Assembly: GCA_000403275.2 (NCBI GenBank)
Contig: KE159598.1
Span: forward strand, 1,067,540-1,131,539
Direction: 5' to 3'
Length of the DNA: 64,000 nucleotides
Source of the DNA: Lachnospiraceae bacterium 28-4
GTDB lineage: Bacteria > Bacillota > Clostridia > Lachnospirales > Lachnospiraceae
Positions within the stretch are counted from its first letter, which is position 1, and the number at the start of each line of letters is the position of its first letter. Both the position numbers and the translations under genes were made by a program. The notes below the pieces were generated by a model. It was not told where the DNA came from, did no database searches, and worked only from the letters and a program-made list of their open reading frames with translations. Positions 1 through 64,000 of the stretch are shown here, piece after piece.

Positions 1-19
1 AATACCCAAATTAATGAAA
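1..19 (+). repeat. Left inverted repeat of the recombinase segment
   Basis: Positions 1-19 (AATACCCAAATTAATGAAA) are the exact reverse complement of 1483-1501. Position 20 no longer matches. The repeat may extend to the left beyond the window. Just inside it, CCTCCTT at 21-27 reads as a Shine-Dalgarno-like AAGGAGG on the minus strand, so a leftward gene may begin just outside the window. Confidence 0.85.
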
Positions 20-101
20 ACCTCCTTTTCCCTCCGCTCTTTTCCCGCATTTTGGGGATTGGAAACAGCATACATGGTTATCCGACGATCATTTTGACGG
101 C

Positions 102-1229
102 TTATCCATTCCTGTCTCCCTGATGCAAATAAGATCCAAACCGGTTCATCAGCATTTTCTTTTGCTGCACTGAGGAATGCACATAAAGCTCCATTGTCAG
201 CCTGATATCGCTGTGACCGAGTATTTCGCTCACGCTTTTTACATCAAACCCCTTCTCGATGCACCTGGAAGCGAAAACATGGCGGAGCATATGGAAGTTA
301 AAATGTTCCAGGCCGCATTCTTCCAAAATTTTCCGGAACTGGTATTGGACGGTGCGGGGATCCGCCCATAAATTCCTGCTCCCTCTGATAATATGTCTGG
401 AATCTTCCTGCCGGTGCTTTTCCAACAGAGGAAGGAGCATCGGGGAAATAGGAACCACGCGGACAGAGTCCGATGTTTTAGGCGTCTGGATCACCGTATG
501 CGTCTTATTTTTCCCACCGCCGTCCCCGCGGACTCTCTGGACATTGTTTCGGATATAAATAACGCCCTCTTTCAGATCAATATCCTTCCAGGTCAAGGCG
601 CACAGTTCTCCGATGCGGATGCCCGTATAAAGAGCGACCAGTATTCCGAAATCTGCATTTCTCCCGCTGTTTGCAATCAAATATTCTTCTAATTTGGACA
701 TCGCCTGTCCCCCCGGCAGGATCACCTGGCATTTTTTACTTTTTATTACCGGATTTGCAGGAACCGGTATGCCGTATCCATGCTTCTTTTTCATATGAAG
801 CAATATCCTTATAACGATAGAACAAATATAAGATAAATAATTCGCAGATAATCCGTTGTCCTGTTCTTTCAGCAACAGGGACACAAAACTTTCCATCGTC
901 TGCTGGTCGATGTTGTTGATTCTTGCATCCCCCAGCCAGGGGATCACATGTTTGTCCAGTATATAGCGGTATTCCCTGCAGGTAGTCGGCTTCCAGCAGA
1001 CTTTTTTTTCGTCGATCCAGACAGACGCCGCTTCCTCCAGTTTTGGCAGTCCCTTTCCTGTCTTCCAGGAGCAGCTCCTTGCTGTTTTCATCTTTTCCTT
1101 TGCCTCTTTATAGGTTTTCCCATAAATCGATAAATAGCTTCTTTTTCCGGGAATCGATGTCTCTTTCCAGATCCTCCCCTCCCATCTTCCATCCTTTCTC
1201 TTATAAATATTTTCTCCTCTTCTCGGCAT
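102..1229 (-). CDS. Tyrosine recombinase / site-specific integrase
   Basis: This is a 375-residue phage-type integrase that cuts and rejoins DNA at specific sites. The N-terminus (from MPRRGENIYKRKDGRW) resembles the arm-binding domain of Tn916/phage-type integrases. It is followed by a SAM-like core-binding domain (about residues 60-165) and the catalytic domain. Catalytic motifs are visible: the first Arg in YTGIRIGELCALTW, the HMLRH box, GHSD, and the nucleophile Tyr in MELYVHS near the C-terminus. The ATG follows a good ribosome site (AAGGAGAAAACAGT). The protein looks intact. No excisionase, transfer or phage genes sit beside it. Its position inside a perfect inverted repeat, divergent from the polysaccharide operon, suggests it flips that segment; substrate and direction control are inferred. 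Confidence 0.93.
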   Translation of the reverse strand: MPRRGENIYKRKDGRWEGRIWKETSIPGKRSYLSIYGKTYKEAKEKMKTARSCSWKTGKGLPKLEEAASVWIDEKKVCWKPTTCREYRYILDKHVIPWLGDARINNIDQQTMESFVSLLLKEQDNGLSANYLSYICSIVIRILLHMKKKHGYGIPVPANPVIKSKKCQVILPGGQAMSKLEEYLIANSGRNADFGILVALYTGIRIGELCALTWKDIDLKEGVIYIRNNVQRVRGDGGGKNKTHTVIQTPKTSDSVRVVPISPMLLPLLEKHRQEDSRHIIRGSRNLWADPRTVQYQFRKILEECGLEHFNFHMLRHVFASRCIEKGFDVKSVSEILGHSDIRLTMELYVHSSVQQKKMLMNRFGSYLHQGDRNG

Positions 1230-1323
1230 ACTGTTTTCTCCTTTCCTGGCTCTTCAGCTATCCGCCGACGACGGCGCTTTTGACGGCCTAAAAAAAATTT
1301 TTGCAGTTTTTACAACCGATAGT

Positions 1324-1352
1324 ATATAAAATATGTGTGATCATACGTCCAA
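1324..1352 (-). promoter_or_regulatory. Putative promoter of the recombinase gene
   Basis: On the minus strand TTGGAC (1347-1352) is followed after 17 bp by TTATAT (1324-1329), about 95 bp upstream of the recombinase ATG. The match is moderate. It lies inside the inverted-repeat segment, so the recombinase would keep its promoter in either orientation. Confidence 0.4.
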
Positions 1353-1420
1353 AAACAACATATTTTTGTTTTTTTACATCAAATGTCTGCGGCAAACAGA
1401 ACATATTTACAAAAATGCTA

Positions 1421-1449
1421 TTGATTTTTAAAATGAATTGTGATACTCT
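1421..1449 (+). promoter_or_regulatory. Putative outward promoter of the polysaccharide operon, inside the invertible segment
   Basis: TTGATT (1421-1426), a 17-bp spacer, then TACTCT (1444-1449) preceded by an extended -10 TG (1441-1442). The start of transcription would fall near 1456, still inside the right repeat boundary. The transcript would read through the repeat into the LCP gene. Inversion would point this promoter out of the left end and remove it from the operon. Confidence 0.5.
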
Positions 1450-1482
1450 AGATAAGAAATTTAAGCGAACGAATAAATACCC

Positions 1483-1501
1483 TTTCATTAATTTGGGTAT
1501 T
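1483..1501 (-). repeat. Right inverted repeat of the recombinase segment
   Basis: The sequence is the exact reverse complement of 1-19. It is also part of a locally symmetric site: AAATACCC (1475-1482), a 12-bp centre, GGGTATTT (1495-1502). Two inverted arms around a short centre are typical of a tyrosine-recombinase core site. The left copy keeps the outer arm and centre but has a different inner arm (ACCTCCTT). Confidence 0.85.
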
Positions 1502-1540
1502 TTGCGAAAAAAATATACATACACAACGGAGCCATAACAG

Positions 1541-2617
1541 GTGATTAGGAAAAAGGGAAAAAAGAAAAGGAGAATCGTAGCGGCTGTACTGCTGGGCATT
1601 GTCTTATATGCCGCCATCATGGGCATTGCTTTTGGAATGATCCGGGCGGCAGGCAAAAGAAGCTTAAGAGGGAATTCGGAAACCGCCCGTCCGGGAATGA
1701 TGCCGGTGAAAGCGGGAGAGGAATTGACACAGGAAGAGGAACAGCAGTGGCAGGAGGGCTGGGTAAAGTACCAGGGAAATCTTTATGCTTACAATGAAGA
1801 TATTTTAACCTTCCTGTTTATGGGAATCGATAAGGACAGCGGGGGGGAAAGAGTAACGGAGGGAACGGATGGCGGAAATGCAGATGCTTTGTTCCTTGCA
1901 GTGATGAATCCGAAAAAAAAGACGGTTCAAATCATCGGCATCAACCGCAATACGATGGCGGATGTGGATATCTATGATGAAAAAGGCAATTATTTAATGA
2001 CCAGCAAGGCGCAGATTACGGTGCAGCATGGTTTTGGCAACGGACTGGAAGAAAGCTGCGAATATCAGAAAAAAGCGGTATCCAGGCTGTTTTATGGGCT
2101 ACCGGTTCATGGCTATGCGGCCATTTATATGAGTGCTATTCCGACAATCAACGATGCGGTGGGCGGCGTGGATGTAAAAGTCATAGAGGATTTGACGGAG
2201 AAAGACAAATCGCTGGTAAAGGATGCGGAGGTACATCTTATGGGGGAAACGGCATTCTGGTATGTAAAATACAGGGATGCAAATATTTTTGGCTCCGCGG
2301 ATATGAGGCTGGAAAGGCAGAAGCAATATTTGAATGCGTTTGTGGCTGCAGCAAAGAATGCGTCAAAAAAAGATATCGGCGTGGTATTGGATCTTTACCG
2401 GGCAGTTGTTCCCATGATGGTCACGGATATTACGCTGGATGAGGTGGCATATTTGGCTCCTGCGGCGCTGGACTACCAGTTTGGCGGAGAAGGAAGTTTT
2501 TATATGCTGGAAGGGGAAACGGTGATGGGGGAAGAATTTGAAGAATTTTATCTGGATGAGGATGCGCTTTATGAAATGATACTGGAAATTTTTTATGAAC
2601 CGGTGGAACTGCAATGA
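1541..2617 (+). CDS. LCP (LytR-CpsA-Psr) family glycopolymer transferase
   Basis: LCP enzymes move finished polysaccharide or teichoic acid from undecaprenyl diphosphate to peptidoglycan or surface acceptors outside the membrane. The 358-residue protein has a Lys/Arg-rich cytosolic start, one membrane helix (about residues 11-34) and an extracellular LCP domain (about 88-300). That domain shows FLFMGIDKDSG, ADALFLAVMNPKK followed by IIGINRNTM (family Asp and Arg), NDAVGGVDV and YVKYRD. The start is GTG at 1541 after GGAG at about 1529. It is the first gene of the polysaccharide operon and the nearest target of the promoter in the upstream invertible segment. Family assignment is firm; the glycopolymer substrate is inferred from context. 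Confidence 0.9.
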   Translation: MIRKKGKKKRRIVAAVLLGIVLYAAIMGIAFGMIRAAGKRSLRGNSETARPGMMPVKAGEELTQEEEQQWQEGWVKYQGNLYAYNEDILTFLFMGIDKDSGGERVTEGTDGGNADALFLAVMNPKKKTVQIIGINRNTMADVDIYDEKGNYLMTSKAQITVQHGFGNGLEESCEYQKKAVSRLFYGLPVHGYAAIYMSAIPTINDAVGGVDVKVIEDLTEKDKSLVKDAEVHLMGETAFWYVKYRDANIFGSADMRLERQKQYLNAFVAAAKNASKKDIGVVLDLYRAVVPMMVTDITLDEVAYLAPAALDYQFGGEGSFYMLEGETVMGEEFEEFYLDEDALYEMILEIFYEPVELQ

Positions 2618-2647
2618 CCGGAAACAGCAGGAAGGACATGGGTACGG

Positions 2648-3448
2648 ATGAAGAAGAGGCTGGGAAACCATATATGGCAAAGGCGGGCGGTGCTTATCCT
2701 GGTCTGCCTGACGGCAGTCCTGGGGGCGGCCGGATGCGGACGGAAGGAAAATGGGGGAGATCAAAAGGAAACGGAAAAGGAGCAGATGAAGAGTCAGACG
2801 GAGCAGACGACAGGGCTTGCTTATGAAACGGCAAAGGATGGAAAAATTGATTTTGCTGCCCTGCAGAAAGAAAATCCTGATATTTTTGCATGGATCTACG
2901 TTCCTGGAACAGAGGTGGACTGCCCTGTCCTGCAAAGCCCTGTTTCCGATGATTTTTATAAAACCCATACGCCCGACGGCAAAGAAGGATCTATGGGCGC
3001 AGTTTATACGGAAATGCCTAATATGATGGATATGTGTGATTTCAATACGGTGATACATGGCAGGGACAGGGAGGACGGAAATCCCTTTATGGATCTGCAT
3101 CGTCTGGAAGACCCGGATTTTTTTGCAGAGCATGAAAAATTTTATATTTATCTGCCGGATAACGTATTAACTTATGAGATTTTTGCCGTCTATAACGATG
3201 AATGCAGCGATATTCTGCGGCGGTTTGACTATACCACTTATGCCGGCTGCCAGGCATATCTGGAGCAGGTGTATGCTTCCCGGGAAATGGGAAAACAGCT
3301 GCGGGAGGGCTGGGATGACCTGACCCCCTATCATTTCCTTGTTACTTTGAACGGCAGCATCCGGGAAACGGAGGAAAAACAATTTGTTGTAATCGGCGTC
3401 CTGACAGGAGATGCGGCAGGGAGGATCGACCGGGTCATCCTGGATTGA
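2648..3448 (+). CDS. Sortase-B-fold lipoprotein with degenerate active site
   Basis: The 266-residue protein has a lipoprotein signal with lipobox LGAAGC (Cys30), a charged linker, and a class-B sortase-like domain (about 70-255). The domain is recognised by IFAWIYVPGTEVDCPVLQ, FNTVIHG, DGNPFMDLHRL and FVVIGVL. True sortase B has YGH, TLSTC and an Arg shortly before the last strand. Here the His position is Arg139 (IHGRD), the Cys position is Ser237 (TLNGS), and the Arg position is Gln245. It is therefore probably not a transpeptidase; a structural or binding role at the membrane is inferred. Normal SrtB is not a lipoprotein. It lies between the LCP gene and a secreted-protein gene, probably co-transcribed. 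Start chosen after AGGAAGG. Confidence 0.75.
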   Translation: MKKRLGNHIWQRRAVLILVCLTAVLGAAGCGRKENGGDQKETEKEQMKSQTEQTTGLAYETAKDGKIDFAALQKENPDIFAWIYVPGTEVDCPVLQSPVSDDFYKTHTPDGKEGSMGAVYTEMPNMMDMCDFNTVIHGRDREDGNPFMDLHRLEDPDFFAEHEKFYIYLPDNVLTYEIFAVYNDECSDILRRFDYTTYAGCQAYLEQVYASREMGKQLREGWDDLTPYHFLVTLNGSIRETEEKQFVVIGVLTGDAAGRIDRVILD

Positions 3449-3458
3449 TGAGTAATCT

Positions 3459-3486
3459 TTGGTATTAGCATCTTAGATGTTAATAT
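3459..3486 (+). promoter_or_regulatory. Possible internal promoter for the secreted-protein gene
   Basis: TTGGTA (3459-3464), 16-bp spacer, TAATAT (3481-3486), 39 bp before a strong ribosome site and ATG. The spacer contains a small palindrome (CATCTTAGATG). If real, this gene and those downstream could be expressed independently of the invertible promoter. Confidence 0.35.
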
Positions 3487-3524
3487 AGACCACACTTAGG
3501 ATTGGGAAAGGAGGTACGGAACCT

Positions 3525-4091
3525 ATGAAAAAATGGATTGCATTATTATCAGCAGCAACGTTGTTTGCTTCTATGACAGTGTCTGCTGCCCCCAGCCCGT
3601 CAGCGGCGGCTGTAGTGGCTTCCAATGCGTATACAGCGGAGGGATTTGCGAATGCGGCAGACGGCCAGCTGGCAGCTGCACGTGGCTTATCTGCAGGTGA
3701 GTACTACAATAATGCTGTAGTGTCTGCGCCGGGCGTAGAAAACGCAATGCCGGTAGGACAGGGCGGCAAGATCATGATCAATGGCGTTGTCACGAATATG
3801 ACCGCATCCTTGGCGAAAGCAGACAAGGCAACGGCGGAGGGCGCGAAAGCCCAGGCCGGAGCGCTTGGGGGAACTTTGCTGAATGTAGTAAAAGTCAGCT
3901 TCCCCGGGGTGAACTACCATACAGCTACGATCAACTTTTACCTGAAAGGTCTTGCAAACGGCGCGAAAGTAGTCGTAAAGCAGCTGGTAAACGGTGTATG
4001 GGTTGATGTGGAAGTAGTGGAAGTAAGGGAAGACCATGTGGTACTGAACCTGACAAGCGCAGGTGCAGTGGCATTTGTACAGCTCCCCTAA
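3525..4091 (+). CDS. Small secreted protein of unknown function in the polysaccharide operon
   Basis: The 188-residue protein has a classic Sec signal peptide (MKKW, hydrophobic core, likely cleavage around TVSAA-PS near residue 22). It is followed by an Ala/Gly/Val-rich mature part with no cysteines and a C-terminal half predicted to be mostly beta (TINFYLKG, VVVKQLVNGVWVDVEVVEV). It has no cell-wall sorting signal and no recognised enzyme motif. The ribosome site is unusually strong (AAAGGAGGT), and a stable hairpin follows at 4144-4172. This suggests a protein made in greater amount than the transferases downstream. I do not recognise the family. Context suggests a surface or matrix protein exported with the polysaccharide, which is inference. 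Confidence 0.75.
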   Translation: MKKWIALLSAATLFASMTVSAAPSPSAAAVVASNAYTAEGFANAADGQLAAARGLSAGEYYNNAVVSAPGVENAMPVGQGGKIMINGVVTNMTASLAKADKATAEGAKAQAGALGGTLLNVVKVSFPGVNYHTATINFYLKGLANGAKVVVKQLVNGVWVDVEVVEVREDHVVLNLTSAGAVAFVQLP

Positions 4092-4143
4092 AAACAGAAA
4101 ACAGTTGAAGCGTTAAGAGTTGTAAAAACCGAGTGTGGGGCTT

Positions 4144-4172
4144 GGTACAGCCGTGCTATGGGCGGCTGTACC
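4144..4172 (+). terminator. Stem-loop between secreted-protein gene and glycosyltransferase genes (attenuator-like)
   Basis: GGTACAGCCG (4144-4153) pairs perfectly with CGGCTGTACC (4163-4172) around a 9-nt loop. Only TTTATC follows, so it is a weak terminator at best. It could be a partial terminator or an RNA stabiliser setting the ratio of secreted protein to transferases. Confidence 0.6.
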
Positions 4173-4200
4173 TTTATCAACAGGCAGAGGAGAAAAGAAA

Positions 4201-4887
4201 ATGGATTCATTGACAAGAGACGTGGAGAAGATATTTAACGCGAGCAGGGAGATGGGCTATCAGGAAATATATGATGAGAAAACAATGGCTTTTAAGGTGC
4301 TGAAGAGGCTGTTTGATATTACGGCATCGTCCTTCGCCCTGCTTATATTATCTCCGGTTTTTCTGCTTACTGCCATAGCTATTCTACTGGAAGACGGAGG
4401 GCCGGTTTTTTTCATACAGCCCAGAGCCGGAAAGGGCATGAAACCCTTTCGGATGTACAAGTTCAGGAGCATGTTTAAAAATGCGGATCAACTGTTTGCA
4501 CAGCTCCAGGAAAAAAATGAACAGTCCGGCCATGCCTTTAAAATTAAAGATGATCCACGTATTACAAAGGTGGGGAAGATAATAAGAAAGTATAGCATCG
4601 ATGAGCTGCCACAGCTGATCAATATCCTGAAGGGGGATATGAGTATTGTGGGGCCAAGGCCAATCCTGACTTTTCAGATGGAAGAATGTAACGTTTATCA
4701 GAAACAGCGTTTAATTGTAAGGCCGGGACTTACCTGTTACTGGCAGATTGGCGGCAGGGCGGATATCCAATGGGAGGAATGGGTAGAGCTGGATTTGAAA
4801 TATATAAAGGATATGGGGATTGGAACGGATCTGGTTATTATCTTGAAGACAATACCCGTGGTGCTAAGGGGAGACGGGGCATATTGA
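4201..4887 (+). CDS. Undecaprenyl-phosphate sugar-1-phosphate transferase (initiating transferase)
   Basis: This enzyme starts each polysaccharide repeat by moving a sugar-1-phosphate from a nucleotide sugar to undecaprenyl phosphate at the inner membrane face. Features of the 228-residue protein are KRLFDI, one hydrophobic segment (about residues 30-52), the catalytic block FFIQPRAGKGMKPFRMYKFR, SIDELPQLINILKGDMS and VGPRP, all typical of the WbaP/WecA-independent bacterial sugar transferase family. It lacks the long N-terminal membrane part of full WbaP. ATG 4201 after GAGGAGAAAAG is chosen; the longer reading from GTG 4135 would pass through the hairpin at 4144-4172. The sugar cannot be told from sequence. 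Confidence 0.92.
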   Translation: MDSLTRDVEKIFNASREMGYQEIYDEKTMAFKVLKRLFDITASSFALLILSPVFLLTAIAILLEDGGPVFFIQPRAGKGMKPFRMYKFRSMFKNADQLFAQLQEKNEQSGHAFKIKDDPRITKVGKIIRKYSIDELPQLINILKGDMSIVGPRPILTFQMEECNVYQKQRLIVRPGLTCYWQIGGRADIQWEEWVELDLKYIKDMGIGTDLVIILKTIPVVLRGDGAY

Positions 4888-4927
4888 AAGCGCATATGAG
4901 GCAATGTAGAAGGGGCCTTAAGGAGCT

Positions 4928-6115
4928 ATGGAATTGAAACGGATGAAAAGAAATTATTTTATATATATTTTTATATTCTGGTATATGGCAAAGATTATAT
5001 GCAGTACTACGTTTGAAACAATTGGAGGGATTCCGGTCGATACCGTAAGCAGCATGATCAATTATCTCGTGCTGGTTCTTCTGGTTATCCAGATGGTTTT
5101 TTTTCAAAGTTATGGTCAAAAGGAGTTCGTTATCATTGCGGTAGTATCCATTCCTTTTCTTATTACTGCGGCCGTATCAAGAAGCTTTTCTCTGTTGTCG
5201 GGGTGGATGTTCGTTGTAGCGGCAAAAGATACCAGTTTTGAAAAAATCATAAAAGCGGTGTATAGAGCTTTGCTCTTTACCATTTTTCTTGTTTTTGTTT
5301 TATATTCCTGCAATATTCTGGAAGACTATACGATGGTAAGGGGCGGCGCGATCAGGCATTCCCTGGGTTTTTCCCATCCGAACCAGCTTGGTGTCAGGAT
5401 GTTCCAGTTGATTGCCTGTCATTGTTATCTGCACCGCCACAAAATGAGGGCGGTGGATTATGGCATCGCGGCCGCGGCCGCAGCATTCGTATATGTTGTG
5501 CCTAATTCACAGTCTTCCTGCATGTGTATAGTGGTTCTGGCGTTGTTGCTGGCCATCGGCCGCTTGCTGGAAAAATATAAGGAAGGCATGCTTTCTTTTT
5601 GCGGGAAGGGACTGACAGCTGCGGCAGCATTATTCAATATTCTAAGCGTTCTGTTGTCTGTGATAGATGTAAAGAGCCATGATGTTTTACGGCAGATCGA
5701 TGTGTGGATGTCCTACCGTTTTTCCCATAGTTTTGAAGTTCTTCAAGTATATGGCATTCCTCTATGGGGGCAGAAAGTATTTTTGATGGAGGAAGAAAGA
5801 CAAAAAATGGGGATGATGGATGGGGCGGGGCGGTTATATCTGGACAATGCCTATATGTCGCTTTTTATAAAATATGGCATAGTATCTTATCTTATTTTTT
5901 CTGTTGCTTATTTGGTGCTAATGAATGATTGCAGAAAGAAAAAGAGATATTTCACCGTCAGCATTTTGTTTGTATATGCTTTATATGGGATTATGGAAAA
6001 TGCTGTGTTTATGATGAGCCATAATATTTTTCTTCTGGCGTTTGCCGGTATGATGTACGAAAGGCTATCCAGGATAAAGGATAAGAAATTATGCCTGAAA
6101 ATACAGAGGCAGTAA
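4928..6115 (+). CDS. Polytopic membrane protein, probable polysaccharide polymerase (Wzy-like)
   Basis: The 395-residue protein has about ten hydrophobic segments and few conserved motifs, as is usual for Wzy polymerases. The neighbourhood (initiating transferase, flippase, glycosyltransferases) lacks any other polymerase candidate. A larger loop around residues 255-310 carries a motif (RFSHSFEVLQ, LYLDNAYMSLFIKYG) resembling the C-terminal region of Wzy/O-antigen-polymerase-like proteins. The likely role is joining lipid-linked repeats at the outer membrane face. ATG 4928 sits only 2 nt after AAGGAG; TTG at 4934 or ATG at 4943 may be the real start. The function comes mainly from context. 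Confidence 0.7.
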   Translation: MELKRMKRNYFIYIFIFWYMAKIICSTTFETIGGIPVDTVSSMINYLVLVLLVIQMVFFQSYGQKEFVIIAVVSIPFLITAAVSRSFSLLSGWMFVVAAKDTSFEKIIKAVYRALLFTIFLVFVLYSCNILEDYTMVRGGAIRHSLGFSHPNQLGVRMFQLIACHCYLHRHKMRAVDYGIAAAAAAFVYVVPNSQSSCMCIVVLALLLAIGRLLEKYKEGMLSFCGKGLTAAAALFNILSVLLSVIDVKSHDVLRQIDVWMSYRFSHSFEVLQVYGIPLWGQKVFLMEEERQKMGMMDGAGRLYLDNAYMSLFIKYGIVSYLIFSVAYLVLMNDCRKKKRYFTVSILFVYALYGIMENAVFMMSHNIFLLAFAGMMYERLSRIKDKKLCLKIQRQ

Positions 6116-6151
6116 GGGTTTATAAATATTGTGCAAGAGAGAAAATGTGGG

Positions 6152-7285
6152 ATGAAGGATTTTATAAAGTACATAGGGATTTTTTTCATAAGAACAATCG
6201 TACGTTTTTTTTATATAGTACCGGTAAAAGCGGACAGGGTCATCATCAGCTGCTACCTGGGTACGCAATATGCGGGGAGTCCCAAGGTGATTTCCGAATA
6301 TATCAGAGAATGGGGAAAAGGAAAGTATGAAATTATCTGGGCTTTTAAAAATAAGGATGATTTTGCTTTCCTGAAAGACTGCGGAATAAAGACGGTAGGT
6401 TACTATTCGATGAAACGTCTGTTTCTGGAGGCAACAGCGAAATATTGCATTGATAATGCGGCAGGATGCTTCGGATGGTTTCCCTCCAGGAAGGGGCAGT
6501 ATCATATCGATACGTGGCATGGAGGCGGATGCTATAAAACAGACGGTATTCTGGAAAAGAGAGGAAAATTTGCCCTTAAGCGTCTATTATTTCATATCCA
6601 TGAAACAACCCACATGGTATCCAGCAGTTCTTTTTTTTCCAGGGAAACTTTAAGAAAGGCGTTATTATATCAAGGAAAGATCCTTGAAATCGGAATGCCC
6701 AGGAATGATATTCTGTTTGAGGCAGAAAAGCATGCCGGGATACGCCGGAAATTAGCGGCAATATATTGCCTGGATATGCAAAAAATATGGATTCTTTATG
6801 CTCCTACATGGAGGGAAGAGGGGGATGTCGGAAGCCCGGATGTGGAACGGATGAAGAAGGCGGTTGCTATTCGTTTTGGCAAGGAGGCTCTTTTTTTGAA
6901 AAGAACCCATAAATTTATGGAGGCTCATGCTGGACAGTCGGTGACGGACGTCACGGATTATACTGATATGCAGGATTTGCTGTGCGCCTGCGATATTCTG
7001 ATCACCGATTATTCTTCTTCCTTGTGGGATTTTTCATTTACTTTTAAGCCTTGCTTTATCTATGCGCCGGACGTGGAAATTTATTATCATAATCGGGGTT
7101 TTTACAGGGATATTTATACATGGGGCTTTCCGGTATGCAAAGACGATGAAGAGTTGTTTCACGCGATTGTCCGCTTTGACGGACAGGCACATAAGGAAAA
7201 TATGGAAAGACATCAAAAAGAACTTGGGTCTTTTGAAAAAGGGAATGCAACGGAATCTTTTTACCGCTACTTTTTTGCAAAATAA
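6152..7285 (+). CDS. CDP-polyol-phosphate transferase (TagB/TagF-like)
   Basis: The 377-residue protein is of the CDP-glycerol glycerophosphotransferase superfamily. These GT-B enzymes move glycerol-phosphate or a related alcohol-phosphate from its CDP donor to a lipid-linked glycan. Family signs are the N-terminal hydrophobic stretch, SCYLGTQYAGSPKVI, IDTWHGGG, ILYAPTWRE, and the conserved ITDYSSSLWDFSF near the C-terminus, followed by FIYAPD. ATG 6152 is chosen; an in-frame GTG at 6131 would add seven residues. It is followed by a fused cytidylyltransferase-type gene that may make its donor. It implies that the polymer carries phosphate-linked substituents or a teichoic-acid-like backbone. 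Confidence 0.87.
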   Translation: MKDFIKYIGIFFIRTIVRFFYIVPVKADRVIISCYLGTQYAGSPKVISEYIREWGKGKYEIIWAFKNKDDFAFLKDCGIKTVGYYSMKRLFLEATAKYCIDNAAGCFGWFPSRKGQYHIDTWHGGGCYKTDGILEKRGKFALKRLLFHIHETTHMVSSSSFFSRETLRKALLYQGKILEIGMPRNDILFEAEKHAGIRRKLAAIYCLDMQKIWILYAPTWREEGDVGSPDVERMKKAVAIRFGKEALFLKRTHKFMEAHAGQSVTDVTDYTDMQDLLCACDILITDYSSSLWDFSFTFKPCFIYAPDVEIYYHNRGFYRDIYTWGFPVCKDDEELFHAIVRFDGQAHKENMERHQKELGSFEKGNATESFYRYFFAK

Positions 7286-7332
7286 TCCTTTTTTATATAA
7301 ACAAAAACATGACAGAAACAGAGGGAATCCAT

Positions 7333-9240
7333 ATGAAAAAATCAGATTTTGACCGTTTGGTAAAAAAATGGAAAGAAGGTACGGCTTCCGCACAGGAAGA
7401 AGAAAGTCTGCTGCCTTATAAGGCTGATAATGCAATTATAATGGCGGCGGGTTACAGCGCCCGCTGCATGCCCTTGTCGGGTGTGATGCCCAAGGGTCTT
7501 TTCCGAATCAAGGGAGAAATTATGATTGAGAGGGAAATTGAACAGCTAATTGCGGCAGGTATTACGGAAATCGTTGTAATAACCGGGTTTATGGCGGAAA
7601 AATTTCAATATCTGAAAGATAAATACCATGTCATTTTAGTAAACAATCCTGATTTCCACCAGTATAATAATATTTCTTCTCTGTATGCAGCGCAAAAGTA
7701 TATGAGAAATTCTTATATCCTTTGCTCGGATAATTATTATGAAGAAAATATTTTTCAACTGTATCACTATGATTCCCATTATTCCTGCATATATTCGGAG
7801 AAATATTGCGACGAATATTTTGTAACGGAGACAGATCCTGACGGCTATATTACGGGAATTCAAAGAGGAGGGGCCGGGGGCTGGTTTACGATAGGAGACG
7901 CATATTTTACGGAAAACTATTCAAAAAAATTTGTTTCGCTGATGAATCGAGACTGGGCGGAGGAGCATACAAGAAATCTGCTGATGGATGATTTCCAAAT
8001 CAGATATTTGGACAGCCTTAAGATGGTAAAAATAGAAAGACCGGGTCGGTCAGTCATGGAGTTTGATACTTTAGAAGAAATCAGACAGTTCGATCCGGAA
8101 TTCGACCGGTTTTATTACGAACATATAGACAGGAATAATGCGGTGATCGAGATTTTTACCAAATATTCCGGCATACAGTCTTATCATTCCGTGCCCACAG
8201 AACAATTAGGAGGAAGGCTTCATTTAAACGAAAATCTGTTTAAACCATCCCCCCGTTGTTTGGAAGCGCTCAGGACAATGGAAATGGAAGATCTTTACTT
8301 ATATGATTTAAGAAGAAATGATGAACTGATGGACGTGTTGTCAAGTTCATTGGAGATCTCGGCCAGCCATATTTTTATTCATAATGGGTCTGCGGAGGTC
8401 ATTAAGTCAATTTTCAGCATTCTCTTGCGGGAAAATGATACGGTATTCATTCCGGAACCGGGGTGGAGCTATTATAAAAGCGTGGCAGATGCCAAATTTG
8501 CAAAATGCATTTCCTACCGTGTGGAAGAAAAGGGGGATGCTTATCGATACAGTATCGAAGATCTCATGGATAAGGCAAAAAGGTATCATCCGCGCGTCAT
8601 CGTCATAACATCGCCGCAAATGCCTACAGGATGTACGATTGCCGATGAAGAGATTGAGAAAATCATAAAGAGCCACCCGGAGTCTGTGATTATGCTGGAT
8701 GAGGCTTATTGGGGATATGGAGATGACAGCAATCGTTTTGAACGGGAAATGATCACGAAATACAGCAATGTGGTGATTACGCGAACCTTTTCCAAATTTT
8801 ATGGCCTGGCAAATATCCGCATAGGATATGGTTTATGCAGTTACCCGTTAAGGAGAACCATCGGACTCGACCTGCCTTTGTTCAGGGCTTCCGGGATCAG
8901 CAGAAAGATTGCGATAGAGGCGGTCAGAGATACGGCGTATTATCGAAAAATGAGAGAATTGACAAATGAGATCCGGGAATGGTTTACAGCAGAACTCAAT
9001 GCGATAGAAGGAGTACATGCTTTCCAGTCGGCTTCCAATTTTGTGTTTGTCCGTTTGGAGAATACTGATGCGGAAAAGGTAAAGGCATATATGGAGGAAA
9101 ATAATATTCTGGTCAGGTTATTTACGGATAGAGACGTATTGCATCTTAGGATTACCATTGCACCAAAGGATATTATGAAGCGCGTGCTTTTTCACCTGAA
9201 ACATGCGATTGCTGACAGCAGGGGGGGAAAGGAGCGGTAA
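7333..9240 (+). CDS. LicC-like nucleotidyltransferase fused to class I/II PLP aminotransferase
   Basis: This is a 635-residue two-domain enzyme. Residues about 30-255 form an NTP-transferase fold with IIMAAGYSARCMPLS, MPKGLF and YNNISSLYAA, as in LicC/PntC-type cytidylyltransferases that activate small phospho-compounds. Residues about 280-630 form a fold-type-I PLP enzyme of the HisC/CobD kind: SPQMPTG, MLDEAYWGYG, and the Schiff-base Lys in RTFSKFYGLANIRIGYG. The fusion suggests consecutive steps, making an amino-alcohol- or phosphonate-type phosphate and coupling it to CTP. The adjacent TagB/TagF-like enzyme would then use it. LicC-aminotransferase fusions are known for aminoethylphosphonate, but those carry a different aminotransferase class. 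ATG 7333 has AGAGGG upstream; the in-frame ATG 7309 has no ribosome site. Confidence 0.85.
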   Translation: MKKSDFDRLVKKWKEGTASAQEEESLLPYKADNAIIMAAGYSARCMPLSGVMPKGLFRIKGEIMIEREIEQLIAAGITEIVVITGFMAEKFQYLKDKYHVILVNNPDFHQYNNISSLYAAQKYMRNSYILCSDNYYEENIFQLYHYDSHYSCIYSEKYCDEYFVTETDPDGYITGIQRGGAGGWFTIGDAYFTENYSKKFVSLMNRDWAEEHTRNLLMDDFQIRYLDSLKMVKIERPGRSVMEFDTLEEIRQFDPEFDRFYYEHIDRNNAVIEIFTKYSGIQSYHSVPTEQLGGRLHLNENLFKPSPRCLEALRTMEMEDLYLYDLRRNDELMDVLSSSLEISASHIFIHNGSAEVIKSIFSILLRENDTVFIPEPGWSYYKSVADAKFAKCISYRVEEKGDAYRYSIEDLMDKAKRYHPRVIVITSPQMPTGCTIADEEIEKIIKSHPESVIMLDEAYWGYGDDSNRFEREMITKYSNVVITRTFSKFYGLANIRIGYGLCSYPLRRTIGLDLPLFRASGISRKIAIEAVRDTAYYRKMRELTNEIREWFTAELNAIEGVHAFQSASNFVFVRLENTDAEKVKAYMEENNILVRLFTDRDVLHLRITIAPKDIMKRVLFHLKHAIADSRGGKER

Positions 9241-9241
9241 A

Positions 9242-10333
9242 ATGGACGGATTGGTCAGTATAATTATTCCGGTCTATAATACGCCCGTTGATAAGCTGCG
9301 AAGATGTATTGACAGCGTATTGGGGCAGACAATGGATCGGCTGGAAGTGATTCTGGTTGATGACGGAAGCGGGCCGCAGTGTGCATCGGAGTTGGATGAG
9401 GCTGCCCGAAAAGACAGTCGGGTACGGGTCATACATAAGAGGAACGAAGGCTCTGCCATTGCCAGAAATACCGGAATAAAGGAAGCTGCCGGCGAATATG
9501 TCACATTTGTGGATTCCGATGATTTTGTGTTTCCGTATATGCTGGAGGATGCATGTACACGGCTGGATCAATACGGAGCCGATATCAGCATGGGGCTGAT
9601 ACGGAGATTTCATGAGACAGATATAGGGAACGACATCGGCATTCGGGATTACACCGGCTTGCAAAAAGACGGAGGTACACAAGCCGCTGACATCAGGATA
9701 GTGAATTCTAAAGAAGGGATCCGCAGATTCGTGAATCATATATTGGGATATCCATCGGGGGATTTTCTGTTTGATGACGGATATATAAGCGACGGGCCTG
9801 TGGCCAGGGTTTGTAGAAAAACAATATTGGAGAAAGCGTTATTCTCCGAGGAATCCTGCTGGAATGATGATACCATATGGAATCTGAACCTGCTGCGGTT
9901 TTGTCATTCCATAGTCATATCGGGAAAGACTTGGTATGCCTATGTGATTAATATGCATTCAAAAACGAGAAGATATCGTCCCGACTGCCCGGCGGAATTT
10001 GCTTATAGGATTTGCCAGGAAAAGCAGATCGTGGATGCGATGTGGCCGGAATGCCGGGATGGGCTGTATCATAGAATCCGTTCTGATATGGCGCTTTTGT
10101 GCAGGACATATTTATTTCATGAGAGCAATCCGTCGGGATGGAAAGAAAGATATGACCAGTTTTTGAGAGCAGCCAATCTGCCGGAATACCAGGAGATGCT
10201 TTGCCATATTGATTTGTCGGGGGAGCCTTTTACAAAAAGGATTTATAAAGCCTTACAATGTTTTTTGTCATTGCATGGCTCTAAGGCGGCAGCATATTTA
10301 ATGTGGTATATGAGTACGGCACGGAATATTTGA
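9242..10333 (+). CDS. Family 2 glycosyltransferase
   Basis: The 363-residue GT-A glycosyltransferase has the usual start VSIIIPVYNT, the nucleotide-binding ILVDDGS, NEGSAIARNTGI, and the metal-binding FVDSDDF (DxD type). Its C-terminal half is specific to this protein and unassigned. It begins 1 nt after the stop of the upstream gene, with AAAGGAG overlapping that gene's end, so the two are translationally coupled. The reading frame is open further upstream to 9203, but this would overlap the preceding gene and lacks a ribosome site. It should add one sugar to the lipid-linked repeat on the cytosolic side; donor and linkage are unknown. Confidence 0.9.
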   Translation: MDGLVSIIIPVYNTPVDKLRRCIDSVLGQTMDRLEVILVDDGSGPQCASELDEAARKDSRVRVIHKRNEGSAIARNTGIKEAAGEYVTFVDSDDFVFPYMLEDACTRLDQYGADISMGLIRRFHETDIGNDIGIRDYTGLQKDGGTQAADIRIVNSKEGIRRFVNHILGYPSGDFLFDDGYISDGPVARVCRKTILEKALFSEESCWNDDTIWNLNLLRFCHSIVISGKTWYAYVINMHSKTRRYRPDCPAEFAYRICQEKQIVDAMWPECRDGLYHRIRSDMALLCRTYLFHESNPSGWKERYDQFLRAANLPEYQEMLCHIDLSGEPFTKRIYKALQCFLSLHGSKAAAYLMWYMSTARNI

Positions 10334-10349
10334 AAAAGGATGTTCTTTC

Positions 10350-11918
10350 ATGGAGAAGATGATCAAGTTAAACAGGGCGGAAAATGCCAAAAAAAGTATC
10401 TTGTGGAGCTGTACCAATAAAATGATATTGTTGGTTTTTCCGTTTGTTCTGCGTATGGTTTTTTTTCGGAAGCTGAGTGCCGATTCTTTAGGGCTTGACA
10501 GCCTTTTTTCTTCTATTTTGCAGGTATTGAATCTTTCCGAACTCGGGTTTAGCAGCGCTGTTGTATATGCGATGTATTCACCGATCGCCCATGGGGATTC
10601 CGATACGGTTTGCGCCATCGTAAGATTCCTGAAAAAAGTGTATTTTATGATAGGAATACTGATTCTTTCCGCCGGACTGCTTTTGATGCCGTGGATTAAA
10701 TATTTTATAAAAGGCAGCGACGCATATCCCGCAAACATTTATATCCTGTTTTTCATTTACCTGGTGAATACATCGGCCAGCTATATGCTGTTTGCTTACA
10801 GGGAGACGCTATTGACCGCTTATCAGCGGAATGATGTTAGAAGCATTATTTATACGCTCACCAAAACGATGACATATCTGTTCCAGATCGTCATTATTAT
10901 AACAACAAAGAATTACTATTATTATGCGGCATGTCTGGTGGCGGGAACAGTTGCCAATAATATATTGATTAAGATATCAACGGAAAAGCTGTTTCCTGAA
11001 GTTCATGGACAGGGAAACATCGATAAAATATTAAGAACGGATATTCTTCTGAAAGCAAAAGGGTTGATGCTGGACAAAATTTGTTCGGTTTCCAGAAATT
11101 CCCTGGATAGCATTTGTATTTCCGGTTTTCTTGGGCTGGCAATGAATGCAAAATATAATAATTATTATATGATATTGGCCGCAGTGGTGTCTCTGCTTTC
11201 CATGATCGGACATTCTATTATAGGAGGGGTTGGTAACAGCGTAGTGACCGAAACAGTGGAAAAAAATTTTGGAGATATGAAAAAAATCAATTTTTTGTAT
11301 ATGTGGATCAGCGGTTGGTTTACGACATGTTTATTTTGTTTGTATCAGCCGTTTATTTCTTTGGCGTATGGAGCCGGTATGAAGCTTTCAAAATGGAGCG
11401 TTTGCCTGTTTTGCATTTACTTTTATGTATTGGAGATGGGAACGGTTCGGGGGATTTATTCGGATGCATGCGGGCTGTGGTGGGAGAACCGTTACCGGAC
11501 AGCTGCAGAGATTATAAGCAATATTGTTTTAAACGTTGTGCTTGGCAAGCTATGGGGAATCAACGGGATTATTGCGGCAACATTGATTTCGCTGATCATA
11601 ATCAATTTTGCGTGGGGATCCCATATCATTTTTATACATTATTTTAAAGGGATTTCTATAAAAGAATATTTTATTCCTCATATGAAGTATGCCATGGTAA
11701 CAGGCTTTGTGGCAGCAATCACAAATTATGTATGCGGAATGGTGCCGTACAAAGGAGGATTGGGCATAGCGGTTATGTTGGCAGTTTGTGCATTGGTGCC
11801 CAATTTGCTCTATATAGTTTTATTCCGGCAGTTCGAAATTTACAGGGCAGCCATGGAATGGATCGGAGCGGTGCTGCATGTGGACCGCTGTTGGTTTATG
11901 AAATGGCTGGTGAAGTAA
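10350..11918 (+). CDS. Polysaccharide flippase (Wzx/MOP superfamily)
   Basis: The 522-residue polytopic protein has about 12-14 hydrophobic segments and an N-terminus typical of Wzx-type exporters (NRAENAKKSILWSCTNKMI, then LRMVFFRKLSADSLGLDSL). It should flip undecaprenyl-diphosphate-linked repeats across the membrane for the polymerase. It begins 16 nt after the GT2 gene and is part of the same operon. Length and hydropathy fit the family. The repeat-unit specificity cannot be read. Confidence 0.87.
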   Translation: MEKMIKLNRAENAKKSILWSCTNKMILLVFPFVLRMVFFRKLSADSLGLDSLFSSILQVLNLSELGFSSAVVYAMYSPIAHGDSDTVCAIVRFLKKVYFMIGILILSAGLLLMPWIKYFIKGSDAYPANIYILFFIYLVNTSASYMLFAYRETLLTAYQRNDVRSIIYTLTKTMTYLFQIVIIITTKNYYYYAACLVAGTVANNILIKISTEKLFPEVHGQGNIDKILRTDILLKAKGLMLDKICSVSRNSLDSICISGFLGLAMNAKYNNYYMILAAVVSLLSMIGHSIIGGVGNSVVTETVEKNFGDMKKINFLYMWISGWFTTCLFCLYQPFISLAYGAGMKLSKWSVCLFCIYFYVLEMGTVRGIYSDACGLWWENRYRTAAEIISNIVLNVVLGKLWGINGIIAATLISLIIINFAWGSHIIFIHYFKGISIKEYFIPHMKYAMVTGFVAAITNYVCGMVPYKGGLGIAVMLAVCALVPNLLYIVLFRQFEIYRAAMEWIGAVLHVDRCWFMKWLVK

Positions 11919-11948
11919 AAATATAGAGGAACGGCAGCGTGAGAATGC

Positions 11949-11971
11949 TTGTGTCTGCGCTGCGCACACAA
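11949..11971 (+). repeat. Small inverted repeat between flippase and GT4 genes
   Basis: In the 95-nt gap, TTGTGT and ACACAA bracket a GCGC-rich centre, giving a short hairpin. No T-run follows, so it is unlikely to terminate transcription. Nothing else is seen in the gap apart from the ribosome site (GAGGTAATAT) of the next gene. Confidence 0.35.
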
Positions 11972-12013
11972 ACTTAAAATATGCAAAAAAACAGCGCAGA
12001 AATGAGGTAATAT

Positions 12014-13111
12014 ATGAAAATCGCAGTAATTGGGGCAAAAGGACTGCCATCGAGAATAAGCGGGCTGGAGGTTTATGTCAATAATGTATGTACGGGTCTT
12101 GCAGCAGATTTTGAGATTACGGTATTCGTAAGAAAACGGTACTGCGACGAAATCGTGAAAAGATATAAAGGGGTACGCATTGTGCATATTCCTTCTATAA
12201 ATACAAAGCATCTAGATGCTGTAAGCTATAGTTTTTTTGCTGCCGTAGCAGCAATTTTCGGCGGATATGATATTTTTTGGTATCAGGCGCTGGGACCTGC
12301 GGTTACCGCATTCCTCCCAAAATTGTTCGGAAAGAAAATCTTGTCAACCGTACATGGACTCGACTGGAAAAGGGAAAAGTTCGGAAAACTCGCTTCTTAT
12401 GTGTTGAAGAAAGGGGAAAAGGCAATCGCGAAGTATGCCGACGGAATTATCGTTTTGAATGAATCCGATGCCGGCTATTTTCTGAAAACATGGAAACGTA
12501 AAGCCAATGTGATTCACAATGGGGTTAAGGCAGCCCATTATGCGGCAGCGAAGAGCATAACGGGAAAATATAGGATAAAAAAGGGGGAATATTTTTTATT
12601 TCTTTCTCGTCTGGTGCCAGAAAAAAATGTACATTGCCTGATTCGGGCATTTCAGAAATTGGATACGGATAAAAAACTGATTATTGCGGGCAAAGGGGTT
12701 CATACAAGCCTGTATGAAAATGAAGTCAGGAAAATGGCGCGCAATAATGAAAATATTCAATTTGCCGGATATGTGGAAGGAACCCTGCTGGAAGAACTCT
12801 ATAGCAATGCATACGCTTATATACTGCCTTCCACAATAGAAGGGCAGTCGATTGGGCTATTGGAGGCTATGAGTTATGGTCTGCCATGTATCGTGAGCGA
12901 TATACCGGAAAATGCAGGAGTAATCGGAGATGCCGGATTATCTTTTGCTTCAAACGATGTGGAAGCGTTAAAAGATAGACTGAAATTTGCCATAGACCAT
13001 CCCGGGGAATTGCGTGTAATGGGCGCCAAGGCCAGGGAAATAGCCTTAAAGGAACATGATTGGGAAAAAACTATTCGATGTACCAAAGAAGTAATTGACA
13101 GATGCATATAA
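12014..13111 (+). CDS. Family 4 glycosyltransferase (DUF1972-type, rhamnosyltransferase-like)
   Basis: This is a 365-residue GT-B enzyme. The N-terminus VIGAKGLPSRISGLEVYV matches the glycine-rich start of the DUF1972 group of capsule GT4 enzymes. Other landmarks are VHGLDWKREKFGK, VIHNGV and LFLSRLVPEKN, then the donor-binding EGQSIGLLEAMSYGLP with the EX7E-type spacing. Related proteins are often first-sugar rhamnosyltransferases, but the donor here cannot be established. It belongs to the same rightward operon. Confidence 0.88.
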   Translation: MKIAVIGAKGLPSRISGLEVYVNNVCTGLAADFEITVFVRKRYCDEIVKRYKGVRIVHIPSINTKHLDAVSYSFFAAVAAIFGGYDIFWYQALGPAVTAFLPKLFGKKILSTVHGLDWKREKFGKLASYVLKKGEKAIAKYADGIIVLNESDAGYFLKTWKRKANVIHNGVKAAHYAAAKSITGKYRIKKGEYFLFLSRLVPEKNVHCLIRAFQKLDTDKKLIIAGKGVHTSLYENEVRKMARNNENIQFAGYVEGTLLEELYSNAYAYILPSTIEGQSIGLLEAMSYGLPCIVSDIPENAGVIGDAGLSFASNDVEALKDRLKFAIDHPGELRVMGAKAREIALKEHDWEKTIRCTKEVIDRCI

Positions 13112-13151
13112 ATATACATAAAAAGGTCAGAATATAGATCGGGATAAGGAT

Positions 13152-15341
13152 ATGAAAAGGAAAGAAGAATATATGGATGCAAAAGGGCGCATCGAATGGA
13201 TCGATTTTGCCAAAGGGATCGCAATGCTTTGCGTGATTCTCGGGCATTTGGGCAGTGATCTTGCGAACCGCGTGGTATTTGGCTTTCATTTGACGGTTTT
13301 TTTCCTGTTGGGCGGATATACTTTGAAGCCGGCCGGCTTTGGCGGGGAATTTCTGGAAACACAATTTAGAAAGTTGATGGTGCCTTATTTTTATACATGT
13401 TTGTTCGTGCTGCTATTCGATGTGGCAAATTCTGTTTTGATCGATAAGGATGCCAGCATATTGACCATTACGGAAATTGCCGGCAGAGATCTTGCCAGTT
13501 TCTTTTATGCGTCAGGAAGCATTAAAACGTTCGGGCCAGCGCAGATGGGGCGGTATATCGGGGCCATCTGGTTTTTGCCGGCCATGTTTTTTGCTTCCGT
13601 ATTCGTTCAATGGATCATAAACCGGGTGAAAGATCCGAAAAAGCAATATGCTGTTCTTTTGCTGGCAAGCGTGGAAAGCTATCTTTTATCAAAATTCATA
13701 TGGCTCCCGTTCAGCATACAACCTGGCATCATGTGTGCATTTCTCCTGTTGGCAGGAAGGGATATCAGAAGATATGAAATCATAAAAAAGATGAAGGCAG
13801 GGCATTGCCTGTTGCTGTCCGCCATTGCCGTTTTCGGTATCTGCGGGGAGTATACGCGCATTTATTTTGTGACGTGTACGTTACAGGACTGGATCATTTC
13901 TTGGATTGTCACCATCAGTATGAGTCTGCTGCTTATGAAATTTGCTCAAATATCAGAAACGGCAATGACGGGAAAAGAAAATATTCGGGCCGGCATTCTG
14001 GCAGTCATGGGGCGGATGAGGCTCGTGAGGGCAGTGGTTGTTTACATAGGGCGAAATTCTCTTTTCTACTTGTGCGTACATTTGCTGGAAATGAATACTA
14101 TGTTTTATTATCAGGATTGGCTTTTGGCAAAGATGGGGATTGCGGAAGGCTTTTATACAGGGGCGAAATTCGGTCTGAAGCTGGTGATGATCACCATGAT
14201 TGTCAAGGGCGTTCAGATATTGCGCAGGACGGAAGGATATGCCAGACAGAGAGAATCCCAGGTTCTTTCTTCCGTATATCAATCGGGGGGGGGTAGAGTC
14301 GGGTATAACAAAAACCGCGATGTGGCGGTGGATATAGAAAAGGGGATTTTGATGATTGCGATGCTGGCCGGCCATGTGACGATCAATCCGGGGCTGCGGA
14401 GAATCATTTATTCATTTCATTTGGCGGCATTTGTTGTGCTTTCAGGATATTTTTACAGGAAAGGAAGGGGATTAAAAAATACATTAAGAGGTCTGTTCAG
14501 AACCTTTCTGATTCCCTATGGTATATTCTGCGCCGTGCATTTTGCCATATCATGGACAGGAAATCCGGAACATGGAGTGCTTTATTACATGAAGCAATAT
14601 TTATTTGGCATGAGCTTTTCCAAAAATCTTTGGCAGGATGTTCCCTCCGTCGGACCGATCTATTTTATTTTGTTGCTTTTGCTGGTACGGTTGTTTTATT
14701 ATGGAACAGACCAGGCGCTTTGCTATGCAGCAAAAAAAAGGAAGGCCGAAACCGGGAAATGGGAGGCTGTGTTATATCGAATGCTCGCGGCCACAGGCCT
14801 TTCTGTTGCAGGAATGTATCTTGGGAAGGCCGGATGGTGGCTGCCATGGAGCACGGATGCCGCCCTATATTGCGTTTTATTTTATTGGACAGGCATTCAA
14901 TTAAAAGAATATCATATACCGGAGCGGTGCAGCAATAACCCGTACCTTTATTTTTTTCTGGCACCGGTCTGGGCGTATGCCATTTATGAAGGTAATATGT
15001 CCATTGCCGGCAGGGATTATACACCTTATGGAATAATCATAGCAGGGGCTTTATCTGCTGTTTTGCTGCTTTATATGTTCTCCCGGTATTTAAGGGATCA
15101 TTGGAGTCCGTATATCGTAAGTTTTTTGGCATTGACCGGGGAATCCTCCGTTTGCATTTTGCTGATACATACGTTGTTTAACGGGCGGATAGGGGATTTT
15201 TATACCCGTTGGTTCCATCCAGAGTACATATATCATATGGCTGCAAGCAATGGCACACAGATCCTGATTGGAATAATGATATGGATGCTGATAAAAATAT
15301 ACAAACGAAAAGATCGGAAGGTTTTTCGAAAAACTGCTTGA
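13152..15341 (+). CDS. Tandem double acyltransferase-3 membrane protein
   Basis: The 729-residue protein consists of two AT3-family (OafA/WecH-like) domains in a row. Domain 1 (about residues 15-370) has IDFAKGIAMLCVILGH and GFHLTVFFLLGGYTL. Domain 2 (about 390-715) repeats the pattern as DIEKGILMIAMLAGH and SFHLAAFVVLSGYF. AT3 proteins add acetyl or other acyl groups to surface glycans; the His in each GH motif is the conserved residue. A run of nine G (14285-14293) lies in the inter-domain linker. Gain of one G gives an in-frame TAG at once, leaving domain 1 alone. ATG 13173 (after AAAGGAAAGAAG) is an alternative start. It closes the polysaccharide operon; the next promoter overlaps its stop. 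Confidence 0.88.
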   Translation: MKRKEEYMDAKGRIEWIDFAKGIAMLCVILGHLGSDLANRVVFGFHLTVFFLLGGYTLKPAGFGGEFLETQFRKLMVPYFYTCLFVLLFDVANSVLIDKDASILTITEIAGRDLASFFYASGSIKTFGPAQMGRYIGAIWFLPAMFFASVFVQWIINRVKDPKKQYAVLLLASVESYLLSKFIWLPFSIQPGIMCAFLLLAGRDIRRYEIIKKMKAGHCLLLSAIAVFGICGEYTRIYFVTCTLQDWIISWIVTISMSLLLMKFAQISETAMTGKENIRAGILAVMGRMRLVRAVVVYIGRNSLFYLCVHLLEMNTMFYYQDWLLAKMGIAEGFYTGAKFGLKLVMITMIVKGVQILRRTEGYARQRESQVLSSVYQSGGGRVGYNKNRDVAVDIEKGILMIAMLAGHVTINPGLRRIIYSFHLAAFVVLSGYFYRKGRGLKNTLRGLFRTFLIPYGIFCAVHFAISWTGNPEHGVLYYMKQYLFGMSFSKNLWQDVPSVGPIYFILLLLLVRLFYYGTDQALCYAAKKRKAETGKWEAVLYRMLAATGLSVAGMYLGKAGWWLPWSTDAALYCVLFYWTGIQLKEYHIPERCSNNPYLYFFLAPVWAYAIYEGNMSIAGRDYTPYGIIIAGALSAVLLLYMFSRYLRDHWSPYIVSFLALTGESSVCILLIHTLFNGRIGDFYTRWFHPEYIYHMAASNGTQILIGIMIWMLIKIYKRKDRKVFRKTA
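14285..14293 (+). repeat. G9 homopolymer in coding sequence (possible slippage site)
   Basis: Nine consecutive G residues in the linker between the two acyltransferase domains, read as Ser-Gly-Gly-Gly. It is the longest G run I saw in the window. A +1 change places TAG directly after the run. Such tracts are known contingency sites in other bacteria; activity here is unproven, and sequencing error is possible. Confidence 0.6.
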
Positions 15342-15367
15342 CATCCCCGGGATGGTAGTGCTACACT
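15338..15367 (+). promoter_or_regulatory. Promoter of the rplU-rpmA operon
   Basis: A perfect -35 TTGACA (15338-15343) overlaps the TGA stop of the acyltransferase gene and is followed after 18 bp by TACACT (15362-15367). Transcription would start near 15374, giving a 5' leader of about 130 nt before rplU. The leader could hold an L21-type autoregulatory structure, but I could not confirm a fold. Confidence 0.65.
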
Positions 15368-15507
15368 TATCCAGTATGCCGCATAGTCAGGCTTAAGTGT
15401 ATTCTATGGAGGAACTACAAAGGGCGGGTACAATCGCCTTTCCATCGGAAATAACGCCGAAACTAGCGAGTAAAGCAGGGTCAGTCCTGTATTATAGGAG
15501 GTGCAAT

Positions 15508-15813
15508 ATGTACGCAATTATTGCCACAGGTGGAAAACAGTATAAGGTTTCTGAAGGCGATGTCATCAAGGTGGAAAAACTTGATGTGGAACCCGGAAAC
15601 ACTGTGACATTTGACAAGGTGATCGCGATCAGCGACAACGGGCTTAAGGTTGCCGGCGATGTAGCCAATTCTACCGTATCCGCTACCGTTATGGAGCAGG
15701 GAAAAGGTAAGAAGGTTATCGTCTACAGATATAAGAGAAAAACCGGCTATCATAAGAAAAATGGACACAGACAAGCATACACTCAGGTTAAAATTGATAA
15801 GATCAATGCTTAA
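15508..15813 (+). CDS. rplU: 50S ribosomal protein L21
   Basis: The 101-residue protein begins MYAIIATGGKQYKVSEGD and ends with the RNA-binding basic tail YRYKRKTGYHKKNGHRQ, the standard L21 pattern and length. It binds 23S rRNA domain I in the large subunit. ATG 15508 is set by AGGAGGTGCAAT immediately upstream; the frame is open further upstream only by chance. It heads the conserved Firmicute cluster rplU-prp-rpmA. Confidence 0.98.
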   Translation: MYAIIATGGKQYKVSEGDVIKVEKLDVEPGNTVTFDKVIAISDNGLKVAGDVANSTVSATVMEQGKGKKVIVYRYKRKTGYHKKNGHRQAYTQVKIDKINA

Positions 15814-15825
15814 TAATGCTTGGAA

Positions 15826-16155
15826 ATGACAGAAATTATTATTAGAAAATCAGAAAATGGAGAATATAAAGGGTTTACCTGTAAAGGACATTCCGGTTTT
15901 GCAGTAAAAGGAAAAGATATCGTATGCGCTTCCGTATCCGTCCTCGTGATTAACGCCATTAATTCCATGGAAAAGCTGGCGGAAGAGGATATGGAGATCA
16001 AGGCGGAAGAAGCTGCGGGCATCATACGCTGCCGGATAAAAAGAACACTGTCCGAGAAAGGAAAGCTTCTTATGGATTCCATGATACTAGGTCTGTTGCA
16101 GATTGAAGAACAATACGGCAATAAGTATCTGGTAGTAAAATTCAAGGAGGTGTAA
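15826..16155 (+). CDS. prp: Ribosomal-processing cysteine protease Prp
   Basis: The 109-residue YsxB/Prp protein removes the N-terminal extension of ribosomal protein L27 in Firmicutes and relatives. The catalytic pair is visible: His in CKGHSGFA and Cys in [11 protein letters not shown]. The location between L21 and L27 genes is diagnostic. TTG at 15820, two codons upstream, is an alternative start. The L27 gene downstream carries the expected cleavage site, so the pair is functional as a unit. Confidence 0.95.
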
Positions 16156-16159
16156 GGCT

Positions 16160-17819
<1,660 letters not shown>

Positions 17820-17834
17820 AGGAGTTATTGACTT

Positions 17835-18125
17835 ATGACAAGCAAGCAAAGGAGCTATTTAAAAAGCCTGGCGAACGATCTGGATCCGATTTTCCAGATT
17901 GGGAAGTCCAGCCTTACCCCGGAATTTACGTCGGCGGTTTCCGAAGCCTTCAATACAAGGGAGCTTGTAAAGGTAGCGGTTTTAAAAAATTGTATGGATG
18001 ATCCGAAAGCGATCGCAGAAATGCTGGCAGGTCGGACACGTTCCCAGGTGGTTCAGGTGATCGGAAGAAAAATTATTTTATATAAAGAAAGTAAGGAACA
18101 TAAAAAAATCTTTTTGCCGGAATAA
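17835..18125 (+). CDS. yhbY: YhbY/CRS1-CRM-domain RNA-binding protein
   Basis: The 96-residue single CRM domain protein (MTSKQRSYLKSLANDLDPIFQIGKSSLT) is associated with pre-50S ribosomal subunits. The conserved GKSSLT loop (GxxG-like) and C-terminal strands fit the family. It starts 15 nt after obgE with GGAG upstream, and is followed by nadD as in many Firmicutes. Confidence 0.93.
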   Translation: MTSKQRSYLKSLANDLDPIFQIGKSSLTPEFTSAVSEAFNTRELVKVAVLKNCMDDPKAIAEMLAGRTRSQVVQVIGRKIILYKESKEHKKIFLPE

Positions 18126-18162
18126 TATTCGTTCATTTTTGGTAGGGGGGATCTTCAGCGAC

Positions 18163-18774
18163 ATGGGGAAAAAGAAAACGGGAATAATGGGAGGGACTTT
18201 CAATCCGATTCATATGGGGCATCTGCTTCTGGCCGAGAATGCGAAAGAAGCTTTCGGCTTGGATGAAATACTCTTCGTTCCAAGCGGTCTGCCATATATG
18301 AAAAATGGGATAGAAATAGCGGATAAATGGATGCGTCTGGAGATGACCCGACTGGCGGTTTCGGACAATCCGGCTTTTGCCATTTCCTCTGCGGAAGTGG
18401 AAAGGGAAGGAAATTCCTATACTTGGGAAACGCTGGAACTTTTCCGGGACAAAGAACCGGAAACGGAGTTTTTCTTTATCGAAGGAGCGGACAGTCTTTT
18501 TGCTATGGAATCGTGGAAAAATCCGGAAATCATATTCCGCGATTGTACGATTCTCGTCGCCGTCAGGGATGGAAAGGACGATGATGACTTGCGAGAGCAG
18601 ATCGACCGCCTCGAAAAAAAGTATGGGGCCAGGATCGGGCTGATCGGAATGAAGGAAATTTCTTTTTCCTCTACGGATATTAGGGAAAGGATACGGAACG
18701 GAAGATCGATTCGCTATATGGTTCCTGACAAAGTGATCGAATATATAAAAAAATACCGGTTGTATATGGAATAA
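18163..18774 (+). CDS. nadD: Nicotinate-nucleotide adenylyltransferase
   Basis: The 203-residue enzyme converts nicotinate mononucleotide and ATP to deamido-NAD in NAD synthesis. It carries the nucleotidyltransferase motif GGTFNPIHMGHLLLAE and the second signature FSSTDIRERIRNGRSI. ATG 18163 gives the usual N-terminus; a TTG eight codons upstream is possible, and the G-rich ribosome site (18142-18150) is some distance from the ATG. It is part of the obgE-yhbY-nadD-yqeK-rsfS run. Confidence 0.96.
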   Translation: MGKKKTGIMGGTFNPIHMGHLLLAENAKEAFGLDEILFVPSGLPYMKNGIEIADKWMRLEMTRLAVSDNPAFAISSAEVEREGNSYTWETLELFRDKEPETEFFFIEGADSLFAMESWKNPEIIFRDCTILVAVRDGKDDDDLREQIDRLEKKYGARIGLIGMKEISFSSTDIRERIRNGRSIRYMVPDKVIEYIKKYRLYME

Positions 18775-18810
18775 AAGAGAAATACGTCAGATTGGGAGGA
18801 TAAGTGAAAT

Positions 18811-19398
18811 ATGGAAGCGAAATCTTCAAACCTGAAAAAAATCCGGAAAGCAATGGAAAAAACTTTGGATTCCAAGCGTTTTGAGCATACGCTGGGAGTG
18901 GAATATACTGCAGCCGCACTTGCCATGCGATATGGTGAAGATCTTATGAGGGCGCAGACAGCAGGGCTTTTGCATGATTGTGCGAAGTGTATGAGCAATG
19001 AAAAGCGGCTGTCCATTTGCGAAAAGCACAATATTAGTGTGAACAAGATTGAACGTAAAAATCCTTTTTTATTGCATGCCAAGGTAGGGAGTTATATTGC
19101 CATGCAGAAATTTCATGTCCACGACAGCGATACGGTCAATGCGATTTTGAATCATACGACGGGAAGGCCGGATATGTCTCTGCTGGAAAAAATTATTTAT
19201 GTGGCCGATTATATTGAGCCAGGGAGGAAACAGGCGCCAAACCTTACAGAAATCAGAAAACTGGCATTTACAGATATAGACGAAGCGCTGTACCGTATTT
19301 TGGAAGATACGCTCGTTTATCTGAGAACGGTGGAAGGCGATGTGGATCCGATGACACAGAAAACGTATGATTTTTATAAAAATAGGAGAATTGGATGA
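18811..19398 (+). CDS. yqeK: HD-domain diadenosine tetraphosphate hydrolase YqeK
   Basis: The 195-residue HD hydrolase shows the metal ligands: His in FEHTLGVEY, HD in GLLHDCAKCM, later His/Asp in VADYIEPGR. YqeK proteins cleave Ap4A symmetrically to ADP. It overlaps the next gene by 4 bp (ATGA), showing translational coupling with rsfS, and follows nadD as usual. Confidence 0.94.
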   Translation: MEAKSSNLKKIRKAMEKTLDSKRFEHTLGVEYTAAALAMRYGEDLMRAQTAGLLHDCAKCMSNEKRLSICEKHNISVNKIERKNPFLLHAKVGSYIAMQKFHVHDSDTVNAILNHTTGRPDMSLLEKIIYVADYIEPGRKQAPNLTEIRKLAFTDIDEALYRILEDTLVYLRTVEGDVDPMTQKTYDFYKNRRIG

Positions 19399-19757
19399 AC
19401 AGTAAAGAGATAACACGTCTTGCGATCAGGGCGTTGGAAGAGAAAAAGGCGGAAAATATCGAAGTCATTGACATTAGTGAGGTATCTGTGATTGCCGATT
19501 ACTTTATTATCGCCAATGGTACGAACCATAATCAGAACCAGGCGCTTGCTGATTCCGTAGAGGAAACGATTGGCAGGGCGGGAGGAAATCTGAAACAGGT
19601 GGAAGGATACGATACCGCAAACTGGATATTGATGGATTTTCTCGATGTGATCGTTCATATTTTTGACAGAGACAACAGACTCTTCTACGACTTGGAGCGC
19701 ATCTGGCGAGATGGAAGGCAGATAGACCTGTCAGAATTCCAGGACGTGGAAGAATAA
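19395..19757 (+). CDS. rsfS: Ribosomal silencing factor RsfS
   Basis: This 120-residue Iojap/RsfS protein binds L14 and blocks subunit joining in starvation. The family features are EVSVIADYFIIANGTNHNQ, GYDTANWILMDFLDVIVHIF and the final RIWRDG region. It overlaps yqeK by 4 bp. It ends the ribosome-linked cluster; the next gene is an unrelated transporter 22 nt further on. Confidence 0.96.
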   Translation: MNSKEITRLAIRALEEKKAENIEVIDISEVSVIADYFIIANGTNHNQNQALADSVEETIGRAGGNLKQVEGYDTANWILMDFLDVIVHIFDRDNRLFYDLERIWRDGRQIDLSEFQDVEE

Positions 19758-19779
19758 GACATAAAGGACTTACGGATCA

Positions 19780-21159
19780 ATGAAAAAATATATAGGAGAC
19801 AGGAAATTTTACCTGATGGTTCTTTCCGTAGCCGTTCCCATCATGATACAAAATGGGATTACTAACTTTGTCAGTCTTTTAGACAATATTATGGTGGGGC
19901 AGATCGGCACAGAACAGATGTCCGGCGTGGCCATCGTCAATCAGCTGATCCTGGTTTTCAATCTCTGTATTTTCGGCGGCGTATCCGGCGCAGGTATTTT
20001 TACAGCGCAATATTATGGATGCGGAGACCAAAAGGGAATCAGGGATACATTCCGCATGAAACTGTGGCTCAGTCTGTTTATTACGGCAGCCGGGCTTTTG
20101 GCCTTTGCTTGTTTTGGCACGCAGCTGATTTCGCTGTACTTGCATGAGGCCGGAGATACCGGGGATCTGGAGGCTACTTTGCTGTATGCCCGTAAATATT
20201 TGCGGGTGATGATGGTGGAACTGGTGCCTTTTGCCATTATTCAGGCGTACTCTGGTACCTTGCGGGAAACGGGAGAAACCATGCTGCCGATGAAGGCAGG
20301 GATAGTGGCGGTATTCGTCAATTTAATTTTGAATTACATATTGATTTTCGGAAAATTCGGCATGCCGGCGCTTGGAGTAGAAGGGGCAGCCATTGCGACT
20401 ACCGTATCCCGGTTTGTGGAACTGGCAATCGTTGCGGGGTGGACGCACAGAAACAAAGAGAAAAACGGTTTTATTAGAGAAGTTTACCGGAGTATGAAGA
20501 TACCGGGAGGGTTGGTCGGCAAAGTGCTGGTCATGGGAACTCCGCTCATGGTGAACGAGGCTTTATGGTCCAGCGGCCAGGCAGTGTTGATGCAGTGCTA
20601 TTCCGTAAGAGGGCTTTCGGTGGTGGCGGCGTTCAATATTTCCTCCACCATATCCAATGTATTTAACGTAGTGTTCATTGCACTTGGAAATTCCGTGGGA
20701 ATTATTATCGGGCAGCTGCTGGGGGCGGGAAAAATGGAAGAAGCAAAGGATGCCGTAAGGAAACTGATGTTTTTTTCCGTAGGTGGATGTGCGGTCATTG
20801 GCATTTGTCTTTCCATTTTTGCACCTCTTTTCCCGATGATTTATAACACCACGGAGGAAATCAGAGGGCTTGCGGCACGGTTTATTATTGTGTCCTCCGC
20901 GTGTATGCCTATTTATGCTTTTGTAAATGTGGCTTACTTTACCTTACGTTCCGGTGGAAAGACATTGATTACCTTTTTCTTTGACAGCGTTTATACGTGG
21001 CTGGTTAATATTCCTCTGGCGTATATTCTGTCCAGATACACGGGAATGCATATTATACCACTTTATTTCATTTGCCAATTCATTGATATTATCAAGTGTT
21101 TGATCGGTTATATCCTGATCAAAAAAGGGGTATGGATGAATATGATTGTAAAAGAATAA
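19780..21159 (+). CDS. MATE family efflux transporter
   Basis: The 459-residue protein has 12 predicted membrane segments in two related halves. It has the family pattern VPIMIQNGITNFVSLLDNIM with VGQIGTEQMSGVAI in the first half and the corresponding NISSTISNVFNVVFIALGNS in the second. MATE proteins export drugs or metabolites using a Na+ or H+ gradient; the substrate is unknown. It is followed directly by a strong terminator at 21164-21190. Confidence 0.92.
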   Translation: MKKYIGDRKFYLMVLSVAVPIMIQNGITNFVSLLDNIMVGQIGTEQMSGVAIVNQLILVFNLCIFGGVSGAGIFTAQYYGCGDQKGIRDTFRMKLWLSLFITAAGLLAFACFGTQLISLYLHEAGDTGDLEATLLYARKYLRVMMVELVPFAIIQAYSGTLRETGETMLPMKAGIVAVFVNLILNYILIFGKFGMPALGVEGAAIATTVSRFVELAIVAGWTHRNKEKNGFIREVYRSMKIPGGLVGKVLVMGTPLMVNEALWSSGQAVLMQCYSVRGLSVVAAFNISSTISNVFNVVFIALGNSVGIIIGQLLGAGKMEEAKDAVRKLMFFSVGGCAVIGICLSIFAPLFPMIYNTTEEIRGLAARFIIVSSACMPIYAFVNVAYFTLRSGGKTLITFFFDSVYTWLVNIPLAYILSRYTGMHIIPLYFICQFIDIIKCLIGYILIKKGVWMNMIVKE

Positions 21160-21163
21160 AAAA

Positions 21164-21194
21164 ATGACGCCGGATGACCGGCGCCATTTTTTTA
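21164..21194. terminator. Bidirectional intrinsic terminator
   Basis: ATGACGCCGG (21164-21173) pairs with CCGGCGCCAT (21178-21187) with one mismatch and a 4-nt loop. T7 follows on the plus strand and an A-run precedes it, so it works for the MATE gene and for the convergent small membrane-protein gene. Confidence 0.9.
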
Positions 21195-21236
21195 TTTGTT
21201 TTTCAGCTGCATGCTCGGAATCTGGTTTTCCGGATG

Positions 21237-21455
21237 CTATGCCGATTCGCCGGAAGAGTTGCCTGTATACATATAAAATGAAATAAGATACAGGCCGCAG
21301 ATACCGACTAATGCATACACAATTCTTGAAAACCATGACATATTGCCGAAAATGAACGCCACGAGGTCAAAACTGAAGAAGCCGATCAGCCCCCAGTTTA
21401 CAGCGCCTATAATGGCGATTGTCAAGGCGGTAAAATCCAATGCTTTATGATTCAT
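21237..21455 (-). CDS. Small two-helix membrane protein (DUF378-like)
   Basis: The 72-residue protein has two membrane helices and the characteristic first block IAIIGAVNWGLIGFFSFDLV, as in the DUF378 family of unknown function. The start is placed at 21455, where GGAGG lies 8 nt upstream; five further in-frame codons upstream have no ribosome site. It stands alone, convergent with the MATE gene and divergent from the livJ promoter. Confidence 0.87.
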   Translation of the reverse strand: MNHKALDFTALTIAIIGAVNWGLIGFFSFDLVAFIFGNMSWFSRIVYALVGICGLYLISFYMYTGNSSGESA

Positions 21456-21594
21456 TATAAAAACCTCCATTCATAATCATTCTCAATGCGAAGTGAAAGT
21501 TTCCTCTCGCCTTTATTCTGTCCGAAAAATGATTTTTCATGCATAAAAATAAAGTTTTTTTTCATGAAATGTGAATAAAATGTTTAAAATAACA

Positions 21595-21626
21595 TTGACA
21601 AAGATTTTGATAGAGAGTAATATAAT
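21595..21626 (+). promoter_or_regulatory. Promoter of the branched-chain amino-acid transport operon
   Basis: TTGACA (21595-21600), 17-bp spacer, TAATAT (21618-21623), with an overlapping TATAAT at 21621. It lies about 50 bp before the ribosome site (GGAGGG) of the binding-protein gene, in an AT-rich stretch. Confidence 0.75.
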
Positions 21627-21677
21627 TCAGAAATGGAGAACTTTTTTCCATTTAAAAATATTCAGGAGGGAAAAATT

Positions 21678-22901
21678 ATGAAAAAGTTTAACAAAGTCAT
21701 GAGTGTTGTTATGGCTTCGGCAATGACTGCGGCTTTATTCGCGGGCTGTGGAAATGCGGATGCCGGAACACAGACAGCAGATTCTGCACCTGCTGCGGAA
21801 GAAGCAGCATCGGAAACAGGCGGTGATACGGCTGCTGCAGGGGCTTTTAAAATTGGCGGTATCGGACCTACGACGGGAAGTGCTGCCGTATATGGCCTTG
21901 CCGTACAGAATGCGGCACAGCTTGCCGTGGATGAAATTAATGCTGCCGGCGGCATCAACGGGGTTCCGATTGAGTTTAAGTTTGAAGACGATGAATGCGA
22001 TGCGGAAAAATCCGTAAATGCATATAATACATTGAAGGACTGGGGCATGCAGATGCTGATGGGTACCGTTACCAGCGGATGTAGCATTGCGGTAGCGGAA
22101 AATACGGCGGAAGACAATATGTTCCAGCTTACTCCTTCCGGTTCTGCCGTTGATTGCGTAAAATATGATAACGCATTCCGCGTATGTTTTTCCGACCCGA
22201 ACCAGGGAGCGGCTTCGGCTTTATATATCGGTGAAAATGCAATCGCTTCCAAAGTAGCGGTTATTTATGATAGTTCCGATATCTATTCTTCAGGGATTTA
22301 TGAGAAATTTACATCAGAAGCGGCAAACCAGCCTTTTGAAATTGTTTCCGCAGAAGCTTTTACGGCGGATAATAAGACAGACTTCTCCGTACAGCTTCAG
22401 AAAGCAAAAGATGCGGGCGCTGAACTGGTATTTCTGCCGATCTATTATACGGAAGCTTCCCTGATTCTTTCCCAGGCATCCACCATGGGATACAGCCCGA
22501 TTTTCTTTGGCTGTGATGGGCTGGACGGTATTCTTAATGTAGAGAATTTTGATACATCCCTGGCAGAAGGCGTTATGCTGCTTACACCCTTTGCAGCAGA
22601 TGCAGAAGACGAACTGACACAGAACTTCGTAACGACGTATAAAGAAAAATTTGGCGATACGCCGAACCAGTTCGCAGCAGATGCTTATGATGCGATCTAT
22701 GCGATCAAAGCGGCGGGCGAAAAGGCAGGTATTACACCTGATATGGATATGAATGCGATCTGCGAGGCTATGAAAGGCGCAATGACTGAAATTACACTGG
22801 ATGGCCTTACCGGCGTGGGCATGACATGGGATGCATCAGGAGAACCGGATAAAGCACCCAAAGCAGTCCAGATCAAAGATGGCGTTTATACGGCAATGTA
22901 A
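21678..22901 (+). CDS. livJ: Branched-chain amino-acid ABC transporter, substrate-binding lipoprotein
   Basis: The 407-residue type-I periplasmic-binding-fold protein is anchored as a lipoprotein (lipobox ALFAGC at about residue 22) after a short Ala/Glu-rich linker. Family landmarks are KIGGIGPTTGSAAVYG, AVDEINAAGGINGVPI, DDECDAEKSVNAYN, TSGCS and FAADAYDAIYAIKAAG. It delivers Leu/Ile/Val-like ligands to LivHM; exact ligands are unproven. The start is set by GGAGGGAAAAATT. Separation from the permease genes by a stem-loop fits higher expression of the binding protein. Confidence 0.93.
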   Translation: MKKFNKVMSVVMASAMTAALFAGCGNADAGTQTADSAPAAEEAASETGGDTAAAGAFKIGGIGPTTGSAAVYGLAVQNAAQLAVDEINAAGGINGVPIEFKFEDDECDAEKSVNAYNTLKDWGMQMLMGTVTSGCSIAVAENTAEDNMFQLTPSGSAVDCVKYDNAFRVCFSDPNQGAASALYIGENAIASKVAVIYDSSDIYSSGIYEKFTSEAANQPFEIVSAEAFTADNKTDFSVQLQKAKDAGAELVFLPIYYTEASLILSQASTMGYSPIFFGCDGLDGILNVENFDTSLAEGVMLLTPFAADAEDELTQNFVTTYKEKFGDTPNQFAADAYDAIYAIKAAGEKAGITPDMDMNAICEAMKGAMTEITLDGLTGVGMTWDASGEPDKAPKAVQIKDGVYTAM

Positions 22902-22959
22902 TAAAGTCCGGCTTGCAGGGAACTGACAGGGAACCGGCAGGCTGGTGTGCAGCCAGAGA

Positions 22960-23011
22960 GGGATGCTTGAAAGCTTTGCGGAAGCGGAGCTTTTACATCC
23001 CTTTTCTTATT
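22960..23011 (+). terminator. Attenuator-like stem-loop between livJ and livH
   Basis: GGGATG (22960-22965) pairs with CATCCC (22996-23001), enclosing a second stem of AAAGCT and AGCTTT. TTTTCTTATT follows. It lies in the 189-nt gap between the binding protein and permease and probably terminates part of the transcripts, giving excess binding protein. Confidence 0.7.
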
Positions 23012-23090
23012 ATAAGGTTATTTCTTGATAATAGAGAAAATTAATGATATAATTTTTTACAATGTACAAAATAGCGAAGAGGTGTTTCTT

Positions 23091-23975
23091 ATGAGTTTTA
23101 TTTCTTATTTGATCAACGGTATTAGCCTTGGCAGCGTATATGCGATCATTGCTTTGGGATATACAATGGTGTACGGGATTGCCAAGATGTTGAACTTTGC
23201 CCATGGGGATGTTATTATGGTGGGCGGCTTTGCCGTATTCACTATAGTAAGTACATTAGGACTTCCGCCTGTTCTGGGGATTCTGGCAGCTGTCGTGATC
23301 TGTACGGCGCTGGGGATGCTGATTGAACGCGTAGCTTATAAACCGCTCCGTAATGCATCGTCGCCGCTGGCAGTACTGATCACGGCAATCGGCGTAAGTT
23401 ACCTGCTACAGAATGTAGCGCTGCTTATTTTCGGAGCAAATACCAAATCATTTACGTCCGTTGTTACGATAAGTCCGTTAAAGCTTGCGGATGGACAGTT
23501 GATCATATCCGGAGAAACGATCGTGACGATCATAACAGGAATCGTTATTATGGTCTGCCTTACTTTATTTGTCCATAAATCGAAAGCCGGGCAGGCGATG
23601 CTGGCCGTTTCGGAGGATAAAGGAGCAGCCCAGCTGATGGGAATTAACGTGAACGGCACGATAGCCCTTACCTTTGCGATTGGTTCCGCGCTTGCGGCAG
23701 TAGCCGGCGTATTGTTATGTTCCGCTTATCCTTCCCTGACTCCCTATACGGGGGCGATGCCGGGAATCAAAGCCTTCGTGGCAGCCGTATTCGGAGGGAT
23801 CGGTTCTATACCGGGAGCAATGATAGGAGGAATTCTTTTGGGCATCATTGAAATTCTTGGAAAGGCGTATATTTCTTCTCAAATGGCAGATGCGATCGTT
23901 TTTGCCGTTCTGATTGTTGTCCTTCTTGTAAAACCGACGGGCATATTAGGAAAGAATATACAAGAGAAGGTGTAA
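23091..23975 (+). CDS. livH: Branched-chain amino-acid ABC transporter permease LivH
   Basis: The 294-residue permease has about eight membrane helices. It starts MSFISYLINGISLGSVYAII, the standard LivH beginning, followed by YGIAKMLNFAHGDVIMVG. The cytosolic coupling loop is around ALAAVAGVL and the C-terminus has GGIGSIPGAMIGG. The ATG at 23091 has GAAGAGG upstream. It forms the membrane channel with LivM. Confidence 0.95.
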   Translation: MSFISYLINGISLGSVYAIIALGYTMVYGIAKMLNFAHGDVIMVGGFAVFTIVSTLGLPPVLGILAAVVICTALGMLIERVAYKPLRNASSPLAVLITAIGVSYLLQNVALLIFGANTKSFTSVVTISPLKLADGQLIISGETIVTIITGIVIMVCLTLFVHKSKAGQAMLAVSEDKGAAQLMGINVNGTIALTFAIGSALAAVAGVLLCSAYPSLTPYTGAMPGIKAFVAAVFGGIGSIPGAMIGGILLGIIEILGKAYISSQMADAIVFAVLIVVLLVKPTGILGKNIQEKV

Positions 23976-23983
23976 AAGCAGCC

Positions 23984-25042
23984 ATGAAAAAAATGAAAAT
24001 AGCGAAAACGACAAAAAATAATCTAATCACATATTTAATAGTACTGTTTGCATATCTTGCAGTGCAGGTGCTTTTAGCGACCGGAAATATTTCCAGTCTT
24101 ATGAAGGGGCTTCTTGTTCCTCTTTGCATTTATGTGATGTTGGCAATTTCCCTGAATCTGACGGTGGGCATTTTAGGGGAACTGAGTCTCGGACATGCCG
24201 GATTTATGTGTGTGGGGGCATTCTCAGGAGCATTCTTCTCGAAATGCATGGATGGCGCCATGCCGGACGGGCTGAGGTTTTTTGCGGCTCTTTTGATAGG
24301 AGCGGCCGTTGCGGGAATATTTGGAATATTGATCGGCATTCCTGTATTAAGGCTGAAAGGTGATTATCTGGCCATCGTTACTTTGGCTTTTGGAGAAATT
24401 ATTAAAAACCTTGTGAATGTACTTTATATAGGAAAGGATAAGAATGGCTTCCATTTTTCTATGAAGGACTCTATTTCCTTGCATTTGGATCCGGAAGGGC
24501 AGGTTATTATCAACGGGGCACAGGGAATTACGGGAACTCCCCATGACGCCAGCTTCACGATCGGTATTATTTTGATATTTATATCTCTGCTTATTATATT
24601 AAACCTGATCAATTCAAGGGATGGACGCGCCATCATGTCGATCAGGGATAACCGCATTGCGGCGGAATCCATCGGAATCAATATAACAAAGTACAAATTA
24701 ATGGCTTTTTCCATATCCGCATCGATCGCGGGGGTAGCAGGAGTCCTTTATGCCCACAATTTGTCAACTTTGACGGCTTTGCCTAAAAACTTTGGTTACA
24801 ATATGTCCATTATGATCCTTGTGTTTGTAGTTCTTGGCGGCATCGGGAATATAAGGGGGTCCATTATTTCAGCAGTCATTCTCACGCTGCTTCCCGAACT
24901 TTTACGGGGACTCAGCGATTACCGTATGCTAATTTATGCGATCGTCTTAATCGCTATGATGCTTCTGAACTGGAGTCCGAAGGCGATCGAGTGGAAAGAA
25001 GGGCTGAAACGCTATTCCAAAAAAGAAAAGGGGGTTAAATAA
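23984..25042 (+). CDS. livM: Branched-chain amino-acid ABC transporter permease LivM
   Basis: The 352-residue second permease has landmarks ISLNLTVGILGELSLGHAGF, IPVLRLKGDYLAIVTLAFGE, AIMSIRDNRIAAESIGIN and GGIGNIRGSIISA. It starts 8 nt after livH and is followed 1 nt later by livG, so livHMG are tightly packed. It pairs with LivH. Confidence 0.95.
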   Translation: MKKMKIAKTTKNNLITYLIVLFAYLAVQVLLATGNISSLMKGLLVPLCIYVMLAISLNLTVGILGELSLGHAGFMCVGAFSGAFFSKCMDGAMPDGLRFFAALLIGAAVAGIFGILIGIPVLRLKGDYLAIVTLAFGEIIKNLVNVLYIGKDKNGFHFSMKDSISLHLDPEGQVIINGAQGITGTPHDASFTIGIILIFISLLIILNLINSRDGRAIMSIRDNRIAAESIGINITKYKLMAFSISASIAGVAGVLYAHNLSTLTALPKNFGYNMSIMILVFVVLGGIGNIRGSIISAVILTLLPELLRGLSDYRMLIYAIVLIAMMLLNWSPKAIEWKEGLKRYSKKEKGVK

Positions 25043-25043
25043 T

Positions 25044-25802
25044 ATGACATTGCTTGAAGTGAAAAATTTAACCATTTCCTTTGGCGGACTGAGGGCTGTG
25101 GATGATTTTAACATAGAAATAAAGAAAGGCCAATTATACGGATTGATTGGACCAAACGGTGCCGGAAAGACGACGGTTTTTAATTTATTGACCGGCGTTT
25201 ACAAACCGGACGAGGGGATCATCAAACTGGAAGGCCGCGATATTACCGGCTTAAAGACGATCGACATCAATAAGTCGGGAATTGCCAGAACTTTTCAGAA
25301 CATCCGCCTCTTTAAAGAACTGACGGTACTCGATAATGTAAAGGCAGGGCTGCATAATCATTATCATTATTCTACGATAGAGGGAATCTTACGCCTTCCA
25401 AAATATTATAAAGTAGAAAAAGAAATGAATGAACGCGCCATGGAACTTCTGAAAGTATTTGAACTGGATGCGGAGGCAGATTATCTCGCGTCTAACCTTC
25501 CATACGGAAAGCAGCGCAAATTGGAAATTGCCCGCGCACTGGCAACGGAACCGAAGCTTCTTTTGCTGGATGAGCCGGCGGCCGGCATGAACCCTAACGA
25601 AACAGGAGAACTTATGGATACAATCCGTTTTGTCAGGGATCAATTTGATATGACTATCTTGCTGATCGAGCATGATATGAAGCTGGTATCCGGGATTTGC
25701 GAGGAGCTGACGGTATTGAACTTCGGCCGTATCCTGACGCAAGGAAAAACGGGAACCGTACTGAATGATCCGCAGGTAATTACGGCATATTTGGGAGAAT
25801 AG
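25044..25802 (+). CDS. livG: Branched-chain amino-acid ABC transporter ATPase LivG
   Basis: The 252-residue ABC ATPase has Walker A GPNGAGKTT, the Q-loop in ARTFQNIRLF typical of LivG, a signature region LPYGKQRKLEIARAL (first residues degenerate against LSGGQ, as common in LivG), Walker B LLLLDEP and the switch His in LIEHDM. It energises LivHM together with LivF. Confidence 0.96.
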   Translation: MTLLEVKNLTISFGGLRAVDDFNIEIKKGQLYGLIGPNGAGKTTVFNLLTGVYKPDEGIIKLEGRDITGLKTIDINKSGIARTFQNIRLFKELTVLDNVKAGLHNHYHYSTIEGILRLPKYYKVEKEMNERAMELLKVFELDAEADYLASNLPYGKQRKLEIARALATEPKLLLLDEPAAGMNPNETGELMDTIRFVRDQFDMTILLIEHDMKLVSGICEELTVLNFGRILTQGKTGTVLNDPQVITAYLGE

Positions 25803-25815
25803 GGAGAAATAGAAA

Positions 25816-26529
25816 ATGGCTATGCTTGAAATCAGGGACCTGGAAGTATACTATGGTATGATCCAGGCGATCAAAGGTATTTCCTTCGACGTAAAGGAAG
25901 GTGAAGTTATCGCTCTGATCGGGGCGAACGGCGCTGGTAAGACGACGACGCTCCATACAATTACCGGGCTGCTTCCGGCAAAAACGGGGACGATCACTTT
26001 CGAAGGGCAGGATATTACGAAGGTTCCCGGCTATAAGATTGTTTCTAAGGGAATGGCGCATGTCCCGGAGGGGAGGAGAGTATTTGCCCAGCTTTCCGTT
26101 CTTCAGAACCTTCGTATGGGAGCTTATACGAGAAAGGATAAAAATGAAATAGAGGAAACATTACAATCCGTATATAAGAGGTTTCCACGTCTGGAAGAAC
26201 GGCAAAACCAGATGGCCGGGACTTTGAGCGGCGGTGAACAGCAAATGCTGGCGATGGGAAGGGCATTGATGTCTCATCCTAAGATCATACTTATGGATGA
26301 ACCGTCTATGGGTCTGTCCCCCATATTCGTAAATGAGATTTTTGATATAATCAAAGAAGTAAGCGCCAGTGGAACTACGGTTCTCCTCGTGGAACAGAAT
26401 GCAAAGAAAGCGCTTTCTATTGCTGACAGGGCTTATGTGCTGGAAACAGGCAGGATTGTATTGGAAGGCAAGGCGGGCGACCTTTTGAATGATGATTCCA
26501 TTAAGAAAGCATATCTTGGGGAAGCCTGA
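25816..26529 (+). CDS. livF: Branched-chain amino-acid ABC transporter ATPase LivF
   Basis: The 237-residue ABC ATPase has Walker A GANGAGKTTT, the LivF-type HVPEGRRVFAQLSVLQNL, signature LSGGEQQMLAMGRAL, and Walker B IILMDEPSMGLSP. It starts 13 nt after livG with AGGGAGAAA upstream. It completes a five-gene importer operon. Confidence 0.96.
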   Translation: MAMLEIRDLEVYYGMIQAIKGISFDVKEGEVIALIGANGAGKTTTLHTITGLLPAKTGTITFEGQDITKVPGYKIVSKGMAHVPEGRRVFAQLSVLQNLRMGAYTRKDKNEIEETLQSVYKRFPRLEERQNQMAGTLSGGEQQMLAMGRALMSHPKIILMDEPSMGLSPIFVNEIFDIIKEVSASGTTVLLVEQNAKKALSIADRAYVLETGRIVLEGKAGDLLNDDSIKKAYLGEA

Positions 26530-26561
26530 GAGATAGTGGGATATTTTAGGAGGTAAAAGGT

Positions 26562-27185
26562 ATGGATAAGAAAGTAGTGATTACGATCGCAAGGCAGTAT
26601 GGAAGCGGCGGGCGTACGATCGGCGAGATGCTGGCAAAGGATATGGGCATTCATTATTACGATAAAGAGCTGATTAAGCTGGCGTCGGAAGACAGCGGAA
26701 TTAATGAAAGGCTGTTTGTAAACGCGGATGAAAAAATAAAAATGACCAAGCTGTTTAAAATGGTAAAAAAAGTCTATAACGGCCAGCTGATTCCTCCGGA
26801 AAGCGATGATTTCGTTTCCGATCATAATTTATTCAATTATCAGGCAAAGGTCATTAAACAGTTGGCGGAAGAGGAGTCCTGCGTGATGATCGGTCGTTGC
26901 GCGGATTATGTGTTGAAAGATTATGATAATGTGTTAAGTGTATTCATTCATGCACCGAAGGATTATTGCATGGAACAGGCGGCAAAGAAAGTAAGCATGT
27001 CTTCCAGAGAACTTGAAAAATATATTGCTAAGACAGACAAACGCAGGGCAGAATATTATAAGTTCTATACAGGAAGGGAATGGACGGATGCGAGAAATTA
27101 TGACTTGTGCCTTGACAGTTCTAAGCTTGGCTTTGAACGTTGTGTAGAGGAAATTCAGGCGTATCTTAAGGTCAGATTCCGTTAA
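26562..27185 (+). CDS. Cytidylate-kinase-like family protein
   Basis: The 207-residue P-loop kinase-fold protein has the family start VVITIARQYGSGGRTIGEML, with an RQYGSGG loop in place of a classic Walker A. It continues with HYYDKELI, MIGRCADYVL and a conserved basic region KTDKRRAEYYKFYTGREW. This family is frequent and multi-copy in Clostridia and is distinct from the canonical Cmk, so the true substrate is uncertain. A paralogue with the same layout lies at 34124-34750. A strong ribosome site (AGGAGG) and a downstream terminator at 27250-27293 show the end of this operon. Confidence 0.85.
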   Translation: MDKKVVITIARQYGSGGRTIGEMLAKDMGIHYYDKELIKLASEDSGINERLFVNADEKIKMTKLFKMVKKVYNGQLIPPESDDFVSDHNLFNYQAKVIKQLAEEESCVMIGRCADYVLKDYDNVLSVFIHAPKDYCMEQAAKKVSMSSRELEKYIAKTDKRRAEYYKFYTGREWTDARNYDLCLDSSKLGFERCVEEIQAYLKVRFR

Positions 27186-27249
27186 GAGCAAATGGCAGCT
27201 GGAAATGATAACTGGTTGTAAATAATAAATACTTTTATAAAAGAAGATA

Positions 27250-27293
27250 AAGAGGATTCAGGGTTTTAAAGAGCCCTGTAATCCTCTTTTTAT
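27250..27293. terminator. Intrinsic terminator between the kinase-like gene and lexA (convergent)
   Basis: AGAGGATT, then AGGG, pair with CCCT and AATCCTCT around a short loop, followed by TTTTTAT on the plus strand. The minus strand also has an A/T-flanked stem, so it may serve both convergent transcripts. Confidence 0.85.
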
Positions 27294-27298
27294 GCGCA

Positions 27299-27339
27299 GG
27301 GGTGCGTAAGGAAATTAGCAGCTTTGCTGCACGCACCCC
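27299..27339. repeat. Hairpin element 1 downstream of lexA
   Basis: GGGGTGCGT (27299-27307) pairs perfectly with ACGCACCCC (27331-27339). An inner stem GCAGC/GCTGC stands on a 3-nt loop and a one-sided 10-nt bulge separates the two. No T-run follows it. It resembles a REP-like or processed RNA structure; its function is unknown. Confidence 0.7.
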
Positions 27340-27345
27340 GCGCGG

Positions 27346-27375
27346 CGAGTAGGGAAGATGAATCTTCTCTACTCG
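27346..27375. repeat. Hairpin element 2 downstream of lexA
   Basis: A 14-bp stem with one mismatch (CGAGTAG.GAAGAT paired with ATCTTC.CTACTCG) on a 2-nt loop, ending 11 nt from the lexA stop. With element 1 and the terminator it makes three consecutive stems in the lexA 3' region. Confidence 0.7.
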
Positions 27376-27386
27376 ATTTACAATAA

Positions 27387-28004
27387 TTACTGGCATAAAC
27401 GGAAAATACCAAACACTTTACCAAGAATCTGACAATCATCTACAATAATTGGGTCCATAGTATCATTTTCCGGTTGCAGCCGTATATGGCCGTCTTCCTT
27501 ATAAAAAGTTTTGACCGTTGCAGAATCTTCCACTAAAGCAACGACAATATCGCCATTGGAAGCCGTACTACAACAGTTGACAAAAATCTGGTCTCCGTTG
27601 TAAATACCAGCGTTTATCATGGAATCTCCTTTTACCTTTAAGGCAAAAGATTCGCCGGAAGGAACAAATTCGGCAGGTATAGGAAAATAACTTTCTACAT
27701 TTTCCTCTGCAAGAATAGGCTGGCCGGCCGCAACACGGCCTACTACCGGCAGGCTTACCATTTCGGTTCGCACCGTTTGGAAACTGTCGTCACATATTTC
27801 AATAGCTCGGGGCTTCGTTGGATCACGGCGTATGTATCCGTTTTTTTCCAAAGTTTCTAAATGGGAATGAACGGAAGACGTTGATTTTAGATGAACCGCT
27901 TCGCATATTTCCCGCACAGCGGGAGGATAGCCTTTTGTTAATATAGAATCTTTAATAAATTCTAATATTTCACTCTGTTTCTTGGAAATTTTTCCGTACC
28001 CCAT
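27387..28004 (-). CDS. lexA: SOS repressor LexA
   Basis: The 205-residue LexA has an N-terminal winged helix ([42 protein letters not shown]). The autocleavage Ala-Gly lies in [13 protein letters not shown], the catalytic Ser in [10 protein letters not shown] and the Lys in [15 protein letters not shown]. It represses DNA-damage genes until RecA-stimulated self-cleavage. It is divergent from a LysM gene with LexA boxes between them, the same layout as lexA-yneA in Bacillus. Confidence 0.98.
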
Positions 28005-28061
28005 GCAATAAATTCCTCCATATCATTCATAGTCTTTGCAATGTTTCCAGCTTTGTTTAAA

Positions 28062-28090
28062 AGTATAGCATAGAAAAGAGTAAAAAGCAA
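28062..28090 (-). promoter_or_regulatory. Promoter of lexA
   Basis: On the minus strand TTGCTT (28085-28090), 17-bp spacer, TATACT (28062-28067). It lies about 58 bp upstream of the lexA ATG and within 55-125 bp of the LexA-box cluster, so lexA is likely autoregulated. Confidence 0.65.
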
Positions 28091-28132
28091 ACATATATTC
28101 CAAAAATTTGTTCGATTTTTTTCTGTAATATA

Positions 28133-28161
28133 TTGACAACAGAATATATGTTCTGTATAAT
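28133..28161 (+). promoter_or_regulatory. Consensus promoter of the yneA-like gene, with LexA box in spacer
   Basis: A perfect TTGACA (28133-28138), 17-bp spacer and perfect TATAAT (28156-28161). The spacer contains the LexA-box-like GAATATATGTTC (28142-28153). This is a very strong promoter that LexA would hold shut. Confidence 0.85.
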
Positions 28162-28172
28162 GCAAACATGAA

Positions 28173-28197
28173 GAACAAACGTTCGCAACATTTGTTC
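28173..28197. promoter_or_regulatory. LexA (SOS) boxes
   Basis: GAACAAACGTTC (28173-28184) matches the Gram-positive GAAC-N4-GTTC consensus exactly. CAACATTTGTTC (28186-28197) matches with one difference. Both lie just downstream of the -10 of the yneA-like gene. With the spacer box at 28142-28153 there are three sites on three helical faces. Confidence 0.8.
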
Positions 28198-28259
28198 GGA
28201 TGTTCTTGTTTGGATATGTTGATCGGATATATAAGATGGTATGGATAAAGAGAGGGTAA

Positions 28260-28631
28260 ATGATGAATAGGAATCAAGGAAAAAAGGAAACGGCATATGG
28301 CTATAAAAGCAAAAGCGGTATAAGAAGAAAAAAAAGGCAAAAAAGACAGCTATTAGCGGCCTTTTTTACCTTTTGTATGATCGTCATTATATCTTTTGCC
28401 GTCTGTGGCTTTTCATCCAATGCAAAAACGGAAACGGAAGACGAAGTATGTAAATATTATAAAAGCGTTATGATTGAGAAAGGCGATACCTTATGGTCTA
28501 TCGCTTCACAAAATATGAATTCCGGCGATAACGATATTTCTTCCTATATAGAAGAAGTGATGAGGATGAACGGCCTTCAGGATGACCGTATTACAGAAGG
28601 GATGTATCTGGTTATTCCATATTTTTTTTAA
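28260..28631 (+). CDS. LysM membrane protein, YneA-like SOS cell-division inhibitor
   Basis: The 123-residue protein has a basic cytosolic start, one membrane helix (about residues 31-51) and an extracellular LysM domain (about 68-120: VMIEKGDTLWSIASQNM, MNGLQDDRITEGMYLVIP). Position and layout match YneA of Bacillus, which delays division during DNA damage. The LexA-controlled promoter supports this strongly. Sequence similarity to YneA proper is limited to the architecture. Two consecutive ATGs at 28260 and 28263; the second has better spacing to GAGGG. Confidence 0.85.
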   Translation: MMNRNQGKKETAYGYKSKSGIRRKKRQKRQLLAAFFTFCMIVIISFAVCGFSSNAKTETEDEVCKYYKSVMIEKGDTLWSIASQNMNSGDNDISSYIEEVMRMNGLQDDRITEGMYLVIPYFF

Positions 28632-28681
28632 GGCCATCTATGAATCAACGGTATTCTGACGGATAAACTCTTTTTTGACTG

Positions 28682-29734
28682 TTAAGGTTCTCTCAATTTG
28701 ACAGCATTAGCAGCTTTGCGTTTTCTTTCATCTTCCAGTGCTGCATAATGCTTTCTGGTAGTATTAACATCTTTATGCCCAAGGACATCGGCTACCAGGT
28801 AGATATCGCCTGTTTCACGGTACAGGGAAGTACCGTAGGTGCTTCTTAACTTGTGAGGCGTTATTTTCTTTAGGGTAGTTACATTTGAGGCATATTTTTT
28901 TACCAGGTTTTCCACCGCTCTTACAGTGATTCTGCGGTTTTGCATGGACAAAAAAAGAGCATGTTCATGGCCGGATAAAGGAATCGTATGTTTGCGCTGT
29001 TCGATATATTCCAGCAGCGCTTGTTCGACTTCTTTTCCAAAATAAACGACCGTTTCATATCCGCCTTTTCTCCGAATTTTGATTCCATTATTTTTAAAAT
29101 CCACATCTTCCATATCCAGCCCGACGCATTCGGATACGCGGATGCCTGTTCCAAGGAGAAGAGTGAGCAGGGCGGTGTCCCTGGTTTTTGTTTTTTCATG
29201 GTATTTTTTCTGGCTTTTCGTAAGATTGGTTCCGTCCTCTACCTGATCCAGCAGGATAGCGACTTCATCGGTATCCAGACGGACGATTTCTTTCTGGTGT
29301 AGTTTTGGCATAGGAATCAAAATGGCAGGATTTTTTTCGATCTGCTCAGTTTGGTAGAAATAATTATAAAAACTGCGGAGAGAAGCGAGCTTACGCGATT
29401 TTCCCCGTTCTTCATTGGTAATTTCCCGGCTGTCTTTATGATAATAGGAGATATATTCCAGATATTCTTCAATGTCTTCCCTCGTAATGCTTTCCAGAAC
29501 AGACAGGGGAAAATCTTTGATTTCCATTTTACTGCAATAAGGATTGCTTTTTTTCATGTACTCAAAAAATACTCTCAAATCATAAGCATAAGCAAGTCTT
29601 GTTCTGGAGGAAGTGTTGTTCTCAATTCCACGGAAGAATTGTTTACAGAACGGGGGGAGTTCGGATAATACGTTTCTCATTTTAACCGTATTCAGTTTGT
29701 TTTGTTCTTCGTGATAATTTTTTCTGTTTTCCAT
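28682..29734 (-). CDS. Tyrosine recombinase, XerS-like
   Basis: This is a 350-residue tyrosine recombinase with a long N-terminal domain. The catalytic set is visible: Arg in LGTGIRVSECVGL, Lys region IRRKGGYE, HKLRSTYG, GHKDVNTT and Tyr in RKHYAALE. Size, domain layout and motifs resemble XerS, the single-recombinase dimer-resolution enzyme of streptococci, rather than a phage integrase; no mobile genes surround it. It overlaps the TtcA-like gene by 1 bp, so the two are co-transcribed. A dif site was not recognised nearby. A chromosome-dimer role is inference. Confidence 0.82.
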   Translation of the reverse strand: MENRKNYHEEQNKLNTVKMRNVLSELPPFCKQFFRGIENNTSSRTRLAYAYDLRVFFEYMKKSNPYCSKMEIKDFPLSVLESITREDIEEYLEYISYYHKDSREITNEERGKSRKLASLRSFYNYFYQTEQIEKNPAILIPMPKLHQKEIVRLDTDEVAILLDQVEDGTNLTKSQKKYHEKTKTRDTALLTLLLGTGIRVSECVGLDMEDVDFKNNGIKIRRKGGYETVVYFGKEVEQALLEYIEQRKHTIPLSGHEHALFLSMQNRRITVRAVENLVKKYASNVTTLKKITPHKLRSTYGTSLYRETGDIYLVADVLGHKDVNTTRKHYAALEDERKRKAANAVKLREP

Positions 29735-30453
29735 TATAAATCAGACCATCCTTTCAGATTACCGTTATGGATCGCCGTGAACATTCTCTCTTTCACACCC
29801 GGATTTTCCTGGTTCAGATGCTTTAACAGTTCCTTGATATATTCCCTCTTTGTATTTCCATCGGCGGGGCAAGGGCTTTTTACTACCGGAACCTGATATT
29901 TGTTGATAAAACCGATGACATCGGCCTCATTCATGTATAAGAGAGGCCGTATGACAGTAAGTCCTGTTCTGTCAAGATAAGTTACTGGTGAAAACGTATG
30001 GAATCTTCCTTCAAAAATCAGAGACATGAGCATTGTTTCCACAACATCATCTTTGTGATGGGCATAAGCCACTTTATTGCATCCGATCGCTTTAATGGCG
30101 TCGTTCAACGCACCTTTTCTCATTTTTGCACATAGCGAGCATGGGTTGTTTTCTTTCCTGTCTTCAAATATAATTTTGGCAATATCTGTTTCTATGATAT
30201 GGTATTGCACCCCGAGAGAGCTGCAAAGAGTCTTTATTTCTTCCAGATTCAGGTTTTGGAAACCAAGATCCACCGTTACGGCATGAATATCAAAATGTTT
30301 TGGATAGAAACGCTGCAGGCCATGCAGGGCATACAGCAGCGTAAGACTGTCCTTGCCTCCTGAGATACCTATAGCGATCTTGTCATTTTCTTCAATCATA
30401 TGATAATCGTCGATCGCTTTTCTTACATAACTAAATACTTGTTGTAGTTTCAT
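29734..30453 (-). CDS. TtcA-like tRNA 2-thiolation PP-loop ATPase
   Basis: The 239-residue PP-loop protein has the ATP motif IGISGGKDSLTLLYAL and a conserved Cys pair NPCSLCAKMRKGAL. A third Cys in KSPCPADGNTKREY matches the Fe-S binding pattern of TtcA/TtuA-type tRNA thiolases. The likely role is 2-thiocytidine or a related tRNA sulfur modification. It is upstream of and overlaps the XerS-like gene. Confidence 0.87.
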   Translation of the reverse strand: MKLQQVFSYVRKAIDDYHMIEENDKIAIGISGGKDSLTLLYALHGLQRFYPKHFDIHAVTVDLGFQNLNLEEIKTLCSSLGVQYHIIETDIAKIIFEDRKENNPCSLCAKMRKGALNDAIKAIGCNKVAYAHHKDDVVETMLMSLIFEGRFHTFSPVTYLDRTGLTVIRPLLYMNEADVIGFINKYQVPVVKSPCPADGNTKREYIKELLKHLNQENPGVKERMFTAIHNGNLKGWSDL

Positions 30454-30503
30454 TATTTTTCAATCCGTTCTTTTTCTATTGTTTTTTGTATGACATCTGT
30501 TTT

Positions 30504-30532
30504 ATTATATCATTTTGAACAAAAAATTCACA
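30504..30532 (-). promoter_or_regulatory. Putative promoter of the TtcA-like/XerS-like operon
   Basis: On the minus strand TGTGAA (30527-30532), 17-bp spacer, TATAAT (30504-30509), about 50 bp before the ATG. The -10 is perfect and the -35 moderate. Confidence 0.5.
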
Positions 30533-30581
30533 CTATTTCCATATCTTTTTCTGTTTTATAATATCTTTATAGAAAAGAGTG

Positions 30582-30590
30582 TGCTATAAT
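30582..30590 (+). promoter_or_regulatory. Extended -10 promoter of the AI-2E transporter/dtd genes
   Basis: TGCTATAAT (30582-30590) is a full extended -10 element. The corresponding -35 position (TATCTT) is poor, which is usual for extended -10 promoters. Start of transcription is expected near 30597. Confidence 0.6.
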
Positions 30591-30628
30591 TTTAATGGGT
30601 AATGACAAGAAAGGCCAGGTAAATTTCT

Positions 30629-31999
30629 ATGAAGTTTCGCATTGACAAAAAGTATATCCATTGGGGCATGACTGCATTTTCTGTTATTGCAGCAAGTATT
30701 TTTTTCTACTATTTATTGTTCCACAGGGAAAGTATTTCCAGTGGATTCCATACATTTGTTTCGGTCACTATGCCTATTTTAGACGGGTTGCTTTTATCTT
30801 ATCTGCTTACCCCGATATTAAACGGAGTTGAAAAGCGGTGCCTGATACCGTTGTGCATAAGATATCATATAGATGTTAATGAACGCGGCAGAAAAAAGAT
30901 CAGAATAATTTCCATCATTCTGACAGTCATTATTGTAGGCTTCGTGGTATATAGTTTTTTTGCCATGATCATTCCACAGTTGGTCAACAGTATTCAAAGC
31001 ATCGTTCTCCAGTTCCCCATTTATGTCAATAATCTGACGATTTGGGTGAAAAAACTTCTGGCTGATAATCCTGATATTGAAGCGGCAGTTATAGAAGTGA
31101 TGGATAATTATTCTATAGAATTAAATAATTTTCTTAATTTGAGTTTACTTCCCAAAATGAATGAGTTAATTAAAGACATTTCCCTAAGTTTTCTTACCTT
31201 TCTGAAAGGCTTATGGAATCTGATCCTCGGTTTTATTATTTCGATCTATATTCTGGGAAGCAAGGAATTGTTTGCCGGACAGGCGAAAAAAATAGTTTAT
31301 GCCCTGTTTGAGACAAACAGTGCCAATGCAATTATTTCCGATGTGCGCTTTACCCATAGAACATTCAGCGGTTTTATGGTAGGAAAGGTGATTGATTCTA
31401 TTATCATTGGAATTATATGCTTTTTTGGAACGAGCCTGATGGGAACTCCATATGCCATATTAATTAGCGTGATCGTAGGCATAACAAATATTATTCCTTT
31501 TTTCGGTCCTTACCTTGGCGCCATTCCGAGCGCTCTGCTCATACTGATGGTTGATCCCTTGCAATGCTTATATTTTATTATTTTTATCCTGGTATTGCAG
31601 CAGTTTGACGGAAATGTGATCGGCCCTAAGATTCTCGGGAATTCCACCGGATTGTCAGGATTTTGGGTGATATTTTCGATTACATTATTCGGAGGTATTT
31701 TCGGAATATTAGGCATGATTGCCGGAGTCCCGATCTTTGCGGTCATCTATGCAGGAATCAGGGCCATTGTCAACCAGCTTCTGCTTAAAAAAGAGCTGCC
31801 TACCGATACGAAGGACTATTTAAATGTAGGCACCATTGAAGAAGGGGAATTTATTCCATATAAAGCGGAGGGAAGGTCAAAATCATCATCTGACGATTCT
31901 TCAGGCGATGGAAAGACGAGGCCGAAAAGCATTATTCATCATTTTTTCCGCAATAATAATACGGATCATACATTACCGGAAGAAGAGGAGGATAAGTGA
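30629..31999 (+). CDS. AI-2E family (PerM/YtvI) transporter
   Basis: The 456-residue protein has about eight membrane helices. It shows the family core: SYLLTPILNGVE, a long helical periplasmic-side section, FSGFMVGKVIDSIIIGIICF, TNIIPFFGPYLGAIPSAL, and GPKILGNSTGLSGFWVI. A cytosolic Ser/Asp/Glu-rich tail of about 70 residues is extra. Family members export small molecules or ions; the autoinducer-2 name is historical and the substrate here is unknown. Its TGA overlaps the ATG of dtd. Confidence 0.88.
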   Translation: MKFRIDKKYIHWGMTAFSVIAASIFFYYLLFHRESISSGFHTFVSVTMPILDGLLLSYLLTPILNGVEKRCLIPLCIRYHIDVNERGRKKIRIISIILTVIIVGFVVYSFFAMIIPQLVNSIQSIVLQFPIYVNNLTIWVKKLLADNPDIEAAVIEVMDNYSIELNNFLNLSLLPKMNELIKDISLSFLTFLKGLWNLILGFIISIYILGSKELFAGQAKKIVYALFETNSANAIISDVRFTHRTFSGFMVGKVIDSIIIGIICFFGTSLMGTPYAILISVIVGITNIIPFFGPYLGAIPSALLILMVDPLQCLYFIIFILVLQQFDGNVIGPKILGNSTGLSGFWVIFSITLFGGIFGILGMIAGVPIFAVIYAGIRAIVNQLLLKKELPTDTKDYLNVGTIEEGEFIPYKAEGRSKSSSDDSSGDGKTRPKSIIHHFFRNNNTDHTLPEEEEDK

Positions 32000-32454
32000 T
32001 GCGTTTTGTAATACAGAGAGTAAAAAGTGCAAAAGTCAGCATTCATGGAGAAATAGCAGGAAGTATTGAACAAGGCTTATTGGTTTTTGTCGGGATCTGC
32101 GAACAGGACACGGAAAAGACAGCGGATAAAATGATCAAAAAGCTAATTGGATTACGAATATTTGAAGACGAAAACGGAAAGACAAATCTGGATTTAAAAA
32201 CAGTGAACGGCAATTTGTTAATTATTTCACAATTTACTTTATATGCCGATTGCAAAAAAGGCAATCGGCCTTCTTTTATCCGATCCGGATCACCGGAAAT
32301 GGCCAAAAAACTTTATAATTACATATTGGAAAAATGCCGGGAACAATTTCCCAATACCCAACAGGGAGAATTCGGTGCCAATATGCAAGTATCCCTTACC
32401 AACGACGGCCCATTCACTATTTTACTGGATTCGAATGAAATAGAAAGGAGTTGA
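31999..32454 (+). CDS. dtd: D-aminoacyl-tRNA deacylase
   Basis: The 151-residue enzyme hydrolyses D-amino acids from tRNA. Start MRFVIQRVKSAKVSI, active-site SQFTLYADCKKGNRPSF, and the Gly-cisPro-type loop as NDGPFTILLDS (consensus NxGPVT; Phe replaces Val). The ATG overlaps the stop of the upstream transporter gene, indicating coupling. Confidence 0.96.
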   Translation: MRFVIQRVKSAKVSIHGEIAGSIEQGLLVFVGICEQDTEKTADKMIKKLIGLRIFEDENGKTNLDLKTVNGNLLIISQFTLYADCKKGNRPSFIRSGSPEMAKKLYNYILEKCREQFPNTQQGEFGANMQVSLTNDGPFTILLDSNEIERS

Positions 32455-32459
32455 CCAAA

Positions 32460-32747
32460 ATGACAAGCATCATTATTGTACTTGCCGCATTTTTTATCAT
32501 GTACCTTATCGTATTTTTAGGTCAAATCAAAAGAAAAAAAGAAAACCAATTCAGCTCGGTAGAAGAATTCCACAGAACTTACGACAGATATAAATCCACC
32601 TCTCAAACCAGAGAAACCATTTACAAAAGAAGTACAGATAGAAACAATTCCACCAATTCCCCAAGTAAAAGTAAATACACCTATAAATATATAACCAAAT
32701 ACAACACCCCTAAAAACCATCAACGAGATTACCAAGAAAAACGCTAA
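32460..32747 (+). CDS. Small membrane-anchored protein of unknown function with unusual base composition
   Basis: The 95-residue protein has an N-terminal membrane helix (about residues 3-20, TSIIIVLAAFFIMYLIVFLG) and a polar Lys/Thr/Asn/Ser/Tyr-rich tail without recognised motifs. AAAGGAG precedes ATG 32460, 5 nt after dtd. From about 32,570 the plus strand becomes rich in A and C and poor in G, unlike all rightward genes to its left, so codon use is biased toward AAA, ACC, AAC and CCC. It may be a genuine small gene decaying or drifting at a compositional boundary. No function can be assigned. Confidence 0.6.
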   Translation: MTSIIIVLAAFFIMYLIVFLGQIKRKKENQFSSVEEFHRTYDRYKSTSQTRETIYKRSTDRNNSTNSPSKSKYTYKYITKYNTPKNHQRDYQEKR

Positions 32748-32753
32748 CCCCTA

Positions 32754-32889
32754 ATCAAAGAAAAAAGAGGAAAAAGAAAAAATAAAGAACGGAAAACAAA
32801 AAGGAAAAATAAAAAAAGGAAAAAATAAAAAAGGAAGGGATCAGGAAGGAAAAAAACAAAGAAACAAAGAAGCAACAAAAAAATCCCCC
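32754..32889. repeat. A/G-only (purine) tract at the convergent junction
   Basis: About 135 nt made almost only of A and G on the plus strand (short units such as AAAAAGGAAA), with very few C or T. It joins the end of the small membrane-protein gene to the inverted-repeat cluster. No coding sense is seen. Such a polypurine stretch may adopt unusual DNA structure or simply reflect relaxed constraint. Confidence 0.75.
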
Positions 32890-32894
32890 CACCG

Positions 32895-32994
32895 CAAGTT
32901 TAACGAACTAGTTGACGCCCCAAAACCCTAAAAACGCTCCAATCCCAAAAACCAGCGTCAACTATTCGTTAAACTTGTCTTTTGCGAATAGTTG
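32895..32994. repeat. Three-copy inverted repeat cluster forming competing hairpins
   Basis: Copy A (32895-32918) and copy B (32955-32977) are inverted and match over 23 bp with a single extra base in A. Copy C (32985-32994, CGAATAGTTG) is a perfect 10-bp inverted match to part of B (32959-32968). A can pair with B, or B with C, but not both. AATCCCCCC flanks the cluster at 32882-32890 and again at 33006-33014. It lies where rightward and leftward transcription meet, so it may be a terminator pair or a protein-binding array. Confidence 0.8.
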
Positions 32995-33018
32995 AGCGCC
33001 ACAATCAATCCCCCCGCC

Positions 33019-34104
33019 TCAATCCAAAATCTCCTGGATTCCAATATCTTTGCGCACAGACAAATCGATAAAACTATTCCCAATCTGAATCAAAGGCCTT
33101 GTCAGGTTAAATTTGTTGATTAAAACGATCTGGCCAATTAAGCCGTTGCTTAATCGAACTTTATGGCGAATAAAATTATTGGTGACATGTGAAATAAATG
33201 TCATCAGCATATTGGAGTCATATTTTTGGTATCCGGTATCTTCCAGATGTTTTAAAAGCCAAAATGGCGACCGGGTTTTTACTCCTTCCTCTACCATAAT
33301 CATCGTATCATAGGTATCCGCGATGGCTATAATCCGGGAAATATAATTAATGTTTTCTTTTGTCACTTTCAAAGGGAAACCGGAACCGTCCTGACGCTCA
33401 TGGTGCGTTAGAACAGCCTGTTTTACTTTTATGTCGATATTTTTATCCTTCAGCAGATTATATCCGAATACGGCATGTTTTGTATAAGGGCCGCCTTCCA
33501 TTTCCGCATGAAAAGTAAAATTTGGAGGAAGCTCCGGGGAATTGTTCAATTTTAGCAGCCCGATATCGTGAAGAAGTCCGGCTGTTCCTACCAGTTCAAT
33601 ATCCTCTTGCTTTAGATTCATCCATTTCGCCAGCACCTGCCCCCAGAGAGCGACGTTGATGGAATGAGTGTACAAACCTTCCGCTTTTTTTTGCATGGCA
33701 AACAGCATATTACAAAGATTGACTTCATTTTCCGAATTATCTACAATGCTGTTTAACGTATCAAGAAGAAGCGGAACATCCAAATCCTTTTCGTTTGTAA
33801 CAACATTGATTAAGTTCTCAGACAGGGCTGTTTCTGCAATTTGGAATTTTTCCTGGAAAACCTCTATCTGCTGCTGTCCTACTTTCGGTACTGACTCCGG
33901 AGAAGGAATATCTTCCAGACAGGAGGCAGTCGCTTGATAGTCTACCATGACATAATCTATAAAATGTCTTGTTAAAAGTGCAACTACGTCTTTGGTTACG
34001 GGCGTATTAATAGGAACAAGGGTTACGCCTGTTCTTGTATAAACATCGCTTTTAATGATCATTCCTTTCCGAAGACGGTCCGTATGTATTCTAAAACATG
34101 CCAT
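33019..34104 (-). CDS. HD-GYP domain protein (probable c-di-GMP phosphodiesterase)
   Basis: The 361-residue protein has an N-terminal domain (residues 1-110, unassigned, like DUF3391-type leaders) and a C-terminal HD-GYP domain. Metal and signature residues are His in EGLYTHSINVAL, HD in AGLLHDIGLLKL, HHERQDGSGFP (GYP present as GFP) and DTYDTM. Such enzymes linearise cyclic di-GMP. The start at ATG 34104 is chosen because AAAGAGG lies 9 nt upstream. The protein is downstream of a cytidylate-kinase-like gene, in the same direction and 20 nt away. Confidence 0.9.
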   Translation of the reverse strand: MACFRIHTDRLRKGMIIKSDVYTRTGVTLVPINTPVTKDVVALLTRHFIDYVMVDYQATASCLEDIPSPESVPKVGQQQIEVFQEKFQIAETALSENLINVVTNEKDLDVPLLLDTLNSIVDNSENEVNLCNMLFAMQKKAEGLYTHSINVALWGQVLAKWMNLKQEDIELVGTAGLLHDIGLLKLNNSPELPPNFTFHAEMEGGPYTKHAVFGYNLLKDKNIDIKVKQAVLTHHERQDGSGFPLKVTKENINYISRIIAIADTYDTMIMVEEGVKTRSPFWLLKHLEDTGYQKYDSNMLMTFISHVTNNFIRHKVRLSNGLIGQIVLINKFNLTRPLIQIGNSFIDLSVRKDIGIQEILD

Positions 34105-34123
34105 AAGTTTTAGCCTCTTTCGC

Positions 34124-34750
34124 TTATTGGTTTTTACTTTCAAAATCTTCTACGAACTGGGTGATCAGCTTTACTGTTCCTTCTATGCCAAGGATGCTGC
34201 TGTTAATGCATAGATCGTAACTGTCGGCACGTCCCCATTTCTTTGAGGAATAATAATTATAATAACTCTGGCGCTGTTTATCTTTTTTGGTAATCATATC
34301 TTTTGCTTTTGATTCCGTCAGGTGATATCTTTCCATAATGCGTTTTGTCTTTGTATCGCTTTCACCATAAATAAACAGATGAACACAGTTGGAAAATTCG
34401 CTTAAGGCATAATCCGCGCAACGGCCTACAATAATGCAAGGGCCTTCGCTTGCTATTTTCTTAATCGTGTCGAACTGGGCCAAAAACACTTTATGGCTGA
34501 TAGGCATATCCACAAAAGAAGATGCATTATATCCGAAAGAATATGTATCCATTACCAGATTATAAAGAAAAGAATTCGTCGGGCGTTCGTCGTGGTTTTT
34601 AATCATTTCCTCACAGAATCCGCTTTCTTTTGCCGCTCTTGTCAGTAATTCTTTATCATAGCATTTAATTCCGAAATATTCGGCCACCTTTTCTCCGATT
34701 TCCCTGCCCGCTGAGCCAAACTGCCGTCCTATAGTAATAATTGTATTCAT
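34124..34750 (-). CDS. Cytidylate-kinase-like family protein (second copy)
   Basis: The 208-residue protein has the same layout as the gene at 26562: TIGRQFGSAGREIGEKV, KCYDKELLTRAAKESGF, IVGRCADYALSEF, ITKKDKQRQSYYNYYSSKKW. It is diverged enough to be an old paralogue. Its substrate is unknown; the canonical Cmk is not in the window. A strong ribosome site (AAGGAGGGG) precedes the ATG. It probably shares a transcript with the HD-GYP gene. Confidence 0.85.
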   Translation of the reverse strand: MNTIITIGRQFGSAGREIGEKVAEYFGIKCYDKELLTRAAKESGFCEEMIKNHDERPTNSFLYNLVMDTYSFGYNASSFVDMPISHKVFLAQFDTIKKIASEGPCIIVGRCADYALSEFSNCVHLFIYGESDTKTKRIMERYHLTESKAKDMITKKDKQRQSYYNYYSSKKWGRADSYDLCINSSILGIEGTVKLITQFVEDFESKNQ

Positions 34751-34806
34751 GGAACCCCTCCTTAAATTTTAAACTATTTTGCAAATATGCAAATATTTAT
34801 GAGACT

Positions 34807-34835
34807 ATTATAAAATATTATATATAAATTATTAA
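34807..34835 (-). promoter_or_regulatory. Putative promoter of the kinase-like/HD-GYP pair
   Basis: On the minus strand TATAAT (34807-34812) with a weak TTAATA 17 bp upstream (34830-34835), in a very AT-rich 155-nt gap. Nothing else is evident in this gap. Confidence 0.4.
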
Positions 34836-34905
34836 AAAAATTCAATAAAATATAGAACATATATAAATCTAAAACTATATATGCCTGTTTTTGAAAACCA
34901 TATGA

Positions 34906-35847
34906 TCAATCCGGTAATACTTTCAGCAGATGCTCGAAATATTCAGGCAAGGGCGCATCTGTCTCCATATATATGCCGGTTCTTGGATGCAAAAAGCCAA
35001 GGACTTTTGCGTGGAGGCATTGCCCGTTTAATTTAAAAGGCGATTTCCTTCCACCGGAATAGGTTTCATCTCCCAAAAGAGGATGTCCTATGCTCGCCAT
35101 ATGTACCCTGATTTGATGAGTACGTCCGGTTTCAAGCCGGCATTCTATATAGGTATAACCATGAAATCTTTGCAAAACTTTATAATGAGTGACCGCTGAT
35201 TTCCCATTCTTTTCGTTGACGGCCATTTTCTTTCTGTCCAAAGGATGTCTGCCGATTGGAGCGGATATAGTTCCTTCCTGGGAAAGAAATGTTCCGTAGC
35301 AAATAGCATGATACCGGCGTGTTATGGAGTGTTTTTTTAGCTGTTCGGCAATATGATTATGGGAAAAATCATTTTTGCAAATAATGATGGAACCCGTTGT
35401 ATCTTTGTCGATGCGATGTACGATTCCGGGACGCATAATGCCGTTGATGCCTGACAGATTTTCCTGGCAATGAAACATAACAGCATTTACCAGTGTTCCG
35501 CTGCAATGCCCGGCTGCCGGATGAACAACCATTCCCTTTGGCTTATTGACTACGAGTACGTCTTCATCTTCATAAAGAATATCCAAAGGTATTTTTTCAG
35601 GAACAATATCCGGTTCTATGGCTAAGGGAATTTGGAATCTTATTTCATCCTCACATTTTAAACGGTAATTTGCTTTTACCGGCAAGTGGTTGACTTTGAC
35701 TTGTCCATCTTTTAAAAGCTTTTGTATATAGGAACGCGACAAAAAATCGATAAGTCCGCTCAAAGCCTTATCAATTCTTTCATCTTCCCATTCTTCCGTT
35801 ATAAAGAAGCAAAATTCCCTGTTATTTTGGTCACAGTTGTCGTTCAT
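34906..35847 (-). CDS. RluD-like ribosomal large-subunit pseudouridine synthase
   Basis: The 313-residue protein has an S4 RNA-binding domain (residues about 15-75: RIDKALSGLIDFLSRSYIQKLLKDG is spread over it) and the RluA/RluD catalytic domain. The catalytic Asp is in RPGIVHRIDKDTTG; also GRTHQIRVHMASIGHPLLGD. It likely forms pseudouridines in 23S rRNA, the position being unproven. It starts 5 nt after aroB ends, so both are in one leftward operon. Confidence 0.92.
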   Translation of the reverse strand: MNDNCDQNNREFCFFITEEWEDERIDKALSGLIDFLSRSYIQKLLKDGQVKVNHLPVKANYRLKCEDEIRFQIPLAIEPDIVPEKIPLDILYEDEDVLVVNKPKGMVVHPAAGHCSGTLVNAVMFHCQENLSGINGIMRPGIVHRIDKDTTGSIIICKNDFSHNHIAEQLKKHSITRRYHAICYGTFLSQEGTISAPIGRHPLDRKKMAVNEKNGKSAVTHYKVLQRFHGYTYIECRLETGRTHQIRVHMASIGHPLLGDETYSGGRKSPFKLNGQCLHAKVLGFLHPRTGIYMETDAPLPEYFEHLLKVLPD

Positions 35848-35852
35848 ATTTT

Positions 35853-36962
35853 TTATTCTGTCATATCTTCATCGCTGAAATAAATTTCTTTGATAGCATT
35901 TCGTATATCGTCATCCGTTACAGAGGTATCAATTACCGCTTTGCCTACTTTTTTTAAGAGGATAAATTTTATTTTTCCGGCATCCATTTTCTTGTCTGAC
36001 TTAGTCAATCGCAGAATTTCTTCCGGATCGATATGGTCTATAGAAATTGGCAGCTGAAAAGGAACGAACATGTCACGGATTTCATAATATTCATCCATCG
36101 TAAGCAGTTCATGCTTCCAGGAAATATAGGCGGCGGCAACACAGCCTAAAGCAACACATTCTCCATGGTACAATGCAAAATTTTTAGCTTTTTCCAGGGC
36201 ATGTCCAATCGTGTGCCCAAAATTAAGAAGCGCTCGTTCGCCTTGTTCCATAGGGTCTTTCTCTACGACCGTTTTTTTGATATTGCTGCTTCTGATTACC
36301 ATTTCTTCCAAAGTATCGGGATCTCTGTCGCATATTTCATACATATTTTCCAAAAGCCAGACATAAAAAACAGAATCACGAATCAACCCATGCTTCATGA
36401 TTTCCGCGAATCCCGAAAAATATTGTCTTTCTTCCAGCGTTTTTAGAACGGAAACGTTCATATATACTAACTTAGGCATATAAAAAGCGCCTACCATATT
36501 CTTATAACCATCCAGATCCACACCTGTTTTGCCGCCGATGCTGCTATCAGCCTGGGCTAAAAGAGTTGTGGGGATTTGAATAAAATCAATTCCGCGCAAA
36601 TAAGTGGCAGCAGTAAAACCAGTCAGATCGCCGACTACTCCTCCCCCTAACGCGATCAGGATATCTTTCCGGTCAAAACCTTCTTCAATAAGAAATGTAT
36701 ATGCTTTTTGGACGGTATCCAAAGTTTTGCTTGCTTCGCCGGAAGGAAAAGAAAAAACAGATATTTTTCTGCATTTATTTTTTATCAGATGCACGATTTC
36801 TTCGGCATATAATTTTTCTACCGTGGAATCGGTTATAATACAGACACGGCGTTTCTCGACTTCCAATGCTTCCAGCTCCAAAGCAAGATCCTGAAAATTT
36901 TGAGAGAATATAATATCGTAACAAGGTTTTTTTGAATAATTAATCGTTAGTCTCTGTGCCAT
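35853..36962 (-). CDS. aroB: 3-dehydroquinate synthase
   Basis: The 369-residue enzyme is the second step of the shikimate pathway (DAHP to 3-dehydroquinate, NAD and a divalent metal). Motifs are IALGGGVVGDLTGFTAATY (NAD loop), PTTLLAQADSSIGGKTGVD, and the metal His/Glu region FGHTIGHALEK and YHGECVALG. No other aro genes are near. The start at ATG 36962 has GAGGATCTT upstream; an ATG six codons earlier lacks a ribosome site. Confidence 0.96.
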   Translation of the reverse strand: MAQRLTINYSKKPCYDIIFSQNFQDLALELEALEVEKRRVCIITDSTVEKLYAEEIVHLIKNKCRKISVFSFPSGEASKTLDTVQKAYTFLIEEGFDRKDILIALGGGVVGDLTGFTAATYLRGIDFIQIPTTLLAQADSSIGGKTGVDLDGYKNMVGAFYMPKLVYMNVSVLKTLEERQYFSGFAEIMKHGLIRDSVFYVWLLENMYEICDRDPDTLEEMVIRSSNIKKTVVEKDPMEQGERALLNFGHTIGHALEKAKNFALYHGECVALGCVAAAYISWKHELLTMDEYYEIRDMFVPFQLPISIDHIDPEEILRLTKSDKKMDAGKIKFILLKKVGKAVIDTSVTDDDIRNAIKEIYFSDEDMTE

Positions 36963-36986
36963 AAGATCCTCGTATATCAATATTTT

Positions 36987-37484
36987 TTATTTATTAATCG
37001 GTACATCAAAAGCACCCGACAACAGTTCCTGGAAATCACCGGAAATATCTACGCTTGCCGGGGTAATAATGAATATGTAATGGGATATTTTTTGAAGATT
37101 GCCGCTGATAGCGAAGCAGGAACCAGAAGTAAAATCAATGATCCGCTGTGCAATATCTACATCAAGTCCTTCCAAATTAAGTACTACCGTTCTGTTTGCC
37201 AGAAGGGTTTCGGTAATTTCCCTGGCATCTTCTACCGATGTCGGTTTGATGACACATACCTCCATTCCGGCACCAATCATTTTCCGGGGCTGTCTGTTCA
37301 GAGGAGTAATTTTAGGGGTGGTCTTCTTTACAGGTTCTTCTGCTGCTACCAGTTCCTCTTTCATCACAGTGTTCTTTTTCGGTGCTTTTACTTCATAATC
37401 CGGTTCATCGTAGTCATCGTCATAATAATCGTCTTCTTCCGGGTTTAGTTTCATATAATTTAAAAACTTGTCCATTACTCCCAT
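36987..37484 (-). CDS. sepF: Cell division protein SepF
   Basis: The 165-residue SepF binds FtsZ and membrane to help assemble the septum. It has an N-terminal amphipathic membrane-binding helix (MDKFLNYMKL), an acidic linker and a C-terminal SepF fold (about 75-160: CVIKPTSVEDAREITETLL, TVVLNLEGLDVDIAQRIIDF, SGSCFAISG). It lies downstream of the YggS-type gene, as in most Firmicutes. Confidence 0.94.
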   Translation of the reverse strand: MGVMDKFLNYMKLNPEEDDYYDDDYDEPDYEVKAPKKNTVMKEELVAAEEPVKKTTPKITPLNRQPRKMIGAGMEVCVIKPTSVEDAREITETLLANRTVVLNLEGLDVDIAQRIIDFTSGSCFAISGNLQKISHYIFIITPASVDISGDFQELLSGAFDVPINK

Positions 37485-37511
37485 GCTTAATAAATCTCCT
37501 TATATCGGCAT

Positions 37512-38213
37512 TCAGACTGTTTCATAATGCCGTTCTCCAAATATGCCTGTCCCTACCCGGACATAAGTAGCCCCTTCTTCTACCGCTACCATATAATCTC
37601 CAGTCATTCCCATTGACAAAACATTCATATTAACATTATCAATGTTTTTCTCACTTATGTCAACAGATAATTGATGAAGCCCTACAAAATATTGCCTGTT
37701 TTTTTCAGGATTTTCTACATATGGTGCTATGATCATCAAGCCTTCTGTCTGAATCGACGGCAATAAAGAAATTTTTCTCACCAGGTCTTCGGCTTCTGCC
37801 GCCGACACTCCGAACTTGGTTTCTTCCCCGGCAAGATTCACCTCTATGAGAATATGGGCGGTAACGCCCTTTTTCAACGCTTCTTTGCTGATTTCTTCCG
37901 CCAGCCTCAGAGAATCTACCCCGTGGATCAAATATGCTTTATCTACGATATACTTTACTTTGTTTCTTTGCAAATGCCCTATCATATGCCATTTAATATC
38001 TTTGGGCAGCTGTTCATATTTATCCACCAGCTCTTGAACTTTATTTTCTCCAAAATGCCGGCATCCGCATTGGTACGCTTCCATCAGAGCAGAAACCGGT
38101 TTGGTTTTGCTGACTGCGATCAGAGTGACTTCCTTTGGATCGCGTCCTGCTTTCTGGCAGGAAGAGCTGATATTGTTTTCCACATGGCATATGTTTTCTG
38201 CGACCGTATTCAT
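37512..38213 (-). CDS. YggS/PLPBP family PLP homeostasis protein
   Basis: The 233-residue single-domain alanine-racemase-fold protein has the PLP Lys in VTLIAVSKTKPVSAL, plus HFGENKVQEL, WHMIGHLQRNK and the final LSMGMTGDYMVAVEEGATYVRVG. It regulates free PLP levels rather than catalysing a reaction. Upstream is AAAAGGAGGGG. It is in the sepF operon, following the HlyD-like gene. Confidence 0.94.
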   Translation of the reverse strand: MNTVAENICHVENNISSSCQKAGRDPKEVTLIAVSKTKPVSALMEAYQCGCRHFGENKVQELVDKYEQLPKDIKWHMIGHLQRNKVKYIVDKAYLIHGVDSLRLAEEISKEALKKGVTAHILIEVNLAGEETKFGVSAAEAEDLVRKISLLPSIQTEGLMIIAPYVENPEKNRQYFVGLHQLSVDISEKNIDNVNMNVLSMGMTGDYMVAVEEGATYVRVGTGIFGERHYETV

Positions 38214-38226
38214 GGTTCCCCTCCTT

Positions 38227-39624
38227 TTAATGAATCAGTTCATCTTCGCTGACGGTTGTTGCATCTAGTACAATATAATCATACACGTTTAATCCGTAAG
38301 AAGTATTGGACTGGACGATGGAATATTCGTCATTGTTATATAAGATATTGATCTGTTTAAAATCAGCATATCCTTTATTAATATTATATACGCCGATTAA
38401 GCTTCCACGCTTGCTCAATGCATACTTTTCGGAAGTTTCCGGCATAACGATATATTCACCGATCCGGAGAGATGCGCCGTCAAGATAATATTCTTCTTCT
38501 GTTTCATTATAAATAGAGGCTTCTACAAATTCTGTCGTGGCCTCGCCTTCTTCCGTATATGCTTCCCGAAGGACACCGGATGCATTGCTGTTTCCTCCTT
38601 TTGTGACGTAACCCTTGGGAACGATAAAAAATTCTTTTTCCACAATAGATGAGTTAGGAATTTTCAGCCCCGTTTCGTCTTCCAGGATCAGCTCGATATC
38701 TACAAAGCGTTCGTTGCAGAAAGTGATCATGGAATTTGTAAAAGTCAATTTGACAAAAATGTCCCCTTTTTCGTTGGTAAAGGATTCTACTTTTCCCCAG
38801 GATACTTCCTGGTTTTTCAGGAAACGAACCCTGACATATTCCGCTTTCAAGAGTTCTTCTTCGCGTGCTTTATCTACCTGGATGACTAAAGACCAGTCTT
38901 CATTAGAGGATATTTTGTATACGGGGTCTCCTGCCGCTACAAGGTCGTTGCTGAGAAGCTGGGTTTTTTCGTAATTCTTTTTGTCAAACATTTCAGCCGT
39001 CATCATTTCCAATGTGAGGTCTTCGTAGCCGTCCGTCGAATAAATGATAATTCCGGGCAAGACGGCCGTACACTGTTTAATGAGTCCGGTCAGTTCGGAT
39101 GCCTGTATGGATTCAATGCTTTCCAATATATTGTAATTGGAAAGTTTCAGAACATTGCCTTCCATTTCATACTTAAAATCATATACGGAATTAAAATTGC
39201 GGCGACGGTCAAAACTGTTGGCAAAGCCTACAATATCCGACTTTAATTCGGCAAGATCCGTTTGGGATAAGGAATTTTCGCCTGTAGAACTGATCCCTAT
39301 ATAATCGTTTAGTTTGCCAGATTCGTCTACCGTATAAACAAGGTCGCCTACGGCAACTCTTGCCCCTTCTCTTGCAAAATAATTGACATATCCGTTGTCC
39401 GTAGCGTTTACAATTGTTTCATCCCTGATAGCAATGGCCTCATAAGTATTATTTGTAGAAAGGGAACCTGCCTGAACTTCATACCAAACAATGTGCTTGG
39501 AGGTAAAATACATAAATACGCAGATTACAATATAAATAAAAATAACGGCGAAAATAACCATTCCTATATTTATGTTCAATGGTCTTCTGTATTTAGTTAT
39601 TTTATTGGGATTTTGGTCAGCCAA
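38227..39624 (-). CDS. HlyD-like membrane-anchored adaptor protein in the sepF operon
   Basis: The 465-residue protein has one membrane helix (about residues 20-42) and a large extracytoplasmic part. Two biotinyl/lipoyl-like half motifs (around VNYFAREGARVAVGDLVYTV and LVAAGDPVYKISS) and a C-terminal beta domain fit the membrane-fusion (HlyD) architecture. No ABC transporter or partner is adjacent. The position directly before yggS and sepF suggests a role at the septum or cell envelope, which is inference. It is preceded by a terminator at 39651-39676 belonging to the upstream gene. Confidence 0.75.
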   Translation of the reverse strand: MADQNPNKITKYRRPLNINIGMVIFAVIFIYIVICVFMYFTSKHIVWYEVQAGSLSTNNTYEAIAIRDETIVNATDNGYVNYFAREGARVAVGDLVYTVDESGKLNDYIGISSTGENSLSQTDLAELKSDIVGFANSFDRRRNFNSVYDFKYEMEGNVLKLSNYNILESIESIQASELTGLIKQCTAVLPGIIIYSTDGYEDLTLEMMTAEMFDKKNYEKTQLLSNDLVAAGDPVYKISSNEDWSLVIQVDKAREEELLKAEYVRVRFLKNQEVSWGKVESFTNEKGDIFVKLTFTNSMITFCNERFVDIELILEDETGLKIPNSSIVEKEFFIVPKGYVTKGGNSNASGVLREAYTEEGEATTEFVEASIYNETEEEYYLDGASLRIGEYIVMPETSEKYALSKRGSLIGVYNINKGYADFKQINILYNNDEYSIVQSNTSYGLNVYDYIVLDATTVSEDELIH

Positions 39625-39650
39625 TGAAAAACCTCCTGCAAACCTGCAAA

Positions 39651-39676
39651 AAAGCCCCGGCCAGAATCCGAGGCTT
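39651..39676 (-). terminator. Intrinsic terminator downstream of the small P-loop gene
   Basis: On the minus strand AAGCCTCGG pairs with CCGGGGCTT (one mismatch) and is followed by TTTT. It separates the P-loop gene from the HlyD-like/yggS/sepF genes. Confidence 0.8.
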
Positions 39677-39720
39677 ATGACTATACGAAAACATACCGGA
39701 AAACAGCTATCCGTCTATGA

Positions 39721-40140
39721 TTAAAGAGATATCGTGACTTTTGATTTCATATCTGCCGGAAGCTCATCCTCATCCAGAGAGATACTTACAATGAAATCCA
39801 CACCAAATGCCTCTCCGATTTTTTCTAATTTTGTTACTGTCTGGCTAATGTCTTTTCCCTCCAGACAGGCAATTTTCAGGAAACTGTCAAAATACATTTG
39901 CTGCAGATCATGATCCTGTGAAATGATACCACAGATGAATCCGAGAAATTCATCACTGCTTGTAATAAAATAATCGGAAACGTTGATTAAACGTACTTTA
40001 TTATTCAACTCAAACATATGTTTTGTGCTTTTGTCCAAATATGTAATATTTCCTGACGCAGTTTTTACTTCAGCGTTTACTTTGTCCAGTAAATATTTTG
40101 TCTTTCCTTTTCCCTTATTGCCTGCGATTAATTGAACCAT
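39721..40140 (-). CDS. Small P-loop protein of unknown function
   Basis: The 139-residue protein begins MVQLIAGNKGKGKTKYLLDK, a clean Walker A (GNKGKGKT) at residue 7. There is no obvious Walker B with DE; the middle has acidic residues in QDHDLQQMYFDSF and the end SISLDEDELPADMK. Similar proteins in Clostridia are sometimes labelled PilT-like, but the secretion-ATPase boxes are missing, so I do not accept that name. AGGAGGG precedes the start. It is a single-gene unit with its own terminator, between the carboxypeptidase and the sepF operon. Confidence 0.7.
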   Translation of the reverse strand: MVQLIAGNKGKGKTKYLLDKVNAEVKTASGNITYLDKSTKHMFELNNKVRLINVSDYFITSSDEFLGFICGIISQDHDLQQMYFDSFLKIACLEGKDISQTVTKLEKIGEAFGVDFIVSISLDEDELPADMKSKVTISL

Positions 40141-40235
40141 CGGTGAACCCTCCTAAAGTAAATTCAGTCTGAACAAATCGATTTAATTGGTAGACTTATC
40201 TTTATTATAGTTTATATTATCTTAAAAAACAACTG

Positions 40236-41225
40236 TTAATTCTTTATTTCATTTAATAAATCCGTCATTTCATCATAAAGGGTTTCTCTTGATTCGGAAC
40301 GCAATATGACCGAAATATAGGATTTACCCGAAGAACTGCGGGATAAAAGGATCAGGCAGTTTTTGGCGGCATTGGTAGTACCTGTTTTGCCTCCGATTAC
40401 CGTAATGGATCCCGGCATGTCTTTCTCTCCCCTGAGGTAGAGATTGGAAGAACTGATGCTGAGTTCCTTGTCCTTGCCGTCCTTGTCTTTATAAACCGTA
40501 GTGTAGGAAGGCTGGCTGATGATTTCGCCGATCAGCTGATAATTCAAAGCCTCGTTGAAGATCAGGTACATATCATAGGCGGTAACGTAATGATCCTCCG
40601 CCGTAAGTCCATGGGGATTCACAAAGTGACAGTTAGTAGCGCCAAGCGCTTTCGCCTCTTCGTTCATCATTTCACAGAAAGCCTCTACGGAGCCGGCAAC
40701 ACCTTCCGCAATGAGGATTGCCGCATCGTTGGCGGAATGGATCAGCAAAGCGTGCAGCGCCTGGTTCATGGTCATCTGATCTCCTTCTTTTAACCCGCAT
40801 TTTGTCGCTCCGGATTCCGTGATTTTTACATTAGCAGACGCAGTCAGCATATCGTCCGGCGAGCTGTGTTTCAAAGCGACCAACGCCGTCATGACTTTTG
40901 TAAGGCTGGCCGGAGCCATTTGCTCGTAGATATTTTTCGCATATATCGTGTTATTATCATCCATGGAAAACAAGGCGGCTGCCCCTGCCTGGGACATATC
41001 CACTTCCGTGTTTTCCGTTACATCGCCGTCTGCCACGCACAGTTCTTTTGCAAAGGGCGTGGCAGTATCGCCGCTTTCTTCTACCATATCCATGCGGTAG
41101 CTGCTGACTGGATAATTCGGCGAGTACGCCATATCATATGTTTTCTTTCCGCACCCGGTAAGGGATACCATGATCAAAAGCATGCCTGTGCCGAAGAGCA
41201 GATTTTTTCTATTTGTACATTTCAC
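40236..41225 (-). CDS. D-alanyl-D-alanine carboxypeptidase lipoprotein (peptidase S11)
   Basis: The 329-residue low-molecular-weight PBP trims the peptidoglycan stem peptide. It has a lipoprotein signal (lipobox SLTGC, about residue 25) and catalytic motifs SxxK in APASLTKVM, SxN in [12 protein letters not shown] and KTG in [13 protein letters not shown]. Lipid anchoring replaces the usual C-terminal amphipathic anchor of DacA. The start is GTG 41225, overlapping the end of mgsA by 17 bp. It lies at the end of the rodA-mgsA operon. Confidence 0.92.
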
Positions 41226-41604
41226 GCCACTCTAAGTCTCCTCTGTCCAATGATTTGATTAATAGTTCCGCGGAAGCAAGATTGGTTGCCAAAGGAATGT
41301 TGTGTACGTCACACAGGCGCATGACGTTATTTACATCGGGTTCGTGGGATTTAGGCGCCAGCGGATCCCTGAGGAAAATAACAAGATCGATATCATTATG
41401 TTCAATCTGGGCTCCGATCTGTTGTTCCCCGCCCAAATGACCGGCTAAATATTTGTGTACGCTTAAATTGGTCACTTCCTCTATCAGACGTCCAGTCGTT
41501 CCTGTCGCGTATAAATCATTTTTGCTTAAGATACCCTTATATGCAATACAAAAATTTTGCATAAGCTGCTTTTTTGCATCATGTGCAATCAGTGCAATAT
41601 TCAT
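41209..41604 (-). CDS. mgsA: Methylglyoxal synthase
   Basis: The 131-residue enzyme converts dihydroxyacetone phosphate to methylglyoxal plus phosphate, an overflow bypass of lower glycolysis. Motifs are [44 protein letters not shown] and the catalytic [18 protein letters not shown] 41604 is chosen; two nearby upstream ATGs are possible. It lies 25 nt after rodA. Confidence 0.95.
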
Positions 41605-41628
41605 AATTCTCATACCCTCTCTCATCTG

Positions 41629-42738
41629 TTAATTTTTTTTGTATTGTAATCCCACATTTAAAACAAAACCAATTCCGATATATAAACTGACCAAAGATGT
41701 CAGTCCATAGCTGACGAACGGAAGAGTCACTCCTGTATTCGGCAAAAGGCCTGTATTTACCCCAATATTTAAAAAGCCCTGAAAGCCGATCAGGCCTGCC
41801 ATTCCCGCCGCAATAATACTTCCTGCCAGATCCTTTGCCCTTCTTGCGACCCACAGGCATTCCAGCGTGATCAGAATGATCAGCACAATGACCGTACAAG
41901 TACCGATAAAGCCAAATTCTTCACCAATCACCGCAAAAATAAAGTCTGTCTGAGGCTCTGAAATAAAATTACCATTCTTGACGGAACTGATGACATTCGT
42001 ATCGTATCCCTTTCCATGGAGCTGCCCGGAACCGATAGCCATCATGGAGTTCAGCTGTTGGTATGCTTCTGCCGTTGAATATTTTTCTGGATACAGCCAT
42101 GCATAAATTCTCGTTTGCTGATAAGGTTCGATCAGTGTCTGATCCGGCTGGATAACGATGCTGAATATAATGACTGCCGCCGGAATAATCACTGCCAATA
42201 TACCCGTTACCAATTTCCAGCTGATACCGCCCACAAACATGATGACACAGAACATAACCGCCATAACGATCGTTGTGGAAAGGTTTGGCTGCTTGTAAAC
42301 AAGAATAAGGGACGGCAGCATAAATAAACAGCATAAGGTAATGATGATAAAGGAGTTCAATTTCTCCTTATGTTTCATTATAAACTGTGCATAAAAGAGA
42401 ATCAATAAAATTTTAGCAGTTTCCGACGGCTGGAACTGGATTCCAAACAAGACGATCCACCGCTGGGCACCGTTCACCTTGACTCCGAGAGAAGTCCGTA
42501 CCAAAAGCAAAAGAACAATATTGGCAATATAAAACAGCCAATTCAGTTTAATCAGTACAGAATAATCGAAAAAAGAAATGACGACCATAAGGAAAAGCCC
42601 GAAAATAAATCCTGCAATCTGTGTCTTCTGCAGGGACTCATCGGCGCTTCCAACCGCAAAGATGCCGATAAGGGTAAGGGCTATTACCAATATGACCAAT
42701 TTGAAATCAAAATCCCGTATTCTGTACTGTTTTATCAT
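41629..42738 (-). CDS. rodA: Rod shape-determining SEDS glycosyltransferase RodA
   Basis: The 369-residue SEDS protein has about ten membrane helices and polymerises lipid II during side-wall growth with PBP2. Landmarks are GSADESLQKTQ, VNGAQRWIVLFGIQFQPSE, the catalytic-loop region with QTDFIFAVIGEEFGFIG, and NIGVNTGLLPNTGVTLPFVSYG. It follows minE by 12 nt and belongs to the mre-min cluster. Confidence 0.96.
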   Translation of the reverse strand: MIKQYRIRDFDFKLVILVIALTLIGIFAVGSADESLQKTQIAGFIFGLFLMVVISFFDYSVLIKLNWLFYIANIVLLLLVRTSLGVKVNGAQRWIVLFGIQFQPSETAKILLILFYAQFIMKHKEKLNSFIIITLCCLFMLPSLILVYKQPNLSTTIVMAVMFCVIMFVGGISWKLVTGILAVIIPAAVIIFSIVIQPDQTLIEPYQQTRIYAWLYPEKYSTAEAYQQLNSMMAIGSGQLHGKGYDTNVISSVKNGNFISEPQTDFIFAVIGEEFGFIGTCTVIVLIILITLECLWVARRAKDLAGSIIAAGMAGLIGFQGFLNIGVNTGLLPNTGVTLPFVSYGLTSLVSLYIGIGFVLNVGLQYKKN

Positions 42739-42750
42739 AACCGCAACCTC

Positions 42751-43014
42751 TTATTTATTTAAGTCAAGAATGGGAATGCTCGCATAAAGGGACGGCGTTT
42801 TCCCCCTGCCTTTCACTCCTGTTTTTGTAATTTGTATCTCCATGCTCTGGGCATCGATTTTCATATATTTGGAGATTACTTTCGCAATGTCCGTTTTTAT
42901 CATTTCCATCATTTCCGGGGAACAGTTTACCCTGTCGGATATGAGCAGGATCTTCAGCCTGTCTTTTGCGATTTCCCTGGAGCTTTTTTTTCTAAATATT
43001 CTTGCGAATTCCAT
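42751..43014 (-). CDS. minE: Cell division topological specificity factor MinE
   Basis: The 87-residue MinE has the N-terminal MinD-binding/membrane-targeting segment (MEFARIFRKKSSREIAKDRL) and a C-terminal dimerisation domain (LLISDRVNCSPEMMEMIKTD, IQITKTG). It drives MinCD oscillation. It is 12 nt after minD, with AAGGAGG. Confidence 0.95.
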   Translation of the reverse strand: MEFARIFRKKSSREIAKDRLKILLISDRVNCSPEMMEMIKTDIAKVISKYMKIDAQSMEIQITKTGVKGRGKTPSLYASIPILDLNK

Positions 43015-43026
43015 GGCCAGACCTCC

Positions 43027-43818
43027 TTAATTTTTATGGAATATGCCGGTTACTCTTGTCCAAAAGGATATCGTTTTTTCAAAATCGATAAAAGGGATTT
43101 CCCTTCCAAGTATGCGCTCACAGATGTTCTGATAAGCCCGTCCCGCCATAGTGCCGTTTCCAACAAGAGGTTCCCCCTGGTTCGTTGCAATAACCACGTT
43201 TTCATCATCCGGTACGATACCGATCAAAGGAATGGACAATATGTCCACCACATCGGCCGCCGTCATCATCTCTCCCCGTTTTACCATGTCATAACGAAGC
43301 CTGTTGATGATAAGATCGATCTTTTTAAAGTCCTTTGCCTCCAAAAGTCCGATGATCCTGTCCGCATCGCGGATCGCGGATACTTCAGGCGTCGTTACTA
43401 CCAATGCCCTGTCCGCTCCGGCGATGGCGTTTTGAAACCCCTGTTCTATACCTGCCGGGCAGTCCAGAATAATGTAATCGAATTGCTCTTTTAACTGCTG
43501 GATCATTTTTACCATTTGCTGGGGAGTGACCGACGATTTATCTTTTGTCTGGGCCGAAGGCATCAGATAAAGGCTCGGATGGCACTTATCTTTGATCAGC
43601 GCCTGTTTTACCCGGCATTTGCCTTCGATCACATCGACCAGATTATAGACGATGCGGTTTTCCAGCCCCATAACGACATCCAGGTTTCTAAGACCGATAT
43701 CGGTATCTATCAGAATGACTTTCCTTCCCATTGCTGCCAGTCCTGTACCTACGTTTGCGGAGGTAGTGGTCTTTCCTACCCCGCCTTTTCCTGATGTGAC
43801 GACGATTACTTCACTCAT
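43027..43818 (-). CDS. minD: Septum site-determining ATPase MinD
   Basis: The 263-residue deviant Walker A ATPase has VTSGKGGVGKTTTSAN, DTDIGLRNLDVVMGLE, LDCPAGIEQGFQNAI and an amphipathic membrane-targeting helix at the C-terminus (TISFWTRVTGIF). It recruits MinC to the membrane and is displaced by MinE. A stem-loop lies in the 109-nt gap to minC. Confidence 0.97.
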   Translation of the reverse strand: MSEVIVVTSGKGGVGKTTTSANVGTGLAAMGRKVILIDTDIGLRNLDVVMGLENRIVYNLVDVIEGKCRVKQALIKDKCHPSLYLMPSAQTKDKSSVTPQQMVKMIQQLKEQFDYIILDCPAGIEQGFQNAIAGADRALVVTTPEVSAIRDADRIIGLLEAKDFKKIDLIINRLRYDMVKRGEMMTAADVVDILSIPLIGIVPDDENVVIATNQGEPLVGNGTMAGRAYQNICERILGREIPFIDFEKTISFWTRVTGIFHKN

Positions 43819-43847
43819 AATCCTGCTCCTCCATATGAATTCAGTTG

Positions 43848-43871
43848 CGCCATCCAGTATTTTGGATGGCG
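43848..43871. repeat. Hairpin between minC and minD
   Basis: CGCCATCCA (43848-43856) pairs perfectly with TGGATGGCG (43863-43871) on a 6-nt loop. On the minus (coding) strand no T-run follows, so it is more likely an RNA stabiliser or processing point than a terminator. Confidence 0.65.
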
Positions 43872-43927
43872 TTTTGCTCTTCGTCCCCTAAACGCTTTAT
43901 GGCTTTATAATTTTATAATGGTAAAGT

Positions 43928-44605
43928 TTATAAAGGCAAGTCGCTTAGTAATTCTTTGGTAATAGGCTCCATTACAACTTTATTATCTTTTATGTATGCA
44001 ATTTTCGGTTGTACTTTTGGTTTGATCGACCATTTCATCTGTTTTCCTGTTTTATATTTGAAATCACCGATTTGTAGTCTTTCCGGTGCCATTTCAAGCG
44101 CTGCTATAAAATGCCCTTCGCTGCCGTTCCCTCCGGCATATGCTTTTCCAAAAAGCCCGCCAAGTACAACGATATCTTTTGTGGATACGATCGCGCTGCC
44201 GGGATAGATATCCCCCAAAATAACAATGCTGGACTCGGTTTCCAGTATTTGCCCGTTTTTCAACGTGCCTCTGTAAAAATGGCCGTCGTTATCTTCCTGG
44301 CTGTTTCTGTATTCCAACTGTTGTATGGCTTTTAAATAATTCTGGTTCTTTTCTTCATCCTTGCCTACCAGGCACACGATATGCAGATCCGAATTGTCGC
44401 AGATGGCATTTAAAATAATTCTTTCCTCTTCATCGGAAAGGCTTCGCCCCTCCAAAGAAATTGCCATTTTGGCATTTTTAAAAAAATTGCGCGATTCCCT
44501 GAACTTGAAAATGACCTCTTCCAAAAGTTCAGGGAACGGTATATCTTCATTTAAATATACGGAAATTCCGTTTTGAAAACTTTTAATGATAACTGTATTC
44601 TTCAT
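43928..44605 (-). CDS. minC: Septum site-determining inhibitor MinC
   Basis: The 225-residue MinC has an N-terminal FtsZ-inhibiting domain (about 1-95) and a C-terminal beta-helix domain (about 105-205: GTLKNGQILETESSIVILGD, GSAIVSTKDIVVLGGLFGKA, GGNGSEGHFIAALEMAPERL). Start ATG 44605 follows AAGGAG; ten further in-frame codons are open upstream. It follows mrdA and precedes minD. Confidence 0.93.
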   Translation of the reverse strand: MKNTVIIKSFQNGISVYLNEDIPFPELLEEVIFKFRESRNFFKNAKMAISLEGRSLSDEEERIILNAICDNSDLHIVCLVGKDEEKNQNYLKAIQQLEYRNSQEDNDGHFYRGTLKNGQILETESSIVILGDIYPGSAIVSTKDIVVLGGLFGKAYAGGNGSEGHFIAALEMAPERLQIGDFKYKTGKQMKWSIKPKVQPKIAYIKDNKVVMEPITKELLSDLPL

Positions 44606-44643
44606 ATCAGAATCATACTCCTTCCCTGTTGGCATCCGGGCGG

Positions 44644-47532
44644 TTAATCCGCATTAAGGCTGCCGCCGGTAAGCGCCTCCGCTTTTCCTGCAATTTCATC
44701 TTCATCGGCCAGATCATAATAATATTTTATCACGTCTTTGGCTATCTGGGCCGCATAATCGGAAGTATAGCCGTTGGCTACCCTCACCGCCATAGCTATT
44801 TCAGGAGCTTCATATGGCGCATAGCAGACAAAAACAGCGTGGTTGGGTCTGCTTCTGCTCTCCTGCGCAGTACCCGTTTTTCCGGCCACATGTACGCTCA
44901 GGTCGCTATAATAGGCTTTCCCTTCGATCACTCTCCTCATGCCTGTATGGATCGCGTCCCAATAAGCGCTGTCCATATTGATGATATTGCGGATTTCCGC
45001 GCCGTAGTCCTCAATCAGATCATTGTTATGGTCTGTCAGCTTGTCCAATAATGTTAAATTATAACATGTTCCGCTGTTGGCGACTGTTGTAATGTATCGC
45101 GCAAGTCCTGCAGTCGTAAAGTTGTTGGTACCCTGCCCGATAGCGGAACGAACGGGGTCAATATCCGATATCTGGGGGGCGGATTCTTCAATCTCTACGC
45201 CGGACGGTTCGGTAAGTCCGTACATATCGGCATATTTTTCCAGCTTTTGCAGACCGACATCCGTCATATACCTTTCTCCTACGGTTCCCAGCCTGTAACC
45301 GACTTCATAAAAAAGGATGTTGCAGGAATGCTGGATAGCTCCTGTAATGCTAAGGGAGCCATGCCCGGAACGATTCCAGCAATGAGGCGGTTGTTGTTCG
45401 ATTTTATCAAACGTTCCCGTACAGTTCACGGGGGTGGGAATATCTATGACGCCTTCCATCAGCGCTGCCGTAGCCGATACCATTTTGAAAGTGGAACCGG
45501 GTGCCGTTTTCTGATAAGTGGCATAATTGATCATCGGCGTGGACAAATCGTTCCGAAGAGCGGAAAAATATTCCGCATCCACTCCGTTTGCCATACGGTT
45601 GTTGTCGTAACTGGGATAAGAAACGAGGGCGAGAACTTCTCCCGTGTTGACATCCGTTAATACAAGGGAAGCGGAATGGGGATCCAGCGCAAGCTGCGCC
45701 GGCGTAATATCCAGATTACGGATTCTGTCCAGCATAAATTCATAGGGGGAAACGAGGCCGCTGGTAAAACGCGCCGCTTCTTCCTCTTCAATATTTATGA
45801 TGGATTGTTCCAGCAGGATCAGGCAGACCTGCCTTCCCGATATTGCATTGTCCCTGATCATATATTTATATATTTTTTTATTAAATCCGGTATTATTATC
45901 AATATTTTCAAAAATATATTCCAGAAGATGGTTGTAAATTTCTTCCGAATCGGAATATTGGCTGTTCAGTTCCAGCTTGGTAACGTCAATCCAGTTTTTG
46001 GAGATAACATAATTCAAATATTCGTTCAGGCTGATTACTTCGTCGTTGGTCCACGCAATATAAGTGGCATCCGAGGTATCCACATCGTCTTCCATAATGA
46101 CTGCATTGCTGTACAGCATGGACGTAATAAAACTTTCATATACTTGATAATCTACAGGAAGCTCATTATAAGGAGTTTTTTTCGTGGTCAGTTCTTCCCT
46201 CAAACCGGCCAGCACTTCCTGTTTTCTTTCCAGAAATCCGGCATATACGGCCTGTTCGTTTTCTCCGGCGTTTGGTTCCGTAAAGTGGGCGGTGTTTATT
46301 ACATTATTATCAAACAGGGCGAAATAAACATCGTCAATAGGGATAAGAATATCCCCTGAACCTTCTCCCGGAGTAAATTCTTTAATATTGCGGATCTTAG
46401 TAAGCAGTATACTGGCTACTTTCGCTTCTAATATGTTGTATACCGCTTCCTGGAGATTTTTGTCTATCGTGAGATATACGTGGTTACCGGCAATCGGTTC
46501 TATCCGGTTGCTGGTTTCAATCACCTTTCCGACATTATCCACGACCACATCTTCCGAACCCTTTGTTCCCTGTAGTTCCGACTCCATGGAATATTCGATT
46601 CCCGATTTGCCGACGGTATCGTTTAAATCATATTTGGGATCCTGTTCTTTTAAAACCGCAAGTTCGTCCTGTGATATTTTTCCGGTATATCCGATGATCT
46701 GGGAAAAATAAACGCTGTCAACATAACGGCGTACCGTGTCTTCCGCCACGGCGACGCCTTCCAGATTATCGCTGTTTTCCATGACTACGGCTACCGTTTC
46801 TTCGCTTACGTTATAAGCAACTGTTGTTGCGATATACTTCTGAAAGCTGTTGGCGTTCATGGCGTAACGAACCGCCAGGATCTGTAGCACTTCTTCTTTT
46901 GTATAACCCGTGCAGGGGACAAAGGATTTCCTGTCTTCCGGATCCTCATAGTCCCCGATGCCGAAACGTTCGCTGGCACATAAATCGTAAACGACTTCCT
47001 CCGCTGTTTTTGTAGCGTATTTATAGCCCTTTTCCATCATTTCATCAATGGTGGCAAAGCCGTAAACATCTGCCAGAAAGCGGTAGAGCTGCCTGTCTTC
47101 CACAGCGAATGCATAATGCCCGTCGCTGTCAAGAATAATATTAAAATCATTTACGCTGCTGTCGCCGTTTTTCTCAATCATTTGAATCAAACGGTAGATA
47201 GTATCATTGAGATTTGCATTTTTGTTTCTTCCGGATTCGTAAACATCTTCAATCGTTACGTTGTAAGCCAGTTCATTATAGGCGAGCAGATTACCATTAC
47301 GGTCATAAATATTTCCCCTGGTGCTTGCCAGGGAACGGACTTTCGTTGTTTTTAACTGGAAATCGTTCAGATAGTCTTCGCCACGTATAATCTGCAGGTC
47401 AAAAACCCTGTAGATCATAAGCGCTCCAAGGGCGACAAAAAAGACGGTAAGAATGATCAGACGTATATTTACCATATTCAGAAAATTTTCTTTTAAATGT
47501 TTAAACAAATTTTTTTGCACTCCTTTGTTCAC
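44644..47532 (-). CDS. mrdA: Penicillin-binding protein 2, rod-shape transpeptidase (long form)
   Basis: The 962-residue class B PBP is the partner of RodA. It has an N-terminal membrane helix (about 25-45), a pedestal with STRGNIYDRNGNLLAYNE, then the transpeptidase domain. The catalytic motifs are SxxK in KTAPGSTFKMV (about residue 685), SxN in QHSCNILFYEVG and KTG in VAGKTGTAQES. Classical PBP2 has about 630-720 residues; the extra length is mostly an insertion of some 250 residues between about 380 and 640. The start is GTG 47532 or TTG 47508, where AAAGGAG fits better; either way it overlaps mreD. Confidence 0.94.
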   Translation of the reverse strand: MNKGVQKNLFKHLKENFLNMVNIRLIILTVFFVALGALMIYRVFDLQIIRGEDYLNDFQLKTTKVRSLASTRGNIYDRNGNLLAYNELAYNVTIEDVYESGRNKNANLNDTIYRLIQMIEKNGDSSVNDFNIILDSDGHYAFAVEDRQLYRFLADVYGFATIDEMMEKGYKYATKTAEEVVYDLCASERFGIGDYEDPEDRKSFVPCTGYTKEEVLQILAVRYAMNANSFQKYIATTVAYNVSEETVAVVMENSDNLEGVAVAEDTVRRYVDSVYFSQIIGYTGKISQDELAVLKEQDPKYDLNDTVGKSGIEYSMESELQGTKGSEDVVVDNVGKVIETSNRIEPIAGNHVYLTIDKNLQEAVYNILEAKVASILLTKIRNIKEFTPGEGSGDILIPIDDVYFALFDNNVINTAHFTEPNAGENEQAVYAGFLERKQEVLAGLREELTTKKTPYNELPVDYQVYESFITSMLYSNAVIMEDDVDTSDATYIAWTNDEVISLNEYLNYVISKNWIDVTKLELNSQYSDSEEIYNHLLEYIFENIDNNTGFNKKIYKYMIRDNAISGRQVCLILLEQSIINIEEEEAARFTSGLVSPYEFMLDRIRNLDITPAQLALDPHSASLVLTDVNTGEVLALVSYPSYDNNRMANGVDAEYFSALRNDLSTPMINYATYQKTAPGSTFKMVSATAALMEGVIDIPTPVNCTGTFDKIEQQPPHCWNRSGHGSLSITGAIQHSCNILFYEVGYRLGTVGERYMTDVGLQKLEKYADMYGLTEPSGVEIEESAPQISDIDPVRSAIGQGTNNFTTAGLARYITTVANSGTCYNLTLLDKLTDHNNDLIEDYGAEIRNIINMDSAYWDAIHTGMRRVIEGKAYYSDLSVHVAGKTGTAQESRSRPNHAVFVCYAPYEAPEIAMAVRVANGYTSDYAAQIAKDVIKYYYDLADEDEIAGKAEALTGGSLNAD

Positions 47533-48031
47533 TGTCTTCCAGCCTTTGGTTTATCCATAATATAATCGGATAAAGGAAAATAGTAATAAACGTGGTATAA
47601 ACGATTTCCGGCAGAATAATGTGGATAAAATAATAACTGAAATGAAATTTTGTCCGCATCAAAAACAATAAAATATAACAGGTCACGCCATAAAACAGGT
47701 CGCTGACAATAATGAGTGCCATAGGCAGTTTGATATCTTCAGGGTAAAAAATACGGTTGAATTTGCCATTGGTATACCCTATATACATATAGAGCAGCGC
47801 ATAAAAACCGAGTACTTCGCCAAAAAAGATATCAATGAAAAGGCCGCTGAAAAAGCCAATCAGCAAGCCGCTTTTTTCTCCTCTCATAAAACCAAAGGAC
47901 GCCGTCAGAATCAGCATCAGGTTCGGGACGATATTCCCAAACGCGAATGCATGAAAAACAGTACATTGCAATAAAAAGCAAATAAAAATCAATAGCCCTA
48001 CAACAAGCTTTCTTTTCAATATTGACCTCAC
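47501..48031 (-). CDS. mreD: Rod shape-determining protein MreD
   Basis: The 176-residue protein has five to six membrane helices (LVVGLLIFICFLLQCTVFHA, LIGFFSGLFIDIFFGEVLGF). It is a scaffold of the elongation complex with MreB, MreC, RodA and PBP2. The written start is GTG 48031; TTG 48019, giving MKRKLVVGLL, is equally plausible and better spaced from AGGTGAGG. It overlaps mrdA. Confidence 0.9.
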   Translation of the reverse strand: MRSILKRKLVVGLLIFICFLLQCTVFHAFAFGNIVPNLMLILTASFGFMRGEKSGLLIGFFSGLFIDIFFGEVLGFYALLYMYIGYTNGKFNRIFYPEDIKLPMALIIVSDLFYGVTCYILLFLMRTKFHFSYYFIHIILPEIVYTTFITIFLYPIILWINQRLEDSEQRSAKKFV

Positions 48032-48046
48032 CTTTCCTGCTTCGTT

Positions 48047-48916
48047 TTATTCTTCGATCGACTGTTTCAGCTGGGTAATGACAAGCACTTCTTCCAGATG
48101 TTCAAAGTCTACGGCTGGTGTAAGCTGGCCCGACTTGGTAATATTGTTGGCATCCACATTTAATACATTGATATAACCGATCAGTATATTGGGCAGATAT
48201 TTATCGCTGATATTGGAAGTGACGATTTTATCTCCCTCTACCACCTTATCCGCGCTGTCCACCAGTTTTTCAAATTTGATAACGCCGCTTCCATAAAGTT
48301 CCAAATCCCCGGAAACAACCAGATGGTCGGAAGTTGCAAGGACTTTGCCGCTGACATTGGAATTGTCGGCGATAATGGATGTAACCTTAGCCCAGTTGGG
48401 GCCAACGTCCACAACGCGGCCGACAAGGCCGCTTCCGGCAATCACATTCATATCGATGGAAATACCGTCCTCTTCGCCTTTGTCTATGACAAAGGAATGA
48501 AACCAGTTCCCCGCATCTTTTGCAATAATCCGGGCTCCCACTTTTTCATATCCTTCGTATTGGGAATCCAACTGGTACAGATCCCTCAAAGTAGTCAGTT
48601 CATAACGTTCCTGCTGTAAAATGGTGTTGTCGATGGTGAGTTCATCGATCTGCGCTTTCAGTGATTCATTTTCCGAAAGCAGGGAACGTATCTGAACCAG
48701 TTCCTCCGAACGGCGGGAAAGCCATCCTCCAACGGAACTGATTCCCTTTTCAAAGGGAATGATAACGTACCCGACCGCAGTATTGAGAACACCGCCGAAT
48801 ATATTTGTATTGAATGTGAGGATGATCGCACCTGCACAAATAATCGTTAAAATAAAAAGGAGATATTTACCTGGTAATGTAAACTTCTCTCCTTTTCTTT
48901 TTACTATTGGACTCAT
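48047..48916 (-). CDS. mreC: Rod shape-determining protein MreC
   Basis: The 289-residue protein has a cytosolic start, a membrane helix (about 16-38), a coiled coil (about 65-110, SLLSENESLKAQIDELTIDN) and a paired beta-barrel domain (SGLVGRVVDVGPNWAKVTSI, GDKIVTSNISDKYLPNILIG). It links MreB to the extracellular wall machinery. Its ATG overlaps the end of mreB by 4 bp. Confidence 0.95.
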   Translation of the reverse strand: MSPIVKRKGEKFTLPGKYLLFILTIICAGAIILTFNTNIFGGVLNTAVGYVIIPFEKGISSVGGWLSRRSEELVQIRSLLSENESLKAQIDELTIDNTILQQERYELTTLRDLYQLDSQYEGYEKVGARIIAKDAGNWFHSFVIDKGEEDGISIDMNVIAGSGLVGRVVDVGPNWAKVTSIIADNSNVSGKVLATSDHLVVSGDLELYGSGVIKFEKLVDSADKVVEGDKIVTSNISDKYLPNILIGYINVLNVDANNITKSGQLTPAVDFEHLEEVLVITQLKQSIEE

Positions 48917-49923
48917 TTACCCATTCCTTCAACCGCATATGCTACCGATTTATAGTTTTCTTCCCGGATCACTTTGGCAAGTCCTAACGCCACGCTGCTC
49001 ATCGGGTTGTCCGAAAGCTGGACTTTCAGTCCAGTTCCGCTGCTTAAAAGTTCTGCAAGGTGATTTACCTGGGCCGCTCCTCCTGTAAGATAAAGGCCAT
49101 GCCGGTAGATATCCGCAGCCAGTTCGGGCGGAGTTCTCTCCAGGATCACTTTTACATTATCTATGATCGTATTGAAATGTTCGGTCAGCGATTCATCCAC
49201 AAGGGGAGTCGGAATCTCTCTTTCCACCGGAAGGCCGGTAACGATATCCCTTCCGTATACGACTGCGGATTTTCCTGCCTTTTCCAGGTCTTTCAGGGAT
49301 ATCTTCACATTTTCCGCTGTCTTTCCACCGATAATAAGGCTGAATTCACGGCGGACCGCCGCCCGGATGGCATCGTCGAATTTCTGGCCGCCTACTTTGA
49401 TCAGACGGCTTAGAACGATGCCTCCCAGAGACAGGATAGATATTTCCGTCGTATCGTATCCGACATTAACGACAAGTACACCCTGGGAATTTTTCACATC
49501 AATGTCCATACCAAGGCCGTCTGCAACCGCTTTTTCTACAATCATCACCTTTTTGGCTTTAATATTGGCGTCGCTTACCAGATCATAGAAAGCCCTTCTT
49601 TCCACATCCGTGACGTCCGTAGGAACCGCGATATAATAATCGGCAGGTTTTATATTATTTTTGCATATATTGCCGATAAAATACCGGATCAGCGTTTCCA
49701 TATGCTTGATATCCGCGATTACTCCATTGCTGAGCGGATAAGAAATATGGATATATCCCGGCGCTTTTTCATACATTTCAAAGGCGGAATTGCCATAAGC
49801 GAACAATGTATCTTTGTTTTCAATGGCAATCATATTTTTTTCGATCATTACGGAATCTTCGTTCCTGCTGTAAATTTTGATATTGCTTGTTCCCAAATCA
49901 ATACCGAATGAATTGTTTCCCAA
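48913..49923 (-). CDS. mreB: Actin-like rod shape protein MreB
   Basis: The 336-residue actin-fold ATPase has phosphate-1 FGIDLGTSNIKIY, connect-1 and VMIVEKAVADGLGMDI, phosphate-2 VLVVNVGYDTTEISIL, and adenosine LTGGAAQVNHLAELL. It polymerises under the membrane and directs side-wall synthesis. It precedes mreC-mreD in the standard order. It differs somewhat from consensus MreB (GYDTTEIS for GGGTTEVA-type), so it could be an Mbl/MreBH-type paralogue. Confidence 0.93.
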   Translation of the reverse strand: MGNNSFGIDLGTSNIKIYSRNEDSVMIEKNMIAIENKDTLFAYGNSAFEMYEKAPGYIHISYPLSNGVIADIKHMETLIRYFIGNICKNNIKPADYYIAVPTDVTDVERRAFYDLVSDANIKAKKVMIVEKAVADGLGMDIDVKNSQGVLVVNVGYDTTEISILSLGGIVLSRLIKVGGQKFDDAIRAAVRREFSLIIGGKTAENVKISLKDLEKAGKSAVVYGRDIVTGLPVEREIPTPLVDESLTEHFNTIIDNVKVILERTPPELAADIYRHGLYLTGGAAQVNHLAELLSSGTGLKVQLSDNPMSSVALGLAKVIREENYKSVAYAVEGMGK

Positions 49924-49939
49924 ATCGATAAACCCCTTT

Positions 49940-50629
49940 CTATAGTAACCCGGCTTCTTTGAAGCTCATATATTTGTTATCCCCAATAATGATATGATCT
50001 ATAAGCGGAATATCCACCATTTTGCCGATTTCCTGTATATCTTCCGTTACCTGCAAATCTTGTTTGCTGGGAGCTGGATCGCCGCTCGGATGGTTATGCA
50101 GGAGCATAATGTGTACCGCTGCTTTTTTCAGTGCCGTAACGAATACCTCTCTTGGAGAAAGAAGAGACGCATTGATTGTGCCGATAGAAAGCACTTCTTC
50201 ATCAATCAGCCGTTCTTTTTGATCAAGCAAAAGAAGAAGAACTTTTTCCTTTCTTTCATAGCGCATACTTTCCATATAATATTTTGCTACCGAAGCAGGG
50301 TCTAAAAACTGTAATCCCTCTTTGGCGGCAGCCATCGTCATTCGCATGGATAATTCGGCAAGGCATTTTAGCTTTACCGCTTTTACCTCTCCGATCCCTT
50401 TGATTTCCATCAGTTCCTGTATGGTTACATAATACAGGCCGCCCAGCCCATATTCCTTTACGGAAGTCAGGGATAAGATTTCCTGGCCTATTTCCACCGG
50501 CTTACGTTCTTTTGTGCCTGTCCGTATAATAATGGCAAGGAGTTCCGCTTCTGTCAGCATGTTGGAACCCAGGCGCATAAATTTTTCATAAGGCAGATCA
50601 TTTTTTGCCTTATAAACCTCTTTCTTCAT
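49940..50629 (-). CDS. radC: RadC family JAB-domain protein
   Basis: The 229-residue protein has an N-terminal helix-hairpin-helix-like part (MEIKGIGEVKAVKLKCLAEL) and a C-terminal JAMM/JAB metal-binding domain with LLHNHPSGDPAPSKQD. Despite the name its role in repair is unproven. It lies just upstream of mreB, as in many bacteria. Start at ATG 50629 after AAAGAG; eleven more in-frame codons upstream are less likely. Confidence 0.93.
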   Translation of the reverse strand: MKKEVYKAKNDLPYEKFMRLGSNMLTEAELLAIIIRTGTKERKPVEIGQEILSLTSVKEYGLGGLYYVTIQELMEIKGIGEVKAVKLKCLAELSMRMTMAAAKEGLQFLDPASVAKYYMESMRYERKEKVLLLLLDQKERLIDEEVLSIGTINASLLSPREVFVTALKKAAVHIMLLHNHPSGDPAPSKQDLQVTEDIQEIGKMVDIPLIDHIIIGDNKYMSFKEAGLL

Positions 50630-50780
50630 ATTCCACTCTTTCCCGCTTGCTTCTCCGGGCATGGGAAAGGATTCTATCAGATATAATGAAGTGCATAACT
50701 AATATACATATTATCACATATTGCATTTTATGTACATAAAAATTCATTAATTTTTTCCAAACTTTTCTTGCAAAAAGGAT

Positions 50781-52097
50781 CTATTTACCAATATTCAGAC
50801 AAAAACCGTCCTTTTGATAAGTGACCACACCATCATCCAAAAGCTGCTGCAGCGATCTCATAATGCCGAATTTGGCATGGGGCCAGGTGAGGCCGCCTTG
50901 GAAATATACGGCGTAAGGAGGCTTTATAGGGCCGTCTGCGGATAATTCGATGGAAGAACCGGATACAAAAGCGCCGGCAGCCATGATGACTTTGCTGTCA
51001 TATCCGGGCATGTCCCAAGGTTCCGGCGTAACAAAGCTGTCTACGGGCGCTGCGGCCTGAATACCTTTACAAAAAGCGATAACTCCTTCCGGCGAACCGA
51101 AGGTAACGGCCTGGATAATGTCGTGCCGCTCTTCCTTGCCGTTTGGAATCACTGGGAATCCCAGCCTTTCATAAAGATTGGCGGCAAAAATAGCTCCTTT
51201 TAGCGCGCTTGCGGTTACCGTGGGCGCTAAAAATAAGCCCTGGTAAAAAGAATTCAGTATACCGAGAGAAGCGCCGACTTCTTTGGCGAGTCCGGGCGAT
51301 GTCAGGCGGCAGGCTGCGTTTTCCACATATTCCTTTTTGCCGGCAATATATCCGCCGGTAGGTGCCAGACCTCCTCCCGGATTTTTGATCAGGGAGCCAA
51401 CGACCATATCGGCTCCTGCATCCGTAGGCTCTGTCCGCTCTACGAATTCCCCATAGCAGTTGTCTACCATGCAGATCACATCCTGCTTGATCTGTTTGAT
51501 AAAAGCAATCAGTTCGCCAATTTTATCGACGGAAAGGGTCGGCCTTGTCTGATAACCTTTGGAACGCTGTATGGTAACAAGCTTCGTTCTGCCGTTGATT
51601 GCTTTTTTTATATTTTCGTAATCAAAACTGCCATCTTCCAGCAGATCCACCTGCCGGTAAGCGATGCCGTATTCGGCCAGGGAGCCTTTGGACGGACGGA
51701 TGCCGATGACCTCTTCCAAAGTATCATAAGGTTTTCCTACGGGGGAAAGAAGTTCGTCTCCCGGGCGCAGGCAACTGGAAAGAGCCAGTGCCAGGGCATG
51801 GGTTCCGCAGGTGATTTGAGGGCGGACGAGAGCGTCTTCCGTATGGAAAATATTGGCGTATACCGTTTCAAGGGTATCCCTTCCCAAGTCATTATAGCCG
51901 TAACCGGTCGTACCCAGCAGACAGGCTTCGCTTACCTTTGCATCCTGCATGGCTTTGATGACCTTTAGCTGATTATATTCGGCAATATTGTCGGTTTGTA
52001 TAAATCGTTCCCTGAGTTCGTTCAGTATGCTTTCTCCATAAGCTAATACCGCTTCTGATATACCGAGCGACTGGTAAATTGCATGATGATTTGACAT
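50781..52097 (-). CDS. Methionine gamma-lyase-like PLP enzyme (YnbB/aluminium-resistance family)
   Basis: The 438-residue fold-type-I PLP protein has a conserved start and GTTGYGYNDLGRDTLE, RPQITCGTHALALALSS, MVDNCYGEFVE, and the PLP Lys in VGSLIKNPGGGLAPTGGYIA. The family is present in most Firmicutes next to miaA/hfq/lexA and is annotated either as aluminium-resistance protein or methionine gamma-lyase; neither activity is established here. It ends the miaB-mutS-mutL-miaA operon. Confidence 0.9.
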   Translation of the reverse strand: MSNHHAIYQSLGISEAVLAYGESILNELRERFIQTDNIAEYNQLKVIKAMQDAKVSEACLLGTTGYGYNDLGRDTLETVYANIFHTEDALVRPQITCGTHALALALSSCLRPGDELLSPVGKPYDTLEEVIGIRPSKGSLAEYGIAYRQVDLLEDGSFDYENIKKAINGRTKLVTIQRSKGYQTRPTLSVDKIGELIAFIKQIKQDVICMVDNCYGEFVERTEPTDAGADMVVGSLIKNPGGGLAPTGGYIAGKKEYVENAACRLTSPGLAKEVGASLGILNSFYQGLFLAPTVTASALKGAIFAANLYERLGFPVIPNGKEERHDIIQAVTFGSPEGVIAFCKGIQAAAPVDSFVTPEPWDMPGYDSKVIMAAGAFVSGSSIELSADGPIKPPYAVYFQGGLTWPHAKFGIMRSLQQLLDDGVVTYQKDGFCLNIGK

Positions 52098-52105
52098 GTC
52101 TTTTT

Positions 52106-53086
52106 TTATTCCTCCATATGTTTTTCTCCGCCTGGATAGATTTTCCTTTGCTTCAGATTGTCTAAAAGAAATGCGAGTATTTTTGGCTCTTCGTAACGGA
52201 ATTCATTTTGAGGAACCCATATCACATCTTTTTCCCGGCGGAACCAGGTAAGCTGTCTCTTGGCAAAATGGCGGGTATCTCTTTTGATCAGATAGATAGC
52301 GCGATCCAAAGTAATATCCCCTTCCAGACAGCTGAGAATTTCCTTATAGCCAAGCCCCTGCATGGATACCATTTCTTTTGTACAGCCCATTTTTTTTAAA
52401 GCGGTCACTTCTTCGACCAGTCCTTCTCTTATCATATGATCCACCCGCCGGTCGATCCGGTCGTACAGCAGATTCCGGTCATCGGTCAGAACAAAATAAC
52501 AGGCGTTATACGCCGCCTTTTTTTCGCGTTCGGCCTCATTGTGTTCCGATATTTTCTTTCCGGTCATTCGGTAAAATTCCAGAGCGCGGATCACCCGTTT
52601 TCTATTATTTTCATGAATGGCCAATGCCGATTTTTCATCCACTTCGGCCAACATTTTATGGAGAAAAACATTACCCTTTTCTTCCGCCAGTTTTTCCAAT
52701 TCTTTCCGGCAGGCCGTATCTTCTTCATTTTCCGTAAAATCGATATTATATAAAATGGCCTGAATATAAAAACCAGTTCCTCCGGTCAGAATGGGGATAT
52801 GTCCTCTTTCATAAATTTCCTGAATGCATCTTCCCGCCTCTTTTTGGAAAATGACTACGTTAAAATCCTCCGTAGGTTCCAGAATATCGATCAGGTGGTG
52901 CGGGATGCCTTTCATCTCTTCCTGCCGTATCTTGGCGGAACCAATATCCATATGCCGGTATACCTGCATGGAATCGGCGGAGATAATTTCTCCGCCGATG
53001 GCTTCGGCTAATTGCAAAGATAATGCGGTTTTCCCCGCCGCAGTAGGTCCTGTCAGGATGACCAGCGGTTGTTTTTTTTCTATCAT
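52106..53086 (-). CDS. miaA: tRNA dimethylallyltransferase
   Basis: The 326-residue enzyme adds a dimethylallyl group to A37 of tRNAs reading UNN codons. It has a P-loop ILTGPTAAGKTALSLQLA, EIISADSMQVYRHMDIGSAK, PHHLIDILEP, LTGGTGFYIQAIL, and the tRNA-binding QLTWFRREKDVIW. The product is further modified by MiaB, whose gene heads the same operon. ATG 53086 follows AGGAAAGAG; the longer reading would overlap mutL. Confidence 0.97.
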   Translation of the reverse strand: MIEKKQPLVILTGPTAAGKTALSLQLAEAIGGEIISADSMQVYRHMDIGSAKIRQEEMKGIPHHLIDILEPTEDFNVVIFQKEAGRCIQEIYERGHIPILTGGTGFYIQAILYNIDFTENEEDTACRKELEKLAEEKGNVFLHKMLAEVDEKSALAIHENNRKRVIRALEFYRMTGKKISEHNEAEREKKAAYNACYFVLTDDRNLLYDRIDRRVDHMIREGLVEEVTALKKMGCTKEMVSMQGLGYKEILSCLEGDITLDRAIYLIKRDTRHFAKRQLTWFRREKDVIWVPQNEFRYEEPKILAFLLDNLKQRKIYPGGEKHMEE

Positions 53087-53096
53087 AAGCTCTTTC

Positions 53097-55064
53097 CTAT
53101 ACGATCCTTTTAAACTTCTTTTCCAGTTCATATTTGCTCATGGAGATGATCGTCGGCCGTCCATGGGGGCAGTGATAGGGATCTTCCAGAGCGAGCAATT
53201 CGTCGATCAACTCTTCGATTCCGGCGGTATCGAAGGCCATATTGCCCTTTACCGCAGCCTTGCATGCCATGGATGCTATTTTCTGCCGGATCACATCCGG
53301 TGCGCCGTTGACAGGGCCTTCCGCCAATTCATCCAGAAGTTCCGTAAACAACTCTCCCCCGCTGCGGCCGTATAAATCGGAAGGTACGCTTCGAATGGCA
53401 TATTCGTTGCCTCCGAAAGTTTCCGTTTCAAATCCCATTTCCATAAAATAATTTTCGTATTCCCGGTATATATTTTCTTCTTTTCCCGAGAGAGTAACGA
53501 TGATCGGCGGATTTAAGGCTTGCGGATACGCCTGGGCATTTTTCAGCCGTTCCATCAACTTCTCATATTTTACTTTTTCGTGGGCGGCATGCTGGTCGAT
53601 GATAAAAAGTTTGTCATGGAAGGCGATGAGCCAGTAGGTATCGAAAACCTGCCCCATAATCCGGTACTCTTTTCTCGCTTCCCTGGTGAGCATTTTTTCT
53701 TCAAAAAGATTGATCTGCACAGGATTGGGAACCTGGGCATCCGTCGGGCTGTATTTTTCCGTTGGAATGGATGAATCGCTGCTTTTTTCACAAAGAGGTC
53801 CTTCTTTTTGGCGGTTATCCACAAAAAAAGGCTCTTTTTCTCCGGATATCCGGTACGCATCTTCTTCGGCTACGATTTTTGGTTTGATCATCCTTTGATC
53901 GACGTCTCTCTGGTCAACCGCCCTTCGGTCAACCGCCCTTCGGGCGGGGGGGATATTTTCGTTGCGGAAACGGGCCGCTTCGAAAGGTTCCGGTGCAAGC
54001 TCCCGCGTTTGCCTTTGTTCTTCTTTTTTCTTTTTTGTTTCCCTGCTTCCTCCTAACGTTGTTTCCGGTATGAGTTCTATGGCATGCAGGGTTTCGCGGA
54101 CATGGGTTTCAATAAAATCGTACAACTGCATTTGGTTGGTAAAGCGTACTTCCATTTTAGTAGGATGTACATTAACATCAATCTCCTCGGAATGTATGAT
54201 AAAATGAAGCACGGCAAAAGGAAATTTGTGCTGCATTAAATAATTTCGGTAGCCTTCCTCGATGGCTTTTCCGATTATGCCGCTTTTGATAAAGCGGCCG
54301 TTGATAAAATAAATCTCAAAATTGCGGTTGGCCCGGTTAATTTCAGGCTTGCCTAAAAAACCGTACATATGAATGCCTTGTTCGTGAATATCCACAGGGA
54401 CTAAGGTTTTGGAAATATCTTTTCCATATATGCGGTAAATAATTTCCTGCAAATTGCCGTTTCCTGTCGTATGGAAACGAAGCTGCCCGTTATTGACATA
54501 CTTGAAGGAAATATGGGGATTGGCCATGGCCATATGTTCCATCAGGTCGGAAATATATCCTCCTTCCGTTTGGGGGGACTTTAAAAACTTTTTTCTCACA
54601 GGGGTATTAAAAAAAAGATTTCTCACAATAATGGTCGTGCCGGCCGGGGCACCGATTTCTTCTGTTTCCACTTCTTCCCCGCCTTCGATCAGATAGCGGA
54701 TTCCGGTGAGTGTTTCCGGCGTTTTGGTGATCAGTTCCATACGGGATACGGCGGCGATGCTGGAAAGAGCCTCTCCGCGGAATCCCAGGCTGACGATATG
54801 GGAAAGATCTTCGGCCGTTTGGATCTTGCTGGTGGCATGGCGGACAAAAGCGATGGGAACCTGATCCCGGTCGATGCCGCATCCATTGTCCGTTACCCGG
54901 ATAAAGGAGATGCCGCCTTCTTTGATTTCCACCGTCACTGCGGACGCTTTGGCATCCACCGCATTTTCCAGCAATTCTTTTACGACGCTGGAAGGCCGTT
55001 CCACTACTTCTCCGGCAGCGATTTTATCGATTGTTTCTTTACTCAGTACGCGAATCTGCGCCAT
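53097..55064 (-). CDS. mutL: DNA mismatch repair endonuclease MutL
   Basis: The 655-residue protein has an N-terminal GHKL ATPase (IAAGEVVERPSSVVKELLEN, TDNGCGIDRDQ, GFRGEALSSI). A variable linker (about 340-460) and a C-terminal dimerisation/endonuclease domain follow. The nuclease motif DQHA-x2-E-x4-E is present as DQHAAHEKVKYE, so this is a nicking MutL as expected without MutH. The linker contains a duplicated 15-bp unit (53912-53941), giving a small Arg/Ala/Val/Asp repeat. Confidence 0.97.
   Translation of the reverse strand: MAQIRVLSKETIDKIAAGEVVERPSSVVKELLENAVDAKASAVTVEIKEGGISFIRVTDNGCGIDRDQVPIAFVRHATSKIQTAEDLSHIVSLGFRGEALSSIAAVSRMELITKTPETLTGIRYLIEGGEEVETEEIGAPAGTTIIVRNLFFNTPVRKKFLKSPQTEGGYISDLMEHMAMANPHISFKYVNNGQLRFHTTGNGNLQEIIYRIYGKDISKTLVPVDIHEQGIHMYGFLGKPEINRANRNFEIYFINGRFIKSGIIGKAIEEGYRNYLMQHKFPFAVLHFIIHSEEIDVNVHPTKMEVRFTNQMQLYDFIETHVRETLHAIELIPETTLGGSRETKKKKEEQRQTRELAPEPFEAARFRNENIPPARRAVDRRAVDQRDVDQRMIKPKIVAEEDAYRISGEKEPFFVDNRQKEGPLCEKSSDSSIPTEKYSPTDAQVPNPVQINLFEEKMLTREARKEYRIMGQVFDTYWLIAFHDKLFIIDQHAAHEKVKYEKLMERLKNAQAYPQALNPPIIVTLSGKEENIYREYENYFMEMGFETETFGGNEYAIRSVPSDLYGRSGGELFTELLDELAEGPVNGAPDVIRQKIASMACKAAVKGNMAFDTAGIEELIDELLALEDPYHCPHGRPTIISMSKYELEKKFKRIV
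53912..53941. repeat. Two tandem 15-bp units inside the mutL linker
   Basis: GGTCAACCGCCCTTC occurs twice in a row (53912-53926, 53927-53941), in frame, adding five residues per unit. It lies in the disordered linker, where length change should be tolerated. Confidence 0.8.
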
Positions 55065-55067
55065 ATT

Positions 55068-57746
55068 TTACTCCGTTTCCTTGCTCTTTGCCGTGCTTTG
55101 CCAGCGATTTTTCAGTTTGTTCTGCAGCCGGTACAGCGTGTTCAGCGCATCCAGCGGCGTCAGAGTGGTAATATCGATTTCCTTCAGTTCTTTTAATACA
55201 TCCTCATCGCTGACCGTATCAAAAAGGGATATTTGTGCCAGATCCACTTCATCGTATTGCTTCCGCACAGCCTTTTTATCCGTCCGCTCTTCCACAATAA
55301 TGCTTTGTACTTTTTCGGTAATATCGTTGTCGCTCAACTGTTCTACAATTTCCTTTGCCCGGTCGATCACCATATCCGGTACGCCGGCCAGCTTTGCTAC
55401 CTGTATTCCGTAACTTTTATCCGCGCCTCCTTTGATGATCTTGCGCAGGAAAACGATATCGTCGCCTTTTTCCTTTACCGCAATGCAATAGTTATTAACA
55501 TTGCTCATTTTTCCTTCCAGCTCGGTCAATTCATGGTAGTGGGTGGCAAATAAGGTTTTTGCCCCGAGATATTTGCGGTTGCTGATATGTTCGATCACCG
55601 CCCAGGCGATACTGAGGCCGTCAAACGTAGATGTCCCCCGGCCGATCTCATCCAGAACGAGAAGGCTTTTGGGTGTGGCATTGCGGAGGATGTTAGCTAC
55701 TTCATTCATTTCTACCATAAAAGTACTCTGCCCGCTGGCCAGATCATCGGAAGCGCCCACCCTTGTAAATATCCGGTCAACAATACCGATATCGGCGCAG
55801 GAAGCAGGAACAAAACTGCCTATCTGCGCCATCAGGACGATCAGGGCGGTTTGGCGCATATAGGTGGATTTGCCCGCCATATTCGGCCCGGTAATGACGG
55901 CGATGCAGTTTTTGTTATTGTCCAGGAAGGTATCGTTTGCAATGAACATTTCATTTGCGATCATCTGTTCTACGACGGGATGTCTTCCGTCCTTAATGTG
56001 AATCACGCCTTTTTCATTTATTTTAGGCCGTACATATTGATTTCGTTCCGCCGTTACGGAAAGAGAGGCAAATACATCCAGGGCGGCAATCGCTTTTGCC
56101 GTCCGTTGGATCCGCTCGATTTCGCCGGCGATGGTATCCCGGATTTTGCAGAAGATGTCATATTCCAGGGAATATAACTTGTCCTCGGCGTTCAGTATCG
56201 TATCCTCCAGTTCCTTGAGGCGGGGGGTTGTATATCGTTCCGCATTGGCTAGTGTCTGCTTGCGGATATAGTCTTCTGGAACCATATTCAAATAAGAATT
56301 GGTCACTTCCAGATAATAGCCGAATACTTTATTAAACTTAATTCTCAGGTTTTTAATTCCCGTTCGTTCCCGATCTTCTTCTTCCAAGGCCGCCAGCCAG
56401 TTTTTTCCTTGGGTCTTGGCCTGGCGGAGATTATCTACATCAGGGTCGAAACCGTCCCGTATCATTCCGCCTTCCCGCACCTGAATCGGCGGATCGTCGA
56501 TGATTGCTCTGTCGATCAAGGAAAAAATATCGGATAGCCCGTCGATATCCTGTTCTATCTTTTGGAGAAGCCCGCAGTCCAGGTCTTGTAATACTGTTTT
56601 GATATGGGGCAGCATTTCCAATGAATTGCGGAAGGCGATCAGATCCCTCGGGTTTGCCGTTTTATAGCTGACTTTGCCAAGGAGCCGTTCCAGGTCATAA
56701 ACGGGATTGAGATATTCCCTGATCTCATCCCTTGCCACGGAATCGGTGCATAAAGTCTCCACGGCGTCCTGCCGCATGAGGATATCCGTCAGATTGATCA
56801 AAGGCTGTTCGATATAACTTCTGAGCGTTCTCGCTCCCATTGCGGTTTTCGTTTTATCCAATACCCATAAAAGAGAACCCCGCTTTTGCTTTTCACGAAG
56901 CGTTTCCGTCAATTCCAGATTTCTTCTTGTGGAACTGTCAAGAAGCATATACTTGCTGGTAAGGTAAGGGTATAAATGTGTAAAATGGGAAAGGGAATTT
57001 TTCTGTGTGTCATATAAGTATTGCAGCAATGCTCCGGCCGCCGCAACGCCGACGGGGAAATCCTCGATTCCCAGCCCGGTCAGGACATGCACATGAAAAT
57101 GGCGCATCAGGCATTTTTTACAGGCATCGTCATCAAAATAATGAGCTTCCAGCGGATATACGGCAATTTTTAACCGGCTGCGCAGGTCGTCGATATCCAT
57201 GCCGCTTACAATAAAGGCGTCGTTACAAATAATTTCGGAAGGCATATATTTATTGATTTCATCCAGCAGCTTGCGCAGATCGTCCACTTCCGTCAGGTAA
57301 TAATCCCCGGTGGTGACATCCGCTACGGAAATTCCTGTTTTATTGGGAAAATAGGCAATGCTCATCAAAAAATTGTTCTGATTTTCCTCCAGTGACTGGA
57401 CATTCAGATTGGTTCCCGGCGTGACAATGCGGGTAACTTCCCGTTTTACCAGCCCCTTAGCCTGTTTCGGGTCTTCCACCTGTTCGCAGATAGCCACTTT
57501 ATAGCCTTTGGAAACTAATTTCGTTAAATAGCCGTCCACCGCGTGATAGGGGATGCCGCACATGGGCGCACGCTCTTCCAGACCGCAGTTTTTGCCAGTC
57601 AGGGTGATTTCCAGTTCTTTAGAAGCGGTCAGCGCATCGTCAAAAAACATTTCGTAAAAATCACCGAGACGGTAAAAGAGAATACAGTCCTTATATTCTT
57701 GTTTTGTTTCCATGTATTGCTGCATCATAGGCGTCAATTCTGCCAC
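55068..57746 (-). CDS. mutS: DNA mismatch repair protein MutS
   Basis: The 892-residue MutS1 recognises mismatches. The N-terminal mismatch-binding domain has the Phe-x-Glu motif in FYRLGDFYEMFFDDA. Next come connector, lever and clamp domains, then the ATPase with GPNMAGKSTYMRQ, DEIGRGTSTFDGLS and TLFATHYHELTEL. A C-terminal tail ends in the dimerisation region. It starts 21 nt after miaB and ends 3 nt before mutL, so these are one operon. Confidence 0.98.
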   Translation of the reverse strand: MAELTPMMQQYMETKQEYKDCILFYRLGDFYEMFFDDALTASKELEITLTGKNCGLEERAPMCGIPYHAVDGYLTKLVSKGYKVAICEQVEDPKQAKGLVKREVTRIVTPGTNLNVQSLEENQNNFLMSIAYFPNKTGISVADVTTGDYYLTEVDDLRKLLDEINKYMPSEIICNDAFIVSGMDIDDLRSRLKIAVYPLEAHYFDDDACKKCLMRHFHVHVLTGLGIEDFPVGVAAAGALLQYLYDTQKNSLSHFTHLYPYLTSKYMLLDSSTRRNLELTETLREKQKRGSLLWVLDKTKTAMGARTLRSYIEQPLINLTDILMRQDAVETLCTDSVARDEIREYLNPVYDLERLLGKVSYKTANPRDLIAFRNSLEMLPHIKTVLQDLDCGLLQKIEQDIDGLSDIFSLIDRAIIDDPPIQVREGGMIRDGFDPDVDNLRQAKTQGKNWLAALEEEDRERTGIKNLRIKFNKVFGYYLEVTNSYLNMVPEDYIRKQTLANAERYTTPRLKELEDTILNAEDKLYSLEYDIFCKIRDTIAGEIERIQRTAKAIAALDVFASLSVTAERNQYVRPKINEKGVIHIKDGRHPVVEQMIANEMFIANDTFLDNNKNCIAVITGPNMAGKSTYMRQTALIVLMAQIGSFVPASCADIGIVDRIFTRVGASDDLASGQSTFMVEMNEVANILRNATPKSLLVLDEIGRGTSTFDGLSIAWAVIEHISNRKYLGAKTLFATHYHELTELEGKMSNVNNYCIAVKEKGDDIVFLRKIIKGGADKSYGIQVAKLAGVPDMVIDRAKEIVEQLSDNDITEKVQSIIVEERTDKKAVRKQYDEVDLAQISLFDTVSDEDVLKELKEIDITTLTPLDALNTLYRLQNKLKNRWQSTAKSKETE

Positions 57747-57767
57747 TGTTATTTCCTCTGCTTTTCT

Positions 57768-59228
57768 TTAGAATTTTGGTGTTTCCACCGCTTCCCCCAT
57801 ATAATAAAAACCATGGCATTCCTTTAAACGCACATGGACAATCCGGCCGATCAGGGAAGCATCGCCGGGAAAATGGACGATCGTATTGTTGGAAAGGCGG
57901 CCGGTGAGCAAGGTATTGTCCTGGGCGTTTTGCTCTTCCACAAGGGCCGGGAGCGTTTGTCCCTGCCAACGCGCCACCTGGTTTCTGGCAGTATCCTGCA
58001 CGGTTTTTAACAGTTTGTCAAAGCCTTCCTTCACGATTTCTTCGGGAACCTGATCGGGCATGGAGGCCGCTGGTGTTCCCGTGCGTTTGGAATAAATGAA
58101 GGTAAAGGCGTTGTCGAACCGGACTTTTTTTACCACATCGATCGTTTCTTCGATATCTTCCATCGTTTCTCCCGGAAAGCCGACGATAATATCCGTCGTA
58201 ATGGCGATATCGGGAATTTCTTTTCTTATTTTTTCGGCAAGGGACAGATATTGTTCTTTCGTATAGCGTCGGTTCATCGCCTGTAGAATACGGGTGGAAC
58301 CGGATTGGAGCGGAAGGTGGAGGTGTCGGCATATTTTCTCCGAATGCTTCATAGCTTCTATCAGTTCATCGGAGAGGTCTTTTGGATGGGAAGTCATGAA
58401 ACGGATTCTTTCGATGCCGTCTATTTTTTCCGCTTCTTTTAAGAGACCGGCAAAACTCGTGGGCTTTTCCAGGTTTTTTCCATAGGAATTGACATTCTGT
58501 CCAAGCAGCATGATCTCCACTACGCCGTCCGCCGCCAGCGTTTTGATTTCTTTTACGATGTCTTCGGGGCTCCGGCTTCTCTCCCTTCCCCTGACATAAG
58601 GCACAATACAATAACTGCAGAAGTTATTGCAGCCGAACATAATGTTGATCCCTGATTTAAAGGGATATTTTCGTTCTACAGGTAAGTCTTCCACGATTTT
58701 ATCGGTATCTTTCCATATATCGATCACGGTTCTGCCGGATTCGAACATAGTACATAAGAGTTCTGCAAATTTGAAAATATTATGGGTACCGAATATCAGG
58801 TCGATAAAGCGGTAGCTTTTCCGTAATTTTTCAATCACACTCTCTTCCTGCATCATACAGCCGCATAATGCGATCTTCATATGGGGGTTTTTCTTTTTAA
58901 AGCCATGCAGGACTCCCAGCCTCCCATACACGCGCTGGTTGGCGTTATCCCGAACCGTACAGGTGTTATAGATCACCAGATCCGCCTCTTCGCAGTCTGA
59001 CATCTGATAACCGACACACTCCAATATTCCGGCCAGTTTTTCGCTGTCTCTGGCGTTCATCTGACAGCCGAAGGTTACAACTGTGGAAGTAAGGGTACGG
59101 CCCAGTCGTTCGCTTGCGGATTTTACATATTGGCGGCATTTGGCTATATAATAATACTGTCTCGCCGGCTCCTCCGCAGGAGGCTCTGCGGTTAAATCTA
59201 TTTTACTGAAATCAATTTTATTATACAT
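57768..59228 (-). CDS. miaB: tRNA-2-methylthio-N6-dimethylallyladenosine synthase
   Basis: The 486-residue radical-SAM methylthiotransferase has an N-terminal UPF0004 domain binding a second cluster (VTFGCQMNARDSEKLAG, YNTCTVRDNANQ, ALCGCMMQEE). It also has the radical-SAM triad in GCNNFCSYCIVPYVRGRERS and a C-terminal TRAM domain. It acts after MiaA on the same tRNA base. ATG 59228 is preferred over 59243, because AAAGG abuts the latter. It is the first gene of a miaB-mutS-mutL-miaA operon. Confidence 0.96.
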   Translation of the reverse strand: MYNKIDFSKIDLTAEPPAEEPARQYYYIAKCRQYVKSASERLGRTLTSTVVTFGCQMNARDSEKLAGILECVGYQMSDCEEADLVIYNTCTVRDNANQRVYGRLGVLHGFKKKNPHMKIALCGCMMQEESVIEKLRKSYRFIDLIFGTHNIFKFAELLCTMFESGRTVIDIWKDTDKIVEDLPVERKYPFKSGINIMFGCNNFCSYCIVPYVRGRERSRSPEDIVKEIKTLAADGVVEIMLLGQNVNSYGKNLEKPTSFAGLLKEAEKIDGIERIRFMTSHPKDLSDELIEAMKHSEKICRHLHLPLQSGSTRILQAMNRRYTKEQYLSLAEKIRKEIPDIAITTDIIVGFPGETMEDIEETIDVVKKVRFDNAFTFIYSKRTGTPAASMPDQVPEEIVKEGFDKLLKTVQDTARNQVARWQGQTLPALVEEQNAQDNTLLTGRLSNNTIVHFPGDASLIGRIVHVRLKECHGFYYMGEAVETPKF

Positions 59229-59266
59229 ACGATTTATTCTCATCCTTTCGGAAATAATGCCCTGTT

Positions 59267-59295
59267 ATTATACTTCAAGCCTGTCCTTTTTTCAA
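59267..59295 (-). promoter_or_regulatory. Promoter of the miaB-mutS-mutL-miaA operon
   Basis: On the minus strand TTGAAA (59290-59295), 17-bp spacer, perfect TATAAT (59267-59272), about 39 bp before the miaB start. The -35 lies only 17 bp from the end of the 349-nt inverted-repeat element, so that element sits immediately upstream of the mismatch-repair promoter. Confidence 0.75.
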
Positions 59296-59312
59296 GGGGA
59301 ATGAAGGCTGGT

Positions 59313-59661
59313 TCAAGGAAATCAATTTTTCTAAGCGCCATGGCGGACGAAGCCAAGCGGGGTGGAGGCGGAGGGAAAGAGGGGCGGGCGGGGCGGGTTT
59401 CTGCCATTGCGCACAATCAGGAATTTCACTTATGAAATGGCCAAGAACCAGAGTGAGCCCGCCAAGGATGGCGGGTTCAGGAAGCATAGGCATGGATGCC
59501 GTTGCTTCCGGCTCGTCCGGTTGCATACCATATATCCATTTCATTAGTGAAATCTGATTGGAAGCTCCGGCAGAAACCCGCCCCGCCCGCCCCTCTTTCC
59601 CTCCGCCTCCACCCCGCTTGGCTTCGTCCGCCATGGCGCTTAGAAAAATTGATTTCCTTGA
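59313..59661. mobile_element. 349-nt element with perfect 93-bp inverted arms (MITE-like or structured RNA)
   Basis: The arms 59313-59405 and 59569-59661 are exact reverse complements over all 93 bp. The 163-nt centre continues with imperfect pairing (AATTTCACTTATGAAATGG against a near-copy at 59537-59556) and holds further small stems such as CCCGCC/GGCGGG and GGCAT/ATGCC. Each arm carries GGGGCGGGCGGGGCGGG, a G-quadruplex motif. The sequences just outside, GGCTGGT (59306-59312) and GGATGGT (59662-59668), look like an imperfect 7-bp target duplication. There is no transposase and no credible coding frame. It fills nearly all of the 442-nt gap between miaB and the upstream gene. Confidence 0.8.
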
Positions 59662-59670
59662 GGATGGTTC

Positions 59671-60414
59671 CTATAAAGGGATGCTCCGCTGATAAAGGTA
59701 AGCGTTCCCTCTTTTTCCCGTAATTTTAATGATATCGAGGCAGGTTAGGATATGAAGTGTATTTCTGGCCGTTTTTACAGGGATTTTCGCTGTTTTTGCA
59801 AAATCTCCGGAAGTAAATGGGCTGGGAAGGCCGTCAGGAAGAAATTGTAAATAATCGGCGCGCGTTTCAATTCTTACTTCGTCGAAAAGCCCGATCGGTA
59901 TCCTGTCATAGCGATGGGAACCTTTTTTTCTGTCTTTGCTCCAGCCGTTCAGAAGACGGTATTCTTCCATATCCACAAGAGGAAAAATAAAGCGGAGTCT
60001 TTCATTTGCCAGATAGCTTTTGATCCGGTAAAGTTCAGGAAAAGCCCGATAGGCATTTCCTGTTAAGGGACTTTTCCTTTTGGGCGACAGTTCTCCCGTT
60101 TCTTCGTCTATCCAGATCAGCCATTTGTGATGGGGAATCGGGAAAATGATCGTAACCGGGTATTGTGCAAGAAAAGCGTCCAGCTTGGCACGGATCTTAT
60201 AAAAATTACCGTTTTGAATTTCCCAGATGGATTTTCCGTCAAAAATATCGGCCACATAGTTTCCGACAGCAACTTCATGAGTATTCTCATCGGGCGAATA
60301 ATAATGCTTAAGCACCGCATGAACCGTTTTTTCCCGAAAAGTTCCGATGCTTGTTTTCTCCCGTGTTTTTCCGATTATTTTATTTTTGGCGGCTTCAAAT
60401 CTTTTCTCATCCAT
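59671..60414 (-). CDS. Predicted nuclease-fold protein with C-terminal winged helix
   Basis: I do not recognise a named family in this 247-residue protein. Residues about 35-85 show a PD-(D/E)XK-like pattern: HEVAVGNYVADIFDGKSIWE followed by IQNG, with the Asp and Glu-x-Gln arranged as in RecB/Holliday-resolvase-type nucleases. Residues about 195-245 read as a winged helix (SGDFAKTAKIPVKTARNTLH, ITGKRGNAYLYQ). A DNA-binding or nuclease role is inferred. ATG 60414 has AGAGGAGAGG upstream. It lies between the trpS terminator and the 349-nt inverted-repeat element, which begins 10 nt after its stop. Confidence 0.65.
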   Translation of the reverse strand: MDEKRFEAAKNKIIGKTREKTSIGTFREKTVHAVLKHYYSPDENTHEVAVGNYVADIFDGKSIWEIQNGNFYKIRAKLDAFLAQYPVTIIFPIPHHKWLIWIDEETGELSPKRKSPLTGNAYRAFPELYRIKSYLANERLRFIFPLVDMEEYRLLNGWSKDRKKGSHRYDRIPIGLFDEVRIETRADYLQFLPDGLPSPFTSGDFAKTAKIPVKTARNTLHILTCLDIIKITGKRGNAYLYQRSIPL

Positions 60415-60440
60415 ATCCTCTCCTCTTCCGCCGCAAAGCG

Positions 60441-60470
60441 AAAAACCCCGCCCTGTGCGACGGAGTTTTT
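60441..60470 (-). terminator. Intrinsic terminator of trpS
   Basis: On the minus strand AAAAACTCCG pairs with CGGGGTTTTT (one mismatch) around a 10-nt loop, ending in T5. It lies 25 nt after the trpS stop and just before the ribosome site of the nuclease-like gene. Confidence 0.75.
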
Positions 60471-60494
60471 GTCCTTGGCCCATCTGGAATTTAT

Positions 60495-61499
60495 TTAGCG
60501 GATTCGTTCCGGAAATCCTATTTTTTTCTGTACTTTGCGCAAAGTCTTCATGGCATAATAATTTGCTTTATCGGCATTTTCTTTAATAATGCCGTCGATG
60601 TACGCTTTATCTTTCGACAATTCATAAAAGCGATCCTGTACCGGCTTTAATATGCTGGCCACAGCTTCGCCTACGGCCGGCTTGAATTCACTGTAGCCTT
60701 TGCCGTCGAATTCTTTTTCCGTTTCTTCGGGCGTCTTTCCGGTGCATGCGCAGTAGATTTCGATCAGGTTTCTGATGCCTGGCTGTTCTTCGCGGTATCT
60801 TACCGATGCTTCTGAATCGGTAACGGCCCGTTTGAATTTGCGGATGATCGTGTCGGGATCGTCCATCAGGTAGATGCTGGCATTCATATTTTCATCGGAT
60901 TTTGACATCTTTTTTTCGGGATTCTGAAGGCTTCTGATGTTGGCACCAGCCTTTCCCATATAAGGTTCCGGTATGGTAAATACTTCCCCATAGATAGCGT
61001 TAAAACGCTGCGCGATATCTCTTGTAATTTCCAAATGCTGAAGCTGGTCTTTTCCTACCGGTACCACGTCCGCCTGGTACAACAAAATGTCGGCTGCCAT
61101 CAGCACCGGATAAGTATAGAGCCCGGCATTAATATTATCCGCGTGTTTCGCCGCTTTGTCTTTGAATTGGGTCATACGGTTCAATTCCCCGATATAAGTA
61201 AAACAGTTCAGTATCCATGCCAGTTCGGCATGCCCCGATACATGGGACTGGTAATAAATACAATTTTTTGCAGGATCGAGTCCTGCGGCAATATATAAAG
61301 TCAGAAGGTTCCTTGCTCGTTTGCGCAATTCGGCGGGATCCTGTCTGATGGTGATGGAATGCATGTCTACCACGGAATAGAAACATTCATATTCATCGCT
61401 CAACGTCACCCAGTTTTTCAGCGCTCCCAAATAATTGCCGAGCGTTAAATTTCCCGTTGACTGCATGCCGCTGAAAAGTACTTTTTTTCCGTCTATCAT
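60495..61499 (-). CDS. trpS: Tryptophanyl-tRNA synthetase
   Basis: This is a 334-residue class I synthetase. The HIGH region is represented by GMQSTGNLTLGNYLGAL (GNxxLGN form usual for TrpRS), the tRNA/ATP loop by PVLMAADILLYQADVVPVG, and the KMSKS loop by KKMSKSDEN. GGAGGCAATTAAT sets ATG 61499. It is monocistronic with its own terminator. Confidence 0.97.
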   Translation of the reverse strand: MIDGKKVLFSGMQSTGNLTLGNYLGALKNWVTLSDEYECFYSVVDMHSITIRQDPAELRKRARNLLTLYIAAGLDPAKNCIYYQSHVSGHAELAWILNCFTYIGELNRMTQFKDKAAKHADNINAGLYTYPVLMAADILLYQADVVPVGKDQLQHLEITRDIAQRFNAIYGEVFTIPEPYMGKAGANIRSLQNPEKKMSKSDENMNASIYLMDDPDTIIRKFKRAVTDSEASVRYREEQPGIRNLIEIYCACTGKTPEETEKEFDGKGYSEFKPAVGEAVASILKPVQDRFYELSKDKAYIDGIIKENADKANYYAMKTLRKVQKKIGFPERIR

Positions 61500-61601
61500 A
61501 TTAATTGCCTCCAAATGATTCTTTTGTACTAGTTTAGCATTGCTGCCATGATACGTCAAGAATCATCGGGAGGCATAAAAAAGCTTCCGGCAAATGTTTA
61601 T

Positions 61602-61853
61602 TTAGGACTGTTTTTCCTCACATCCGCATGTGCTTCCGGGTGACGGGAACGGATTGAACCCTCTTTCCCTGCAGGAATCATCCCTGTCTCTATCCCGATC
61701 CCTGTCCCTGCATCTGCCGTCGTTTCTGGAATCTCTTCCGCCGCATCCGCAGTTGTCAGGGATACCGCCGCCACAGCCGCCGTTACCATCCCGGTATCCG
61801 CCGTTATTGCCGCAGCAGCAAAGTAAAAGTAATAAAATCAAACAATTATTCAT
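61602..61853 (-). CDS. Cys/Gly-rich small protein with Arg-Asp repeat
   Basis: The 83-residue protein begins MNNCLILLLLLCCCGN, a short hydrophobic run ending in three Cys. It continues with Gly-rich segments containing single Cys and CxC (NCGCGG), an RDRDRDRDRD stretch (about 49-58) and a final CGC. Eleven Cys in total. AAAGGAG lies 9 nt before the ATG, supporting translation. The N-terminus may be a membrane anchor or leader. The function is unknown; spore-coat, metal-binding or secreted-peptide roles are all possible. Other frames through this GC-rich repeat are open by chance. Confidence 0.65.
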   Translation of the reverse strand: MNNCLILLLLLCCCGNNGGYRDGNGGCGGGIPDNCGCGGRDSRNDGRCRDRDRDRDRDDSCRERGFNPFPSPGSTCGCEEKQS

Positions 61854-61909
61854 ACTTTTTCACTCCTTTATGCTATGCTTTATCTTATGCCGCAAAACAT
61901 AAAGGGTGA

Positions 61910-61934
61910 CTCATTGATTCCTGCGGACAATGAG
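61910..61934. repeat. Short inverted repeat downstream of the DUF5662-like gene
   Basis: CTCATTG (61910-61916) pairs with CAATGAG (61928-61934) on an 11-nt loop. It lies about 26 nt after the stop of the leftward DUF5662-like gene. There is no T-run in the coding direction, so a terminator role is uncertain. Confidence 0.4.
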
Positions 61935-61959
61935 CCTGGTGCCGTATCTCACGGATCGG

Positions 61960-62493
61960 CTACTTTTTGAGAACGTGATTTTTTATATAGGCAAAGGTTT
62001 TCTCTTCGCCTTTTTCCGCCAGCATATAGAGAAGTTTTTCCAGCTGTTTTTTCGTCCTTTCATGCATTGGAACCCGCTCTTTCCCCGAAAGGTAATATTC
62101 CAGCGGACAGTTGTCCGTATATGCATCTTTCTTATATACCTTGCTTGCCGCAATACGATCCATCAGCATTTCCACCACATAGCGCCGGGGCATCGGGGCA
62201 GGAGCCATGCCTCCAGGAATGTTTTTGGAGCTATAGTCGATCCAATATTCGTAATGATGCTTATTTCTTCCCTTATGGTGGAGCCATGAACTGGAATAAC
62301 CGATCTCTTCTCTCTCCGCATTGTTCGGACTTCGGTTTCCCTGATAATACTTTGCGCCTACCAAAAATTCCGTCGGACTGTATTTAGATATGTCATGCAT
62401 GATTCCCTGGTAATAAAGGCCAACGCGAAAACAGCCTTTCATGACAAGATATTTATGGTAAGTAATTGTTTTAAAATGCTTCCAAGCCTTCAT
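61960..62493 (-). CDS. DUF5662 family protein
   Basis: The 177-residue protein has GIMHDISKYSPTEFLVG and SSSWLHHKGRNKHHYEYWID with conserved HD/HH residues. They suggest an HD-like metal-binding helical fold, and PRRYVVEMLMDRIAAS follows. The family is common in Clostridia and uncharacterised. It starts 3 nt after the GH13-like gene ends, so both are co-transcribed leftward. Confidence 0.82.
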   Translation of the reverse strand: MKAWKHFKTITYHKYLVMKGCFRVGLYYQGIMHDISKYSPTEFLVGAKYYQGNRSPNNAEREEIGYSSSWLHHKGRNKHHYEYWIDYSSKNIPGGMAPAPMPRRYVVEMLMDRIAASKVYKKDAYTDNCPLEYYLSGKERVPMHERTKKQLEKLLYMLAEKGEEKTFAYIKNHVLKK

Positions 62494-62496
62494 TTT

Positions 62497-64000
62497 CTAA
62501 AAAGCGCTTTTTTCATATTGGGGTTTACTGTTCTGCGCGCCTTCCTCCTGTTTTGATATATAGATACGGATCGTACGGGAAGCCACCTCCACATGCTGCT
62601 CCTTTTCGGCTTCTCCGCTGATCTTAATGCCATCCCCGGAACCGGTATCTGCCAGGAGATGCCACTCCATACCCTTCGGAAGTTTCGGAAGAGCGAATGT
62701 GTGTGGGATCCAATGCATATTATATGCAATATAAAAGAAATCATCTTCCCGGCCTTTTCTGTCTCTGGCATAGCAGCCACAATACATCGCTCCCGCATGG
62801 CGACTGTAATAATCCAGTTCCGGCCGCCACGCTTCCGCGCCATGGTAGGACAGATCCGGATAGCCGCATCCGGTATAATCCAGCACTTTCAGTTCATTCG
62901 GGCAATGCAGGATAGGATGTTCTTTTTTCAGCCGGATGAGGTCTTTGATATAAGAAAAGATTTCCTCTCCCGAACCGTTTCTATTCCACTTGATCCAGCC
63001 CGTTTCATTATCCTGGCAATAGGGATTGTTATTCCCAAATCTGGTGTTGCAGAATTCGTCCCCGCTATAGATCAGAGGGGTTCCCTGTGCCATAAAAAGC
63101 ATGGTCAAAGCGTTTTTCATTTGCCGTCTGCGCAGCTCCACGATAGCTTTCTTGCGGCTGGCGCCCTCACAGCCGCAGTTCCATGTGGCATTGCAGTCAT
63201 CGCCGTCCGCATTATTTTCACCGTTGGCCTCGTTATGTTTCTTTTCATAGGCCACCATGTCCGCCAATGTAAATCCGTAGTAGTTTGTCATGTAATTGAC
63301 AACTCCATGCTGTTTTGGATTTTTTCTCTGCAACTCCAGGAAAAGCCCCAGCATATTGTCGTCTCCTTTTAGAAAACGCCGCGCCGCATACATATAATCA
63401 TCCGAATAAGAAGCCAGATTGCGGAATTTGGGCGTTTCATTTTCTTCGTAAATCTGTGAATAGGGAAAATCATAATAAAAAAGCTTGGTATCCGTCAAAA
63501 GCGGTTCCGTGCCGATCATATGGAGAGGAATGTGTTCTCCTTTTAAATGCACTCCGTCAATATGATATTCCAGCACCCAATATTTTACCACGTCCAAAAT
63601 CAGGCCCTGCTTAATATGGCTGGGAAAATAGAACTGCATGATCACCTCTATTTGATTGGCATGCAACGCTTTTACCATATCTTTAAACTCGGCTGCCGCA
63701 TCCCTATCCGCGCTGAAGGCAGATTTGGGCGAAAAATAAAAGCCTTCCTGATATCCCCAGCAATTATATTTTGAAGGCTGATCTTTTGGCAGCATAAATT
63801 GTCCGCGAACCTCATCAATCGTCATGGGAACGGTTTTCGGTTTTTCCGCTTCGTTAAATTCATAAGCGGGCATCAGTTCCAGCGCGGTAATTCCCAGTCC
63901 CTTCAGATGAGGAATTTTTTCAACGATTCCTTTAAAAGTTCCTTTATGAATTGCGCCGGAAGATTTGTGCTTTGTAAAAGCTCTCACATTAAGGCAATAA
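62497..64000 (-). CDS. GlgX/pullulanase-like GH13 protein with degenerate active site (5' end outside window)
   Basis: At least 500 residues are visible; the frame stays open to the window edge (YCLNVRAFTKHKSSG continues a GlgX-type core), so the N-terminus is missing. The fold is clear from ALELMPAYEFNE, KYNCWGYQEGFYFSPKSAF, KKHNEANGENNADG, GTPLIYSGDEFCNTRFGNNN and YCQDNETGWIKWN. Yet all three catalytic positions are changed. The nucleophile region DGFRFD is DGVHLK, the acid/base AEPWD region is LTDTKLF, and HDGFTL is YYGFTL. It is probably a non-catalytic glycogen- or glucan-binding homologue. It overlaps no other gene and precedes the DUF5662-like gene by 3 nt. Confidence 0.85.
   Translation of the reverse strand, partial: YCLNVRAFTKHKSSGAIHKGTFKGIVEKIPHLKGLGITALELMPAYEFNEAEKPKTVPMTIDEVRGQFMLPKDQPSKYNCWGYQEGFYFSPKSAFSADRDAAAEFKDMVKALHANQIEVIMQFYFPSHIKQGLILDVVKYWVLEYHIDGVHLKGEHIPLHMIGTEPLLTDTKLFYYDFPYSQIYEENETPKFRNLASYSDDYMYAARRFLKGDDNMLGLFLELQRKNPKQHGVVNYMTNYYGFTLADMVAYEKKHNEANGENNADGDDCNATWNCGCEGASRKKAIVELRRRQMKNALTMLFMAQGTPLIYSGDEFCNTRFGNNNPYCQDNETGWIKWNRNGSGEEIFSYIKDLIRLKKEHPILHCPNELKVLDYTGCGYPDLSYHGAEAWRPELDYYSRHAGAMYCGCYARDRKGREDDFFYIAYNMHWIPHTFALPKLPKGMEWHLLADTGSGDGIKISGEAEKEQHVEVASRTIRIYISKQEEGAQNSKPQYEKSAF

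Follow-up and report, generated by a model that had tools for sequence, protein, structure and literature searches.

Introduction

Gut bacteria vary their surfaces to a large extent through the inversion of promoters, and most invertible segments described in Clostridia are short and have the recombinase gene next to them. Hin of Salmonella is a serine recombinase that acts at hix sites together with an enhancer and Fis, and the segment that it inverts also holds an outward promoter. In this system the invertase gene lies inside the invertible segment (hix-hin-hix), next to the controlled operon, and the segment measures 966 bp according to the part of PMC5903667 drawn on here. Tyrosine recombinases invert promoter-bearing segments in C. 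difficile (RecV) and E. coli (fim); the same part of that source gives 154–230 bp for the C. difficile segments and 314 bp for fim, and describes RecV as acting on several distant switches. For Clostridia, invertons of group 139 have been linked to nearby tyrosine-type recombinases of invertase group 35, and two examples have about 206 and 228 bp between their repeats, with the recombinase nearby (PMC11892184, in the part drawn on here). Our literature search, which covered few subscription papers and no bioRxiv preprints, found no description of a clostridial inverton that encloses its own tyrosine recombinase, which is weak evidence of absence.

Here we analyse a 64,000-nucleotide stretch (positions 1,067,540–1,131,539) of contig KE159598.1 of Lachnospiraceae bacterium 28-4, referred to as the window, and conclude that positions 1–1509 are very probably a self-contained inversion cassette that carries its recombinase and an outward promoter ahead of a polysaccharide operon. 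A first-pass annotation had read the locus as an inversion switch, and this reading is supported by the assembly junctions, by a conserved cassette anatomy and by homologous flanks found at opposite cassette ends. The locus resembles that of Hin in having the invertase gene inside the segment and the controlled operon beside it, but the enzyme is a tyrosine recombinase (Phage_integrase) associated with 10+7+10-bp sites and paired GTCA repeats, and the 60 cassettes from the matches listed are 1272–1672 bp long. By analogy the cassette would work like Hin, but it is not a member of the Hin-type serine invertases. The likeness to group 139 invertons lies in the host class, the closeness of a tyrosine-type recombinase and the invertible segment; in contrast to these, the segment here is 1.4–1.5 kb long and has the recombinase inside. 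At about 1.5 kb, it also exceeds the RecV and fim segments.

Results

An inverted repeat encloses a single recombinase gene

The segment and its ends hold the following features (window coordinates).

1–19, no strand: left recombination site, the part within the window, with the last 2 bases of the outer arm (1–2), the 7-bp spacer TACCCAA (3–9) and the inner arm ATTAATGAAA (10–19)
83–101, minus strand: putative arm-type site just past the recombinase stop, GCCGTCAAAATGATCGTCG, with paired GTC half-sites; direct repeat, matching the relaxed family pattern only
102–1229, minus strand: tyrosine recombinase, 375 aa, Pfam Phage_integrase, E 3e-28
1269–1287, minus strand: putative arm-type site just ahead of the recombinase gene, GCCGTCAAAAGCGCCGTCG; direct repeat, matching the relaxed family pattern only
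1406–1434, plus strand: outward promoter candidate TTTACA-17-TAAAAT, z 2.35, with 1 of 30 shuffles equally good; 48 bp from the repeat
1421–1449, plus strand: alternative outward promoter candidate TTGATT-17-TACTCT, with TG before the second hexamer; ends 33 bp from the repeat
1483–1509, no strand: right recombination site, 27 bp, with inner arm TTTCATTAAT, spacer TTGGGTA and outer arm TTTTGCGAAA

The perfect 19-bp inverted repeat at 1–19 and 1483–1501, which belongs to a 38-nt pair in the repeat listing, is real as first annotated: the longest inverted repeat in 300 dinucleotide shuffles of 1–1501 was 14 bp. The only gene between the two copies is that of the tyrosine recombinase, and the invertase gene thus lies within the inverted segment. 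No known RNA element was found in the segment region at gathering scores.

The enclosing repeat is a trait of the recombinase family

A match to the recombinase at E 1e-60 or better was found in 17 of 98 related genomes searched, and a scan of named genomes gave at least 80 recombinase loci, mostly in Clostridia. Repeats were counted at the 60 loci with 1 kb on both sides, 20 of 80 being left out for short flanks; the 60 cassettes used for length, core site and neighbour direction are a separate set drawn from 87 loci, with 7 added by hand (repeat already seen, or the window and its genus), and three near copies (L084, L085 and L086) all count in the tallies of repeat, length, core site and neighbour direction. 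From the matches listed, the gene is enclosed by a perfect inverted repeat, 14 bp long or longer, at 46 of these 60 loci, compared with 28 of 1200 mismatched pairs of flanks, and one of at least 16 bp at 44 of the 60, compared with 3 of 1200. On viral contigs, an enclosing repeat is present in 8 of 11 close relatives, which include two identical pairs, versus 2 of 48 lower-ranked integrases. Both comparisons indicate that enclosure by a repeat characterises this recombinase family and not integrases at large. The annotation's remark that the recombinase usually lies outside the flipped DNA was therefore overstated, given the 46 of 60 listed relatives with the gene inside and the precedent of Hin. 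Fourteen of the 60 full-flank relatives from the matches listed lack a flanking repeat of at least 14 bp; L083, L101, L108 and L150, which are without a 14-bp repeat, have flanking core-like sites with matching spacers.

Core sites of 27 bp bound the segment

The window starts inside the left site, the full 27 bp of which, as joined to the left flank, lie at 9832–9858 of the left contig (L003). With two 10-bp arms and a 7-bp spacer, the sites extend 8 bp outside each 19-bp repeat. The same register, TTTCGYARAR-N7-YTYTRCGAAA (10+7+10 bp), was found in 59 of the 60 cassettes from the matches listed by a script that required identical spacers at both ends of each cassette; under this requirement, 55 distinct spacers occur in these 59. 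The two arms of one site agree at 7.6 of 10 positions, versus 6.0 of 10 for arms taken from other loci. Exchange between inverted sites with non-palindromic spacers leads to inversion, not to excision. As the spacers of the window sites are non-palindromic and face each other, recombination should invert the 1.5-kb segment rather than cut it out.

A different core had been proposed at first, with symmetric 7-bp arms (AATACCC/GGGTATT, 1476–1501) around a 12-bp centre. This dyad is found at the right end only; because the left end is without it and the 27-bp site agrees with those of the relatives, it is probably not the core. A remote target in trans was also considered and rejected, since the genome has the 17-mer of spacer and inner arm, with up to 2 mismatches allowed, nowhere but at the ends of the two segment copies described below.

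Some relatives differ in the number or placement of their sites. Further core-site copies with the same spacer are present in L146 and L148, so that more than two arrangements may be possible there. In L116 and L121, two core-like sites lie on one side of the recombinase gene, about 160 and 390 bp apart, forming a small inverton beside the gene; the self-enclosed cassettes and the group 139 kind may thus be related.

Both orientations are present in the assembly

Immediately to the left of window base 1 is a run of 200 N. It begins exactly where the repeat has its outer edge, and on its far side ends a copy of 1–1501 in exact reverse complement. The suspicion of an assembly break at this point was therefore right; the 200 N may stand for a gap in the assembly or for sequence that was masked. 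In the left contig, the promoter end of the segment adjoins the flank that carries a Nudix gene; in the right contig (that of the window), it adjoins the operon flank. Both orientations of the segment are thus present around the gap, with the promoter end attached to both flanks. The orientation differs from one flank to the other, as expected from a mixed population in which assembly stopped at the outer edge of the repeat, and this is the more likely reading of the junctions. Contig ends are also frequent at related loci, with 15 of 80 loci among the matches listed having one within 600 bp of the recombinase gene, versus 5.7 expected; the contig of L091 stops inside its recombination site.

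The pair of exact copies on the two sides of the 200-N gap would also be seen if fixed, inverted 1.5-kb copies surrounded unassembled sequence, with nothing flipping. We regard this as quite improbable: the identity of the copies over 1501 bp and the ending of both at the outer edge of the repeat are predicted by inversion but not required by duplication, and related cassettes occur singly at each locus, bounded by inverted sites with matching spacers. In addition, homologous flanks are found at either cassette end in related loci. Homologous LCP genes (49%) lie at opposite cassette ends in the window and in L061, the start of which is cut by the contig; the same holds for FHA genes in L088 versus L087, L098 and L142, for TadZ genes in L093 versus L166, and for a flank with 82% DNA identity over 560 bp in L084 versus L184, the latter having no recognisable left site. 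Many other pairs of loci agree in orientation. Comparison of orientation in relatives, which the first-pass annotation had suggested, thus speaks for inversion in these four sets of opposite-end flanks, but not at comparable loci on complete Enterococcus raffinosus plasmids, which show one orientation only and whose repeats lack the usual core, nor in L084, L085 and L086, which all have the same orientation.

The recombinase and its putative arm sites

R205, H313, R316, H339 and Y349 are invariant in two family alignments (16 and 33 sequences), and we take these R, R-H-R and Y positions to be the catalytic residues of tyrosine recombinases. An AlphaFold model of the protein (mean pLDDT 87.8, pTM 0.70) has its best fold match in the Tn1549 integrase (E 2.0e-14), and lambda integrase (E 2.9e-11) aligns along the full length, including the N-terminal domain. 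The N-terminus is predicted to form three strands and a helix (beta-beta-beta-alpha) and shows a weak trace of Pfam AP2 (E 0.66). The model thus suggests a likeness to integrases of the Tn1549/lambda type, and the paired repeats described below resemble the arm sites of such enzymes. These integrases integrate and excise, whereas the cassette sites here face each other. As the Tn1549 integrase structures cover aa 82–397, without the N-terminal domain, the comparison of arm sites draws on lambda integrase.

The putative arm-type sites of the window, 83–101 and 1269–1287 on the minus strand, are two copies of one direct repeat. Across the family, pairs of GTCA words 12–13 bp apart flank the recombinase gene immediately before and after it, in the direction of the gene. 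Strict pairs on the strand of the gene are present upstream in 40 and downstream in 23 of 58 cassettes from the matches listed, versus 0 and 1 of 58 on the opposite strand, and the outer flanks of these 58 listed cassettes hold 0 and 2. With a relaxed pattern, the counts from the matches listed rise to 48 of 58 upstream and 43 of 58 downstream; the pattern was derived from the same sequences on which it was counted, the downstream interval took in the last 60 bp of the recombinase gene, and the total of 58 omits two of the near copies L084, L085 and L086. No paired GTCA was found upstream of 50 control integrases. By analogy with lambda/Tn1549-type integrases, the paired repeats are likely to be arm sites for the N-terminal domain. 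As they travel with the segment, the same complex would form in both orientations, and the reaction would be reversible.

A putative outward promoter faces a polysaccharide operon

Beyond the right site, the following genes were annotated in one direction.

1541–2617, plus strand: LytR-CpsA-Psr (LCP) family protein, first gene of the operon, by family match
2648–3448, plus strand: class B sortase-like protein, match below curated cut-offs
4135–15341, plus strand: polysaccharide genes in one direction, comprising the four named below and further reading frames
4135–4887, plus strand: sugar transferase
6131–7285, plus strand: glycerophosphotransferase
7309–9240, plus strand: NTP-transferase/aminotransferase
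10350–11918, plus strand: Polysacc_synt flippase-like protein

Direction and spacing suggest that the polysaccharide genes at 4135–15341 form one operon. A plain promoter scan of the window region gave 3 sites against a shuffle mean of 6.0, not above chance, and the window candidate is weaker than the promoters of the family. The case for a promoter in the window derives from the family: from the matches listed, 51 of 57 cassettes have an outward TTGACA-17-TATAAT-like site between the repeat and the gene start (mean z 3.5), and 7 of 57 have an inward one in the same interval. A site was counted if it was better than at least 90% of 30 shuffles for each cassette, and the total of 57 omits L125, with a short interval, and two of L084, L085 and L086. 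Among control integrases, 11 of 50 have an outward and 9 of 50 an inward promoter. The -10 element ends 20–40 bp from the repeat in 36 of the 51 listed cassettes with an outward promoter, so the 33 bp of TTGATT-17-TACTCT are more typical of the family than the distance of the other candidate. The promoter that the annotation had placed inside the repeat thus finds outward candidates here and in the listed relatives, but no backing from the plain scan.

Inversion might be real without controlling the operon, if the outward promoter were otherwise used or the operon had its own. Two same-genus cassettes ahead of capsule operons have no promoter at the usual place (z 0.01 in L062; best site 247 bp from the repeat in L064), and either neighbour is a possible target in 17 of 60 cassettes from the matches listed. 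In 26 of 60, again from the matches listed, both neighbours run in the direction of the recombinase, so that the promoter points away from the likely target. We nevertheless consider the absence of operon control unlikely, as the promoter candidates read into the LCP gene, which has its start at 1541, 40 bp from the repeat, and outward promoters recur in the listed cassettes as counted above.

Neighbouring genes and mobility

In three same-genus species (L062, L064 and L065), a recombinase 50–51% identical to that of the window precedes a capsule operon, the first protein of which resembles the CpsB/CapC protein of L081 at its start. The scan of 35 neighbour proteins of other cassettes gave 3 capsule or sugar enzymes or chain-length proteins, 8 repeat or surface proteins (one through a match below cut-off), 1 pilin-like protein, 4 FHA/DUF6382 proteins, 1 TadZ and 2 NRPS proteins; the rest were regulators, enzymes or unmatched.

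Alternatively, the segment could be a small mobile element, made up of an integrase and its ends, that has inserted upstream of the operon. The nearest solved relatives of the recombinase are Tn1549 integrase entries, a related locus (L067) has the window's polysaccharide genes with no recombinase in the 12.6 kb covered, and three named species share one cassette (L084, L085 and L086) in near-identical form over at least 8.8 kb. However, the end sites are inverted with non-palindromic spacers, an arrangement established to give inversion and not excision, the unit carries a conserved outward promoter, and an empty site was not found among the loci examined. The 8.8–13 kb shared by L084–L086 reach far past the cassette, so that a larger element may have moved, or contamination is possible. 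Taken together, insertion of a small mobile element is highly improbable, and an inversion cassette remains our preferred reading.

In L084, L085, L086 and L163, from differently named species, an ErmB-like gene lies 450 bp beyond the repeat of a near-identical cassette. Among the relatives from large Enterococcus plasmids (L175–L180), in which the usual core is not evident, accessory SecA2 system genes follow in L179, and WxL proteins are encoded in L180.

Discussion

In the proposed mechanism, the recombinase (102–1229) would recombine the two 27-bp end sites and thereby flip the 1.5-kb segment, and the promoter near the 5' end of its gene would read outwards. In the orientation of the window (ON), transcription would cross the right site into the LCP, sortase and polysaccharide operon. 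In the other orientation (OFF), the promoter would face a terminator-like hairpin behind the Nudix gene, leaving the operon without this promoter. This hairpin lies between the Nudix gene and the left site (z -6.04), where an outward OFF transcript would meet it. The GTCA pairs that flank the gene would probably serve as arm sites for the N-terminal domain, and the pair immediately upstream may also restrain the expression of the recombinase itself.

It is an even call whether these cassettes form a widespread and so far undescribed class in Clostridia, 1.3–1.7 kb long, with 27-bp sites, a spacer private to each locus, a strong promoter that points outwards and an integrase of the lambda/Tn1549 type whose gene has arm sites on either side; an ICE-type integrase would then have become a plug-in switch in front of capsule, pilus, surface-protein and NRPS genes, and the private spacer would let each copy address only itself. 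As enzyme, promoter and sites lie in one cassette recognisable from sequence alone, phase-variable capsule, pilus and surface-protein operons would be predictable in unsequenced populations. The cassettes are a natural experiment on integrases becoming invertases and, with 55 spacers in 59 cassettes from the matches listed, a compact set of switches that may be orthogonal. Software commonly used to find invertons accepts repeats up to about 750 bp apart. If this limit is true, all 60 cassettes from the matches listed would be missed.

A second cassette with family-type sites lies about 26 kb past the right end of the window (G000:C1:1157504-1158968); its recombinase is broken by an internal stop, and it adjoins a TnpB-family protein. 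Such a protein, partial in some, is also close to the recombinase in L077, L079, L102, L106, L165 and L167, and is possibly cargo or a target of the switch. In L089, L105, L108, L115 and L135, the recombinase frame has one in-frame stop in the matched stretch, and these switches may be locked.
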